A stretch of 51,695 bases of DNA from Candidatus Desulfofervidus auxilii (lineage in GTDB: Bacteria; Desulfobacterota; Desulfofervidia; Desulfofervidales; Desulfofervidaceae). Location of the stretch: the NCBI RefSeq assembly GCF_001577525.1, contig NZ_CP013015.1, positions 797,159 to 848,853 on the forward strand. Direction: 5' to 3'. The position numbers and the translations under genes were made by a program. Below the pieces are notes generated by a model, which worked only from the letters and a program-made list of their open reading frames with translations, was not told the DNA's origin and did no database searches. Below are positions 1 to 51,695 of the stretch, piece by piece; position 1 is the stretch's first letter, and every line of letters starts with the position of its first letter.

Positions 1-638
1 CCAATCATCTTTATTTTAAGTAAAGCTCCCATAGTAAGTCCCTTATATCTCGAAAAATCAGGATACCTTACCAGAAGCCTCAACATCTTCTTGCTGTCTG
101 TATCACCAATCTCTAATATCTCAGGACATACTTCTAATAGCCTTTTTCGAAGCCTGTTTTGCAACCTTATCTTCTCATCTATCAGGGTTTGTTGATGCCG
201 AGACAGAATCTTTAACTTTTCATTGATTTTTGTTGCCTTCTCTACCGCAATGAATGCCTTTTCATTTTCAGCGTCTAAATAATCTCTTAATTTCAGCATT
301 TTTGCTAACATTTTTGCGTCCCTTTTATCGTTACGCCATTCTGCCCCAAATACATTCCGAAATTGTTTTAATTTTAAATTATCTACATTGTATAAGGTGA
401 ATCCGCTCTCTATAAGTATCCGATCAAATGGTGCTCCGTATCCATTCTTTCCTTCAATTGCAAATGATATTATCCCACCTTCTCTTTTCTCAATCTCTCT
501 AAATTCTCTAACTGCCTTATAAAATTCACTGAATTTGTGTGCTATCTTCTGGTCATACAAAATCTGTTCTTCATCATCCATGATAATTATGTGATGATTA
601 TCACTGCCAATATCGATTCCTCCAGATAACCTTTTCAC
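1..638 (-). CDS. IS110-family DEDD transposase (bridge-RNA-guided recombinase type), N-terminal part
   Basis: About 212 codons are visible; the C-terminus runs off the window. It starts at GTG 638, preceded by AAGGAGG with a 7-base spacer. The RuvC-like DEDD residues can be placed: D9 in GIDIGSDNHH, E62 in FAIEGKNGYG, and D104 and D107 in NDKRDAKML. This spacing closely resembles the D/E/D-x2-D arrangement of IS621 and other IS110 recombinases. Residues of roughly 130-175 are charged and helical, matching the coiled coil that joins the RuvC-like domain to the C-terminal serine domain in the family. Known members cut and exchange DNA through a RuvC-like pocket plus a C-terminal serine, guided by a non-coding RNA from the element end. 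The C-terminal fragment at 51381-51695 probably shows what the missing part looks like. Confidence 0.93.
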   Translation of the reverse strand, partial: MKRLSGGIDIGSDNHHIIIMDDEEQILYDQKIAHKFSEFYKAVREFREIEKREGGIISFAIEGKNGYGAPFDRILIESGFTLYNVDNLKLKQFRNVFGAEWRNDKRDAKMLAKMLKLRDYLDAENEKAFIAVEKATKINEKLKILSRHQQTLIDEKIRLQNRLRKRLLEVCPEILEIGDTDSKKMLRLLVRYPDFSRYKGLTMGALLKIKMI

Positions 639-675
639 GCCTCACCCTCCTTTATGTTTGATATTTTATGGCTCT

Positions 676-820
676 GCCAATACCTTTATCCCGTCTATAA
701 TAGCCACTTAAAGGCACCTTTCCATTAGACAGGGTATTGGCAGGAGAACATCCGGCAATTCAAACCGAGTCACAATAATTCAACATTATTGACTGACCCC
801 GTTAGCCACAAATGTTCCCC
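676..820 (-). ncRNA. Putative IS110 bridge RNA with readable target and donor guides
   Basis: In transposase sense the segment forms two successive hairpins with internal loops. The first has the stem 820-812/751-743 (GGGGAACAU with AUGUUCUCC, one G-U pair). Inside it are GGGGUC at 800-795, an apical hairpin (CAATAAT 773-779 with ATTATTG 785-791 on the plus strand), then GGUUUGA at 766-760. The second has the stem 741-733/684-676 (GCCAAUACC with GGUAUUGGC, 9 of 9). Inside it are AAUGGAAAG at 726-718 and AUUAUAGA at 701-694. These four words match, in order, left target, right target, transposase-3' donor end and transposase-5' donor end, as read from the element junctions in this window. Order and position (upstream of the transposase, target loop before donor loop) fit the known IS621 bridge RNA. 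RNA ends are not determined; expression is inferred. Confidence 0.85.
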
Positions 821-898
821 TAGCCATTTATCATTTATATCACATAAAGAAGGCTTCTTAATTTCATTCCCTATTTTTTACTCTCACTTTTAATTATA

Positions 899-995
899 GA
901 CCCCAATTCCACTACATTTGGCTATTTCATTCCCTCAATATTTCACTACTCACTGATTTAATGTTTTGGCATTTGGATTTTGAAATTTGGATTTT
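899..995. repeat. Intergenic repeat module C, copy 1 (flank of the left IS110 element)
   Basis: These 97 bases, starting GACCCCAATTCCACTAC and ending in a TTTGGATTTTGAAATTTGG-like stretch, recur at 18208-18313. There are only two substitutions and an 8-base TTTTGGCA duplication in the second copy. Here the module begins exactly at the IS110 left end and lacks the module A that precedes it at 17849. No coding potential is apparent. Confidence 0.9.
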
Positions 996-1203
996 AGGGG
1001 ATAGATTTCATGTCAACAAGGAACCAATTTTATAAATTCCTATACATCAAGAAAGCTTGATACAGAGTAAGGCAAAGTTAAGCAAATTGCTTCTAAATTT
1101 TTTTTTTAAAAAATTATGACCCAAAATCCTCACAAATATTTTATTTACCCCTTGCAATTTATTTTAATTTGTTTTATTAGAGAAAAATAGGCAGAAAATC
1201 CTA
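996..1203. other. Non-coding stretch, nothing recognised
   Basis: About 200 AT-rich bases between repeat module C and the promoter of the secreted-protein gene. It contains long A/T runs (around 1099-1112) but no open frame with a ribosome binding site, no strong hairpin and no match to the other repeats in the window. Confidence 0.5.
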
Positions 1204-1232
1204 TTGACAGGGCGTTTGCATTTTGTTAATAT
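1204..1232 (+). promoter_or_regulatory. Sigma-70-type promoter for the cysteine-rich secreted protein gene
   Basis: A perfect TTGACA (1204-1209) is followed after 17 bases by TAATAT (1227-1232). The start codon is at 1411, so the transcript would have an unusually long leader of about 170 bases compared with most genes in this window. Two purine-rich Shine-Dalgarno-like stretches lie in the leader, one at 1318-1325 and one directly before the gene at 1397-1405. Confidence 0.6.
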
Positions 1233-1410
1233 GGTGCTTAAATTTTTTATTGACATTTATTGTGATTTCTGGTAAGAAGGACATCAAAGGAGATACGGTG
1301 TTTAAAAAAACAAGGAGAAAGGAGGTGAGGGTGAGAGGAGGGAAGAAAAGAACATTTGGGTTTTTTGAGGTATTGGGTATGGTTAAATTATTTAACAAGG
1401 AGGTGTAGTA

Positions 1411-2439
1411 ATGAAGTTAAGTAAGGTTTTAGTAGTATTAAGTTTGGTAATGGGTTTGGTATTTATGGCCGGTAATGTGAAGGCAGCAAATTCAATGAGT
1501 GATAATGTCCCTGGGAATGCCTCGTTTGCCTATTTTTATGCTACTCCAGGTTGCATTTCAACTGTAATCCAAATTCACAATATATCTGATGAAGACCAAT
1601 GTATCCACATCGTTCCCTTTGACCGTTGCAGTATTCCAGGATATGATTACCAGTTTTGTGTATCTGAGCGCGGCACACTTATCCTTATCATTGATGCAAC
1701 CTCTGATGGTTATGGAACTATAACCCCAATTTGCGATGAAGAGCAGATGGACACAAAGGAGATGGGAATTTCTGGCCTCTCTGATGGTACAATTATTGGT
1801 TATATGTTTATTTCTGCAATAGAGTCAGAGGGTTGCAAGGCAGGCGAGATCTGCACCTGCAATAGCCCTGACATAGATAATCTTGTAGGTAACAATCCTC
1901 TTATTGTTTCTACTGCCCTTGTACAGTCCACCTGGTGGGTTGCTGCAAATGCTGCCATGGTGCAAAACTTAACTGATGGTGAAGTAAATACAGAAGGCTA
2001 TATTGATAGCGGAACAGACATCCTCAATGGGGCTTGTGTGAATCTTTATGGAAGGTGGTATGATGACACAACCACAAATGGAAATCTAGTGCTTGTCTTT
2101 CCAGTTGGAGCAGTAGCTTGCACAGAGTCTTGCGATGATAGTGCCTGCGGTACAGGAGATGGTTACTACATAACTGGTTATAGCTATGATGAGGACCAGC
2201 ACCCAACTTCCTTCCACAAGTGTGTGGAGGAGGCCAATATGATACCTTTTGGCGCTATTGGTCTGCCCACTGGTGGTGCAACCTCAGGTTGGATTGAGAT
2301 TGACAATACAACTGCAACTGCATTTGGATTTACTATAATGGAAGATGGTGTACGTTGCGATGCACTGCCACTCTTTAAAGAAGGCACAACCGGCCAAGAA
2401 GCAGGTTGCCCAGCATGTAGGCTTCCTAGTGGTGGGTAG
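1411..2439 (+). CDS. Cysteine-rich secreted protein of unknown function
   Basis: The 342-residue product begins with a clear signal peptide: KLSK, then a hydrophobic stretch, with probable cleavage near NVKA-A at about residue 26. The mature part is rich in Thr, Asp, Gly and has roughly 17 cysteines, many in short clusters (ICTC, CTESCDDSAC, CPAC). There is no CxxCH haem site and no zinc-finger pattern, so disulfides in an exported protein are the likelier role. No catalytic motif is recognised. Start choice is firm: AAGGAGGTG ends 5 bases before the ATG. The gene has its own consensus promoter and a 15-bp terminator, so it is a single-gene unit of probably high expression. Its base composition is visibly less AT-rich than the membrane-protein genes downstream. 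Confidence 0.8.
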   Translation: MKLSKVLVVLSLVMGLVFMAGNVKAANSMSDNVPGNASFAYFYATPGCISTVIQIHNISDEDQCIHIVPFDRCSIPGYDYQFCVSERGTLILIIDATSDGYGTITPICDEEQMDTKEMGISGLSDGTIIGYMFISAIESEGCKAGEICTCNSPDIDNLVGNNPLIVSTALVQSTWWVAANAAMVQNLTDGEVNTEGYIDSGTDILNGACVNLYGRWYDDTTTNGNLVLVFPVGAVACTESCDDSACGTGDGYYITGYSYDEDQHPTSFHKCVEEANMIPFGAIGLPTGGATSGWIEIDNTTATAFGFTIMEDGVRCDALPLFKEGTTGQEAGCPACRLPSGG

Positions 2440-2456
2440 TTTTTAAGTAACTAAAC

Positions 2457-2492
2457 AAAAGGGTTCCTGCCTTTTAGGCAGGAACCCTTTTT
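2457..2492 (+). terminator. Strong intrinsic terminator after the secreted-protein gene
   Basis: A perfect 15-bp stem (2457-2471 with 2477-2491) closes a 5-base TTTTA loop and runs into a T-rich tail (TTTTTATTT). It is the clearest factor-independent terminator in the window. The next start codon follows only 16 bases later. Confidence 0.92.
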
Positions 2493-2507
2493 ATTTGGAT
2501 AAAGATT

Positions 2508-2924
2508 ATGAAGAAAAAGTTATGGCTCTTCCTGTTGGTGTTTTTCTTTATTTCCTGCTATGCCTTTCGTCCTGAGGGTGAGACCTTACAGGAGGCCTGG
2601 TATAGATACTGGAGCTACATAAAGCAGCGGGAGTTTAAAAAGGCATTTTATTATGAGCACCTCTGCCTTTCTTCTGAGAGGACCCCAGAAGAATATGCAA
2701 AGGGCATGGCCACTTCACTGAAGGTAAAGAAATTTGAACTCCTTGAGATAGGAAAGGAGGGCTCAGGTCCCATGGGTTCTACGCTGATAAAAATGAGGCT
2801 TGTTACAAATTGGCCCCCTATTATCCACCTTAAAAATGATAGGGTAGTGGTTAAATATGACTACTGGGTAAAAAAGAATAATAGGTGGTATCACTTGAGG
2901 CGTGGTCTTACAGGTTTTTGGTAA
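2508..2924 (+). CDS. Small predicted lipoprotein, function unknown
   Basis: The product is 138 residues. It begins MKKKLWLFLLVFFFISC, a basic n-region plus hydrophobic core ending in a lipobox-like FISC, so lipid attachment at Cys17 is likely, although Phe at -3 is not ideal. The mature part is rich in aromatic and basic residues (EAWYRYWSYIKQ, KKNNRWYHLRRG). This resembles small NTF2-like or DUF4878-like envelope proteins in general layout, but no family can be named with confidence. The ATG lies 16 bases after the terminator hairpin and has no Shine-Dalgarno sequence, so it may depend on read-through or on a promoter overlapping the terminator tail. Confidence 0.7.
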   Translation: MKKKLWLFLLVFFFISCYAFRPEGETLQEAWYRYWSYIKQREFKKAFYYEHLCLSSERTPEEYAKGMATSLKVKKFELLEIGKEGSGPMGSTLIKMRLVTNWPPIIHLKNDRVVVKYDYWVKKNNRWYHLRRGLTGFW

Positions 2925-2990
2925 GCATTTGGGCAGAGCCGACCTTTTAGCAGGTAAGCATATCGGAAATCCCCTTTCTAAATCAAAGGT

Positions 2991-4607
2991 TTAATGCTTT
3001 TTAAATACAAATATAGTCTTTTCTATAATAGCAATGGGTGTTTGTTTTCGATAATAAGAGAGTTCCCTTTTTATCTCCCTTTCTATTTTAGGAGTTAAAT
3101 CAGGCAATAAACTGCTAGGGGGCAAGATAAAAAAAGAACTTCCTATGGCCAGATACTGAGGTTGTTTTTTAAAAGGATTTTCTTCTATAAGATTCACATC
3201 TTTTTCTCCCCATAGCTTTTTATAGTATGCACCCACTGGCTTAAAAAGCTTAAAATTTTGCCCATAACTGGGAAGTAGCCAGCAATTAAAGGCATACACT
3301 TCAATGTTTTCTATATGTTTTTTTTTACCATATTTTGCCAGTGCCTTTATGTCCTGCCCCCATTCTGAGTTAGAATCAGAGAGTTTTTGCCAGCCCCTTT
3401 CATATCCACCAGCTAAGGGATTAAAATAGCTAATATAATGGGGAAAGATAATCACCGCCTCTATTGCTGCCCCCATAATCAATATAGAAATAATTACCTT
3501 TCCATAGATGTTTTTTTGCATCAGCCAGTTAGAAAATCCACTAGCAGCTATAATTAAAAAGGGAAAGACAGGCAGATAGTGCCTTAGGCCAATGTTTATA
3601 TGAGAACTAAAGGCAAAAAAGGAATAATAAACAATAGGAAAAATGATAAAGAGATATTTTTTAAAATTATAAAATATATAAATAATACCAAAAATAAAAA
3701 GGCATAAAATAGGAATAGTTTCTTTTAAAAAAATAGCCATAGGAAAATACCAGGTCCAGCCTTTTAAAGAGTAATTTCCTAATAAATAATTTAAGTGGCC
3801 AGTTTGGTTGTGTTGTATGACCAAATTAATACCCTTTAAAAAATTAGGGGGAAGGAAAAAAGAATTTATAGAAACATGGAAAAAATAACTGGCAGATATT
3901 ACCAACCAGGGAATAAAAAACATAAAAGGTAAGATAGGTCTAAATTGTCTTTTGATTATAATACTTAGCATGACTAGAGCATGAATAGGTAAGAGGATTA
4001 ATAGAGAAAACTTAGTTATTAAACCTAAACCTAAAATAAGACTTAAAAGAAAAAAATTCTTATAACAAGGCTTAATATAACATTTATATAATAAATAAAA
4101 ATACCATAAATAAAATAAAGCACAGCCTACATCAGTATGGATGAGCTTACCATGTCCTAAAAAAGTAGGCTCAAGGCAATAGAACAAAAGGGCAATAATA
4201 CCTGTTTGAGTTCCAAAGATTTCTTTGGTTGCTATGTATATTAAATATCCAAGGAAAATACTGAGCAAAATAGCAAAAAATCTGGCCTTTAAAACAAAAA
4301 AATCAATATGTTTATCATTTAGTCTTATAAAAGAGATAATATATAAAATGGTTTCATGTAAATCAAAGTAATCTTTTAATTTGTTTTTGGGAAATACTAC
4401 TTTTTGGGTAAAATAGGGGATAGTGGCGGACAGAAGCTTAATTAAAGGAGGGTGTTCAGGATTAATATAAAACGCACTTCTTTTTAGATACTCCAAGCCG
4501 GCTATAAGGTGAATTGGCTCATCCGTAGTAAAGGACTTCAAATAGGCCTGGGTAAATAGGTTAAGGCTTAGAAATAGAAACAAGCCTATTAAAACCTTTT
4601 TTTGCAT
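2991..4607 (-). CDS. GT39/ArnT-type membrane glycosyltransferase
   Basis: The 538-residue integral membrane protein has about 10-12 hydrophobic segments. The N-terminal motif FTTDEPIHL (D29-E30) before a luminal loop and INPEHPPLIKLL (residues 48-58) are the signature of the PMT/ArnT superfamily. Those enzymes transfer a sugar from a polyprenyl-phosphate donor on the outer face of the inner membrane. The acceptor cannot be told. The C-terminal soluble portion (about 430-538) is short. An upstream in-frame ATG at 4625 exists, but a promoter with its -10 at 4613-4618 overlaps it, so transcription would begin after that codon; ATG 4607 is therefore preferred. The gene is divergent from another multi-membrane protein. 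Confidence 0.85.
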   Translation of the reverse strand: MQKKVLIGLFLFLSLNLFTQAYLKSFTTDEPIHLIAGLEYLKRSAFYINPEHPPLIKLLSATIPYFTQKVVFPKNKLKDYFDLHETILYIISFIRLNDKHIDFFVLKARFFAILLSIFLGYLIYIATKEIFGTQTGIIALLFYCLEPTFLGHGKLIHTDVGCALFYLWYFYLLYKCYIKPCYKNFFLLSLILGLGLITKFSLLILLPIHALVMLSIIIKRQFRPILPFMFFIPWLVISASYFFHVSINSFFLPPNFLKGINLVIQHNQTGHLNYLLGNYSLKGWTWYFPMAIFLKETIPILCLFIFGIIYIFYNFKKYLFIIFPIVYYSFFAFSSHINIGLRHYLPVFPFLIIAASGFSNWLMQKNIYGKVIISILIMGAAIEAVIIFPHYISYFNPLAGGYERGWQKLSDSNSEWGQDIKALAKYGKKKHIENIEVYAFNCWLLPSYGQNFKLFKPVGAYYKKLWGEKDVNLIEENPFKKQPQYLAIGSSFFILPPSSLLPDLTPKIEREIKRELSYYRKQTPIAIIEKTIFVFKKH

Positions 4608-4612
4608 GCCGC

Positions 4613-4641
4613 ATTTTATTTGCATGAAGATTATGTGTCAA
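4613..4641 (-). promoter_or_regulatory. Promoter of the GT39 gene, implying a leaderless transcript
   Basis: On the minus strand TTGACA (4641-4636) and TAAAAT (4618-4613) are separated by 17 bases. Five bases separate the -10 from ATG 4607, so the predicted start of transcription coincides with the start codon. There is no Shine-Dalgarno sequence. Confidence 0.65.
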
Positions 4642-4672
4642 GAAAAATATAGAAACCTAGAATTTTTTAAGG

Positions 4673-4678
4673 TATAAT
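4673..4678 (+). promoter_or_regulatory. -10 box for the GT-C-like membrane protein gene
   Basis: A perfect TATAAT lies 15 bases before ATG 4694, giving a leader of only about 9 bases. No convincing -35 is seen at the normal distance and no ribosome binding site fits in the leader. Confidence 0.45.
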
Positions 4679-4693
4679 CTGTTCCAATCTTTT

Positions 4694-6328
4694 ATGAAAT
4701 TTAATCAGTCTAAATTAATTTATTTTGGTGTTGTCCTTTTTTTCTATTTTTTAACTGCCCTACCATTTTTTGGCATCTGGTTTCTACCGGATGACTTTGT
4801 CTCTATATATGGCTCAATGCAAAATCCTTTGAAGCTTTTATTTTCCAGAGAGGATTATGCCCTCTTTAATCGCTGGTTCTTTACCCCTTTATTGCCTCTT
4901 TCCTTTAAATTAGATGGGCATCTATTTAAGTTAAACCCTATAGGCTATCACTTTCATAATTATTTAGTTATCCTTATGAATGCCATAGTAATATACAAAA
5001 TAGCCAGGTTTTACCTCCCAGGTTTCCACTCTCTCTTATCTTCCCTCTTTTTTCTCTTTTCTATCCCCGCATTTGTCAATATTGGGGCACTTTCATGGAG
5101 GCACTATATCTGGGGATCTCTTTTCACACTCCTTAGTTTTTATCTATACAAACGCTTTGAGCAGACAAATATTAGGAAATTTTTGATATCCTCAATCATG
5201 TGTTACCTTATTGCTATACTCTTTAAATCCGCCTTTGCTCCATTGCCTTTGGCTTTCTTTTTTTTACCTAAATTAAGGCCAAGCAAGCGAATTAAAATCT
5301 TTGGCATTTATATGTGTATATTCCTGTTTTATCTAATATGGAGAGTCTATATCCTGGGAGGGTTTGGTGGATATTTTTTTATCCCCTCACCCACTGTATC
5401 AGAGTCTATTTTTACAATTTTATTTAAAATACCTTATATTATATCAAAAACCATTTGGAAAATACCATTCTTTATCTATTTTATCTCCATCGGCCTGTAT
5501 TTTATAAAACCAAGGTTGGGAATATATATATTTTTGATGAGTTTATTGAGCATAAGCCCATTTATCTTCACTACTGTGGATAATAGTTACGGTTTTGCCC
5601 CCAGATTTATTTTACTATCTGCGATTATCTCTATAGCTATCTCTTTTCTTATATACTATATTAGCAGAAAGATAAAAAATGATCTTAAAAATTACGTTAT
5701 TTCCTTTATGTGCGCTCTAATTTTGGTTTTACAGGTAATGGACCTACCTAAGGCATTTTCTGAATTAAATATTCAGGGCAAATTTGTGAAAAATACCTGC
5801 CAAAGATTATCAAATCAAAAATTCAAAATTGTCTATGACCGCTATGTCTGGATATACAATTATTTTTATTTGGTAAAAAACCAGTTTTTTAAAAAAGAAT
5901 TAAATTTAGTTGGTATTGGGACATTAACCAGGGATAATTTAGCCTTAGACCTTTACCTGTATCAAAAGTATATATGTTCACTTTCTGAAGAAGATAATAT
6001 ATTCATTCCTTCTCAAGGTAAGGTTTTAAAATACAGAGATTTAAGGAAAATGCTTGGAACTTTGGAGCGAAAACAGATGCTTAAAAAACCAGATATAAGG
6101 TTAAATATCAAATCTCATATATTAAAGGCAACGATTGTAGACAAAAGGACTGATGGTATGTTTAAGGCCTATTTCTTTTCCCGATTAGGAGAAAAAAATA
6201 TCATCTTTTATGGTGTACCTATAAATAAAAAATCATTTTCTTGCCCCATTAGAAAAGGTGAGCAGATATTATTTTTATTTATCTCTCCTGGGAAAAAATT
6301 CAGTGTACCTTTGGTATTTAGAGGTTAG
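4694..6328 (+). CDS. Polytopic membrane protein, probable GT-C-fold glycosyltransferase
   Basis: The 544-residue protein has about ten hydrophobic segments in residues 8-355 and a soluble C-terminal part. Near the N-terminus, after the first membrane segment, LPDDF (D33-D34) occupies the place of the acidic donor-site motif of GT-C enzymes. PIGYHFHNYLVILMNA follows, a pattern often seen in uncharacterised bacterial GT-C-like proteins. No sugar or acceptor can be inferred. It is transcribed away from the GT39 gene with 86 bases between the starts, and the two may act in the same envelope glycan pathway (inference from position only). Confidence 0.65.
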   Translation: MKFNQSKLIYFGVVLFFYFLTALPFFGIWFLPDDFVSIYGSMQNPLKLLFSREDYALFNRWFFTPLLPLSFKLDGHLFKLNPIGYHFHNYLVILMNAIVIYKIARFYLPGFHSLLSSLFFLFSIPAFVNIGALSWRHYIWGSLFTLLSFYLYKRFEQTNIRKFLISSIMCYLIAILFKSAFAPLPLAFFFLPKLRPSKRIKIFGIYMCIFLFYLIWRVYILGGFGGYFFIPSPTVSESIFTILFKIPYIISKTIWKIPFFIYFISIGLYFIKPRLGIYIFLMSLLSISPFIFTTVDNSYGFAPRFILLSAIISIAISFLIYYISRKIKNDLKNYVISFMCALILVLQVMDLPKAFSELNIQGKFVKNTCQRLSNQKFKIVYDRYVWIYNYFYLVKNQFFKKELNLVGIGTLTRDNLALDLYLYQKYICSLSEEDNIFIPSQGKVLKYRDLRKMLGTLERKQMLKKPDIRLNIKSHILKATIVDKRTDGMFKAYFFSRLGEKNIIFYGVPINKKSFSCPIRKGEQILFLFISPGKKFSVPLVFRG

Positions 6329-6426
6329 TAGGGGGCGCGTCTTCACGGTGATGTCTTATAACCTGCGAGTGGAGCGTTAGAATAAAAAATCAATCACGGA
6401 TTTTGGGGAAATAAAAAAACAAATCA

Positions 6427-6455
6427 TTGACACCTTTTATTTTATAAAGTATTTT
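6427..6455 (+). promoter_or_regulatory. Promoter upstream of the decayed coiled-coil gene
   Basis: TTGACA (6427-6432), 17-base spacer, TATTTT (6450-6455). Six bases separate the -10 from ATG 6462, so a transcript would start at the start codon. Confidence 0.55.
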
Positions 6456-6461
6456 TAAGTT

Positions 6462-6914
6462 ATGCAAATATCAGCAGATCTTTATGAATTTGTCATAAAG
6501 GTAGTAGATGATAGGGTGAGAGAAATAAAGGTCACCCGTGAGGATTTTAATGCCTTAAAATAAGTGGTAGAGGAACTGGCTCAGACTCAGAAAAAGACTG
6601 AGGAGCGCCTAGGTAGAGTAGAGGCTGCAGTAGAACAACTGGCTCAGGCACAGAAGAGGACAGAGGAAGAGTTATGTTCTCTTGTTCGGGAACATGCCAA
6701 GACCAGAGAAATGGTAGCTGGGCTTTCAGATACAGTGGGTTATGGCCTTGAAAATCAGGCTTATAAGGCCTTACCCAGGCTCTTAGAAAGAGATTTTGAT
6801 TTAAAGATAAAGGATAGGTTAGCAAGGCGGTATATTGTTTATAAAGACGGTAAAGAGGACAAGGAATATGCCAGGCAAAAAGGGATAAAGGTATATTATT
6901 CATATGAATTTTAA
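6462..6914 (+). pseudogene. Decayed coiled-coil / PD-(D/E)XK-like gene (DUF3782-type), stop codon and internal loss
   Basis: One frame carries two pieces. 6462-6560 encodes MQISADLYEFVIKVVDDR...EDFNALK and ends in TAA at 6561-6563. 6564-6914 continues in the same frame with VVEELAQTQKKTEERL and repeated coiled-coil heptads, then a conserved-looking segment (DTVGYGLENQAYKALPRLL). Full-length relatives known from many thermophiles have these parts joined, followed by a nuclease-like core, and end in a motif like YAREKGIKLYYSYEF. Here KDGKEDKEYARQKGIKVYYSYEF follows directly, so the core seems deleted in frame. Translation from GTG 6564 could still yield a 116-residue protein, but it would lack the presumed active site. 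The family identification is from memory of the family pattern. Confidence 0.6.
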
Positions 6915-6919
6915 TAACT

Positions 6920-7867
6920 ATGTCCTTAAAATCACCCAAAGATATAGAGTTAAAGGAGCTAATTTACCACTACCCCTTTAATCCCTATCGCCGTTATCTC
7001 CTTTTAAAAAAAGAACAGAAAAAACAGGCTCTGTATTTAAAAATAATGAGCTTTCTGGAAAAAGAGGGTGAAGTCTTAAAAGTCAGCCATCAAGGTAAAA
7101 AAGGCTTGGCCATTGTAAGAAAATTGCCCTGGGATAGTAATTTTTTTAATGTTCCTATGGGGGCAATAGAGGCTATTTTCTCTGAAAAGAATGAAGAAAG
7201 CTTGATTTCTGCTATTTTTGATAAAGCATTATCTTGGTTTAAAGAAAAGGGGATAAAACACATTACCTTTAAAGTAGATACTACAGATACAAAAGCCATT
7301 CTTACTTCTCAAAAAAAAAGTTTTTATTTGGTAGATACCCTTTGCACCTATCTATATGCCAAAAATTATACTGAAGCCAAACCTATAAAACAGTTTTTTG
7401 AATTGCGTCCTTTTCAACCAAAAGACTTAGAAGCTATTTTAAAAATTGTGGAATATGCCTTTAAAGAGCATCGCAATCGGTTTATGAATGACCCGTATCT
7501 TTCTAAGACAGGTATGTTAGAACTTTATAAGGCATGGATAAAAAATTTTATAAAGGAAGGTTATCTTATTGTAGCTGAAAGAAAAGGGAATATAGCCGGT
7601 TTTTTAGGGTATTTCCGTTTGCCAGAGCTGTGTAATTTAACAGGCAAACTCCATGTAGGACATGTTCTTACCGCAGTTGGCCCTAAAGGAAAAGGGGCCC
7701 ATGCCCAGCTTATTGCTTATCTAGGAGATGCTCCATTTTATCCTGATACCGTTGAAGGCACTGCCTCTATTTCTAATACCATTGCCCAGAATATTTGGAT
7801 AAAAATACTCCGCCCTAGAATAATCAGAACCCAATATGTATTTCACTACTTCTTTGATAAGGGGTAA
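6920..7867 (+). CDS. GNAT-family N-acetyltransferase, WecD/RffC-like
   Basis: The product is 315 residues. The N-terminal region contains LPWDSNFFNVPMG (residues 69-81), a motif found at the start of WecD-type sugar N-acetyltransferases (typically WDSxFFG). The second half carries a GNAT core: ELRPFQPKDLEAILKI, GYLIVAERKGNIAGFLGYF, and HVLTAVGPKGKGAHAQLI, the last resembling the acetyl-CoA pyrophosphate loop. A sugar nucleotide or lipid-linked sugar is the probable substrate, which would suit the two membrane glycosyltransferases upstream; this is inference. The start ATG is 5 bases after the stop of the decayed gene, with no obvious Shine-Dalgarno. Confidence 0.72.
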   Translation: MSLKSPKDIELKELIYHYPFNPYRRYLLLKKEQKKQALYLKIMSFLEKEGEVLKVSHQGKKGLAIVRKLPWDSNFFNVPMGAIEAIFSEKNEESLISAIFDKALSWFKEKGIKHITFKVDTTDTKAILTSQKKSFYLVDTLCTYLYAKNYTEAKPIKQFFELRPFQPKDLEAILKIVEYAFKEHRNRFMNDPYLSKTGMLELYKAWIKNFIKEGYLIVAERKGNIAGFLGYFRLPELCNLTGKLHVGHVLTAVGPKGKGAHAQLIAYLGDAPFYPDTVEGTASISNTIAQNIWIKILRPRIIRTQYVFHYFFDKG

Positions 7868-7910
7868 TTTTTTATTTTGCCATACTCTAATTTTGGTTTA
7901 TTATAAAAAT

Positions 7911-9296
7911 ATGTATAAAAAAATAGTGTGTATTTTGCTTACCGGGATTTTTCTTTGGACAAATTCTGCCTCAGCCCTAATAACCATAGAGGAAGAAAAA
8001 AAAATGGGGGAGAAATTTTTTGCTGAGGTTAAAAGCCAAATTCCTCTTATATCAGACCCGGTATTAAACCGATATTATAATGAAATTGGACAGACTTTAG
8101 TAGCCCATTTAAAAGAGAGATATTATCCTTACTATTTTTTTATTATAGATGATTCTACTTTAAATGCCTTTGCTGCCCCTGGGGGTTATGTCTTTATTTA
8201 TCGTGGACTGTTTTTGGCCTTTGATACAGAAGATGAATTGGCAGCCGTAACTGCTCACGAAATGGGCCATGTGGTCTGCCGTCACATTGCCAAGCGGATT
8301 GAGAAAAGCAAAAAAATCGGTATAGCTACTATGATAGCTATTTTAGCCGGGGCATTTATGGGATTAGACGCTGGTGCTATTGCTACTACGGCTATGGGTG
8401 CTGGTATGGCTATGTCCTTTAAGTATAGCCGAGAAGACGAAGAACAGGCTGACAGGACAGGTTTAAATATTCTTTTAGCAAGCGGTTATGACGGAAAGGC
8501 AGTAGTAAGCTCTTTTAAAAAACTTCTTCAATTTAGTTTAGGCAGTGGAGGGAAAATACCTCCTTATTTGAAAACTCATCCTGACTTGGAGGTAAGAATA
8601 GTTTACATAGCCAACACTTTAAAACGCATCTCACCCCCTAAAAAGAAGCATCATGACCAGAGGCGTTTTAAGCTTATGCAAGCAAGATTGCGGGCCCTTT
8701 ATACGGAAACTGAGGCAGCAAAGAATTTCTTTGCCCTTAAACTTCGTCAAGACCCTAAGGATGCAGTAAGTCATTATGGTCTTGCTTTGTGTTTTATGCG
8801 AGAAAGAGATTGGGGAAAGGCCATCATCCACTTGAAGCAAGCATTGGATTTGAAACCTGCTGAGCCTTTATTCTGGAGAGCATTAGGCATTTGCTATACT
8901 GAGAAAGAGGAATTTACTTTGGCCTTGCGTTATTTGAAAAAAGTGAATCAGGATGCTGACGTAGCTTTTTATCTGGGACTAGCTTATGAGCATAATGGAA
9001 ATATAGATAAAGCTACAAAAATATGGGAATCGGCTTTAGAAAAGTTTGACCCTCACTTAAGCCTAAATTTAAGTGATTTTTCTCAGATTTGCTATCATTT
9101 AGCTCATGCTTTTGCTAAAAAAAAGAAATTAGATTGGGCGCATTATTATTTGGGTAAATATTTTGAGTTAGAAGGTAAACCAGCCCAGGCCAGATATCAC
9201 TTCCAAAAGGCCAAAAACTTAACTAAAGATAAGGCTTTGAAGGCTAAGATAGGCAAGCCAAATTTAAAAGAACCTAAAAAAGAAGATAAAAAGTGA
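7911..9296 (+). CDS. Periplasmic M48-family zinc metallopeptidase with TPR repeats (BepA/YfgC-like)
   Basis: The protein is 461 residues from ATG 7911, which places a signal peptide (MYKKIVCILLTGIFLWTNSASA) at the terminus; an in-frame ATG at 7836 lies inside the preceding gene and gives a poorer N-terminus. The zinc site is HEMGH at 116-120 with the third ligand probably E177 in SREDEEQADRTG. TPR-like helices fill about 245-445, ending in a Lys-rich tail. BepA-type enzymes degrade or help fold outer-membrane proteins including LptD, and an lptD gene is present at 44818-46899. The stop overlaps the next start by 4 bases (GTGA), so the ATP-grasp gene is translationally coupled. Confidence 0.88.
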   Translation: MYKKIVCILLTGIFLWTNSASALITIEEEKKMGEKFFAEVKSQIPLISDPVLNRYYNEIGQTLVAHLKERYYPYYFFIIDDSTLNAFAAPGGYVFIYRGLFLAFDTEDELAAVTAHEMGHVVCRHIAKRIEKSKKIGIATMIAILAGAFMGLDAGAIATTAMGAGMAMSFKYSREDEEQADRTGLNILLASGYDGKAVVSSFKKLLQFSLGSGGKIPPYLKTHPDLEVRIVYIANTLKRISPPKKKHHDQRRFKLMQARLRALYTETEAAKNFFALKLRQDPKDAVSHYGLALCFMRERDWGKAIIHLKQALDLKPAEPLFWRALGICYTEKEEFTLALRYLKKVNQDADVAFYLGLAYEHNGNIDKATKIWESALEKFDPHLSLNLSDFSQICYHLAHAFAKKKKLDWAHYYLGKYFELEGKPAQARYHFQKAKNLTKDKALKAKIGKPNLKEPKKEDKK

Positions 9297-10147
9297 TTGT
9301 ATCCTTTTTCTCATTAGTAGAGGCAGATGTGATTTTGCCTCTGCCCAAAACATTCATGTTTTCCCCAGAAGATATAGCTTTGCTCAAGCAGGCTAAGGCC
9401 ATTATTTTACCACCTATATGTAAAAAGTATTATTATTGGTTTTGTAAGGAAATTGCTCCTGTTTTTCCCTCTATGGATGCTAGGTTTCACTTTCCAGGCA
9501 AAGCAGGAAGTACATTTGTCTTTGAATTAGCAGGAGTGCCTTATCCCCCTACCAAGATATTTAAGGGGATAGAGGCGTTAAAGGCCAGGATGGCTAAGGG
9601 AGAGAAACTTTATCCTTATCCCTTTGTGGTCAAGTGGCAATGGGGAGGTGGTGGAGCCTTTGTTCACTTGGTGGAAAATGAGAAACAATTATGGGAGGTT
9701 TTACTTCGCTTTAAGGGTTATAAGAAAAGAGAGCCTACTTTTGTTATGCAGCCTTATGTTGAACATGGACAATGTGACTTGAGGGTAGTGGTAATAGGCA
9801 GTCAGTTTTTGACTTATTGGAGGTGTCAGGAAATTAAAGGGGAGTTCAGGAGTAATGTAAGCAAAGGGGCCAAAATTTATTATCATTTAGACCCAGAATT
9901 AGAACAAAAGGCTATAAATTTAACCAAACAGATTTGTAAAAAAACGGGCATTAATTTGGCTGCCTTTGATATAATATTTTCTTCTCATGGTAAAACGCCC
10001 CTTTTTTTAGAAATCAATTATGGTTTTGGTCTCCAAGGTATAGGTGGTTATCAGCAGTATAAACAAATTTTAAACAAAGAAGTGCAAAGGTGGGTTCATC
10101 AAGTTATCTACGGGTATTTTGAGGAAGAAGAAAAATGCCCAAAATAA
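9293..10147 (+). CDS. ATP-grasp enzyme, RimK-like ligase family
   Basis: The product is 284 residues and starts with GTG overlapping the stop of the peptidase gene. ATP-grasp features are visible: a lysine before the glycine-rich loop (FVVKWQWGGGGAF, 111-123), the hinge region MQPYVEHGQCDLRVVVIG, and the metal-binding end AAFDIIFSS...LFLEINYGFGLQGIGG. Such enzymes join a carboxylate to an amine with ATP; the substrate is unknown. The FxLAGVPYPPTKIF segment is typical of the RimK-like subgroup. Its 3' end overlaps the convergent truncated MFS gene by 44 bases. Confidence 0.8.
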   Translation: MIVSFFSLVEADVILPLPKTFMFSPEDIALLKQAKAIILPPICKKYYYWFCKEIAPVFPSMDARFHFPGKAGSTFVFELAGVPYPPTKIFKGIEALKARMAKGEKLYPYPFVVKWQWGGGGAFVHLVENEKQLWEVLLRFKGYKKREPTFVMQPYVEHGQCDLRVVVIGSQFLTYWRCQEIKGEFRSNVSKGAKIYYHLDPELEQKAINLTKQICKKTGINLAAFDIIFSSHGKTPLFLEINYGFGLQGIGGYQQYKQILNKEVQRWVHQVIYGYFEEEEKCPK

Positions 10148-10658
10148 AACCACATAACATGATACCCACACAGATCAGAAAAGTGGATTTAAATCCCAGG
10201 TGTTCTGAAAGCATACCACCTAGAGTGGGGCCAACAATCCAGCCCATACTCCAAGCTGTATTATAAATGCCCATGGCCTTTCCTCTCTGTCTTTGAGAAG
10301 CGATATCAGCAATCAAAGCTGGAGCGCTTGTGCCCATGGATGTCCAGGCCATTCCCTCTACTATCTGAGGCCAAAATAGAGAATGATAATATCTGCTCAG
10401 GGCATAACCTAAAAAGACCAAGGCAAAAAGCCCCATTGAACTTAGTAATACTATTTTTCTTCCCCATTTATCTGCCAATTTGCCCCAAAGAGGAGCGGTA
10501 ATGGCGCCAGCTAGAGCTCCACAAGTATAGATAAGTCCTATTTGAGATTTAGTAGCCCCCAGTTTGGCAAAATAAAGGGAAAGGATAGAATAAACTATTC
10601 CTGAACAAACCATAAAAGGAAAGATGACCAGACAAACGGTGTATACACTCCTTTTCAT
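10104..10658 (-). CDS. Half-size MFS transporter, probably 3'-truncated
   Basis: Only 184 residues are encoded, with about six membrane helices. The MFS loop 2-3 motif is present as GKLADKWGRKIVLL, and AYNTAWSMGWIVGPTLGG-like residues mark helix 5. MFS carriers normally have about 400 residues and twelve helices, so the second half is missing. The frame stops inside the 3' end of the convergent ATP-grasp gene, suggesting deletion or rearrangement at this junction. ATG 10658 is preferred: AGGAGG lies 5 bases upstream and the first helix follows at once. An in-frame ATG at 10781 also has an AGGAGG, but that extension is a translation of a palindromic repeat. Confidence 0.75.
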   Translation of the reverse strand: MKRSVYTVCLVIFPFMVCSGIVYSILSLYFAKLGATKSQIGLIYTCGALAGAITAPLWGKLADKWGRKIVLLSSMGLFALVFLGYALSRYYHSLFWPQIVEGMAWTSMGTSAPALIADIASQRQRGKAMGIYNTAWSMGWIVGPTLGGMLSEHLGFKSTFLICVGIMLCGFILGIFLLPQNTRR

Positions 10659-10733
10659 AATTTCCTCCTGTTGATTTTTTAATGAAGCTTCTATTTTAAG
10701 AGTCAAAAATAGTAATAACAACCCTCTCGTAGG

Positions 10734-10773
10734 CCTGCCTGTCGGCAGACAGGTCTGCCTGACGGCAGACAGG
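10734..10773. repeat. Two tandem 20-bp palindromic units between the MFS gene and pyrG
   Basis: The units are 10734-10753 and 10754-10773, differing at two positions. The first is the exact reverse complement of the unit at 17898-17917 (CCTGTCTGCCGACAGGCAGG). Each unit is an imperfect palindrome able to form a hairpin. The pair ends two bases before the pyrG -35 box. Confidence 0.9.
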
Positions 10774-10774
10774 C

Positions 10775-10803
10775 TTGACATTAAACCCTACCTCCTATAA
10801 AAA
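10775..10803 (+). promoter_or_regulatory. pyrG promoter next to the palindromic pair
   Basis: A perfect TTGACA (10775-10780) is followed by TATAAA at 15 bases or TAAAAA at 17 bases (10798-10803). The GTG start at 10812 would lie 2-4 bases from the transcription start, leaving no room for a Shine-Dalgarno or for a pyrimidine-sensing leader. Confidence 0.55.
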
Positions 10804-10811
10804 TCAAGAAA

Positions 10812-12461
10812 GTGAAAACAAAATTCATTTTTATTACCGGTGGTGTGCTTTCTTCTTTAGGGAAAGGATTGGCTTCAGCAGCTATTGGTGCCTTAATGGA
10901 AAGTCGGGGTATTACAGTTACTTTTCAAAAATTAGACCCTTATATTAATGTTGACCCTGGCACTATGAATCCCTTTCAACATGGTGAGGTCTATGTGACT
11001 GATGATGGTGCTGAAACGGATTTAGACTTAGGTCATTATGAAAGATTTACCTCAGCCATCATGGGTCACAAAAATAATTATACCTCAGGGAAAATTTATT
11101 ATTCTGTTATCCTGAAAGAACGGCGAGGAGATTATTTGGGGGGAACTGTTCAAGTAGTGCCTCATATTACTGATGAGATTAAAAGGGCGATTATGAATGT
11201 AGCTGGAGATGCAGAGATTGCTATTATTGAAATCGGTGGCACTATAGGAGATATTGAAGGATTACCCTTCTTAGAAGCTATCCGTCAGTTCCGTTTGGAT
11301 GTAGGTAAAGAAAACGCTCTTTATATTCATCTTACTTTAATTCCTTATATTAAAACTGCCGGGGAATTAAAGACCAAGCCTACCCAGCATAGTGTTAAGC
11401 AATTGCAATCATTAGGTATCCAGCCCGATATTCTTTTATGTCGGACGGATCGATTTTTACCACCTGAAATCAAGAGAAAGATTTCTCTTTTTTGTAATGT
11501 AGATGAGGATGCGGTCATTACTGCCAAAGATGTGGAAAGCATTTATGAAGTGCCTTTAGTCTTTCATAAAGAAGGTTTGGATGATAAAATTGTTCAGTTA
11601 CTCAACATTAAGGCAAAAAAACCCTGTTTGGGTGCCTGGGAAACTTTAGTTCATAAACTTAAACATCCCAAATATGAGGTTACCATTGGTATTGTGGGAA
11701 AATATACCAGTTTAAAGGAGTCTTATAAAAGCCTTCATGAGGCCCTTACTCATGGAGGGGTAGCTAATGAAACAAAAGTGACCTTAAAATATATTGAGGC
11801 AGAAAAGATAGAAAAAGATGGAGCTGAAATATGGCTTAAAGATGTGGATGGTATCCTTGTTCCTGGAGGGTTTGGTAAAAGAGGCATCTTGGGTAAGATC
11901 ATGGCCATCCAATATGCCCGTGAGCAAAAACGCCCCTTTTTCGGTATTTGTCTGGGTATGCAATTGGCAGTGATTGAATTCTCCAGACATGTAGCAGGTC
12001 TGAGCAAAGCAGATAGCACAGAATTTAATCTAAAAACTCCTTATCCTGTCATTTATCTCATGCGGGAGTGGTATGATTCTCGCACCCAAAAAATCCAGCG
12101 GAGAGACGAAAATACAGAGAAAGGAGGTACTATGCGTTTAGGGGCCTATCCATGCCATCTTAAAAAAGGCACTTTTGCTTATAAGGCTTATAGGAAAAAT
12201 AAAATTTCTGAGAGGCATCGCCATCGTTATGAATTTAATAATAAATATGCTGATATTTTAACCCAACATGGTTTGGTAATAAGTGGTTTATCGCCAGATG
12301 GAGAGTTGGTGGAGATAATAGAGCTAAAAGAGCATCCCTGGTTTGTTGGATGTCAGTTTCACCCTGAGTTTAAGTCCAAACCCATGGCTCCCCATCCACT
12401 GTTTAAGGACTTTATTGAGGCAGCTTTAAATCAAGCAAGGCAAAAATCGCCAGAGCGATAA
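10812..12461 (+). CDS. pyrG: CTP synthase
   Basis: Full-length at 549 residues. It converts UTP, ATP and glutamine to CTP in the cytoplasm. The synthetase domain has the P-loop region [14 protein letters not shown] (10-23) and [19 protein letters not shown]. The glutamine amidotransferase domain has the nucleophile C380 in [11 protein letters not shown] and H517-E519 in FHPEF. The start is GTG. It heads a plus-strand run of pyrG, a Lon-like protease, a DJ-1/PfpI protein, thyX, pcm, a YqaA-type membrane protein and a secreted protein. Pyrimidine synthesis links it to thyX in that run. Confidence 0.98.
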
Positions 12462-12511
12462 AGCTATGTTTTAATTAAGATAGATGAAATTTCAAAAATA
12501 TGGAGTAACAA

Positions 12512-14896
12512 TTGGACAAATATTTAGTGCCTATTAAAGATTTAAGGCTTCATATTTCCCCTGAGACCCTGGGTGTAAAAACTACCCAACAAGTTTTGCC
12601 TTTAAAAGAAGAGGTGCTGGCTCAAGAACGAGCTATAGAAGCCATTCGTTTTGGTATTACTATGCCAGACCCTCACTATAATATTTATTTATCTGGTGTT
12701 TCAGGAACAGGAATTACTTATATTGCTACTAAGTTTTTAAAAGAAGTAGCTAAAAAACAACCCACCCCACCTGATTGGAGTTATGTGTATAATTTTCAAA
12801 ACCCTGATGTCCCTAAGGCCTTAAAATTACCTCCAGGGAAAGGAAGGGAATTACAGAAGGATATGGATGAGTTGGTTACTACCTTACGTACCCGAATTCC
12901 AGCAGTGTTTGAAAGTGAAGATTATCAGACGCGTTCCCTAGAACTTCATCAAGACTTTGAGAGAAAACGTCATCGGCTTTTAAATGCCTTGGCCAGCAAA
13001 GCAGAATCAGAAGGATTTTTACTTTTAGTAAGTCAAGTAAGTATGATGGTAGTTCCTGCAAAAGATGGACGTCCTATGCGAGAAGAGGAAATTAAGGCCT
13101 TAAGTGAAGAAGAGAAAAGAAGATTGGAAGAAAAACGCGAAAAAATACAACAAGAGCTAAATGAAACCACTAAACAAGTGCGTCAGTTAGAAAGAGAATT
13201 ACGGGAAAAACATAAAGAATTGGATAATGAAGTGATTTACTTTGTAGTAGGCCATTCAATTGAGTCATTAAGAGAAAAATATCAGGATATCCCTGAGGCC
13301 TTGAATTATTTAAAAGAGGTAAAAAAAGACATATTGCAAAATGTAGAAATGTTTAAGGCCAAACCAGAGACAAGGCCAGGAATACCTGCTCCTTTAGAAA
13401 ATTTCCTAAAGAGATATCAAGTCAATGTTCTTGTAGATAATAGCCTTACCCAAGGTGCTCCAGTAGTAATAGAAACCAATCCTACTTATCCCAATCTTTT
13501 TGGCAATATTGAACGAGAAGCCCGATTTGGTGCCCTAGTGACTGACTTTACCATGATTAGGCCTGGTGCATTACACCGTGCCAATGGAGGTTATATTGTC
13601 TTACGTATTTGTGATGTGCTTAAATGGTTTCTCTCTTGGGAAGCCTTAAAACAAGCTATTCGCAATCAGGAAATAAAGATTGAAGATATTGGTGTGTTTC
13701 TTGGAATTACTACCCGCACTTTAAAACCCCAACCCATTCCTCTAAATGTAAAAATTGTTCTTACGGGTGACCCTGTTTTTTATCACTTACTTTATACTTA
13801 TGATGAGGTATTTCCAGAAATTTTTAAAGTAAAGGCAGAGTTAGATTGGGATATAGATGCGACATCTGATTGTTATAAGGCCTATATCGCTTGCCTGGCA
13901 AAGTTTTGTGAAGAGGAAGGACTGCGGCATTTAGATGAAACAGGCATTGCCAGAGTATTGGAGTATAGTATAGAATTAAGCGGGGATAAAGAAAAATTAA
14001 CATTAAAGATGCGAGAAATTAATGATATTTTAAAAGAAGCTAATTACTGGGCTATTCAGACAGAAAGTGAGTTTGTTAAGGCAGAGCATGTACAAAAGGC
14101 TATAGAGGAAAAACAACATCGTTCCAGTCTTTTACAAGAAAAGACTTATGATTTATTTAAAAGGAATTTGCTCTGGATAGAAACTGATGGTGCTAAAATA
14201 GGTCAAATTAATGGGTTAGCTATAGCAGACCTTGGAGATTACACATTTGGGTATCCTCATCGGATTACCGCTACCGTAGCCTTAGGAAAGGAAGGAGTAA
14301 TTGATATTGAACGCGAGGCCAAATTAGGGGGAAATATTCATACTAAGGGAATGATGATTCTCACCAGTTATTTTAAAGAACATTTTGCCCATAATAAGCC
14401 TCTTAGTTTAGAAGCTACAATTTGTTTTGAGCAAAGCTATGGTATGGTGGAAGGAGATAGTGCTTCGGCTGCGGAATTACTTGCTTTACTTTCTGTTATT
14501 GGTAAAGTGCCTTTGTTTCAGGGTATTGCCATTACGGGGTCAGTTAGTCAAAAGGGAGAAATTCAACCCATAGGAGGTGTGAATCAAAAGATAGAGGGGT
14601 TTTTTAGAATATGTGAAACAAAAGGCTTAACAGGAAAACAGGGAGTAATTATTCCTAAGAGGAATGTGCGTAATCTTATGCTAAAGGAAGACATTATTGA
14701 GGCGGTAAAGAAAGGTGATTTTTCTATTTGGGCAGTAGAAACCATTGAACAGGCAATTGAGATTATGACCGGCAAGCCAGCAGGGAAGTTGCAACCTGAT
14801 GGTAAATATCCTGAAGGAAGCGTATTTTCTCAAGTAGATATGGCTTTAGAAAAGATGGCTGAACGGGCAAAGAGCTTTGAAAAAGAAGAAAAGTAG
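12512..14896 (+). CDS. Lon-family protease with degenerate P-loop (S16, COG1067/YcbZ-like)
   Basis: The product is 794 residues, starting with TTG 12512 preceded by GGAG at 12502-12505. The C-terminal proteolytic domain has the Ser-Lys dyad S650 (EGDSASAAE) and K693 (GGVNQKIEGFF). The 43-residue spacing is the same as in E. coli Lon (S679/K722). The N-terminal AAA-like part has SGVSGTGIT (61-69), in which the Walker A lysine is replaced by Ile68. The Walker B region reads HRANGGYIVLRICDVL with no acidic residue after the hydrophobic run. Between them is a long coiled coil (about 150-250). Degenerate nucleotide sites occur in this subfamily, so ATP-independent or allosteric action is likely. 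Fifty bases separate it from pyrG. Confidence 0.92.
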   Translation: MDKYLVPIKDLRLHISPETLGVKTTQQVLPLKEEVLAQERAIEAIRFGITMPDPHYNIYLSGVSGTGITYIATKFLKEVAKKQPTPPDWSYVYNFQNPDVPKALKLPPGKGRELQKDMDELVTTLRTRIPAVFESEDYQTRSLELHQDFERKRHRLLNALASKAESEGFLLLVSQVSMMVVPAKDGRPMREEEIKALSEEEKRRLEEKREKIQQELNETTKQVRQLERELREKHKELDNEVIYFVVGHSIESLREKYQDIPEALNYLKEVKKDILQNVEMFKAKPETRPGIPAPLENFLKRYQVNVLVDNSLTQGAPVVIETNPTYPNLFGNIEREARFGALVTDFTMIRPGALHRANGGYIVLRICDVLKWFLSWEALKQAIRNQEIKIEDIGVFLGITTRTLKPQPIPLNVKIVLTGDPVFYHLLYTYDEVFPEIFKVKAELDWDIDATSDCYKAYIACLAKFCEEEGLRHLDETGIARVLEYSIELSGDKEKLTLKMREINDILKEANYWAIQTESEFVKAEHVQKAIEEKQHRSSLLQEKTYDLFKRNLLWIETDGAKIGQINGLAIADLGDYTFGYPHRITATVALGKEGVIDIEREAKLGGNIHTKGMMILTSYFKEHFAHNKPLSLEATICFEQSYGMVEGDSASAAELLALLSVIGKVPLFQGIAITGSVSQKGEIQPIGGVNQKIEGFFRICETKGLTGKQGVIIPKRNVRNLMLKEDIIEAVKKGDFSIWAVETIEQAIEIMTGKPAGKLQPDGKYPEGSVFSQVDMALEKMAERAKSFEKEEK

Positions 14897-14904
14897 GAGG
14901 CGTT

Positions 14905-15417
14905 ATGACTAAGAAAATAGGTATCCTGGTGGCTGATTTATATCAAGATTTAGAAGTGTGGTATCCCCTTTTACGTTTAAAAGAAGCAGGGATAGAAGTA
15001 ATAGTAATTGGAGCAGAAAAAAATAAGGTTTATAAGAGCAAACATGGATATGAAATTAAAAGCGATATCAGTGCTAAGGAAATCAAGGCAGAAACACTGG
15101 ATGGCCTTATTATACCTGGTGGATATGCACCTGACATTATGAGGCGTTATCCGGAGATGGTTAACCTGGTAAAGACTATTTATGAACAGGGTAAAGTAGT
15201 GGCAGCTATCTGTCATGGAGGCTGGATGCTTGCCTCAGCTAAAATTCTCTCTGGTAAAACCGTAACCAGTTTTTTTGCCATAAAGGACGACCTTGAACAT
15301 GCTGGAGCTAGATTTGTAGATGCTGAGGTGGTAGTTGATGGTAATCTTATTACCTCACGAAAACCAGAAGACCTACCTATGTTTGTTAAAGAAATCATTA
15401 AAGCATTACAGGATTAA
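14905..15417 (+). CDS. DJ-1/PfpI superfamily protein
   Basis: The product is 170 residues, with the flavodoxin-like class I amidotransferase fold. The nucleophile elbow is AAICHGGWML with C103 and H104; the acidic partner is E17 in DLYQDLEVW. This matches PfpI/YhbO-type proteins, described as intracellular proteases or glyoxal/nucleobase deglycases; the activity here is not settled by sequence. AGGAGG precedes the ATG at a good distance, and only 8 bases separate it from the protease gene. Its stop is followed within 2 bases by the thyX start. Confidence 0.9.
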   Translation: MTKKIGILVADLYQDLEVWYPLLRLKEAGIEVIVIGAEKNKVYKSKHGYEIKSDISAKEIKAETLDGLIIPGGYAPDIMRRYPEMVNLVKTIYEQGKVVAAICHGGWMLASAKILSGKTVTSFFAIKDDLEHAGARFVDAEVVVDGNLITSRKPEDLPMFVKEIIKALQD

Positions 15418-15418
15418 G

Positions 15419-16162
15419 GTGCCAGAAACTCACTTAAAAGTGAAACTTTTGACCATGACTCCCCATGCCTTGGCAACAATTTATGCTGCTTGCAAACAGT
15501 GTTATTCTAGTGAAAATGCACCTCGCATTTTTGCCCAGGCCATTAAAGGTATCCCATCTAAGCAAAAGCAGGAAGACTTTGTTAAAAATATTGTGGCCTC
15601 AGGTCATGAGTCTGTAATTGAACATGTCTCTTTTACCTTTGCTATTTCCGGTATTTCTAGGGCATTGAGTCATCAATTAGTGCGTCATCGGATTGCTTCT
15701 TATTCTCAGCAAAGCCAGCGATATGTTAAGGCAAAAAATTTTTATTATATTATTCCTCCCACTATTTCTAAAGACCCCGAATTAAAGGCCATTTTTAAAA
15801 AGACAATGAAGGAAATTCAAAAAACCTATGACATAATTGTAGAGAAATTGGAAGCAAGGGGTATCAAAGGAGAGAAGGCCCACCAAGATGCTAGATTTAT
15901 TTTGCCTAATGCCTGCGAAACCAAAATTGTAGTCACCATGAACTGTAGAAGTTTACTAAACTTTTTTGCCCTTCGCTGTTGTGAAAGAGCACAGTGGGAA
16001 ATTAGAGCATTGGCCAATACTATGCTTAAAATTTGTAAAGAAAAACTACCTGCAGTATTTGCCGAAGCAGGACCAAAATGCGAACGCCTAGGATATTGTC
16101 CTGAGGGGCGATTTAGTTGTGGGAGAAAGCCTTTAAAGAATGAATTCCTGGCAAAAGAATAA
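15419..16162 (+). CDS. thyX: Flavin-dependent thymidylate synthase
   Basis: The product is 247 residues from GTG 15419, which follows the previous stop at once and is preceded by AGGA. An upstream in-frame ATG at 15335 lies inside the DJ-1/PfpI gene and is rejected. The ThyX signature is [14 protein letters not shown] (R89-H-R then S and Y), preceded by [13 protein letters not shown], which binds FAD and dUMP. The enzyme methylates dUMP using methylene-tetrahydrofolate, FADH2 and NADPH. No thyA is seen in the window. A cysteine-rich tail ([16 protein letters not shown]) is not part of the standard active site and might bind a metal. It overlaps pcm by 23 bases. Confidence 0.96.
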
Positions 16163-16811
16163 CAAAGATCCATTTTCTTTAGCTAGAGAATGGATGGTAA
16201 GAGACCAGATAGAGGCCCGGGGGATTAAAGATAAACGGCTTCTAAAGGTCATGCGCAAAATTCCTAGACATCTTTTTGTGGATGAGGCCTTAAGGGATCA
16301 AGCTTATAATGATTACCCCTTGCCTATTGGGGAAGGCCAAACTATTTCCCAACCTTACATTGTAGCCTTAATGACTGAAGCCCTTGAATTAAAAGGTCAA
16401 GAAAAGGTATTAGAAATAGGCACAGGTTCTGGTTACCAAACAGCCATTTTGGCAGAATTAGCTCAAAGTGTATTTACCATTGAGCGTGTTCCTACATTAA
16501 TGCAAAGAGCAAAGGCCATTTTAGATAGCTTGGGTTATTTTAATGTGGCCTATAAAACAGGCAATGGCACTTTAGGCTGGCCTGAGGTAGCTCCTTTTCA
16601 GGGCATTATTGTGACCGCAGCGGCACCTGAAATCCCTCAGCCTTATGTGGAGCAGTTAGATATAGGGGGAAAATTAGTTATCCCCCTAGGTGACAAATTC
16701 TCTCAGGTATTGTATAAAATTATTAAGCTGCCAGATGGTAGAATAAAAAAAGAATATCTATGTGGATGCAGGTTTGTCCCCTTGGTAGGTATTTATGGGT
16801 GGTCAGAATAA
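16140..16811 (+). CDS. pcm: Protein-L-isoaspartate O-methyltransferase
   Basis: The product is 223 residues. The AdoMet-binding motif is [13 protein letters not shown] (90-102), preceded by the PIMT-specific [14 protein letters not shown] (63-76), where the Ser-containing loop contacts the isoaspartyl substrate. It repairs age- or heat-damaged proteins, fitting a thermophile-like lifestyle. The start at 16140 lies inside thyX; a second in-frame ATG at 16194 ([10 protein letters not shown]) would also begin just ahead of the conserved core. It overlaps the following membrane protein gene by 17 bases. Confidence 0.96.
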
Positions 16812-17394
16812 TTTTTTAAAACGTCTCTATGATTGGGTGATACACTGGGCACAGACCCCTCATGCCAATAAGGCCTTATTTACTGTGGCAGTGGCTGAGT
16901 CTTCCTTTTTCCCCATTCCTCCTGATGTATTACTTATCACTATGGGTGTAAGTCAACCTAAAAAAAGTTTTTTTTATGCTGGTCTTTCTACCCTTGGCTC
17001 TGTTTTAGGCGGCATATTAGGATATTTTATCGGTTGGCAGTTTATGGCTGCCATCGGTGAGAAAATTATTCATCTTTATGGCTTAAGTCATAAATACCTC
17101 CAGGTCCAACATCTTTATCGGAATTATGATGTATGGGCTATTGGTCTTGGTGGTTTTACTCCTTTACCTTATAAACTTTTTACCATTAGTGCAGGTGCCT
17201 TTAAGATAAATTTCCTTTCTTTTGTCCTTGTTTCTTTGGTAGCCAGGGGCCTACGGTTCTTTTTAGTTGGAGGAGTTTTTTATATTTGGGGACAACAGGT
17301 GCAAAAAATTATGGAAAGATATTTAAATTGGTTAGCTACAGGTTTTGCTACCCTGGTTATTTTAGGCTACATTTGTATAAAATGTTTATTTTGA
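16795..17394 (+). CDS. YqaA-type DedA-related membrane protein (SNARE-associated family)
   Basis: The product is 199 residues with four to five hydrophobic segments. It has the SNARE-associated/DedA-like signature: an acidic membrane motif ([16 protein letters not shown], 33-48), [14 protein letters not shown], and [17 protein letters not shown]. The family is implicated in lipid or proton transport in the inner membrane. ATG 16795 overlaps the end of pcm, so coupling is likely. Confidence 0.88.
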
Positions 17395-17408
17395 TATAGG
17401 AGGTAAAG

Positions 17409-17792
17409 ATGAAAAAAACGGTGGTTTTATCTGTTTTGCTCTTCCTTTTTGGATCTTTGGCAGTTGAAGCAAAGGTGGTAAATCAGACTCATCAAAAGTT
17501 GTATGGGGCTCATTTCTGGATACCTAAATTTGCCGTGTCTGAACAGAGTAAGTATGTAATGACAGATTTTGGACCTGGCAACATTCGCTTTTTAGAAAGA
17601 ATTGATATTGTGATTGATGATGAGATGCGGGTAAATGGCATTCGTATTTTTTATACTACCGGAGATGGCATTAAACGCCAGGTCTATCTGCATCAGGTTA
17701 AAGGATGGATATTAGAATCGCCACCTAGCCCCAAATCTGTGTCTAAAAAAGTCTTGATTCAAACTGTTACTACAGACGAATTGAGCAGATGA
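17409..17792 (+). CDS. Small secreted or periplasmic protein, function unknown
   Basis: The product is 127 residues with a signal peptide (MKKTVVLSVLLFLFGSLAVEA, cleavage near residue 21). The mature part has alternating beta-like segments (RIDIVIDDEMRVNGIRIFYT) and no cysteines. No family is recognised. AGGAGG lies 6 bases before the ATG, and the gene follows the YqaA-type gene by 14 bases, so it is probably the last member of the pyrG run. Confidence 0.75.
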   Translation: MKKTVVLSVLLFLFGSLAVEAKVVNQTHQKLYGAHFWIPKFAVSEQSKYVMTDFGPGNIRFLERIDIVIDDEMRVNGIRIFYTTGDGIKRQVYLHQVKGWILESPPSPKSVSKKVLIQTVTTDELSR

Positions 17793-17848
17793 TAGAACGG
17801 ACTTTTAGATCACAAATAAATGAGTTGGATAGTTAAAGGGGTAAAACT

Positions 17849-18209
17849 TTAGGACTTCGTCAAAGTAATTTTAACGGAGATCCAAATGTTAAGCGCACCT
17901 GTCTGCCGACAGGCAGGATGGCTCAATGCAGAATGCAAATTGAAAAATGCAAAATCGCCTTCTGTCAAATTGGAACGTCAGCACGTTTACACGTTTGCAC
18001 GTTAGAATTGGGAATTAGGAACTGGGAATTGGGAATTTCTATTTTCTGTTTCCTATTTTCTGTTTCCCGTTTCCCTTTTCTTCTTTATGCACGTTTACAA
18101 AGTTGTAAGTTAGAAAGTTTGCAAGTTAAAAAGTTGCAAGTTAACACGTTGGAAATGGGAATTTTTGTTTTCCGTTTTCTATTTTCTTAACTGTATTTTG
18201 TAAGTTTGA
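17849..18209. repeat. Intergenic repeat module A, copy 1 (uninterrupted site, joined to module C)
   Basis: It starts TTAGGACTTCGTCAAAG and ends TTTTGTAAGTTTGA. The copy at 50888-51339 shares both ends and most of the interior. The interior is a mosaic of short varied words (GGGAATTGGGAA types, TTTCTGTTTCCC types, AAGTTGCAAGTT types, CACGTT) rather than a simple tandem array. This copy has a 20-bp palindrome at 17898-17917 that the other lacks. No conserved reading frame: the indels shift every frame. Confidence 0.92.
17898..17917. repeat. Single 20-bp palindromic unit inserted in module A
   Basis: CCTGTCTGCCGACAGGCAGG is the reverse complement of the first unit at 10734-10753. The module A copy at 50888 reads straight through (AAGCGCAATGGCTC) where this copy carries the unit between AAGCGCA and ATGGCTC, so the unit is an addition or a clean loss. 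Confidence 0.9.
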
Positions 18210-18313
18210 CCCCAATTCCACTACATTTGGCTATTTCATTCCCTCACTATTTCACTACTCGCTGATTTAATGTTTTGGCATTTTGGCATTTGGATTTTGA
18301 AATTTGGATTTTT
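18208..18313. repeat. Intergenic repeat module C, copy 2 (joined to module A)
   Basis: Matches 899-995 with two substitutions and an 8-base TTTTGGCA duplication. It follows module A with a shared GA at 18208-18209. This joint is the empty counterpart of the IS110 insertion sites at both window ends. Confidence 0.92.
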
Positions 18314-18386
18314 TAGACCATATTTAAACGTTTGTTCTTTTTGTTAAATTACTTATGGCCTGACTTTGGCGTAGCCCTGGTAAAAA

Positions 18387-18965
18387 CTATACCTTTTTGA
18401 GATTGGGCAAAATGTGATAGAGAGAAAGAATCTTTTGCAATTTTTGAGGGTTAAAGCCTCCTGTTAAATAAATTTCTGTAAAACTTTCTTTCTCAAATAA
18501 TTGAAGTATGAAAGTAATATGTCCTGAATAACCAGTATTATCAAGTTGTTGTATCTTTCTTATAGTGCTTTTCGCTTCTTCAAATACCACACGATGGATG
18601 GTGGGCGATTTGCCATTGCATTTTTTCAAAGAATAAACCCAGCGACAACTAAATGGACGTGCTTCATAAATAAGACAGCTATCTTTTTTAGTGAGAAAAG
18701 GACAAGTGGTATGGCTTTTTGTTGTCCTTTTGTGAATTTCCTTCTTTAATTTCTTTTTTGTTTGACTTTTAAGGGGATCAGCAAAGGCATTGATTTTATT
18801 ATATATAACAAATGCTTCTAATGTAGTACAATCAATGGTAGCCATTTGCTTACAACAATCAGCACATCCTTTTTGGCAAACAGCTTCTTTTTTAAATTCC
18901 CTTACCTTTTCTTCAAATTCTTCATATATTCTCTTTAACTTCTCAATTTTTTCTGCTATATCCAT
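18387..18965 (-). CDS. YkgJ-family cysteine-cluster protein (CxxxCxxCC)
   Basis: The product is 192 residues. It has the cluster C30-x3-C34-x2-C37-C38 (CQKGCADCC) and a second set C88, C97, C107, C116 (CPFLTKKDSC and RPFSCRW). This is the pattern of the UPF0153/YkgJ family, whose cysteines probably bind a metal or an iron-sulfur cluster; the biochemical role is unknown. A helical charged N-terminus precedes the cluster. It is divergent from mnmE with only 30 bases between start codons. Confidence 0.85.
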   Translation of the reverse strand: MDIAEKIEKLKRIYEEFEEKVREFKKEAVCQKGCADCCKQMATIDCTTLEAFVIYNKINAFADPLKSQTKKKLKKEIHKRTTKSHTTCPFLTKKDSCLIYEARPFSCRWVYSLKKCNGKSPTIHRVVFEEAKSTIRKIQQLDNTGYSGHITFILQLFEKESFTEIYLTGGFNPQKLQKILSLYHILPNLKKV

Positions 18966-18973
18966 TAATAAAT

Positions 18974-19002
18974 ATTATATATTATTTTGGGATTTATGCC
19001 AT
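18974..19002 (-). promoter_or_regulatory. Promoter of the YkgJ-family gene overlapping the mnmE start
   Basis: On the minus strand TATAAT (18979-18974) lies 8 bases before ATG 18965. ATGGCA (19002-18997) sits 17 bases farther upstream, inside the first codons of mnmE. The transcript would start within 1-2 bases of the start codon. Confidence 0.45.
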
Positions 19003-20375
19003 ATTCAGAAGATACTATTGCAGCCATTGCTACCCCCCCTGGTGTAGGTGGAATAGGTATTGTAAGAATAAGTGGGCCTTTGGTAGAAGAAATTGCCAGA
19101 AGGATATTTCGGCCTAAAAAACCCATTTCTCATTTGAAATCCCACCATTTTTATTATGGTCACATTATTCATCCTGAAAATGAAGAGATAATAGATGAAG
19201 TTATGGTGGTGCTTATGCGTGCCCCTCATAGTTATACTTGTGAAGATGTCTTAGAAATTCACTGTCATGGAAGTCCATTGGTTCTAAAACAGGTGCTTGA
19301 ATTAAGCTTAAAGTTGGGAGCTAGATTAGCTGAACCAGGTGAATTTACTAAAAGGGCCTTTCTCCATGGAAGATTAGATTTATCTCAGGCAGAAGCAGTT
19401 TTGAATATAATCCAAGCACGCACTGAAAGGGAACTTCAGTTTGCTACCCGCCAGCTTCAGGGTTATTTAGGGCAAGAGATTAAGAGGATAAGAGACTGTT
19501 TAAGAGAATTTAAGGCTCACTTAGAAGTGGCCATTGATTTTCCTGAAGAAGAGGTAGAAATTGCGCCCCTTGATGCATGGCTTCCACGAATTGAAAACCA
19601 GGTATTAAAACCTATTAAGGGGTTATTACAAGCCTATTCTAAAGCCAGGGTCTTAAGAGAAGGGGCAATTATGGCTATTGTAGGTAAGCCTAATGTAGGA
19701 AAATCTTCTTTATTAAACTGCCTTTTGAAAGAAGATAAAGCCATTGTTACCTCTATACCTGGAACTACTCGTGACATTATAGAAGAGGTGTTAAATATCA
19801 ACGGCATGCCTATCAGAGTAGCAGACACAGCCGGTTTACGTAAGACTAAACATGCTATTGAAGCCATTGGTGTGGAACGGGCATGGGAGAAGATAGCTGA
19901 GGCAGATATTGTGCTTTTAGTAATTGATGTAAGCCGCCCTTTAGGTAAAGAAGATAAAGAAATTTATGAAAAAATAAAAGAAAAAGATATAATTTTGGTG
20001 TTAAATAAATCCGACTTAACACCTAAAATAGATGAAAAAGTTTTGAAGAAGGAATTCAAAGATTTACCTATAGTTCACATCTCTGCTCTTTATGGGCAAG
20101 GAATAGAAAAATTAGAAAAAACTATTTATCACCATCTTTTAGGAAGGGATGTAAGCATGCCTAGTTTTATTCCCACCTTACGCCACAAACAGGTGTTAGA
20201 AAGGGCAATAGAGGCGATTAATAGGATAAAAGAGGCTATGGTAAATGGGCTTCCTGCGGTATTTATTAGCGTTGAAGTCAAAGAAGCCTTAGATATTTTA
20301 GGTGAAATCGTAGGAGAAACTACATCAGAAGATATATTAGAATACATCTTTAGCCAATTTTGTATTGGGAAATGA
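18996..20375 (+). CDS. mnmE: tRNA modification GTPase MnmE
   Basis: The product is 459 residues from ATG 18996, which gives the usual start MPYSEDTIAAIATPPG. An in-frame TTG 9 bases upstream is unlikely. The N-terminal domain binds formyl-tetrahydrofolate. The G domain has GKPNVGKS (230-237), an IPGTTRD switch, DTAG and NKSD. The C-terminal FCIGK carries the invariant cysteine of the CxGK motif. With MnmG it makes the cmnm5 group on wobble uridine of several tRNAs. Its 3' end overlaps the convergent FG-GAP gene by 39 bases. Confidence 0.97.
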   Translation: MPYSEDTIAAIATPPGVGGIGIVRISGPLVEEIARRIFRPKKPISHLKSHHFYYGHIIHPENEEIIDEVMVVLMRAPHSYTCEDVLEIHCHGSPLVLKQVLELSLKLGARLAEPGEFTKRAFLHGRLDLSQAEAVLNIIQARTERELQFATRQLQGYLGQEIKRIRDCLREFKAHLEVAIDFPEEEVEIAPLDAWLPRIENQVLKPIKGLLQAYSKARVLREGAIMAIVGKPNVGKSSLLNCLLKEDKAIVTSIPGTTRDIIEEVLNINGMPIRVADTAGLRKTKHAIEAIGVERAWEKIAEADIVLLVIDVSRPLGKEDKEIYEKIKEKDIILVLNKSDLTPKIDEKVLKKEFKDLPIVHISALYGQGIEKLEKTIYHHLLGRDVSMPSFIPTLRHKQVLERAIEAINRIKEAMVNGLPAVFISVEVKEALDILGEIVGETTSEDILEYIFSQFCIGK

Positions 20376-21797
20376 TAGGTCATAGGCTATTACAATAGTC
20401 TTTTTACCTACAGGCAAGGTTGTTCTTACTACCATAAAGACTAGCTCTTTATGGCCATCGTTATCAAAATCACCTATGCAGCAATCGGTAATATATCCTA
20501 TGACTTTAGGAGAAGACCACACCACTTTCATTCCCATTTTGTCCCAAGAAAGCAATTTAAACTGCCCTTGGTAAAAACCTTTTTGCCCCTCTTGGTAATT
20601 TTTGTAAACAATTACTTCTAAGGGAGACATTTTATCCAAATCAGCTACCAGTAAACCATCATAATATTCATGGCCTTTCCACTCTTTATTTTTTGAAATC
20701 AATCTCAGATAGTGCTGCCTATCTAAACATAACAAATCTTGAACATTATCAGCAGTCAAATTAGTAAGAGCACAATCATATATCTTAATGTTTGGTGAGG
20801 AATAAATTTTTTCAGCTATATTAAATCCCTCACCATCCCATATCAAACGAAAGAGATTTCCTTTATAGAAATCCTTTTGTCCTAAAATTACCTTTTTCTC
20901 ATCAGGGTAAGTTTGGACCTTTAAACACCAGGGAATATCTTTAGCTAGAGGTTTAAGTTTACCATCTTGCCATGAATAGACCTCAGAAGTAACCAAATTT
21001 TTAATCATCTTAGTAATTAATAGTTCTTCTTTTCTATCTTGGTCTACATCACAGGAATCAATATTGACCAGAAAGACATTATCAGGAAACTCTTTTTTCT
21101 TTAAAATAGCAAGGGAGCCTTTGACATAATGGTAAATCCAGATATTATTATCATCAATAAGCACCAGTTCATTGTGTCCATCCCCATTTATATCCCCTAT
21201 AGTTAAACCCTTTGCCTCAAAAGAAAGGGGGTAGCTGTACCATTTAATTAACTTGATTTTGGTAGAAGGCAAAGGAGAAACTTTGATTTTAGGAGGTAAT
21301 GATGGTTTGGCAATTGTTTCGTTGGCTCCTCTCTCTAACATACTATTATTTATTTTTGTAGCTAAAGTACTTAATTCTAAAAGAAGTTCTTCTTTTGCAC
21401 ATGAACCAGAAAAGGAATATGTTTTATTTTGGGCCATATTTAGAAGCCTGAGTGCTATACTAGCTCCCTGGTCAGTAATGGTAATACTCCCGTAAAGCAC
21501 ATAATCAGTCTTGAGCCTTTTTCCCAATTGATATACTTGGGTTTTGGTGGGCATTTCATTTATTTTTAGTGTTACCATTACTCTTTGTATCTTTTCTTTA
21601 GCAATTACTTCTACTTTCTCATTCCCCAGGCGAATAAAAAACATATCATAAATTCCGTCTTTTAAATAATTAAATTCCTTCGGGGCATTCAGAAAAAAGG
21701 GAATAATAGCCACTTCTTTCTTCTCTGCCTCAACTATTTTAGTTAAAAAAATAAATAAGAAATATAAAATCAATCCTACACTAAATATTTTTTTCAA
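20337..21797 (-). CDS. Exported FG-GAP/VCBS repeat protein with CsgG/FlgO-like N-terminal part
   Basis: The product is 486 residues. After a signal peptide (about 1-24) comes KKEVAIIPFFLNAPKEFNYLKDGI and a segment with LGKRLKTDYVLYGSIT, like the fold of CsgG/TolB-N-type envelope proteins. A Pro-rich linker near 165-180 follows. The rest is an FG-GAP beta-propeller with Ca-binding-like loops GDINGDGHNEL, CDVDQDRKEEL and GDFDNDGHKEL. It is probably attached to or located in the envelope. It overlaps the methyltransferase gene by 4 bases and is the last gene of the rpe-feoAB run. Confidence 0.75.
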   Translation of the reverse strand: MKKIFSVGLILYFLFIFLTKIVEAEKKEVAIIPFFLNAPKEFNYLKDGIYDMFFIRLGNEKVEVIAKEKIQRVMVTLKINEMPTKTQVYQLGKRLKTDYVLYGSITITDQGASIALRLLNMAQNKTYSFSGSCAKEELLLELSTLATKINNSMLERGANETIAKPSLPPKIKVSPLPSTKIKLIKWYSYPLSFEAKGLTIGDINGDGHNELVLIDDNNIWIYHYVKGSLAILKKKEFPDNVFLVNIDSCDVDQDRKEELLITKMIKNLVTSEVYSWQDGKLKPLAKDIPWCLKVQTYPDEKKVILGQKDFYKGNLFRLIWDGEGFNIAEKIYSSPNIKIYDCALTNLTADNVQDLLCLDRQHYLRLISKNKEWKGHEYYDGLLVADLDKMSPLEVIVYKNYQEGQKGFYQGQFKLLSWDKMGMKVVWSSPKVIGYITDCCIGDFDNDGHKELVFMVVRTTLPVGKKTIVIAYDLSFPNTKLAKDVF

Positions 21798-22483
21798 TTA
21801 TTATCCTCGGTATAAGCTAATACAAAATAAAGTTTAGGCTCATCAATATATATCTGAAGGATAAAACCATATTTTTTAAGTAATCTCTTTAAACTAATTT
21901 TATTAGGTAAGGGGTCAAGAGGGAAGGGCATAGCTTGAGATAATTTATCTACAAATTCTTTTCCCTCGGGATGGCTAATAATCATTCTGCCATGAGGTTT
22001 TAATATCTTTTTAAGGGTTTTAAGGGCAGCGGGTTTATCCCCAATGTTTGGCCATACAGCATTTAAAAAAGCCACATTAATAGAATTATCTGGAAGGGGT
22101 AAATCCTTCACATCCATCAAATAAGTCTCTACTTGAGGAAATTTTGTTTTCAAATTAGCCAACATTTTGGGGGATAAATCACAGGCAATAATTTTTTTAG
22201 GCTTATAAGGCAAAAAATAGGGAATAAGCACACCTGTCCCTGCTCCCACATCTAAAATAATCTCTCCTGGTTTTAAACTAGCTAATTTCACAATCCTCTT
22301 TAAATTTGACTGAATTTCTAAAGGCAAGGGCTTGGTGAAAATATCCTTAACTTTATCAAAAAATTCACTTTGAAACTTATTATAGGTTTCTATGTCTGTA
22401 ATTTCCACCGAAAGATCCAGCAATCCTCGTTTTTTTAACTCTTCATAAATATCTTCAAGTTCAAGAGGGCGTTTTTTAGACAT
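21794..22483 (-). CDS. Class I SAM-dependent methyltransferase
   Basis: The product is 229 residues. The AdoMet site is ILDVGAGTGVL (76-86), followed by ACDLSPKML and a VETYLMDVKDLPLPDNSI segment, typical of the Methyltransf_11/UbiE-like group. The substrate is unknown. The gene overlaps the aldehyde dehydrogenase gene by 8 bases and the FG-GAP gene by 4, so the three are transcribed and probably translated together. Confidence 0.85.
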   Translation of the reverse strand: MSKKRPLELEDIYEELKKRGLLDLSVEITDIETYNKFQSEFFDKVKDIFTKPLPLEIQSNLKRIVKLASLKPGEIILDVGAGTGVLIPYFLPYKPKKIIACDLSPKMLANLKTKFPQVETYLMDVKDLPLPDNSINVAFLNAVWPNIGDKPAALKTLKKILKPHGRMIISHPEGKEFVDKLSQAMPFPLDPLPNKISLKRLLKKYGFILQIYIDEPKLYFVLAYTEDNN

Positions 22484-23897
22484 ATTTAATAGCTAGAATT
22501 TTTCCTTCACTCATTTCAGTCATGGCATATTTAATTCCCTCTTTCCCTATACCAGAACCCTTAATTCCTCCATAGGGCATGGGGTCACTGCGATAAGTAG
22601 GCACATCATTAACAATCACCCCTCCTACTTCCAACTGATTATAGGCAGAAAAAACCTCGTTTAAATCTTCTGTAAATATACCTGCTTGTAACCCATAAAC
22701 AGAATTGTTTACCATTGCTATGGCCTCATTAAATGTTTTATATGGTTCAACTGTAACTACAGGACCAAATATCTCTTTAGCATTTACCTTCATTTCTGGC
22801 CGGGTGTGAGTGAGCACAGTGGGATAAATTACATTACCCTCTCTTTTCCCTCCTATAACCAATTTTGCTCCGTCTTTTAAGGCCTCCTTTATCCAATTTT
22901 CTACTCTTTGGGCAGCGGTTTGGTTAATAAGAGGACCTACCAGTGTATTTTCATCTAATGGATTGCCAGTGTGAATCATCTTTACTTTTTCCACAAACTC
23001 CTCAAGAAAACTTTCATAAAAATTCTCCTTAACCAGGATACGCTGGACCGAGATACATACCTGACCTGCCTGATAAAAACTGCCAAAGATAGCCCTTTCT
23101 AAGAGAAATTCTTTAAGATGCAAAGAACTGATTACCAAAGCCGCATTTCCTCCTAATTCCAAGGTAACCCTTTTTTTCCCAGCAATGGTTTTCAAATACC
23201 ATCCCACATCCGGACTGCCTGTAAAAGTAAGCATGGCCAGACGGTCATCTCTTGCCATCTTTTCTGCCAATTGGGTGGAACAGGGCAAGATACTGATACT
23301 TCCCTCAGGTAAATCAGTTTGAGCAATGATTTCACCCAATATTAAAGCAGTGATAGGGGCAGCAGAAGAAGGCTTGATAATTATGGGATTGCCTACTGCC
23401 AGAGCAGGGGCTACCTTATGGGCCACTAAATTTAAAGGAAAGTTAAAAGGTGTAATTCCCAAGATGGGTCCGATAGGAAAGCGTTTATAGATGGCCAAGC
23501 GTTTTTCTCCCAATTTGTCTAAGTCTAAAGGTATTACTTCCCCGCCAAAGCGTTTTACCTCTTCTGAGGCATATTGAAATAATTCAATACAACGGTTTAC
23601 TTCTATCCTAGCCAGAGAGATAGGTTTTCCTACCTCCAAAGCCATCATGTGGGCTATTTCTTCTGTTCTCTCCTTTACACCTTGACTAATTTGCGCCAAT
23701 GCATTTGCCTTAACATAAACAGGTAAGTGTTTTAAAAGGCTGAATGCCTTTAGGGCCTTTTCAATGGCCTCTTCTATCTCATTCTCACCACCCACACATA
23801 CTTTAGCCACAGCTTGGTTATCATAAGGAGAATTAATAGTAATGTAATTATCTGTTTCCTTTGTTTTATTTCCTACAAGTATAGGATAAACTTTCAT
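22476..23897 (-). CDS. NAD(P)-dependent aldehyde dehydrogenase
   Basis: The product is 473 residues. Catalytic residues are visible: N152 (GITPFNFPLN), K175 (IIIKPSSAAP), E247 (VTLELGGNAA) and the nucleophile C281 (YQAGQVCISVQ). The short length and the Q-V-C-I-S-V-Q-R context resemble non-phosphorylating glyceraldehyde-3-phosphate or lactaldehyde/sulfolactaldehyde-type ALDHs; the substrate cannot be fixed. Eleven bases separate it from feoB, an uncommon pairing. Confidence 0.92.
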   Translation of the reverse strand: MKVYPILVGNKTKETDNYITINSPYDNQAVAKVCVGGENEIEEAIEKALKAFSLLKHLPVYVKANALAQISQGVKERTEEIAHMMALEVGKPISLARIEVNRCIELFQYASEEVKRFGGEVIPLDLDKLGEKRLAIYKRFPIGPILGITPFNFPLNLVAHKVAPALAVGNPIIIKPSSAAPITALILGEIIAQTDLPEGSISILPCSTQLAEKMARDDRLAMLTFTGSPDVGWYLKTIAGKKRVTLELGGNAALVISSLHLKEFLLERAIFGSFYQAGQVCISVQRILVKENFYESFLEEFVEKVKMIHTGNPLDENTLVGPLINQTAAQRVENWIKEALKDGAKLVIGGKREGNVIYPTVLTHTRPEMKVNAKEIFGPVVTVEPYKTFNEAIAMVNNSVYGLQAGIFTEDLNEVFSAYNQLEVGGVIVNDVPTYRSDPMPYGGIKGSGIGKEGIKYAMTEMSEGKILAIKYV

Positions 23898-23908
23898 GCT
23901 TTTCTCCT

Positions 23909-25828
23909 CTAAAATAAAATATAACTCAAAAACCTAAATAAAATGGCCATAGTAAAGGCAATCATAACACTAAAAATTATAGCAAGACCTGTTTTTTTAC
24001 CACCAATCTCCCGCCATAGGGCCGCAATAGTAGCTGCACAGGGAATGTAAAAAACTACAAATATAGTGAAGGTAAGAATTTGTCCCTTATTCATGACGGT
24101 CAGGATGTCTTTTGTCCCTAGGGCCTGTAAAAGCATAATTAAAGATAGTTCCTTGCGCAGGATGCCGAAAATAAGAGTGGTTCCCACTTCTGGAGGCAAG
24201 GCCAAGGGGATAGTAATAGGTAAACACAAGGTATTGATTATTTTATCTAATTGAAAAAATTGTAAAATTCCCAAAACAATACTTCCCACAATCAAAATAG
24301 GCCACGCTATCACTATAAATTCTTTAAGTCTATACCATGATTTTATCCATACAGTTTTATAAGATGGAAGATGATAATTAGGCACTTCTAAAAGCAATCC
24401 TGGCGTAACCTCTGGATACATCCTGGTCAAAACCTTTCCTGCTAGACCAACCACAAGGAGATTGAGTATATATATCCCAAAGGCGTAATTAGGTCCTAGA
24501 TAATAGAAAACTAATCCCATGATGATGACTGTGCGAGCAGAGCAAGGGATTAAAGTAGTCAAAATAGCAGTAATAAATCTGTCTCTTTCCGATTCTAAAA
24601 TCCGGGTGGACATCACTGCAGGAACACTACAACCATAACCTAAAAGAAAGGGAATAACGGATTTTCCGTGAAGACCCAGCCGGTGCATAAAAGTATCCAG
24701 CAGAAAAGCCACCCTGGGTAAATAACCAGAATCTTCTAAGATAGCCAAACCAATAAGAAAGGGAGTTAGGTAAGGTAAAACAATGGCTATCCCACCAGCG
24801 ATGCCCTGGATAATTCCTTCAATAATTACATAAACAAGAGAAGAACGATGGATGTATTTTTGTATCTCAGTTAGGCTTTGGTCAAAGAGACTTATTAATG
24901 GCTCTTCAATAAAACTACCAATTTTAAAAACTAATGTAAAAAAAAGATAAAAAATCAAGGCCAAAAATATATAACCCCATATCTTGTGCATAAGGACATC
25001 ATCTATTTTATCCCTGATATCGGGTTTAGGTGAACGAAGGATTTTCACTACTGTTTCATAAATGTTCATAGCTAGGGCATGTCTTTCAGAAGAAATAACC
25101 ACATCAGAAGGTCTCCCATGTGTTTGCTCTAAGTGTTTTTGTGTCTTATTAACAAAGGATAAAAGAGAAGGAGCAGTTGTTTCAAGAATTTTTTCAAATT
25201 CAGTGTCTTTTTCTAAAAGTTTAAGGGCTAAAAAACGAGGGGGGAGGTTCAATGTCCTGGCTATTTTATCCACTTTTGAGGTAAGTTTTACTACTATTTC
25301 CTCCACATCTTTGCTCAAATAAATAGGTTGGCCAATTATTTGTTTTTTATGAACTTCCAAGGCTGTTCTTACCAATTCAGCTAATCCTTTACCTGTATAA
25401 GCAATGGTTTTTACCACAGGCACACCTAAAATCTGGGATAGTTTCTCTATATCAATTTGGATACCCTTCCTTTCCGCCTCATCAACCATATTTAAGGCTA
25501 TAACCATAGGTTTACCCAACTCTAACAACTCAAGGGTAAGTTCCAGACTTCTTCCCAAAAGAGAAGCATCCATCACATTGATAATCACATCCACTGTTTC
25601 TCTCAATAGATATTTTCGGGCTTCTCTTTCAGCTGCATCCATAGAGATAAGGGAATAAGTGCCTGGCAAATCAATACATTCACAGGTATAGCCATTAATA
25701 AATAGCTTACTGGCTGTGTATTTTACAGTTGTGCCAGGAAAGTTAGAAACAATGGCCTTATAGCCACTTAGGTAGTTAAATATGGTGCTTTTCCCACAAT
25801 TAGGTTGTCCTACCAATACAGCTTTCAA
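23909..25828 (-). CDS. feoB: Ferrous iron transporter FeoB
   Basis: The product is 639 residues, at the short end for the family. The cytoplasmic G domain has GQPNCGKS (7-14), NFPGTT, DLPGTYSL and NMVD. A GDI-like helical domain follows and then about eight membrane segments with the first Gate region (YLPRVAFLLDTFMHRLGLHGKSVIPFLLGYGCSVPAVM) and a second one near the C-terminus (FYIPCAATIAAL). Both Gate regions carry the expected cysteine. It imports Fe2+ across the inner membrane. It overlaps feoA by 4 bases. No FeoC-like gene is seen. Confidence 0.97.
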   Translation of the reverse strand: MKAVLVGQPNCGKSTIFNYLSGYKAIVSNFPGTTVKYTASKLFINGYTCECIDLPGTYSLISMDAAEREARKYLLRETVDVIINVMDASLLGRSLELTLELLELGKPMVIALNMVDEAERKGIQIDIEKLSQILGVPVVKTIAYTGKGLAELVRTALEVHKKQIIGQPIYLSKDVEEIVVKLTSKVDKIARTLNLPPRFLALKLLEKDTEFEKILETTAPSLLSFVNKTQKHLEQTHGRPSDVVISSERHALAMNIYETVVKILRSPKPDIRDKIDDVLMHKIWGYIFLALIFYLFFTLVFKIGSFIEEPLISLFDQSLTEIQKYIHRSSLVYVIIEGIIQGIAGGIAIVLPYLTPFLIGLAILEDSGYLPRVAFLLDTFMHRLGLHGKSVIPFLLGYGCSVPAVMSTRILESERDRFITAILTTLIPCSARTVIIMGLVFYYLGPNYAFGIYILNLLVVGLAGKVLTRMYPEVTPGLLLEVPNYHLPSYKTVWIKSWYRLKEFIVIAWPILIVGSIVLGILQFFQLDKIINTLCLPITIPLALPPEVGTTLIFGILRKELSLIMLLQALGTKDILTVMNKGQILTFTIFVVFYIPCAATIAALWREIGGKKTGLAIIFSVMIAFTMAILFRFLSYILF

Positions 25829-26058
25829 TCAATGTCCTCCACTATTACCTTTGTAGCCATCCCTCGGCCCAACATAAATTTTGTGCCATTTACCTCTGCT
25901 AGAATAGGTCCTGCAAAAGGAGCACTTCTTATAATTTTTATAGTTTCTCCTGGGAGAACTCCTAAATCTGCCAAACATTGTCTACACCTTAATCCTCCTT
26001 CAATTCTTAGGATACGGACTATTTTGCCTGCTGGTATTCTGTCTAAGCTGATGGACAT
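25825..26058 (-). CDS. feoA: FeoA, SH3-like partner of FeoB
   Basis: The product is 77 residues. It has the FeoA pattern: RIPAGKIVRILRIEGG, LADLGVLPGETIKII, and a final beta-strand region GRGMATKVIV. CRQC near residue 25 is slightly unusual and might bind metal. FeoA associates with FeoB at the membrane. It is coupled to feoB by a 4-base overlap and lies 12 bases after rpe. Confidence 0.93.
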   Translation of the reverse strand: MSISLDRIPAGKIVRILRIEGGLRCRQCLADLGVLPGETIKIIRSAPFAGPILAEVNGTKFMLGRGMATKVIVEDID

Positions 26059-26070
26059 AGATTTTCTCCT

Positions 26071-26724
26071 TTAGCCTATTTTTTCCCGAAATTGACGGAT
26101 GATTTTATTATAATCATTTTTACTAAAAATAGCTGAGCCAGCAACAAATACATTGGCCCCTGCTTTCACTACCTCAGACAATGTATTTTCACTAATTCCT
26201 CCATCTACCTCTAAGTCTACTTTAAGATTATATTTTTTTATCCATTCCCGCACAGTCTGAATGCGGCTTAGGGCCTGGGGAATAAACTTTTGTCCGCCAA
26301 AACCAGGATTTACACTCATAATCAAGATTAAGTCCACTTCTTCCAAAATAGGTTCTAGAAAACTTAAAGGTGTAGCTGGATTTAATGCCACCCCTGCTTT
26401 TTTGCCTAATTTGTGAATACTCTCTAAAGTGCGGTATAAGTGAGGACAAGTTTCTACATGGACAGTCAAGATATCTGCTCCTGCCTGAGCAAAGGCCTCT
26501 AAATAGTTATCAGGTTTTTCTATCATTAAATGGACATCTAACGGGAGACCTGTCACTTTGCGCAAACTAGCTACTACCGGGGGACCGATAGTTAAATTAG
26601 GGACAAAATGACCATCCATTACATCAATATGGAGCCAATCTGCCCCTGCTTCTTCAACTGCTTTAATTTCTGATGCAAGGTTGGCAAAATCAGCAGCTAA
26701 AATGGATGGGGCAATTTTAAACAT
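26071..26724 (-). CDS. rpe: Ribulose-phosphate 3-epimerase
   Basis: The product is 217 residues, a TIM barrel. Metal and catalytic motifs are SILAADF (S8, D12 region), HIDVMDGHFVPN (33-44), HLMIEKP, MSVNPGFGGQ and DLEVDGGI with the second catalytic Asp. It interconverts ribulose-5-phosphate and xylulose-5-phosphate. The ATG is preceded by a purine-rich AGGAGGAGG, one of the strongest ribosome binding sites here. It is first in a six-gene minus-strand run with feoA and feoB. Confidence 0.97.
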   Translation of the reverse strand: MFKIAPSILAADFANLASEIKAVEEAGADWLHIDVMDGHFVPNLTIGPPVVASLRKVTGLPLDVHLMIEKPDNYLEAFAQAGADILTVHVETCPHLYRTLESIHKLGKKAGVALNPATPLSFLEPILEEVDLILIMSVNPGFGGQKFIPQALSRIQTVREWIKKYNLKVDLEVDGGISENTLSEVVKAGANVFVAGSAIFSKNDYNKIIRQFREKIG

Positions 26725-26755
26725 TATTTCCTCCTCCTTCTATTGGAGAAATCTT

Positions 26756-26782
26756 TTTATAAGGGATTTATTTAATCGTCAA
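26756..26782 (-). promoter_or_regulatory. Promoter of the rpe-feoAB run
   Basis: On the minus strand TTGACG (26782-26777) is followed by TATAAA at a 15-base spacing (26761-26756) or TAAAAA at 17. The leader is about 25 bases and contains the Shine-Dalgarno. No recognisable Fur box was seen around it. Confidence 0.5.
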
Positions 26783-26904
26783 CCTTTCTGAGGAATTGGA
26801 CATTCCCCAAAATTTAGACGTTAATCTTTAAAAACACGTTTGAAAATATGGACAAAAAGCAAATTTTATTGTAATTTAAAGGAAAGAATTAATAGGTTTC
26901 TGGC

Positions 26905-28275
26905 ATGGAATCAATTCCTAAAATTCTTATAGTGGATGACGAAAAAAATATTGGTTTTCTTTTAGAAACTTTTTTGAAAAGAGAAGGTTATGAGCCTTTC
27001 TATGTCTCTACAGGTCAAGAAGCGTTGAAAATATTTGATAAACAGCCATTTGATCTAGTTTTATTGGACATTAAAATGCCAGACATTGACGGGATAGAAC
27101 TCTTGAAAGAATTCAAAAGGAAAAGATCAAATATAAATGTGATTATGATTACTGCTTATCCTTCTATTGAAACGGCCGTGGAAGCAATGCGGGAAGAAGC
27201 TTTTGATTATATTAACAAACCGCTTGATCTAGAAGAATTAAAACAATTGATTGAGAGGGCATTAGCCAGAGAAAAGAAGGTTTCTAAAACTAAAGTTTTT
27301 CATTATGGGAATATTGTAGCCCGAAGCCCAGCTATGTTAAGGATTTTAGAAACCCTACCTAAAATAGCATCTACTAAAGCAAATGTTTTGATTATGGGAG
27401 AAAGTGGAGTAGGAAAGGAGATTATTGCTCATGCGATTCATAGTTTAAGTCCCAGAAGTGATAAACCCTTTGTGACTGTGAACTGTGCAGGCATTCCTGA
27501 AACTCTATTAGAAAGCGAGTTATTTGGTTATAAAAAGGGTGCTTTCACTGGAGCCACAACAGATAGAATGGGTCTTTTCCAGAGTGCACATAAAGGGACA
27601 CTATTTTTAGATGAAATTGGGGACCTTTCACTTACTCTCCAAGTTAGGCTCTTACGGGTAGTGGAAGAAAAAAGGTTTAAACCTTTAGGAAGTACTCAAG
27701 AAATTGAAGTAGATATTCGCCTAATTTCTGCCACTAATCAAGATTTAGAACAAAAGGTCACCGCGGGCCAGTTTAGGGAAGATTTATATTATCGTCTTAA
27801 TGTCATTCCCATCAGGGTTCCTCCACTCCGGGAAAGAAAGGAAGATATTCCAGTGTTAGTAGAACATTTCTTAAAGAAGTATTCTAAAGAGTTGGGTAAG
27901 GAAGTACCCAAGATTTCTAGCTCCGCCCTCTCTTTTTTAATGGAATACGGCTTCCCAGGCAATGTAAGAGAACTAGAGCATATTATTGAAAGATGTGTGG
28001 CCTTGGAAACAGGCAATATCATTCTTCCTGAAAGCTTAGTTATCTCGGATTTCAAAAAGAAAAAACACCTTTTAAAAGAAGAGGCTCAATTGCCTTCAGA
28101 AGGCATAGACTTAGAAAAAAAGCTAGCCCAGATAGAAAAAGGGCTTATTTTAGAGGCACTGAAAAGGAGTAAAGGAGTAAAAAAAGAAGCAGCCAAATTG
28201 TTGAATTTAAGCTTTAGGAGTTTTCGATATAAACTGCAAAAACACGGCCTCAATAAAATAGATAATAATGAATGA
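26905..28275 (+). CDS. NtrC-family sigma-54-dependent response regulator (PilR/AtoC-like)
   Basis: The product is 456 residues. The receiver domain has D55 (LVLLDIKMPD) with DDE at 11-13. The AAA+ domain has GESGVGKE (165-172), the sigma-54 loop GAFTGA (212-217) and GTLFLDEIGDL. The C-terminal Fis-type HTH is about 415-452 (KEAAKLLNLSFRSFRYKL). It activates sigma-54 promoters after phosphorylation, most likely by the kinase encoded next. The kinase layout suggests PilR or a related membrane-signal regulator; no pilin gene is in the window to confirm it. Confidence 0.94.
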   Translation: MESIPKILIVDDEKNIGFLLETFLKREGYEPFYVSTGQEALKIFDKQPFDLVLLDIKMPDIDGIELLKEFKRKRSNINVIMITAYPSIETAVEAMREEAFDYINKPLDLEELKQLIERALAREKKVSKTKVFHYGNIVARSPAMLRILETLPKIASTKANVLIMGESGVGKEIIAHAIHSLSPRSDKPFVTVNCAGIPETLLESELFGYKKGAFTGATTDRMGLFQSAHKGTLFLDEIGDLSLTLQVRLLRVVEEKRFKPLGSTQEIEVDIRLISATNQDLEQKVTAGQFREDLYYRLNVIPIRVPPLRERKEDIPVLVEHFLKKYSKELGKEVPKISSSALSFLMEYGFPGNVRELEHIIERCVALETGNIILPESLVISDFKKKKHLLKEEAQLPSEGIDLEKKLAQIEKGLILEALKRSKGVKKEAAKLLNLSFRSFRYKLQKHGLNKIDNNE

Positions 28276-29816
28276 ACGCTTTTCCTTCTTCCAAAAATAG
28301 TCTAAAAATTTATCTACTCTTGCGGTTTGTTTCTGTATCTTTGATTAGTATTTTGGGTATAAGTCTCTATTTAAAACAAAAATGGCCTTATCCTGCTATA
28401 AATTTTGTTTATTTTTTGGGGTGGTTAAGTATTGTTTACCTTACCACTGGTATTTTTTGGGTAATTTGGCGAAAAGAGAAGTTCCATTTTTTATCTTTAC
28501 TAGCTATTGCTCTGGATTTATTTTTGATAACAACACTAGTATACATTACTGGTGGAGCAAATAGTTTTTTTTCTGACCTATATATCTTTATTATCATTTT
28601 AGCTGCCCATCTTTTTCGCAAGAGAGGCGCCCTTCTGACCGCAGCTTCTGCTTTTATTCTTTATGGCACTCTAATTGATTTAGAATATTTTAAGATTATT
28701 CCTACTTTAGGAGAACCAGTAGGAGGCGATGTCCTTTTTACCCTTTTGATAAATTTCAGTGCCTTTTTCGCCATTGCCTTTCTTATTAGCCTTCTTTTGG
28801 AACGTCTAGAAAAATCAAGGGAAAAACTGCGCTCTCTTGAAGCCTTACACAAATGTGTTTTAGAAAGTATCCAAACTGGTGTTATCACTTTAGATAATGA
28901 GGATAGGATTTCATATATAAATAAGGCGGCAGAATTTATTCTTGGTTATAAAAGTGAATCTTTAATTAAACAACCTATCAATAAATTGTTTTCTCATGCA
29001 GAAATAACTCCTGGACAGAGACAAAGTTTTTCTTTTGTAAAACCCAATGGTAAACTTATCTATTTAGGCTTGGGCGTTTCTTCTCTCACAGATGAAATGG
29101 GTGAATATGTTGGAAAGGTGATTGTTTTTCAGGACATAACCCATTTAAAAAGGGTAGAGAAGTTGAGCTTACTTAATGAATTGGCCTCTCACCTGGCTCA
29201 TGATATCAGAACCCCCCTTACTTCTATCAGTGGGTGTTTACAGATGTTGCGGAAAGAAGATGTTTCTTTAGAAAACAAAACATTAATTGAGTTGGCACTT
29301 GAAGAAACAAAAAGGCTTAATGCCCTCATTTCAGACTACTTAAGTTATGCTCGTCCTACTAGAGAAAAAGAAAAAGTGGACATAGCCCAATTAATTAAAG
29401 AAACCATTACCTTATTTAAAGGGAGTTTAGGAGACAAAAAAATTACTGTTGACACTGCTCTTTTGGAAAAGACTTATATTAGGGGAAATAAAGAGGAAAT
29501 TAGACAGCTTTTTTGGAATCTTTTTGTTAATGCTAAGGAAGCTATGCCTAATGGAGGAATGCTAAAAGTTATCATGGAAAGGGAACAAAATATGATAAAA
29601 ATTATGGTGCAGGATACAGGAAGGGGTATCCCTAAAGAAATACAAGACCGGATTTTTGAACCTTTTTTTACCACCAAACCCCAGGGTAGCGGTTTGGGAT
29701 TGGCTATAGTGCATAAAATTGTAAATGAACATGAGGGGAAAATTGAAGTGGAAAATCAACCTAAAAAAGGGGCATCCATCAATCTTTACTTTCCTCTAGT
29801 CTCTTCTTCACACTGA
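28272..29816 (+). CDS. Membrane sensor histidine kinase, PilS-like
   Basis: The product is 514 residues. About six hydrophobic segments fill 10-180, then a coiled coil, a PAS domain (about 195-290), the dimerisation/phosphoacceptor helix with H310 (LASHLAHDIRTPL), and the ATPase domain (NLFVNAKEAMPNGG, VQDTGRGIP, GSGLGLAIVHKI). Six helices followed by PAS and HisKA is the layout of PilS-type kinases. Its ATG overlaps the stop of the regulator gene, so the pair is coupled. The 3' end overlaps the convergent hisD by 38 bases. Confidence 0.92.
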   Translation: MNAFPSSKNSLKIYLLLRFVSVSLISILGISLYLKQKWPYPAINFVYFLGWLSIVYLTTGIFWVIWRKEKFHFLSLLAIALDLFLITTLVYITGGANSFFSDLYIFIIILAAHLFRKRGALLTAASAFILYGTLIDLEYFKIIPTLGEPVGGDVLFTLLINFSAFFAIAFLISLLLERLEKSREKLRSLEALHKCVLESIQTGVITLDNEDRISYINKAAEFILGYKSESLIKQPINKLFSHAEITPGQRQSFSFVKPNGKLIYLGLGVSSLTDEMGEYVGKVIVFQDITHLKRVEKLSLLNELASHLAHDIRTPLTSISGCLQMLRKEDVSLENKTLIELALEETKRLNALISDYLSYARPTREKEKVDIAQLIKETITLFKGSLGDKKITVDTALLEKTYIRGNKEEIRQLFWNLFVNAKEAMPNGGMLKVIMEREQNMIKIMVQDTGRGIPKEIQDRIFEPFFTTKPQGSGLGLAIVHKIVNEHEGKIEVENQPKKGASINLYFPLVSSSH

Positions 29817-31071
29817 TGGCGTGAGCAGTAAGCCCCTCTGCTTGGGCAAACTTTATGGCCTTTGGTCCCAAAGCAAGGAGTCCTTCGCGAGAAATAAATA
29901 GGATGCTGGAACGCTTTAAAAAGTGTTCACTGGATAATACTGAAGAAAAACGAGCCGTGCCCCCAGTAGGCAAGGTATGATTGGGACCAGCTATATAATC
30001 TCCTAATGCCTCTACGGCATGTTGACCTAGAAAGATGGCGCCACTATGTTTTACCTTATCTAAAAAACTAAAGGGCTCAGCGATCAATAATTCCAAATGT
30101 TCCGGGGCAATGGTATTCACCACTTGAGCAGCAGTATTTAAATCTGGCACTATGAAAATATAGCCTTGTCTTTCCATGGCCTCACTGGCAATTGCCTTAC
30201 GGGTTAAAGAAGACAATTGTTTTTTTATTTCTTTTAAAACCGAATGGGCATAGTTTTCAGAAGAAGTAATTAAAAATACTCCTGCCATCTCATCGTGTTC
30301 TGCCTGTGAGAGTAAATCTGCTGCTACCCTATCAGGAGATACTATTCCATCAGCAATAATGGCAATCTCACTAGGGCCAGCAACCATATCTATACCTACT
30401 TCGCCAAAAACTAATTTTTTGGCCGCGGCTACATATATATTGCCAGGCCCACAGATAAAATCTACCTTAGGGATAGTTTCTGTTCCATAAGCCATGGCGG
30501 CTATAGCCTGTGCCCCGCCTAAACGGAAGATTTTATTTACACCTGCAATCTTGGCTGCAGCAAGCACTAATTTGGAAATCTCTCCTTTAGGTGTAGGCAC
30601 ACACATGATAATCTCTTTAACGCCTGCTACCTGTGCAGGGATAGTATTCATTAACACTGTGGAAGGGTAAGCAGCCTTACCACCTGGGCAATATACACCT
30701 AAGTATTCAATAGGAGTAATTCTTTGCCCCAAAATATTGCCGTAATCGTCGGTAAAAAACCAGTTTTGAGGTAGACCATGCTTATGGAAAAAGGCAATCC
30801 GTTGAGCAACTGTTTCTAAAATAGGAATAAATTCTTTACTTTCTGTATAAGCCTTTTCTACTTCATCTTGACTGATTTCCATACCTGTAATGTTTAAGTC
30901 TAATTGATCGAAGCGAAGGGTATAATCCTTTAAGGCCTCATCACCCCTTTCTTGCACGTCAAAAATAATATTTAAAACCTTCTTTAATATTTCTTTAGAA
31001 ATTAACTGTCTTTTCTTCCACTTTTCCTTAAAATCTCTAATACCTGCGGCATCTACTTTAACGATTTTCAC
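29779..31071 (-). CDS. hisD: Histidinol dehydrogenase
   Basis: The product is 430 residues. It has the conserved segments PGGKAAYPSTVLM, GGAQAIAAMAYGT, DMVAGPSEIAI, LLSQAEHDEMA (zinc-site His) and GPNHTLPTGG. It makes the last two oxidations of histidine synthesis, histidinol to histidine, with NAD and zinc. It overlaps moaC by 4 bases and lies at the end of the long Gld-rpoZ-dnaJ run, apart from other his genes. Confidence 0.98.
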   Translation of the reverse strand: MKIVKVDAAGIRDFKEKWKKRQLISKEILKKVLNIIFDVQERGDEALKDYTLRFDQLDLNITGMEISQDEVEKAYTESKEFIPILETVAQRIAFFHKHGLPQNWFFTDDYGNILGQRITPIEYLGVYCPGGKAAYPSTVLMNTIPAQVAGVKEIIMCVPTPKGEISKLVLAAAKIAGVNKIFRLGGAQAIAAMAYGTETIPKVDFICGPGNIYVAAAKKLVFGEVGIDMVAGPSEIAIIADGIVSPDRVAADLLSQAEHDEMAGVFLITSSENYAHSVLKEIKKQLSSLTRKAIASEAMERQGYIFIVPDLNTAAQVVNTIAPEHLELLIAEPFSFLDKVKHSGAIFLGQHAVEALGDYIAGPNHTLPTGGTARFSSVLSSEHFLKRSSILFISREGLLALGPKAIKFAQAEGLTAHAISVKKRLEESKD

Positions 31072-31541
31072 TCTCTTACATACCCTCCGCTCTTTCCACC
31101 TGTCTTTTTGAGCAACCCAATATCTGTAATCCGCATACCTTTATCTACTGCTTTACACATATCGTAAATGGTTAAAGCAGCTACTGCTACCGCGGTTAAG
31201 GCCTCCATTTCCACCCCAGTACGACCCACAATTTTTACTTGACTCTCTATTTCTATGGCATTTTCTTGGGATAAAGGAGTGAATGAAATTTCTACATGGG
31301 TAATATTTAAGGGATGGCACATAGGGATGAGGAAAGGGGTATTTTTGGCTGCCATAATTCCTGCAATCTTTGCGGTAGTAAATACATCTCCTTTTTTTAT
31401 CTGACCTGACATAATTAAATTGAAGGTTTGGGGTTGCATTGTTATCCGTCCTCGAGCCACTGCCTCCCGCACAGTCTCAGGCTTAGGACTTACATCTACC
31501 ATACAAACACTGCCCTTTTTATCTAAATGAGTGAGAGACAC
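31068..31541 (-). CDS. moaC: Cyclic pyranopterin monophosphate synthase
   Basis: The product is 157 residues from GTG 31541, which has AAGGAG 7 bases upstream and gives the usual N-terminus (LTHLDKKGSVCMVDVSPK). A longer reading frame reaches 31592 inside dnaJ but would add an unrelated extension. Conserved residues are seen in KGDVFTTAKIAGIMAAKNT, IPMCHPL and GRTGVEMEALTAV. With MoaA it converts GTP to the molybdopterin precursor. It lies two bases after dnaJ. Confidence 0.97.
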   Translation of the reverse strand: MSLTHLDKKGSVCMVDVSPKPETVREAVARGRITMQPQTFNLIMSGQIKKGDVFTTAKIAGIMAAKNTPFLIPMCHPLNITHVEISFTPLSQENAIEIESQVKIVGRTGVEMEALTAVAVAALTIYDMCKAVDKGMRITDIGLLKKTGGKSGGYVRE

Positions 31542-31543
31542 TA

Positions 31544-32671
31544 CTATACTCCTTGAAACTTGGAGCTGAAATAATCCTTCATTCTTTCCCAAAACCGTTT
31601 ATAAGGAGTAGATTTTTTCTCTCTTTCTATCCTTTCAAACTCTTCTAAAAGCATTCTTTGTTGTGGTGTAAGGTCTGTAGGCACTTTTACTATAATTTTT
31701 ACAATCTGATCTCCTCTTCCTCCTCTTTCTAAACGAGGGGCTCCTAGATGTTTTAAACGAAAGGTATGACCAGGTTGAGTGCCTGGTGGAATCTTGAGTT
31801 TTTGTGGTCCTTTTAAAGTAGGAACCTCTATTTCATCTCCTAAAGCAGACTGAACAAAGGAAATAGGGATTTCACAAAAAATATCATCTCCTTTTCTAGT
31901 AAAGAAGGGATGAGGTTTAACTCTAATGAATATATAAAGATTCCCTGGTGGTCCTCCATGAAGTCCTGGTTCACCTTCTCCTTGAATTCGTAAGCTCATT
32001 CCTGTATCTACCCCTGGAGGGACTACTACCTTGACTTTCTTTTTTTCTTTCACCCATCCCTTTCCCTGGCATTTATTACAAGGATGGGTAATGATATAAC
32101 CTTCTCCCTGACACCGAGGGCAAGTGGTAGCGATTCTCAAAAAACCATGACTTCTATAAACTTGTCCCCTTCCCTGACACGAAGGACAAATTTCAGGTTG
32201 ATACCCTGGTTGAATACCTGAACCATCACAAAATGGACAAGTGGCCTTTTTAGGTATCTCAATCCACTTTTCTGTTCCAGAGATGGCTTCTTCAAAGCTC
32301 AGTTCTAGCTGATATCTCAAGTCTGCCCCTGCTTCTGGTACATACCCTTTACGCCTTGGGCCGAAACCGAAAAATTCATCAAAAATTTCACTAAAGGTAG
32401 AAAAAATATCATCAAAATCTCTAAAATGCGTTGAGGGTCTACCATAACCTTCCAAACCAGCATGACCATACTGGTCATAAATAGCCCTTTTTTCTGGGTC
32501 TCTAAGAACTTCATATGCCTCAGCAGCTTCTTTAAACTTTTCTTCTGCTTCTTTATCTCCTGGATTCCTGTCAGGATGATATTTCAGGGCTAATCTGCGA
32601 TAGGCACTCTTTATTTCTTCCTGCGTAGCATTACGAGAAACACCTAAAATATCATAATAGTCTCTTTTCAT
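31544..32671 (-). CDS. dnaJ: Chaperone DnaJ
   Basis: The product is 375 residues. The J domain (4-66) carries HPD at 32-34, followed by a Gly/Phe stretch with FFGFG. The zinc domain has four repeats: [24 protein letters not shown] and [10 protein letters not shown]-terminal substrate-binding part follows. It stimulates DnaK. It sits between a TPR-like protein and moaC; dnaK and grpE are not in the window. Confidence 0.98.
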
Positions 32672-32673
32672 TT

Positions 32674-33126
32674 TTACTTTCTTTTTCCTAACTTTGATGT
32701 CTTTTGTTTTAAGAAAGGCAAATCAGATGTGCCACTAAAAAACATTCCCTCTTTTTCTAATAACTGTTTTATTTCCTTTGTCCTTTCTTTATTTTCAGCT
32801 GCTTGAAACGCCTTAAGGGCAAACTGCCACTTTCCCAATTTAAAAGCTATTTCTCCAATTTTTTCCCAATCAGAAGTAGACGGTTTTCTCTTTAAGGCCT
32901 GATAAATTTTGGTAAATAAAAATACATCTCCTTCAATTATCACTTGAGGCAAAAGTTCTTCCAACTTCTCCTTCGCTTCAGCCTTGGCAAAAAAATCTAT
33001 GGCATCACTCAAAAAACCCTGTTTTTGAAATAGCTCTCCATATTTTACACATTCTTTTCGCTCAAAAACAGGGGTATTGAGATAATTTCTTTTTTTTAAG
33101 CAAGTAAGAAGTTTATTTTTGGCCAT
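32674..33126 (-). CDS. TPR-like helical protein, function unknown
   Basis: The product is 150 residues, mostly helical. Paired helices with TPR-like spacing are seen at [22 protein letters not shown] and [22 protein letters not shown]. The tail is Lys-rich. It overlaps rpoZ by 14 bases and is 2 bases from dnaJ, so it is probably co-expressed; a role near the chaperone is possible but only by position. Confidence 0.65.
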
Positions 33127-33316
33127 TTTCCTCGGTCTTTGGTTTTACCTTGCCTGCGGCAATTTCCCTTAATGCTACTACAATTTCTTTATTATCACAT
33201 TCAACTAAAGGTCTTGCCCCTTCTCTAAGTTGCAACACTCTTTTCACTGCCATATGGACTATGGCAAAACGATTATTTACCTTTTTTAAACAATCTTCTA
33301 TTGTAACTCTAGCCAT
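33113..33316 (-). CDS. rpoZ: RNA polymerase omega subunit
   Basis: The product is 67 residues, with the family pattern [29 protein letters not shown], and [15 protein letters not shown]. It assists assembly of RNA polymerase by folding around the beta' C-terminus. GAGGAG lies 7 bases before the ATG. It is embedded between the DUF4340 and TPR-like genes. Confidence 0.95.
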
Positions 33317-33320
33317 GGAA

Positions 33321-34580
33321 TTACTCCTCTTTTATTTTAATAGGAAATTTTTCCCAAAAATTATTGCCTACAAGGTAAAATCTATCTTTATATTTCACCC
33401 AGCTTTGTTCTTTATGTTTATAACATTTCATATCTAAAACTAATTGAGCCTTTTTATTCCATAATTTAACTCTTGCTTGCCATGATGCAAGGTCTGAAGG
33501 AGTAATTTTCTCAGGTAGGTATTTTAAATTAAGTAAATCTTCTAAAAAAAACTCAATTTCATAGGCTTGAGCCAAGTTTTTTGGTTTTATTTCCCATTTT
33601 TCTTTATTTTTTTGAGCAAGTAATTGTTTTTTCCCATAAATGATTTCTACCTTATCCACCATTTCTTTATCAAATTTAACAAAGTGCCTGTCTTTAAAGA
33701 ACTCTGGAGTTTTTACAATGTCTTTCCATAATCCCTTTCTGAGGGTGAACCAAGTGGGATGATAATTACTTTGGGCGATTAATTCTTCTTTTTGTAGGGT
33801 TAATTTCAGCCAATAAGGGGGTTTATTTATATCCTCCCACAACTCTATCTTCAATTGAGGGGAAACACCTTTTTTTATAAAAGTCTTAATTTGTTCGGCC
33901 TGAAGCTTATAAAGCAAATTTTCCACTTCGTCATTATCTGCCTTAGCATTAAAAGGTGTTTTTATATACCACTGATTTTTTTGTTTTTCCAACATTATGT
34001 CTATCTCTTTGCCTTGAAAAGATAGACGTGTCACTTTAGCAGGGTCAAACGCTATGATATGTTTATCCCTTAAATCCCCCAATCTTTTATTTAAACTCCA
34101 AAGCAAAGAATTTGGGAAAAGATAAATGGCTTTTTTGTCAGTAGTAAAGGCGTAAATACGCCTTCTATCAGGAGTATCCCCACCCAATTTAAGGGCCCAT
34201 GTTTCTTTATCTGAAATCAAAGTAATTTCTATCCTGGGTCTATCCAATCCATAAGGAGAGATGTCTTTAGGAACAGGGGTAATTTTTCTCTCTATCTTGC
34301 TATTTACTACTGTCTCTAAAACCTGCGAACAGGTGCTAGAATTAGCCCAGTCACTAACAGGCTTGGTTAACCACCATTTTTTGCCTTTTCTTTCTAATTT
34401 AAATAAACCATATTCGGTTTTTAAGGTATAACTTTTTATTTCTTCTACTTTAAAAGGACAAACTTGCTTTTCCTGTTCCTTTATCTGTTGAGTTTTTCTG
34501 GTTTTAACCTGCTGGTAGCTATAAAGTGCCAATATTATTATCAAAAAAAAGAGATAAAAAAATATTTTTTTCCAGCTCAT
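33321..34580 (-). CDS. DUF4340 protein of the Gld-like ABC locus
   Basis: The product is 419 residues from ATG 34580, which overlaps the GldG-like stop by 4 bases. A longer frame to 34655 lies inside the upstream gene and is not used. One N-terminal membrane helix ([16 protein letters not shown]) is followed by a large periplasmic part with repeated [12 protein letters not shown]-, [14 protein letters not shown]- and [11 protein letters not shown]-like segments, the mark of DUF4340. Such proteins commonly follow GldG-type genes. Role unknown, presumably part of the transporter complex. Confidence 0.88.
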
Positions 34581-35911
34581 AACCTTCGTCTCTTCCAATA
34601 AATCACTATCCCACTTAATAATACCAAAAGAGGTAATCCTATCACTGGTAGCCAAAAGAGAACTTGAGCCTGATTGCTAGAAAGGACTAAGGGCTTTGAA
34701 TGGGTCTTTTTTGGGGGAATAGTTATTAAATCTTGCTCTTCGGTAAGCCAGTTGATCATATTTAAGGCTAAATCTTTATTCCCTGAGACTTGCAAATAAG
34801 TATTGTCTATAAAATCACTATCACCTACTACAATGAGTTTAAAGCCATTTTTCTCTTCGGAAAAGCTGGCAGCTGCTACAGGTATAGGACCAGCAATATC
34901 TTTCTCATCATAAATTGCCTTGCCTCCTTTTAAACCTGATAAGTCCTTTTCTCCCCAACTATTTTCACTGGTCCAAGCAAGTATCTCTACTCTTTTCCCT
35001 TTATCTTGGTTTTTTTCTATATTAATAGAACGGGCCAGAGGGAAAAAGCAGGCCAGATTAAACCCCTTAGTTACAGAATGATTCTGATTATACTTGACTA
35101 CTACTGGGATTAAATAGTCTCCTCCAAATAGGCGGCTCATCTTATCCACAATGATGTCATTATCCAAAACTATCCCTTTTTCTTTTAATAATTTGGCTAA
35201 TTCCTGACCTGTTTCTGGCTCTAACAAAAATAATCCACTTCCTCCCTTATTTAAATAGGTTTTTATAGCCTCTATTTCAGCAGACAATAATGCTTTTTGT
35301 GGACCAGCAATAACCAACAAGGCAGTGTCTTCTGGAATCTTGGGTTGTTTTACTAGCAATAAGGGCTTTACCTCATAACCCTTTTCATTTAAAATTTCTT
35401 TTAATTTACTATAACCATTTTTCTCAATATCTTCTATTTCATGTTCCCCATGTCCTTTTAAAAAGTAAATGGTCTTTTTTCCCTTTCGAGTTACCTTCAC
35501 AATAGCGTTAGTCAATTTTTCTTCAGATATCTCATATATCTGTTCTCTTTTTTGACCGCTTTGCACTACTAAAGTATTATACCGATGGATATTATATTTT
35601 TTGGCCTCTAAAGGATGTCTTTCAGGGTCAATAAAAGTCCAATCAAAATTCTTACTATGATAAGCATACTGTTCTAGCAAGTCTTTTGCTTTATCTTTTT
35701 CAGCGCCAGTAGTAAAAAACCCAATAACTTTTACTGAACTCTGCAATTTATTTAATACCTTTATACTTTGCGGTGATAGGGTGTGGCGTTTATTAGTAGT
35801 CAAATCAAAACGTAAGTGATACTGTTGGGCAAAAAGGGTTAATACTATCAAAATCCCCAAAAAAATAGTTAAATATAATGCTAATTGCACAGGGTAAGTG
35901 AATCGTTTCAA
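34577..35911 (-). CDS. GldG-like ABC transporter auxiliary protein
   Basis: The product is 444 residues. It has one membrane helix at each end (about 9-28 and 420-440) and a large periplasmic part between. The family's start is seen in LRFDLTTNKRHTLSPQSIKVL, followed by VKVIGFFTT, a LLEQYAYHS segment, FLKGHGEHEI and LLVIAGPQKALLSAEIEAI. It is the conserved partner of the GldF-type permease; its function is unknown outside gliding bacteria. Confidence 0.9.
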   Translation of the reverse strand: MKRFTYPVQLALYLTIFLGILIVLTLFAQQYHLRFDLTTNKRHTLSPQSIKVLNKLQSSVKVIGFFTTGAEKDKAKDLLEQYAYHSKNFDWTFIDPERHPLEAKKYNIHRYNTLVVQSGQKREQIYEISEEKLTNAIVKVTRKGKKTIYFLKGHGEHEIEDIEKNGYSKLKEILNEKGYEVKPLLLVKQPKIPEDTALLVIAGPQKALLSAEIEAIKTYLNKGGSGLFLLEPETGQELAKLLKEKGIVLDNDIIVDKMSRLFGGDYLIPVVVKYNQNHSVTKGFNLACFFPLARSINIEKNQDKGKRVEILAWTSENSWGEKDLSGLKGGKAIYDEKDIAGPIPVAAASFSEEKNGFKLIVVGDSDFIDNTYLQVSGNKDLALNMINWLTEEQDLITIPPKKTHSKPLVLSSNQAQVLFWLPVIGLPLLVLLSGIVIYWKRRRL

Positions 35912-35912
35912 T

Positions 35913-36677
35913 TTAATCCCTTCTGTATTGTGCTCTTAAGGCATTCAAAGTGAGAAAAATACCAAAGATAATAAAACTAAGATAAAAAAATATATCTGCA
36001 GTGTCAATAATGCCCTTGGTAAAATGGCGAAAGTGGGTAATAAGAGAAATATTCTCAAAAATCTTGGAAATAGGTGGTTCAGTAATATAGGCCGCCCAGC
36101 CAATAATCCAGAAAAATAGTAACAGGCCAAAGGTTAAGGCAGCAGCCACCACCTGATTTTCGGTCAAAGTAGAAATAAAAAGCCCAAAGGCGATAAAGGC
36201 ACTTCCCATAAGAAACAGACCTAAATATCCGCTAAAGAATGTCCCCAGGTCTGACCTTCCCAACCAGGCTAAAAGTAAAGGATAAACCAAGGTAAAAAAG
36301 AGCATTAAGGCATAGACACTCATACATCCCAAAAATTTCCCCAATGCCAGTTCTATATCTCGCACGGGATAGCTTAAAAGTAGCTCTAAATTACCCTGGC
36401 GCTTTTCTTCCGCAAAGAGACGCATAGTTAATAGAGGTAAAAGTAAAAGCACTACCACACTCATATTACCTAATAAGGGCTCAATTACCCATTCTCCCAA
36501 AGTAAAATCACCACCCATCCACTGACCTGCCTGGATACTCATTAGACTAAAATAAGCCACATTGCTGTAAAAGAAGTAGCCACTTAACAATAAAAATATA
36601 AACAAAATAGTATAAACAATAGGTGAGGCAAAATAACTATATAATTCTCTTTTAAGGATTACCCAGATATTGCGCAT
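35913..36677 (-). CDS. ABC-2 type permease, GldF-like
   Basis: The product is 254 residues with six membrane segments and the ABC-2 hallmark EEKRQGNLELLLSYPVRDIELALGKFLG between helices 2 and 3. It forms the channel part with the ATPase encoded 1 base upstream. The substrate is unknown. Confidence 0.92.
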   Translation of the reverse strand: MRNIWVILKRELYSYFASPIVYTILFIFLLLSGYFFYSNVAYFSLMSIQAGQWMGGDFTLGEWVIEPLLGNMSVVVLLLLPLLTMRLFAEEKRQGNLELLLSYPVRDIELALGKFLGCMSVYALMLFFTLVYPLLLAWLGRSDLGTFFSGYLGLFLMGSAFIAFGLFISTLTENQVVAAALTFGLLLFFWIIGWAAYITEPPISKIFENISLITHFRHFTKGIIDTADIFFYLSFIIFGIFLTLNALRAQYRRD

Positions 36678-37604
36678 CTAACTTGCCTCCTTGGTGACCA
36701 GTTGAACAAATACCTCTTCTAAGCTCTTCCGTCGGGGACGGAGTTCTAATAATTCCCAGCCACTTTGAACAATCCCCTGAGTTAATTTAGGCCTAATTTC
36801 ATATTGAGGGTCAAAATGTATGTAAGCTCGAATAAAATTATCTTCCATCTTAGCCTCTACTTCTTTAACTTCTGGGATATTCTTGAGATATGCAGTAAAC
36901 TCCTCTTTTGGTGCTCTTGCCAGGATTTCTACATAGCCTTTTTGAGCAGTCAAATTTTCAGGGTTATCCTTAGCTATTACTTGACCATCTTTGATAATTA
37001 CCACTTTTGTGCAAACCATACTCACTTCTGGCAAAATATGGGTGCTTAAAATTACTGTTTTTTGGCCAGCCAATGCCTTAATCAATTGCCTAATTTCATA
37101 AATCTGTTTGGGGTCAAGACCGATGGTGGGTTCGTCTAAAAGCAAGACCTCTGGGTCATTGACCAATGCCTGTGCTAGCCCTACACGTTGTTTATATCCC
37201 TTGGATAAACGCTTTATCAGGCGATGACGCACATTTTCTAATCCACACTCAGCTACTACGGTATTTACCCTCTTTGTTTCCTCCTTTCTCCTTACACCTT
37301 TAATTCTAGCCACAAATCGCAGATAACCATCCACGGTCATTTCTGGATAAAGGGGGTTATGTTCAGGAAAATACCCCAGCTTTTGTTTCACCGCCAAAGG
37401 ATTTTGGGTAATATTATAGCCACCGATTTTTACTGTTCCTTTATCAGGGGGGAAATAACCGGTTAAAATACGCAGGCTGGTGGTCTTACCCGCCCCGTTT
37501 GGGCCTAAAAATCCCAAAATTTCTCCCTTTTCTACCTCAAAAGAAACATCTCTTAAAACCTGTCTTGCTCCAAACCACTTAGAGATATTTCTTACTTCTA
37601 TCAT
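36678..37604 (-). CDS. ABC transporter ATP-binding protein, GldA-like
   Basis: The product is 308 residues. Walker A is GPNGAGKTT (34-42), the signature LSKGYKQRVGLAQAL, Walker B LLLDEPTIGLDP, and the switch histidine in STH. A C-terminal regulatory extension from about 220 is typical of drug- or Gld-type ABC-2 ATPases. GAGGAG lies 5 bases before the ATG. It is the first gene of a nine-gene minus-strand run that ends with hisD. Confidence 0.95.
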   Translation of the reverse strand: MIEVRNISKWFGARQVLRDVSFEVEKGEILGFLGPNGAGKTTSLRILTGYFPPDKGTVKIGGYNITQNPLAVKQKLGYFPEHNPLYPEMTVDGYLRFVARIKGVRRKEETKRVNTVVAECGLENVRHRLIKRLSKGYKQRVGLAQALVNDPEVLLLDEPTIGLDPKQIYEIRQLIKALAGQKTVILSTHILPEVSMVCTKVVIIKDGQVIAKDNPENLTAQKGYVEILARAPKEEFTAYLKNIPEVKEVEAKMEDNFIRAYIHFDPQYEIRPKLTQGIVQSGWELLELRPRRKSLEEVFVQLVTKEAS

Positions 37605-37627
37605 TTGTTCTCCTCAATATCACTAAA

Positions 37628-37655
37628 ATTATAAGAACTTTCTGAGAAATGTAAA
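37628..37655 (-). promoter_or_regulatory. Promoter of the Gld-rpoZ-dnaJ-moaC-hisD run
   Basis: On the minus strand TTTACA (37655-37650), a 16-base spacer, and a perfect TATAAT (37633-37628). The leader is about 17 bases and includes the Shine-Dalgarno at 37615-37610. Confidence 0.65.
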
Positions 37656-37886
37656 GTCTGGTTTAAGAAAAAAGCACACTTTGTTTTTTGACCGCAACCC
37701 TTGAAAATGATTTTTTATAATGTTATGGCTTAAAATTAAAAACGATTTTCATACTGTTATTACTGTTTTGAGTAGCTTACCTTACCTTTCTTTTTGGAAA
37801 GCTTCTGAAAATTCTGGGGAAAGTCCTGAAAAATAACCTTCCAATTAAAATTTGAATTTTTAGTTTAATTATAGTAGTTATAACTT

Positions 37887-37906
37887 AAAGAGATATTAAT
37901 CTCTTT
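37887..37906 (+). promoter_or_regulatory. Perfect 8-bp inverted repeat just before the PAS kinase gene
   Basis: AAAGAGAT (37887-37894), 4-base ATTA, ATCTCTTT (37899-37906). One bulged T would extend it by about 3 bp on each side. It ends 14 bases before ATG 37921. It could be an operator or a leader hairpin. The rest of the 37656-37886 stretch is AT-rich and holds no recognisable gene; a TATAAT at 37716-37721 lacks a properly spaced -35. Confidence 0.4.
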
Positions 37907-37920
37907 TAAGAAGCACAAAA

Positions 37921-39423
37921 ATGGGAGAGAGTAAGACAAAAGCAGAACTAATAAGCGAAATTAAAAAACTGCGGCAAAGAATTGCTGAATTAGAAAAAAG
38001 AGAAATAGAGTATGAACAGATAGAGACAAAATTACGAGAGAGCGAAGAAAAATACAGAACACTCACCGAAAGTTCCCTTACCGGTATATTCATCCACCAG
38101 GACGGAAAATACATATTTGTCAATGATAAATTTGCAGAAATTCATGGCTATAAACCTGAAGAGTTAATTGGGAAAGACCCATTAATATTGATCCATCCTG
38201 ACGATAGGAAGACTCTGAAACAAGTATCATTAAAAAGACAAAAAGGGAGAGTTGTTTCACAACGGTATGAGATTCGAAAAATCGGAAAGGATGGAAAAAC
38301 CATTTGGTGTGAAACAATAGCAACCCTCATCCGATATAAAGGAAGACCTGCTATAATGGGAAACGTTATAGACATCACCCAGCGCAAGCAAGTAGAGGAA
38401 AATTTACGGGAGAGTGAGAAGATATTCAAAAGTATAAGTGCTTCTGCTCAAGATGGTATCATTATGATAGATAATGGAGGAAATATATTATATTGGAACA
38501 AGGCTGCTCAGAGAATATTTGGTTATACCGAGAAAGAAGCAATAGGTAAGGAAATGCACATCTTTCTTGTCCCTAAAAAATACCATAAAGCTTACCGAAA
38601 GGGATTTAGTAAGTTTAAAAAAACAGGACACGGCCCTGTCATTGGGAAAACTCTTGAATTATCAGCTATTAGGAAAGATGGAGTGAAATTTCCGATAGAA
38701 CTTTCTGTTTCAGCTATGAGAATACGAGGGAAATGGCATTCAATAGGAATAGTAAGGGACATCACCCAGCGCAAACAGGCAGAGGAACAAATCAAGGCAG
38801 CTCTGAAGGAAAAGGAAGTGCTTTTGCGTGAAATTCATCATCGGGTGAAAAATAACATGCAAATAGTCTCTAGTCTCCTTAGGCTTCAGTCTAGATATAC
38901 CAAGGATAAGCAGATACTGGATATATTCAAAGCCAGTCAGAGCAGGATAGAGTCTATGGCTTTTATCCACGAAAAACTTTATCAGTCCAAAGATTTAACC
39001 AGGATTGATTTCACTAATTACGTTAACACCCTAGTCAGGAACTTATTTACCACCTATGGAGTTAGCACAGCTAGAATTAAATTAAACATAGATATAAAAC
39101 ATGTTTCCCTTCCTCTTGATAAAGCCATTCCATGTGGATTAATTATTAATGAGTTGGTTTCCAACTCCCTAAAATATGCCTTTCCTGCAAACAAACAGGG
39201 TGAAATTAAAATTGCATTACACCCAACCAATGAAAATGAATTAGAACTTATAGTAAGCGATAATGGAATAAGTATGCCAGAAGATATAGATTTTAGAAAT
39301 ACAGAATCATTAGGTTTACATCTAGTTACTATTTTGGCCAAAGACCAGCTTCGGGGTAAAATAAAACTCAATAGAACTGGAGGAACTGAATTCAAGATTA
39401 AATTCAAAGAGCTGGATAAATGA
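37921..39423 (+). CDS. Cytosolic PAS-PAS histidine kinase, HisKA_2 type
   Basis: The product is 500 residues, without membrane segments. A short coiled coil (8-45), PAS/PAC 1 (about 42-160, with [17 protein letters not shown] and DITQRKQ), PAS/PAC 2 (about 165-290, with [16 protein letters not shown] and a second DITQRKQ), then the phosphoacceptor region [20 protein letters not shown] (H306/H307) of the HisKA_2 class, and an ATPase domain ([13 protein letters not shown]). The G1 box reads SDNGIS where DNGxG is usual. The stop overlaps the regulator start (ATGA), so the partner is encoded next. Confidence 0.9.
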
Positions 39424-41339
39424 AAAAGACAAAAATCTTAGTGGTTGAAGACGAAAGGATTGTGGCTGAAGATATAAAAAGGAGTTTAGAAGCTTTAGGA
39501 TATAAAGTTTGCTCTATAGTATCCACAGGAGAGGAAGCAGTCAAACAGGCAGGACGATATAAACCCGATTTAGTGTTGATGGATATTGTATTAAAGGGGA
39601 AAATGAATGGGATTAAAGCTGCTAACCAAATAACTTCCCTTTACCATATCCCAGTTGTGTATCTCACTGCTTATGCAGATGAAAACACATTACAGCGAGC
39701 AAAGATAACCCAACCTTACGGATACATTATCAAACCATTCACAGATAGAGAATTATACTCTAATATCGAAATTGCTCTTTACAAAAGCCGGATGGAAAGG
39801 AAAATAGAACACCTCAATGCTGTACTCCGAGCCCTGTGCAACGTTAGCCAATTGACTACTACAGAAAAAGACCGTGACAGACTCCTTAAAGGAGCTTGTG
39901 AAAACCTTATTGGAACCAGAGGCTATCATAGCGCCTGGATTGTCCTGTGGGATGAGAATGGTAAGCCTGTAACCGCTGCTGAAGCAGGTCTAGGTGAGGA
40001 TTTTTTTAAAATGATTGAGTTGCTTAAAGATGGTAAGTTACCTATTTGTGGTGAGAAGGCACTTTTTCAATCTGACATAGTAGTAACCTCAAACCCATTT
40101 TCTATCTGTACTAACTGTCCTTTGGCAGGAAAATACAAAGGTAGAAGTGCCATGACAGTGCGTTTAGAACACGGAGAAAAGATATATGGCATGTTAACAG
40201 TATCTATCCCCAGAGAACTTGCTAGAGATAAGGAAGAGCAGAAGTTATTTAAAGAATTAGCTGGAGAACTGGCCTTCGCTTTGTACAGTATAGAAATAGA
40301 AGAGGAACGCAAGCAGGCGGAGAAAAAACTGAGAGAGAGTGAAGAAAAATATGCAAGTCTTATCAATGATGCTATTGACTCTTTGCCCAGTGGGATATTT
40401 ATCCTAGATAGGGATTTTAAAATTGTCTGGGTTAACAGAACTATAGAGGATTTTTTTGGTATTGATAAAAACAGTCTTATTGGCCGTGATAAACGCAAAG
40501 CCATAAAGGAAAGAATAAAGTACATCTTTGAAGACCCTGAGCAATTTGAACAAATTGTGTTTAGAACTTATGAAAATAACACTTATGTTGAGAAATTTGA
40601 ATGTCATGTCCTTCCTTCTGGCAAAAGGAAAGAACGATTTCTTCTGCATTGGAGTATACCAATTAGAACTGGTGCATTAGTAGGTGGACGGATTGAGCAT
40701 TATTACGACATCACCGAGCAAAAACGAGCAAAGGAAAAACTTCAACAAAGTTATAACAAACTTAAAAAAACTTTCTGGCAGATAGTTCGCACTCTGTCGA
40801 CAATCACTAAAGTAAAAGACCCCTATACTGCAGGGCATCAACAACGAGTGACTAAATTGGCCTGTGCTATAGCTACCGAAATGGGACTTCCTGATGAGCG
40901 AATTGAGGGAATCTATATAGCCGGACTCCTTCATGACATAGGCAAGATAGCTATACCGGCTGAAATCCTTAACAAACCCACTAAGTTAACCGAAGCTGAA
41001 TCTAACTTAATTAAAACCCATCCCCAGGTAGGATATGATATATTAAAAAATATAGAATTTTCAGAACCAATTGCTCAAATTGTGCTTCAACATCATGAAA
41101 TGATGGATGGTTCTGGCTATCCTCAAGGTCTTAAGGGTAAAGAGATCCTCCTCGAAGCAAGAATCTTAGCGGTAGCTGATGTTGTTGAAGCTATAAGTTC
41201 TCACCGGCCTTACCGTCCGGCCCTGGGTTTAGACAAGGCATTAGAAGAAATTAGCAAAAATAAAGGCACTCTTTATGACCCTAAAGTGGTAGATACTTGC
41301 TTGAAACTATTTACCGAAAAAGGATTTAGATTTGAGTAA
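39420..41339 (+). CDS. REC-GAF-PAS-HD-GYP response regulator (probable cyclic-di-GMP phosphodiesterase)
   Basis: The product is 639 residues. The receiver domain is 1-125 with D55 (VLMDIVLKG). A GAF-like part (about 140-290) contains several cysteines ([21 protein letters not shown]). A PAS domain follows (about 310-440). The HD-GYP domain (about 455-639) has H505-D506 ([11 protein letters not shown]), [14 protein letters not shown] (GYP at 566-568) and [21 protein letters not shown] enzymes hydrolyse c-di-GMP to pGpG or GMP. Overlap with the kinase gene indicates a two-component pair. The stop directly abuts the convergent AddB-like gene. Confidence 0.93.
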
Positions 41340-44084
41340 TTACCTTTCACACATACTTTTATAAGGACAATAATCACACTCCGGTGAGGGTTTTTTCTCC
41401 CAGGTTTTTGAGGTATCAAATAGACGAGCCAAGGTATCTTCCAGCCAGAGTTTAAACTCAGACATATATATAGAGGGATTGTGCTTAAATGTTTTATAAG
41501 GTTCTTTAATTTTAAACTCTGTTTTCAGGTCATAAATCCCTAAAACTTCACAGGCCTGAAAGGGAATGCCATATTTATGGTTTAAAAGCCAGAGATAAAA
41601 AGGCAATTGAATCCCTTTAAATTCAGGACCAGGTTCACATTGTTTAGGCCCTGGAGCATACCCAGTTTTATAATCTATGACTCTGAAAAATCTTTCTTTT
41701 TTATCCACTCTATCTGGAATTCCCTTTAGGCTAACCATCCTTTTTCCCAGTTTGAACTTCATTTCTATTTCCGTTTCCAACCATTGAGGCTGAGGACGCC
41801 AACCTGACTGAAAGTCTTGATACTCCTGTCTGACAAAAAATCTAAAACGTTCTTTTAAAATCTCTATGCCCAATCGTGAAGCCGGTTGATGTATGAATTG
41901 AGGTATCTGTTGTAGTTTTTCTGTTAACACGCGCATTAACAAGTGATAAAATTCTTCTTCTGACATCTCCCATGGCTGCCATGTGGTGTAAACTTCTTTT
42001 AAAGTAATGTGTAATAATTGTCCAATGTCTTGAGGTGTTAACCATTCTTTTATTTCTAAAGGAGTGGGAATTTGTAAAACATATTTTAAGTAAAATTGAT
42101 AAGGACAGCATTGGTAGCTTAAAAGGGCAGAAGGGCTGAACTTAAGGGTTTCTAGGTAAGCTAAGGTATTTTTGTCTTTACGCACAGACACTTTTATGGG
42201 TATTTGTATATCTTTTTGAGGCATAATGAATGGGAGATAGTGGTGGTAAGCCTTAATTTCTTCTTCTATTTTTCCCAAATCTCTCCCTTTTTTTATTTCC
42301 TCAAAAACCCATTTTTCTATAAAACGACTTCTTACTCCCTGTTTGGGGTCATTCACATAACTCAAATAAATCCTATTTGCCCCTCCGGTCAAACGGCTAA
42401 AATAATACCCATAGAGTCCTTCCCTGTCTTTATAGGTAGGTAATCCCAAACGTTTTCTCAAGGCAGTATTCAAAAATAGGTCCTTTTCACTTGATGCCGG
42501 AAATAATCCTTCATTCATGTCGGGAATGATCACCACATCAAATTGCATATTTCTGGTTTCTAAAATCCCCATCGCTTGTATGGCCTGAGTTAAACGAGCA
42601 GGTAATGGATAAGTTAAAGTCTCAAGGTGCTTTAGGATAAAACGAAAAAAATGGGAAAATTTTGGTTGTTTTGCTATTTTTACTCCTAATTTTTCTAAAG
42701 TGCTCAATTCTTGTAATGCCTCTAAAATTTTATTTAAACCTCTTATTTCACGATAATGCTCGAGTAAGGCATTTAGTTCAGGATATCCATGAAATTCTTC
42801 AAGCACTTGAATCAGATTTTTACAAAAAGCACCAAAGGTTTTTTGGGTCAATTTTCTTTTGATTTTATTTAAGAAAGAAAAAAGCCTATTTTTAGGTAAA
42901 ATCTCTTTTTTTACATAAAGGAGATTGTTTTTTAAGACTATTTCTTGCCACTGTTTAACTTCTTCTCTAAAAAGTGTTTTTATTATAGGATGACTTAAGA
43001 TTCCTAAAAATGGCTGATAATAAAAACCATATTCTGTCTCTGAGCTAAATAGTTCAAAAAACCTTTCTAAAAATCCATAACTTAAGGTATGTTTTATATC
43101 AAGCCCCATGGTAAGATTTAAATTGTGTTCTGATAGATAACTCAAAAGTAAATATTTAAATTCCTCATCAGGAAGAACTATTCCAATTTGATGGGGTTTA
43201 ATCCCATCATTTAATGCTTGCGTAATGGCCGATAAAATCAACCCCATTTGCATCGTTACTTGGGGAAACGCCCTAATAGTCCAGCTTGGAGGTGGATTAA
43301 ATGTTGTATTATTTTCTAACCAATGCACCTCCTTTTCACTTTTTCCCCAGCGGTTCAAAATTACCTTTTGGTGAGAAATAAGACCTTCTTTCTTGTTGGC
43401 CTGAAAAAAGACGGTAAGGGGTGCATAAGTATTTATACCTTTAAAAAATGTTGTCTCTGTCCGGGTCATGGTGATGACCCCAATAAAATAAATAGCCTTA
43501 AATGTTTGAAGGAAATCTTCATCCAGAAGTAAGGCAGTTTCTTTTAAAACAGGATCAATAAATCTGTTTTCCTTAAGCAATTTAGCATAATGTTCAAAGA
43601 TATTAGCCAAAATTTCTACATGGGTTTCATAATCTGTATAAAGGGCTTCTTTTTTGAGTGCTTCAAAACTAATCCTTTCTCGCAAAATTTCATCATAAAA
43701 CCGTAATAATCTTTGGCCAGTAGTTACAAACTCTAAAAAATCTTCTTCCCAAGGCCCTAATTGATTGCCAAAGAGTTTAGAAATGTCCTGTCTTACCTGA
43801 AAGATGGCCTCTTTTAAAAACAAATTCCGCTGCCACTGATTAAGCAAAAATCCTGGATAAGGACTGATAGTAGCCTCTTGCAAAAATTCACTCACTTCAT
43901 AAAGCCGAGGAAGAAGCATAGCCTCCCTTCCACTAATTTCAGCTAAAAATTGTTGAAAATAAACCTTACTGCGTTGAGTAGGAAAGATAACGGCAATGTG
44001 ACTTAAATCTTTATGCTCCTTTAAAATAATTTCAGCTGCTTTTTTTAATATAGCGGATTCAAAAGGTAGGGCTAATAAACGCAT
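41340..44084 (-). CDS. AddB/RexB-like PD-(D/E)XK nuclease
   Basis: The product is 914 residues. The C-terminal nuclease domain has the iron-sulfur cysteines: C659 (SYQCCPYQFYLKYV) far upstream of C903, C906 and C912 (ECDYCPYKSMC). The metal site is GQLLHITLKEVY, a PDRVD segment and RVIDYKTGY. The helicase-like N-terminal part lacks a Walker A motif (AVIFPTQRSKVYF at its start), so it is probably inactive for ATP hydrolysis as in RexB-type subunits. It should act with an AddA helicase-nuclease in double-strand break repair, but no addA is adjacent. It abuts the DUF72 gene without a gap. Confidence 0.88.
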   Translation of the reverse strand: MRLLALPFESAILKKAAEIILKEHKDLSHIAVIFPTQRSKVYFQQFLAEISGREAMLLPRLYEVSEFLQEATISPYPGFLLNQWQRNLFLKEAIFQVRQDISKLFGNQLGPWEEDFLEFVTTGQRLLRFYDEILRERISFEALKKEALYTDYETHVEILANIFEHYAKLLKENRFIDPVLKETALLLDEDFLQTFKAIYFIGVITMTRTETTFFKGINTYAPLTVFFQANKKEGLISHQKVILNRWGKSEKEVHWLENNTTFNPPPSWTIRAFPQVTMQMGLILSAITQALNDGIKPHQIGIVLPDEEFKYLLLSYLSEHNLNLTMGLDIKHTLSYGFLERFFELFSSETEYGFYYQPFLGILSHPIIKTLFREEVKQWQEIVLKNNLLYVKKEILPKNRLFSFLNKIKRKLTQKTFGAFCKNLIQVLEEFHGYPELNALLEHYREIRGLNKILEALQELSTLEKLGVKIAKQPKFSHFFRFILKHLETLTYPLPARLTQAIQAMGILETRNMQFDVVIIPDMNEGLFPASSEKDLFLNTALRKRLGLPTYKDREGLYGYYFSRLTGGANRIYLSYVNDPKQGVRSRFIEKWVFEEIKKGRDLGKIEEEIKAYHHYLPFIMPQKDIQIPIKVSVRKDKNTLAYLETLKFSPSALLSYQCCPYQFYLKYVLQIPTPLEIKEWLTPQDIGQLLHITLKEVYTTWQPWEMSEEEFYHLLMRVLTEKLQQIPQFIHQPASRLGIEILKERFRFFVRQEYQDFQSGWRPQPQWLETEIEMKFKLGKRMVSLKGIPDRVDKKERFFRVIDYKTGYAPGPKQCEPGPEFKGIQLPFYLWLLNHKYGIPFQACEVLGIYDLKTEFKIKEPYKTFKHNPSIYMSEFKLWLEDTLARLFDTSKTWEKKPSPECDYCPYKSMCER

Positions 44085-44825
44085 TTATCTCTCCAGCAAT
44101 TTCTTCAATTCCAGGGCATTTTTAACGGCATAACCAAAGGCGTCATTATTAAAGTAAATAAATACCTCTCGTCCTTTTTTAAGCTGTTTTTGGATAAAAT
44201 TTGCATCTTTTTCTAATTCTTGAGGTAGATAGCAACCAGTATATACCCTTTGCGTAGTTGGGCCATGCTTTCTTATGTAAATAAAGGAAAAAACATCTGG
44301 TGGATATATTTCTAAACCAGGCCAATCTGCATAACAGACAGTCATATTATATGCTTGCACTAAATCATACACTTCCTCACAGAACCAAGAGAGATGGCGA
44401 AATTCAAAGGCATGGCGGTAATTTTTCCAAGTTTTTAAAGCCTCCAGAAATTCTTGAAGCCTTTTAAGATTGCATTTAAAACCTGGTGGTAACTGCCAAA
44501 GTATTACTCCCAATTTTTCTTTTAACACTAGGGCTCTATCAAAAAAGTTCTTTAAGGCCTCTTGGGGGGTATTCAATTTTTTCACATGGGTGATGAAGCG
44601 ACTTCCCTTCACAGCAAATAAAAAATGCTTTGGGGTGCGCTGATACCAGGTAGAAAATGCCTTTAGCTGAGGAAGGCGATAAAAAGTAACATTTAATTCC
44701 ACGGTTTCAAAAAACTGAGTGTAATATTCCAATTGTCTTCTTTTGGGCAGATGAGGAGGGTAAAAAACACCATTTTCCCAATGACTATAACTATATCCGC
44801 TGGTGCCAATAAAAACTTTACCCAC
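44085..44825 (-). CDS. DUF72 (YecE-like) protein
   Basis: The product is 246 residues, a TIM-barrel-like protein. The family pattern is clear: IGTSGYSYSHW, FYPPHLPKRRQLEYYTQFFETVELNVTFYRLP, AVKGSRFITHVKKL, WQLPPGF, EFRHLSW and YIRKHGP. The function is unknown. It overlaps lptD by 8 bases. Confidence 0.93.
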   Translation of the reverse strand: MGKVFIGTSGYSYSHWENGVFYPPHLPKRRQLEYYTQFFETVELNVTFYRLPQLKAFSTWYQRTPKHFLFAVKGSRFITHVKKLNTPQEALKNFFDRALVLKEKLGVILWQLPPGFKCNLKRLQEFLEALKTWKNYRHAFEFRHLSWFCEEVYDLVQAYNMTVCYADWPGLEIYPPDVFSFIYIRKHGPTTQRVYTGCYLPQELEKDANFIQKQLKKGREVFIYFNNDAFGYAVKNALELKKLLER

Positions 44826-46899
44826 CGCTAAGGCTAATACCTTTTATTTCACCAATGCCATTAAGGCTAAAAATAACCATAAATTTAGTATCATCGTAAA
44901 TGTCAGCATAAACAAATTCCACTCCCCAACATTGAGCAGTATAACGCAGAGAAACTCGCTTTTCTATATCTTGCTTATAACGAAATGAATGTTGATTATA
45001 AAGACGAAGACTCCAATTATGGATAAGATGAACAAATACTTCTGTGGCCAAGTCCTCGGTTTCTCCTGGCCGATATTGGTAGTTAATATTGAAATAGTCT
45101 GCACGTTTTGTGCTAAAACCAAACATTATGTTGGCTTCTGTGAAACCATCACCATAAGGAGAAATAGCCGTTTCAGCATCCAAAAAAACACCAAACAGGG
45201 GTTTTATTTGCCATTCAATCAATAAATCAGATAAAGGATGGTATTTTTTATCAAAATTACAACTTTGATTGATATAAAATCGCATCAATTCTTTAAGTTT
45301 GCCTCCTTCTTCCCTAAAAAAATAATTAGTAAAACTATAGGTAATCTGATTAAGTTCAGGTAATCGATCCAGGCCATCAAACTTAGGCAAACCACTCTGC
45401 TCCACTCTAGGTCTAAATGTATACACTATACTGGGTTCAAAGTGATGAATGAAATTCCCAAATAAAGAAAAACGAGCCCATAAATCAGTCTTTGCCTCTA
45501 AAGATGTTTCATATAAAAAGCGACTTTTTTCTTTTTCTGTTAAAAAATAACTTGTTTCAAAAAAACTAAATCTAGGTAAGAGTTTAAAGTATTTATTTTT
45601 ATAGGGTAGAGAAAAACTAGGAGCAAAGTGAATGCGTTGTCCTTTTATCCCTTCCAAACGCCAGAAATAAGTAGAAATAGTATCTAATTTGAAAAAAAGG
45701 GGCGTATGAAATAGCCGGCTATCATTACGCAAAAAAGAGATTTGAGGTAAACGCTGTAAGGTGTATTCGTCTTGGGACTTGTCTAAGTTTTGGGTATATT
45801 GGGCTTCAGCCACCAAGCTGTAATTAGACCAATTCTTGGTCAAACTTAATGAAGATTCCCGCAGTAAAGCTGCTTCGTCTGTACGAAAACCCCGGTTAAA
45901 ATAATGTAGAAATTCCTTACGACAACTGCGATAACTATTAAATCCTTCAGTAAATTCTCTGATATAATCCTGATCGCTTACTAAATCTAGGTCTATTTGG
46001 GCATAGATATTTCCTGGAAGAATGTGGTCTTGTTTTGAACGCCACCACCAACGTTTCTTATTAGACCTGGAGAATTCATCCCAGGTAAAATCTATATCTT
46101 CTCTGTCATCATTAAGATAATCAAAGTAAAAAAATCCCTTATCAGTTTCATTCAAGATATAACGGTATTCTAAACCTTCCATCCATCCTCTATTGCTGAG
46201 ATAACGCTGGTAGAGCGTAACATCCATATTGGGTTTAATAGCCCAGAAAAAAGGCAAGGTAAAATCAACTCCATCTCGGCTTGAATGACCAAAATAGGGA
46301 AAAAGGAAACCTGACTGACGCTCTTTTTTGGCAGGTATAATTAAATAAGGCACATAAACTAAAGGCATGGACTTAGCCCAAAAAGTAATATTAGAGGCAG
46401 TTGCCCATCCTTGAAGGGTAACTTTTACCTTTTTAGCTGTAAAGTGCCAAGCTGGAGGCTTTCCATCACAGGTAGTTAAGTAGGCATGTTCAATTAAATA
46501 AGTCTGCTCTCCTGTTTTCTCTATCTTTTCTCCCTTAATATAAATGTGATTTTCACTCATAAATACTTGTGCTTGATAAAGAATGCCTTGATAGGTATTT
46601 AAATCCATTTCAGCGGCCTCTGCCTTTATCCAATCCTGGTCCATTTTAAAAAAGACATTTCCTTTTAATTTAGCTTGATTAGTATTTAAATTCACCATTA
46701 TTTTATCTGCTTCAATATGTCTTTTTCCCTGGTCAAGAGAGACCCGTCCTTGTGCCTGATAGGTATTATTTTTCTCATCGTAGATAATTTGATCGGCCTT
46801 TATTTTTATAAGTTCTTGAGGAATATTATTTTTTTGGGCAAATAAATTCATAGAAAAAAAGAGATAAATTATAATTAAAAAAATTATTTTCCCAAACAT
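44818..46899 (-). CDS. lptD: LPS-assembly protein LptD (OstA/Imp)
   Basis: The product is 693 residues. A signal peptide (1-21) is followed by the LptA-like jellyroll (IKADQIIYDEKNNTYQAQGRV, EADKIMVNL, LKGNVFFK) and a C-terminal beta-barrel with many aromatic-ended strands. Barrel landmarks include YVPYLIIPAKKERQSGFLFPYFGHS near the domain joint and a final WGVEFVYADIYDD. It is short compared with the 784-residue E. coli protein. Cysteines are present at LTTCDGKP, RSCRKE, QSCNFD and AQCWGV, so disulfide pairing is possible. It inserts LPS into the outer membrane; its presence argues for a diderm host that makes LPS. Confidence 0.95.
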   Translation of the reverse strand: MFGKIIFLIIIYLFFSMNLFAQKNNIPQELIKIKADQIIYDEKNNTYQAQGRVSLDQGKRHIEADKIMVNLNTNQAKLKGNVFFKMDQDWIKAEAAEMDLNTYQGILYQAQVFMSENHIYIKGEKIEKTGEQTYLIEHAYLTTCDGKPPAWHFTAKKVKVTLQGWATASNITFWAKSMPLVYVPYLIIPAKKERQSGFLFPYFGHSSRDGVDFTLPFFWAIKPNMDVTLYQRYLSNRGWMEGLEYRYILNETDKGFFYFDYLNDDREDIDFTWDEFSRSNKKRWWWRSKQDHILPGNIYAQIDLDLVSDQDYIREFTEGFNSYRSCRKEFLHYFNRGFRTDEAALLRESSLSLTKNWSNYSLVAEAQYTQNLDKSQDEYTLQRLPQISFLRNDSRLFHTPLFFKLDTISTYFWRLEGIKGQRIHFAPSFSLPYKNKYFKLLPRFSFFETSYFLTEKEKSRFLYETSLEAKTDLWARFSLFGNFIHHFEPSIVYTFRPRVEQSGLPKFDGLDRLPELNQITYSFTNYFFREEGGKLKELMRFYINQSCNFDKKYHPLSDLLIEWQIKPLFGVFLDAETAISPYGDGFTEANIMFGFSTKRADYFNINYQYRPGETEDLATEVFVHLIHNWSLRLYNQHSFRYKQDIEKRVSLRYTAQCWGVEFVYADIYDDTKFMVIFSLNGIGEIKGISLSGG

Positions 46900-48152
46900 C
46901 TTAGCCTCAATGCTTCTCTGGCCTCAGCCACAGTATACAGAGAACCAGTAACCAGAACAAGGTCATTGGAAGTAGCTATGGATAAAGCAGTTGTAATTGC
47001 TTGAGACACAGAAGGGATTATTTTTATATGTGAACAATAATTTTTAGCTATATTACTTAATAACTCTGCCTTTGCCGCACGGGGTGTTTGAGGCGAAGTA
47101 ACAATCACTATTTGGGCTAAAGGGGCTAATATTTTCATTATTTTCTTTATATTTTTATCTTGCATAATACCCAATATTAAAACCAAATTTTTATTATAAC
47201 TGGATAAGTTCTTTTTTAAGGCCATAGCCCCAGCAGGATTGTGAGCCACATCCAAAATCACCTTAGGTGATGAAGTTATTACTTCAAATCTGCCAGGCCA
47301 AGATACACTCTTTAATCCTTTTTGAATGTGTTTATCTTTTACTGTAAAGCCTACTTTTTCTAAGACTTCTATAGCTCCTAAGGCCAAGGTGGCATTTTTT
47401 ATTTGATATTCACCTTTAAGGCCCAATTTCAAATGGGAAAGATGTCTTTTAAGTCCAAAATAACTAAATCCATGTTTACCACGGCGATATCTTATATCCG
47501 CACCTATTTGATAAAAAGAGGCATTTTTTAACTTGCAAATTTTCTGCAATAAAGAAATCAAGTCCTTTTGTTTAACTCCAGTAATAAAAGGGGTATTATA
47601 TTTGATAATTCCTCCTTTTTCTAAAGCAATACTCTTTAAAGAACGACCTAACCAATGTTGATGGTCTAAATGAACATTGGTGACTATAGTTACTTTAGGT
47701 AATAAAAGATTAGTGGCATCCAAACGCCCTCCTAATCCTACTTCTATCACCCCTATATCTACTTTGTTTTGAGCAAAATAAAAAAAGGCCATTAAGGTAA
47801 GAAATTCAAAGTAAGTTAAATCGATAGAAAGTCCATCTTTTATTTCTTTGACCATAGAAGCAAAATCAGCCTGAGAAATGTGTTGGGAATTGATCTGAAT
47901 CCGCTCTCTGACTGAATGTAAATGCGGTGAAGTAAAAAGTCCCACTTTATATCCAGCCGTTTTTAAGATATTGGCCGTTATGGCTGCGGTAGAACCCTTA
48001 CCATTTGTGCCTCCAATATGGACAGCAGGAAATTGGAATTGGGGATTCCCAAATCTAGCCAGGGCTAAAGCAATATTTTTTAATCCTGGTCTTATCCCTT
48101 TAGACTGTAGGGTATTTAAGAATTCCAGTGCTTGTTGATAAGTGAAAGACAT
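46884..48152 (-). CDS. folC: Bifunctional folylpolyglutamate/dihydrofolate synthase
   Basis: The product is 422 residues. The P-loop is HIGGTNGKGSTAA (45-57), followed by FTSPHLHSVRERIQIN, GVIEVGLGGRLDATN and DHQHWLGRSLKSIALEKGGI, all Mur-ligase-type folate synthase motifs. It adds glutamate to folates. AGGGG lies 4 bases upstream of the ATG. It overlaps lptD by 16 bases and heads the folC-lptD-DUF72-AddB run. It is divergent from tadA with 46 bases between the start codons. Confidence 0.96.
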   Translation of the reverse strand: MSFTYQQALEFLNTLQSKGIRPGLKNIALALARFGNPQFQFPAVHIGGTNGKGSTAAITANILKTAGYKVGLFTSPHLHSVRERIQINSQHISQADFASMVKEIKDGLSIDLTYFEFLTLMAFFYFAQNKVDIGVIEVGLGGRLDATNLLLPKVTIVTNVHLDHQHWLGRSLKSIALEKGGIIKYNTPFITGVKQKDLISLLQKICKLKNASFYQIGADIRYRRGKHGFSYFGLKRHLSHLKLGLKGEYQIKNATLALGAIEVLEKVGFTVKDKHIQKGLKSVSWPGRFEVITSSPKVILDVAHNPAGAMALKKNLSSYNKNLVLILGIMQDKNIKKIMKILAPLAQIVIVTSPQTPRAAKAELLSNIAKNYCSHIKIIPSVSQAITTALSIATSNDLVLVTGSLYTVAEAREALRLRCLGK

Positions 48153-48164
48153 TTAACCCCTAAC

Positions 48165-48192
48165 TTGGCTACTATATATTATATGTTATAAT
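48165..48192 (+). promoter_or_regulatory. tadA promoter, implying a leaderless transcript
   Basis: TTGGCT (48165-48170), a 16-base spacer and a perfect TATAAT (48187-48192). Exactly six bases lie between the -10 and ATG 48199, so transcription should start on the start codon. No Shine-Dalgarno is present. Confidence 0.65.
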
Positions 48193-48198
48193 GGTAAA

Positions 48199-48699
48199 AT
48201 GGAGAAAGATAAAGATATATATTTTATGGAAATAGCATTACAGGAGGCCTTAAAAGCAGAAAAAGAGGGAGAGGTGCCCGTAGGGGCAGTGGTGGTAAAA
48301 CAAGAAAAAATCTTAAGTATAGCTCATAATCAAGTGATACAATTGGCTGACCCTACTGCCCATGCGGAGATACTTGCCTTGCGTCAGGCTGCAAAAATCA
48401 CAGGAAACTATCGCTTGCTAGATACTGAGCTTTATGTTACTATAGAACCGTGTTTGATGTGTGCAGGGGCAATTATGCAAGCAAGGATAAAACGTTTAAT
48501 ATTTGGTGCTTTTGAACCTAAAATGGGAGCCTTTGGCTCTGTTTTAAACATAAAAGATTTTAATTTAAATCACTATTTGGAAATAAAAAGTGGCATCATG
48601 GCCCAAGAAGCACAGGCCTTGATGCAAGCATTTTTTAAAAAGCGGAGAGGTACCGAAGTGGACGTAACGGGGGCGACTCGAAATCGCCTTGTCCTGTGA
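48199..48699 (+). CDS. tadA: tRNA-specific adenosine deaminase TadA, reading frame ending inside a tRNA gene
   Basis: The frame is 166 residues. The zinc site is HAE (H55, E57 in DPTAHAEILAL) and PCLMC (C85, C88). It deaminates the wobble A34 of tRNA-Arg(ACG) to inosine. The normal family C-terminus is reached near ALMQAFFKKRR (about residue 148-150), but no stop codon occurs there. The frame continues 56 bases into the tRNA-Ser gene that starts at 48644 and stops at 48697-48699, adding a tail GTEVDVTGATRNRLVL that is a translation of the tRNA. tRNA processing of a shared transcript would remove the stop codon from the tadA message. Confidence 0.95.
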   Translation: MEKDKDIYFMEIALQEALKAEKEGEVPVGAVVVKQEKILSIAHNQVIQLADPTAHAEILALRQAAKITGNYRLLDTELYVTIEPCLMCAGAIMQARIKRLIFGAFEPKMGAFGSVLNIKDFNLNHYLEIKSGIMAQEAQALMQAFFKKRRGTEVDVTGATRNRLVL

Positions 48700-48739
48700 T
48701 GAGCAGGACACGTGGGTTCGAATCCCACCCTCTCCGCCA
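48644..48739 (+). tRNA. tRNA-Ser, anticodon CGA
   Basis: The acceptor stem is GGAGAGG/CCTCTCC. The D stem is CCG/CGG, and the anticodon stem GGCGA/TCGCC has the loop CTCGAAA, so the anticodon is CGA (reads UCG). A long variable arm (TGTCCTG/CAGGACA) marks serine. The T arm is GTGGG-TTCGAAT-CCCAC, followed by discriminator G and encoded CCA. Its first 56 bases overlap the tadA reading frame. Confidence 0.96.
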
Positions 48740-48740
48740 G

Positions 48741-48833
48741 GGAGAGATGCCCGAGAGGCCGAAGGGGCACGACTGGAAATCGTGTGTGCGTTTAAAAAGC
48801 GCACCGTGGGTTCGAATCCCACTCTCTCCGCCA
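48741..48833 (+). tRNA. tRNA-Ser, anticodon GGA
   Basis: The acceptor stem is GGAGAGA/TCTCTCC. The anticodon stem CACGA/TCGTG has the loop CTGGAAA, so the anticodon is GGA (reads UCC and UCU). The long variable arm is TGTGCG...CGCACC-like, the T arm GTGGG-TTCGAAT-CCCAC, then G and encoded CCA. It lies one base after the first tRNA-Ser and shares most of its T arm, so the two probably arose by duplication. Confidence 0.96.
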
Positions 48834-48849
48834 TAAGAGAATAAAAACT

Positions 48850-48951
48850 GGTAGCTGGGCCCTGTGCAACGACAACCTGCGAACCCCGTCAGGCCCGGAA
48901 GGGAGCAGCGGTAAGTGGGAGCTGTCGTGTGTTGCAGGTAGCCTGGCTGCC
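48850..48951 (+). ncRNA. ffs: Signal recognition particle 4.5S RNA (small SRP RNA)
   Basis: The conserved domain IV is present: GTCAGGCCCGGAAGGGAGC followed by AGCGGTAAG, with the symmetric and asymmetric loops recognised by Ffh and the GGAA tetraloop. The flanks pair to form one long hairpin: GGTAGCTGGGCC at the 5' end with the 3' GGTAGCCTGGCTGCC, and GCAACGACAACC with the GCTGTCGTGTGTTGC side. Length is about 102 bases. Placement between tRNA-Ser and dnaX is common in bacteria. Confidence 0.96.
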
Positions 48952-48961
48952 GCTCTACAAT
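48932..48961 (+). promoter_or_regulatory. dnaX promoter inside the 3' end of the SRP RNA gene
   Basis: TTGCAG (48932-48937), 18-base spacer, TACAAT (48956-48961). Seven bases separate the -10 from ATG 48969, again predicting a transcript starting at or next to the start codon. Confidence 0.5.
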
Positions 48962-48968
48962 ATGAAGC

Positions 48969-50513
48969 ATGTCTTATTTAGTATTAGCCAGAAAATGGCG
49001 TCCTCAATTTTTTAGGGAAGTAGCTGCCCAATCTCATGTAACCATTACACTCCAAAATGCCATTAAAGCTAACCGCGTGCCTCATGCCATGGTTTTTTGT
49101 GGCCCCAGAGGAGTTGGGAAAACCACTGTTGCCCGTATTCTAGCTAAGGCATTAAATTGCGAAAAGGGACCTGCTCCAGAACCTTGTAATCAATGTCCTT
49201 CCTGTCGCGAAATCGCTCAGGGCACTTTCATGGATGTCTATGAGATGGATGGGGCCTCCAATAGGGGTATAGATGAAATTAGAGAAATTAGGGAAAATGT
49301 AAGGTATCTTCCTTCTAGCAGTAGGTATAAAGTTTATATCATTGATGAAGTCCATATGTTGACCAAAGAGGCCTTTAATGCCTTACTCAAGACCCTCGAA
49401 GAGCCACCACCCCATGTAATCTTTATTTTTGCCACTACCGAACCGCATAAAATTCCATCTACTATCATGTCCCGCTGTCAGTGCTATCCCTTTCGCAGAA
49501 TAAGCAATCAAATTTTGCACCAAAGGCTTAAAGAAGTAATCACTCAAGAAAAAATAAAAATTGACCAAGAGGCACTTTGGATTATCGTTCGTGCTGCAGA
49601 TGGAAGTTTACGTGATGCCTTAAGCCTTCTTGACCAGGTAGTTTCTTTTTCTGCACCCCCTATCCAAGGGGAGCACGTGCGGGCCATTCTCGGTCTATTT
49701 GATACCCAGTTGATACTTCAAGCCTTAGAGGCTATTTTAAAAACCGATATAAATAGAGTAATGGAAATCGTTTCCCATATTTGTGAACAAGGAGAAGACC
49801 TAAAGGAGTTTTACCGTCAGCTAGTCATGTATTGGCGTCATCTGTTAATGATCAAAATCAATCCTCAAACTTCATTGGTAGATTTACCAGAACACGAACG
49901 TGCCCAATTAGCCACTCTGGCTCAAATTTATCCCCTGACACATCTGGAACAACTATTTGATATACTGTTGGCTGAAGAACAAATATTGCGAAATTCCACT
50001 CAACCTCGTTTTGTTTTAGAGGCTCTTTTAATTAAACTCACAGAGTTTGCTAATATTGTTCCTATTGATGTGATTATAAAAAAACTTAGCCATGTTGAAT
50101 TAAAAACCAAACGCTCAAAAGAATCTGAAAGGCCTGAGGAAGAAAGTGAAAGGGAATCTTTAATTCAGGAAGATATAATCTTTAAAAAGGCCTTTTTAAA
50201 GAGTTTAAAAAGAGAATGTCCCATTCTAGTGCCTGTTTTAGAAAATGCCCCTGTAATCCGGAATGATACTACTATAACCTTAAAAATATCCAAAACAAAA
50301 GCGAAGTTACTAGAGGACAAGCAATTGTGGCAAATATTAAAAAATTGTTTGGGCAAGGAAGGTGAAATTATTATTGATACCAATCACAAATTTAAAGAAA
50401 ATCACCCCAAAATAGATACAATAGAAGAAAACAAGAAGGGATTGGATTTTTTAAAGCAAGTATTAAAAATATTTGGAGGTGAAGTAGTTACTCCATCACG
50501 GAGGAAACAATGA
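48969..50513 (+). CDS. dnaX: DNA polymerase III subunit gamma/tau
   Basis: The product is 514 residues. The clamp-loader ATPase has Walker [10 protein letters not shown] (45-53), zinc cysteines C64, C73, C76 and C79 (LNC...PCNQCPSC), Walker [10 protein letters not shown] and the sensor SRCQCYPF. The C-terminal part (about 375-514) is short and charged, so the product is close to a gamma/short-tau form. Its stop overlaps the ybaB start by 4 bases. No slippery A-rich frameshift signal typical of gamma production was recognised. Confidence 0.96.
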
Positions 50514-50818
50514 ACATCAACCAATTAATGAAACAAGCTAAAAAAATGCAGGCTAAAATGGCAGAGTTGCAAGCAGAACTAGAGCAAAAAACTGTAGAAT
50601 CTTCTGCAGGTGGTGGAATGGTAAAGGTAATAGCAAACGGGAAACAGGAAATTTTATCTATTACTATAGACCCAGAGGTAGTCAATGCAGAGGATATAGA
50701 AATGCTTCAAGACCTCATTTTAGCGGCAGTGAATGATGCCCTGAGAAAGGCCCAAGAAATGGTGGCAGAAGAGATGAGTAAAATAACTGGAGGATTAAAG
50801 ATTCCTGGTTTATTCTAA
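50510..50818 (+). CDS. ybaB: YbaB/EbfC nucleoid-associated protein
   Basis: The product is 102 residues. The pattern [24 protein letters not shown], a Gly-rich turn (SAGGGMVKV) and an [17 protein letters not shown] helix are typical. It binds DNA as a dimer. It overlaps dnaX by 4 bases, and a GGAGG-like site is seen before the ATG inside dnaX. The usual third member, recR, does not follow; repeat module A begins 70 bases later. Confidence 0.96.
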
Positions 50819-50887
50819 AAAATTTTTAAATTTCAGTAGCTGCAAATTGGTTACAAAAGATAAGGTTTAAATAAAGAGTCAATTTTA

Positions 50888-51339
50888 TTAGGACTTCGTC
50901 AAAGTAATTTTAACGGAGATCCAAATGATAAGCGCAATGGCTCAATGCAGAATGCAGAATGCAAATTGAAAAATGCAAAATCGCCTTCTGTTAAATTGGA
51001 ACGTCAGCACGTTAGAACGATGAGACGTGCTTAGTCCTTAGTCCCTAGTCCTTAGTCCTTAGTCCCTAGTCAATTCTAGTCTTCTTTTTGATTGAGGCAT
51101 TACAAAGTTGCAAGTTGGAAAGTTGGCAAGTTAACACGTTAGCACGTTAGAATTGGGAATTAGGAACTGGGAATTGGGAATTTCTATTTTCTATTTTCTG
51201 TTTCCCGTTTCCCTTTCCTTCTTTATGCACGTTTACAAAGTTGCAAGTTAGAAAGTTTGCAAGTTAACACGTTGGAAATGGAAACTGGGAATTTCTGTTT
51301 TCCGTTTTCTATTTTCTTAACTGTATTTTGTAGGTTTGA
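50888..51339. repeat. Intergenic repeat module A, copy 2 (flank of the right IS110 element)
   Basis: It shares both ends with the copy at 17849-18209: TTAGGACTTCGTCAAAG at the start and TTTTGTAGGTTTGA at the end. It is about 90 bases longer, with an extra stretch of short words that includes a heptamer array. After the final GA (51338-51339) the sequence diverges from the uninterrupted site and enters the IS110 element. Confidence 0.92.
51030..51071. repeat. Six-copy heptamer array (CTTAGTC / CCTAGTC)
   Basis: Six consecutive 7-base units, four CTTAGTC and two CCTAGTC, arranged as two identical triplets (CTTAGTC, CTTAGTC, CCTAGTC). The array is absent from module A copy 1, so it marks a recent expansion or loss. 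Confidence 0.9.
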
Positions 51340-51341
51340 AC

Positions 51342-51374
51342 TTTCCATTTAAAAAGTCAAGTAAAAAATGGAAA
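51342..51374 (-). terminator. Inverted repeat at the IS110 right end, possible transposase terminator
   Basis: TTTCCATTT (51342-51350) and AAATGGAAA (51366-51374) form a perfect 9-bp stem with a 15-base loop. It lies directly after the transposase stop in its direction. There is no T-run after the stem in that sense, so termination is uncertain; the stem also includes the donor-end sequence. Confidence 0.4.
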
Positions 51375-51380
51375 TATTTT

Positions 51381-51695
51381 TTAAGCAGCCTTCTCCATTT
51401 CCTCCTTTAAGATATAGTCTCGGTCTTCTTTTAACATCTTAAAAATAACTTTTATCAATTGTCTAGCAAGGCAGCGCAAGGCATGGTTATGCTCTTTCCC
51501 TTCAGTCCGTTTTTTAGCATAGTAAGTAGCGGATTCTGAAACATACCGAATTGTGCAGCCCGCAATTTCAATCATAGTTGCTTTACATATCTTATTAGCC
51601 TTATATACAACTCTTGTCCTTTTGTGTTTACCAGACTCATCATCTATACAGGCTACACCACAATAGATCGCAAGTTGCCTCTCGTTTTTAAATCT
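51381..51695 (-). CDS. IS110-family transposase, C-terminal part
   Basis: The last 104 residues are visible; the frame is open to the window edge, beyond the first ATG at 51575. RFKNERQLAIYCGVACIDD followed by ESGKHKR matches the start of the C-terminal serine (Transposase_20, IS116/IS110/IS902) domain. The serine of the ESGK motif (codon at 51633-51635) is the likely second catalytic residue. The typical helical end follows: NKICKATMIEIAGCTIRYV, then KEHNHALRCLARQLIKVIFKML. The true start is outside the window. Confidence 0.9.
   Translation of the reverse strand, partial: RFKNERQLAIYCGVACIDDESGKHKRTRVVYKANKICKATMIEIAGCTIRYVSESATYYAKKRTEGKEHNHALRCLARQLIKVIFKMLKEDRDYILKEEMEKAA

Follow-up and report, generated by a model that had tools for sequence, protein, structure and literature searches.

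Overlap of tadA with the gene for tRNA-Ser(CGA) in Candidatus Desulfofervidus auxilii and related bacteria

Bacterial overlaps between a protein gene and a tRNA gene have, in the open-access literature searched, been described only for selB-selC, where tRNA-Sec is nested in, or overlaps, the selB open reading frame (Mukai 2021, PMC8124441); the same work presents its case as the first in which a bacterial ORF contains a nested tRNA (PMC8124441). The genes tadA and tRNA-Ser(CGA) form a second, unrelated pair, and no published tadA/tRNA-Ser overlap was found in that literature.

The two pairs are alike in that an ORF enters an intact downstream tRNA on the same strand without a stop codon, and in that some relatives possess ordinary stops while the overlap is conserved among others. 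Partial forms are known for selB-selC as well, in which the conserved stop lies within the tRNA (nucleotides 46–48, in Dyella and Luteibacter), and the overlap described here is also partial, ending at nucleotides 54–56. For both pairs it is predicted that the message would become a nonstop mRNA once processed by RNase P. The differences begin with the gene and the tRNA, which are other ones, and no action of TadA on the overlapped tRNA is known. In the lineage analyzed here an invariant residue with which the enzyme reads its substrate is encoded by the tRNA, and the overlap occurs in three reading frames and in many families of one phylum. Nesting of the whole tRNA, the main form for selB-selC, was seen in no more than three genomes, all of them from Aminicenantes.

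Mitochondrial tRNA punctuation and overlaps are similar in that excision of the tRNA defines or destroys the end of the neighboring message. Mitochondrial stop codons are commonly completed by polyadenylation. This differs from the present locus, where an A added after ...AAAAAGC gives no stop and where Arg150 would be lost. The tRNA-Lys inside cox1 of Armadillidium is an example of a mitochondrial overlap (cited in PMC8124441).

The third related arrangement is the conserved bacterial cluster tadA - (tRNA-Ser) - SRP RNA - dnaX - ybaB. Its order and strand are shared by the window, the whole stretch of 51,695 nucleotides analyzed from the sulfate-reducing bacterium Candidatus Desulfofervidus auxilii. 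Unlike the window, most of the genomes examined have a tadA stop of their own, often 0–30 nt before the tRNA.

The tadA frame and the tRNA that it enters

The tadA ORF (48199..48699, + strand) encodes a tRNA adenosine-34 deaminase of 166 amino acids. The protein scores 180.3 bits and passes the curated NCBIfam equivalog cut-off of 150. The HAE and PCxxC zinc/catalytic motif and the FFxxRR C-terminus are all present, and the residues H55, A56, E57, P84, C85, C88, F145, F146 and R150 are invariant in the TadA alignment (n = 41). As the only TadA of the genome, the enzyme presumably has to be made. Two further deaminase matches differ from it, one being nearest to ComEB-type dCMP deaminases and the other a 375-codon frame that is RibD-like in appearance.

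The tRNA-Ser(CGA) gene (48644..48739, +; ARAGORN and Rfam, 51.8 bits) has an intact 7-bp acceptor stem and an encoded CCA, and the RNase P cut is expected between 48643 and 48644. The tadA stop, TGA at 48697–48699, is the first of two tandem in-frame stops, TGA TGA (48697..48702, +), and corresponds to nucleotides 54–56 of the tRNA, in the loop of the variable arm. These coordinates bear out the earlier note on this DNA, which had reported that no stop lies between the TadA domain and the tRNA and that the frame ends 56 bases into the latter. Where that note placed the end of the domain before the tRNA, however, it slightly understated the overlap, since the conserved domain itself already enters the tRNA. 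The codons for R149 (CGG, 48643–48645) and R150 (AGA, 48646–48648), together 48643..48648 on the + strand, comprise base -1 and nucleotides 1–5 of the tRNA: CGG straddles the 5' end and uses nucleotides 1–2, while AGA is made of nucleotides 3–5. In the lineage of the window the acceptor stem of the tRNA encodes Arg149-Arg150 of TadA. Alignment to TadAs of solved structure places R150 at the position of R153 of the E. coli enzyme and R149 of the S. aureus enzyme, a residue that contacts the anticodon and is thought likely to read G36 (PMC10586758).

The 16 codons that follow (48649..48696, +) derive from the tRNA sequence and encode the tail GTEVDVTGATRNRLVL, which the earlier note had read correctly. 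In the predicted structure of TadA the last helix stops at residue 149, and the pLDDT of the tail is 58, falling to 47. A role of the tail as a functional peptide was considered and is unlikely, since its sequence differs between the frames used and it is predicted to be disordered.

Among the 43 tRNAs of this genome, only tRNA-Ser(CGA) is entered by a credible gene of at least 100 codons. Short frames of 68–82 codons enter two genes for tRNA-Thr(CGT) and one for tRNA-Asn(GTT) (G000:C1:2370481, C1:900869 and C1:205081); these are probably not genes.

The genes downstream all lie on the + strand, as do tadA and tRNA-Ser(CGA). One nucleotide after tRNA-Ser(CGA) comes tRNA-Ser(GGA) (48741..48833, +; ARAGORN/Rfam), followed by the bacterial small SRP RNA gene ffs (48853..48951, +; 78 bits), dnaX (48969..50513, +) and a ybaB/ebfC-like gene (50510..50818, +), the last two being ORFs identified from their sequence and from the gene order tadA - tRNA-Ser(CGA) - tRNA-Ser(GGA) - SRP RNA - dnaX - ybaB. 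A transposase-like frame (51381–51695, -), which looks like the C-terminal part of an IS110 protein, follows ybaB where recR is expected.

That a tRNA-editing enzyme should be paired with a tRNA had been called curious. The pairing is less so because the substrate lies elsewhere: bacterial TadA edits tRNA-Arg(ACG), the gene for which is at C1:1863195, away from tadA. Activity of TadA on tRNA-Ser(CGA) is not expected, the wobble base of this tRNA being C.

Distribution of the overlap and evidence for its translation

Conservation of the missing stop in related genomes, a check proposed in the earlier note, was found in every genome examined from the order Ca. Desulfofervidales. In all six genomes, that of the window and the five others examined, tadA ends at tRNA nucleotides 54–56, though the flanking and loop sequences differ among them; among the five relatives there is none with an ordinary stop, and nothing in the comparison restores a stop before 48644. 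The same missing stop is present in Syntrophorhabdaceae and in further families.

Two samples of the phylum were compared. The tadA frame overlaps the tRNA in 41 of the 92 tadA-tRNA-Ser(CGA) pairs from a first batch of 129 loci, a biased one, as the tail was part of the query by which its genomes were ranked. In the second sample, spread evenly over families (88 genomes, 50 families), tRNA-Ser adjoins tadA in 57 of the 88 genomes, and the tadA stop lies inside tRNA-Ser in 17 of the 88, from 10 of the 50 families. Many relatives have no overlap, and in some families ordinary stops precede the tRNA by a few bases.

All three frames are used among the overlaps. In frame A, which is that of the window, tadA ends at tRNA nucleotides 54–59 in most genomes; in the second frame (GEVPKRS) its stop is the TAA in the D-loop, nucleotides 22–24, and in the third it ends at nucleotides 47–49 or 32–34. 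More than one type of overlap may occur within a single family. On a FastTree phylogeny of TadA cores the overlap state changes at least 18 times, as opposed to 35–41 times with shuffled labels, which shows that it is inherited within clades and has also been repeatedly gained or lost. Judged from these sequence comparisons, the overlap is genuine, and an ancient close pair of tadA and tRNA-Ser has given rise to it many times over.

Full nesting was found in Aminicenantes, where 106 genomes have a TadA match and 30 loci were examined. In three metagenome-assembled genomes (L171:5352-5927; L172:5254-5835, -; L176:2966-3544, -) the whole tRNA-Ser(CGA) lies within the tadA frame, which ends in the D-loop of the following tRNA-Ser(GGA). 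The spacers after tRNA-Ser(CGA) are 32, 35 or 38 nt long, differing in steps of three, and the tadA frame is open throughout, while the other two frames contain 2–5 stops across tRNA and spacer. Among the overlapping loci, only these have no stop within the first tRNA. Most of the other Aminicenantes loci have an ordinary stop before the tRNA, many of them at a distance of 0–56 nt; in one the frame ends at nucleotides 45–47.

Whether the overlap is translated can be judged from the stops themselves. In the set of 92 pairs, 41 of them overlapping, the tRNA contains an in-frame stop in 18 of 18 combinations of family and frame. In unrelated tRNA-Ser the three frames have a family-averaged background of 0.83, 0.09 and 0.43, and the resulting product of about 10^-5.7 is approximate, as the families are related, the family weighting is crude and pre-existing stops may predispose to overlap. 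In one family with frame A the stop is TGA, TAA and TAG in three genomes, respectively, being maintained as the loop changes; in another, TGA TAA has become TTG TAA, and the next in-frame TAA takes over as the stop. More generally, frame A retains a stop through changes in the loop and even in the stem. The stems of the variable arm, inspected by eye, stay paired through the loop changes, so that the tRNA appears to be kept functional as well. A tRNA that always supplies an in-frame stop, above background and persistently as the loop changes, points to translation of the overlap. Where a stop was present in the tRNA frame beforehand, on the other hand, lineages may simply tolerate the loss of the tadA stop, which would produce much of the same pattern with no later selection.

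Transcription, predicted RNase P cleavage and alternative readings

The only good promoter-like site lies before tadA. It reads TTGGCT-16-TATAAT (48165..48192, +), with TG before the second hexamer, and is a consensus match only (10/12); the RNA start predicted from it is at or near the tadA ATG. Its TATAAT ends 6 nt before the ATG (48165–48201), and the tadA mRNA may for this reason be leaderless; some relatives also show AT-rich sites near the start. From 48524 to 49000 the + strand has no sigma-70-like promoter of at least 9/12, and a search for a terminator between tadA and the tRNA gave none. The best site of the window inside tadA before the tRNA is poor. Across 77 loci, the 45–50 nt or so just 5' of the tRNA showed no promoter enrichment over other windows of tadA. 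The scan covered sigma-70-like sites; a weak promoter, or one for another sigma factor, may lie inside tadA.

A good site before tadA, combined with no promoter or terminator between the genes, favors a shared transcript. Such a transcript, proposed in the earlier note, is the simplest reading of the locus, and we infer it from these features, while the promoter of the tRNA's own inside tadA, offered there as the alternative, finds no support in the sigma-70-like scan.

On balance it is fairly probable that tadA and tRNA-Ser(CGA) truly overlap and share one transcript, with compaction as the likely cause. Ribosomes on the unprocessed transcript would unfold the tRNA, terminate at the stop in the variable loop and yield functional TadA. 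Once the tRNA folds, RNase P would cut at its 5' end and leave an upstream RNA ending in ...TTTTTTAAAAAGC. As the tRNA encodes both the stop and the invariant R150, cleavage would remove both from the message. No further TadA would be made from that RNA, and stalled ribosomes would pass to tmRNA, as established RNase P and tmRNA biology predicts. Each RNA would serve as message first and as tRNA later, the reverse order being impossible. The pair is a natural system in which to test the competition of ribosome and RNase P on one RNA.

The origin of the overlap would lie in compaction of the ancient close pair, and its occurrence in three frames with unrelated tails points to repeated compaction. 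The 5' sequence of the tRNA, GGAGA, when preceded by A or C, encodes the C-terminal Arg-Arg that TadA requires and can replace the enzyme's own codons, which may explain why the frame of the window is common. Base -1 was also considered as possible evidence that RNase P recognizes this tRNA differently. It has to be C or A for arginine in this frame, and C is common there without overlap, so the base is uninformative on recognition.

Compaction might also have occurred without any interplay of the two genes, the tRNA being made mainly from a promoter inside tadA and TadA from a minority of long transcripts, so that cleavage is irrelevant to the TadA level. We regard this version as possible, with a modest chance of being correct. 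The use of three frames with differing tails, which leaves the tail without a specific job, would suit it, as would the absence of the overlap from many relatives and the normal demand of cells for tRNA, which far exceeds that for TadA. The promoter scan speaks against it, since the region before the tRNA is no better than the rest of tadA and the good site precedes tadA.

Starting again from overlapping genes on one transcript, it may be asked whether maturation of tRNA-Ser(CGA) is a physiological off-switch for tadA. The competition between ribosome and RNase P on one RNA would then set TadA output, RNase P activity or tRNA folding would determine the TadA level, and trans-translation would clear incomplete TadA. 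The earlier note had made a similar connection, of which the molecular part is supported, in that cleavage would strip the message of its stop and of R150 and that tmRNA is encoded in the genome; the regulatory link is unsupported. A switch of this kind has also been put forward for selB-selC (PMC8124441). TadA has another tRNA as its substrate, however, the many changes on the TadA tree show the arrangement to be often gained or lost, and other families have ordinary stops close to the tRNA. A regulatory role of the overlap is possible but unsupported, and the off-switch itself is improbable; if true, this form of control would have evolved more than once in the course of Desulfobacterota evolution.

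A -1 slip on the TTTTTT before the tRNA, leading to a TadA that ends before the tRNA, is rejected as very improbable. The -1 frame does read TAA after TTT TTT, both in the window and in most of the family, but the product would lack the invariant R150, no stop follows the slip in another genome of the order (G005), and there is no canonical slippery heptamer in register. An error of sequencing or assembly that deleted the stop, which the homopolymers TTTTTT AAAAA just before the tRNA could suggest, is refuted by the relatives: the other five genomes of the order have the same arrangement, as do several families, some of them without homopolymers.

The locus is also a warning to annotators, as pipelines may trim or drop CDS ends of this kind. 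Antisense ORFs on the - strand (48565–48970) lie over both tRNA-Ser genes and are AERVGFEPT/GEGGIRTH-like, resembling familiar spurious proteins of mis-annotated tRNA regions.
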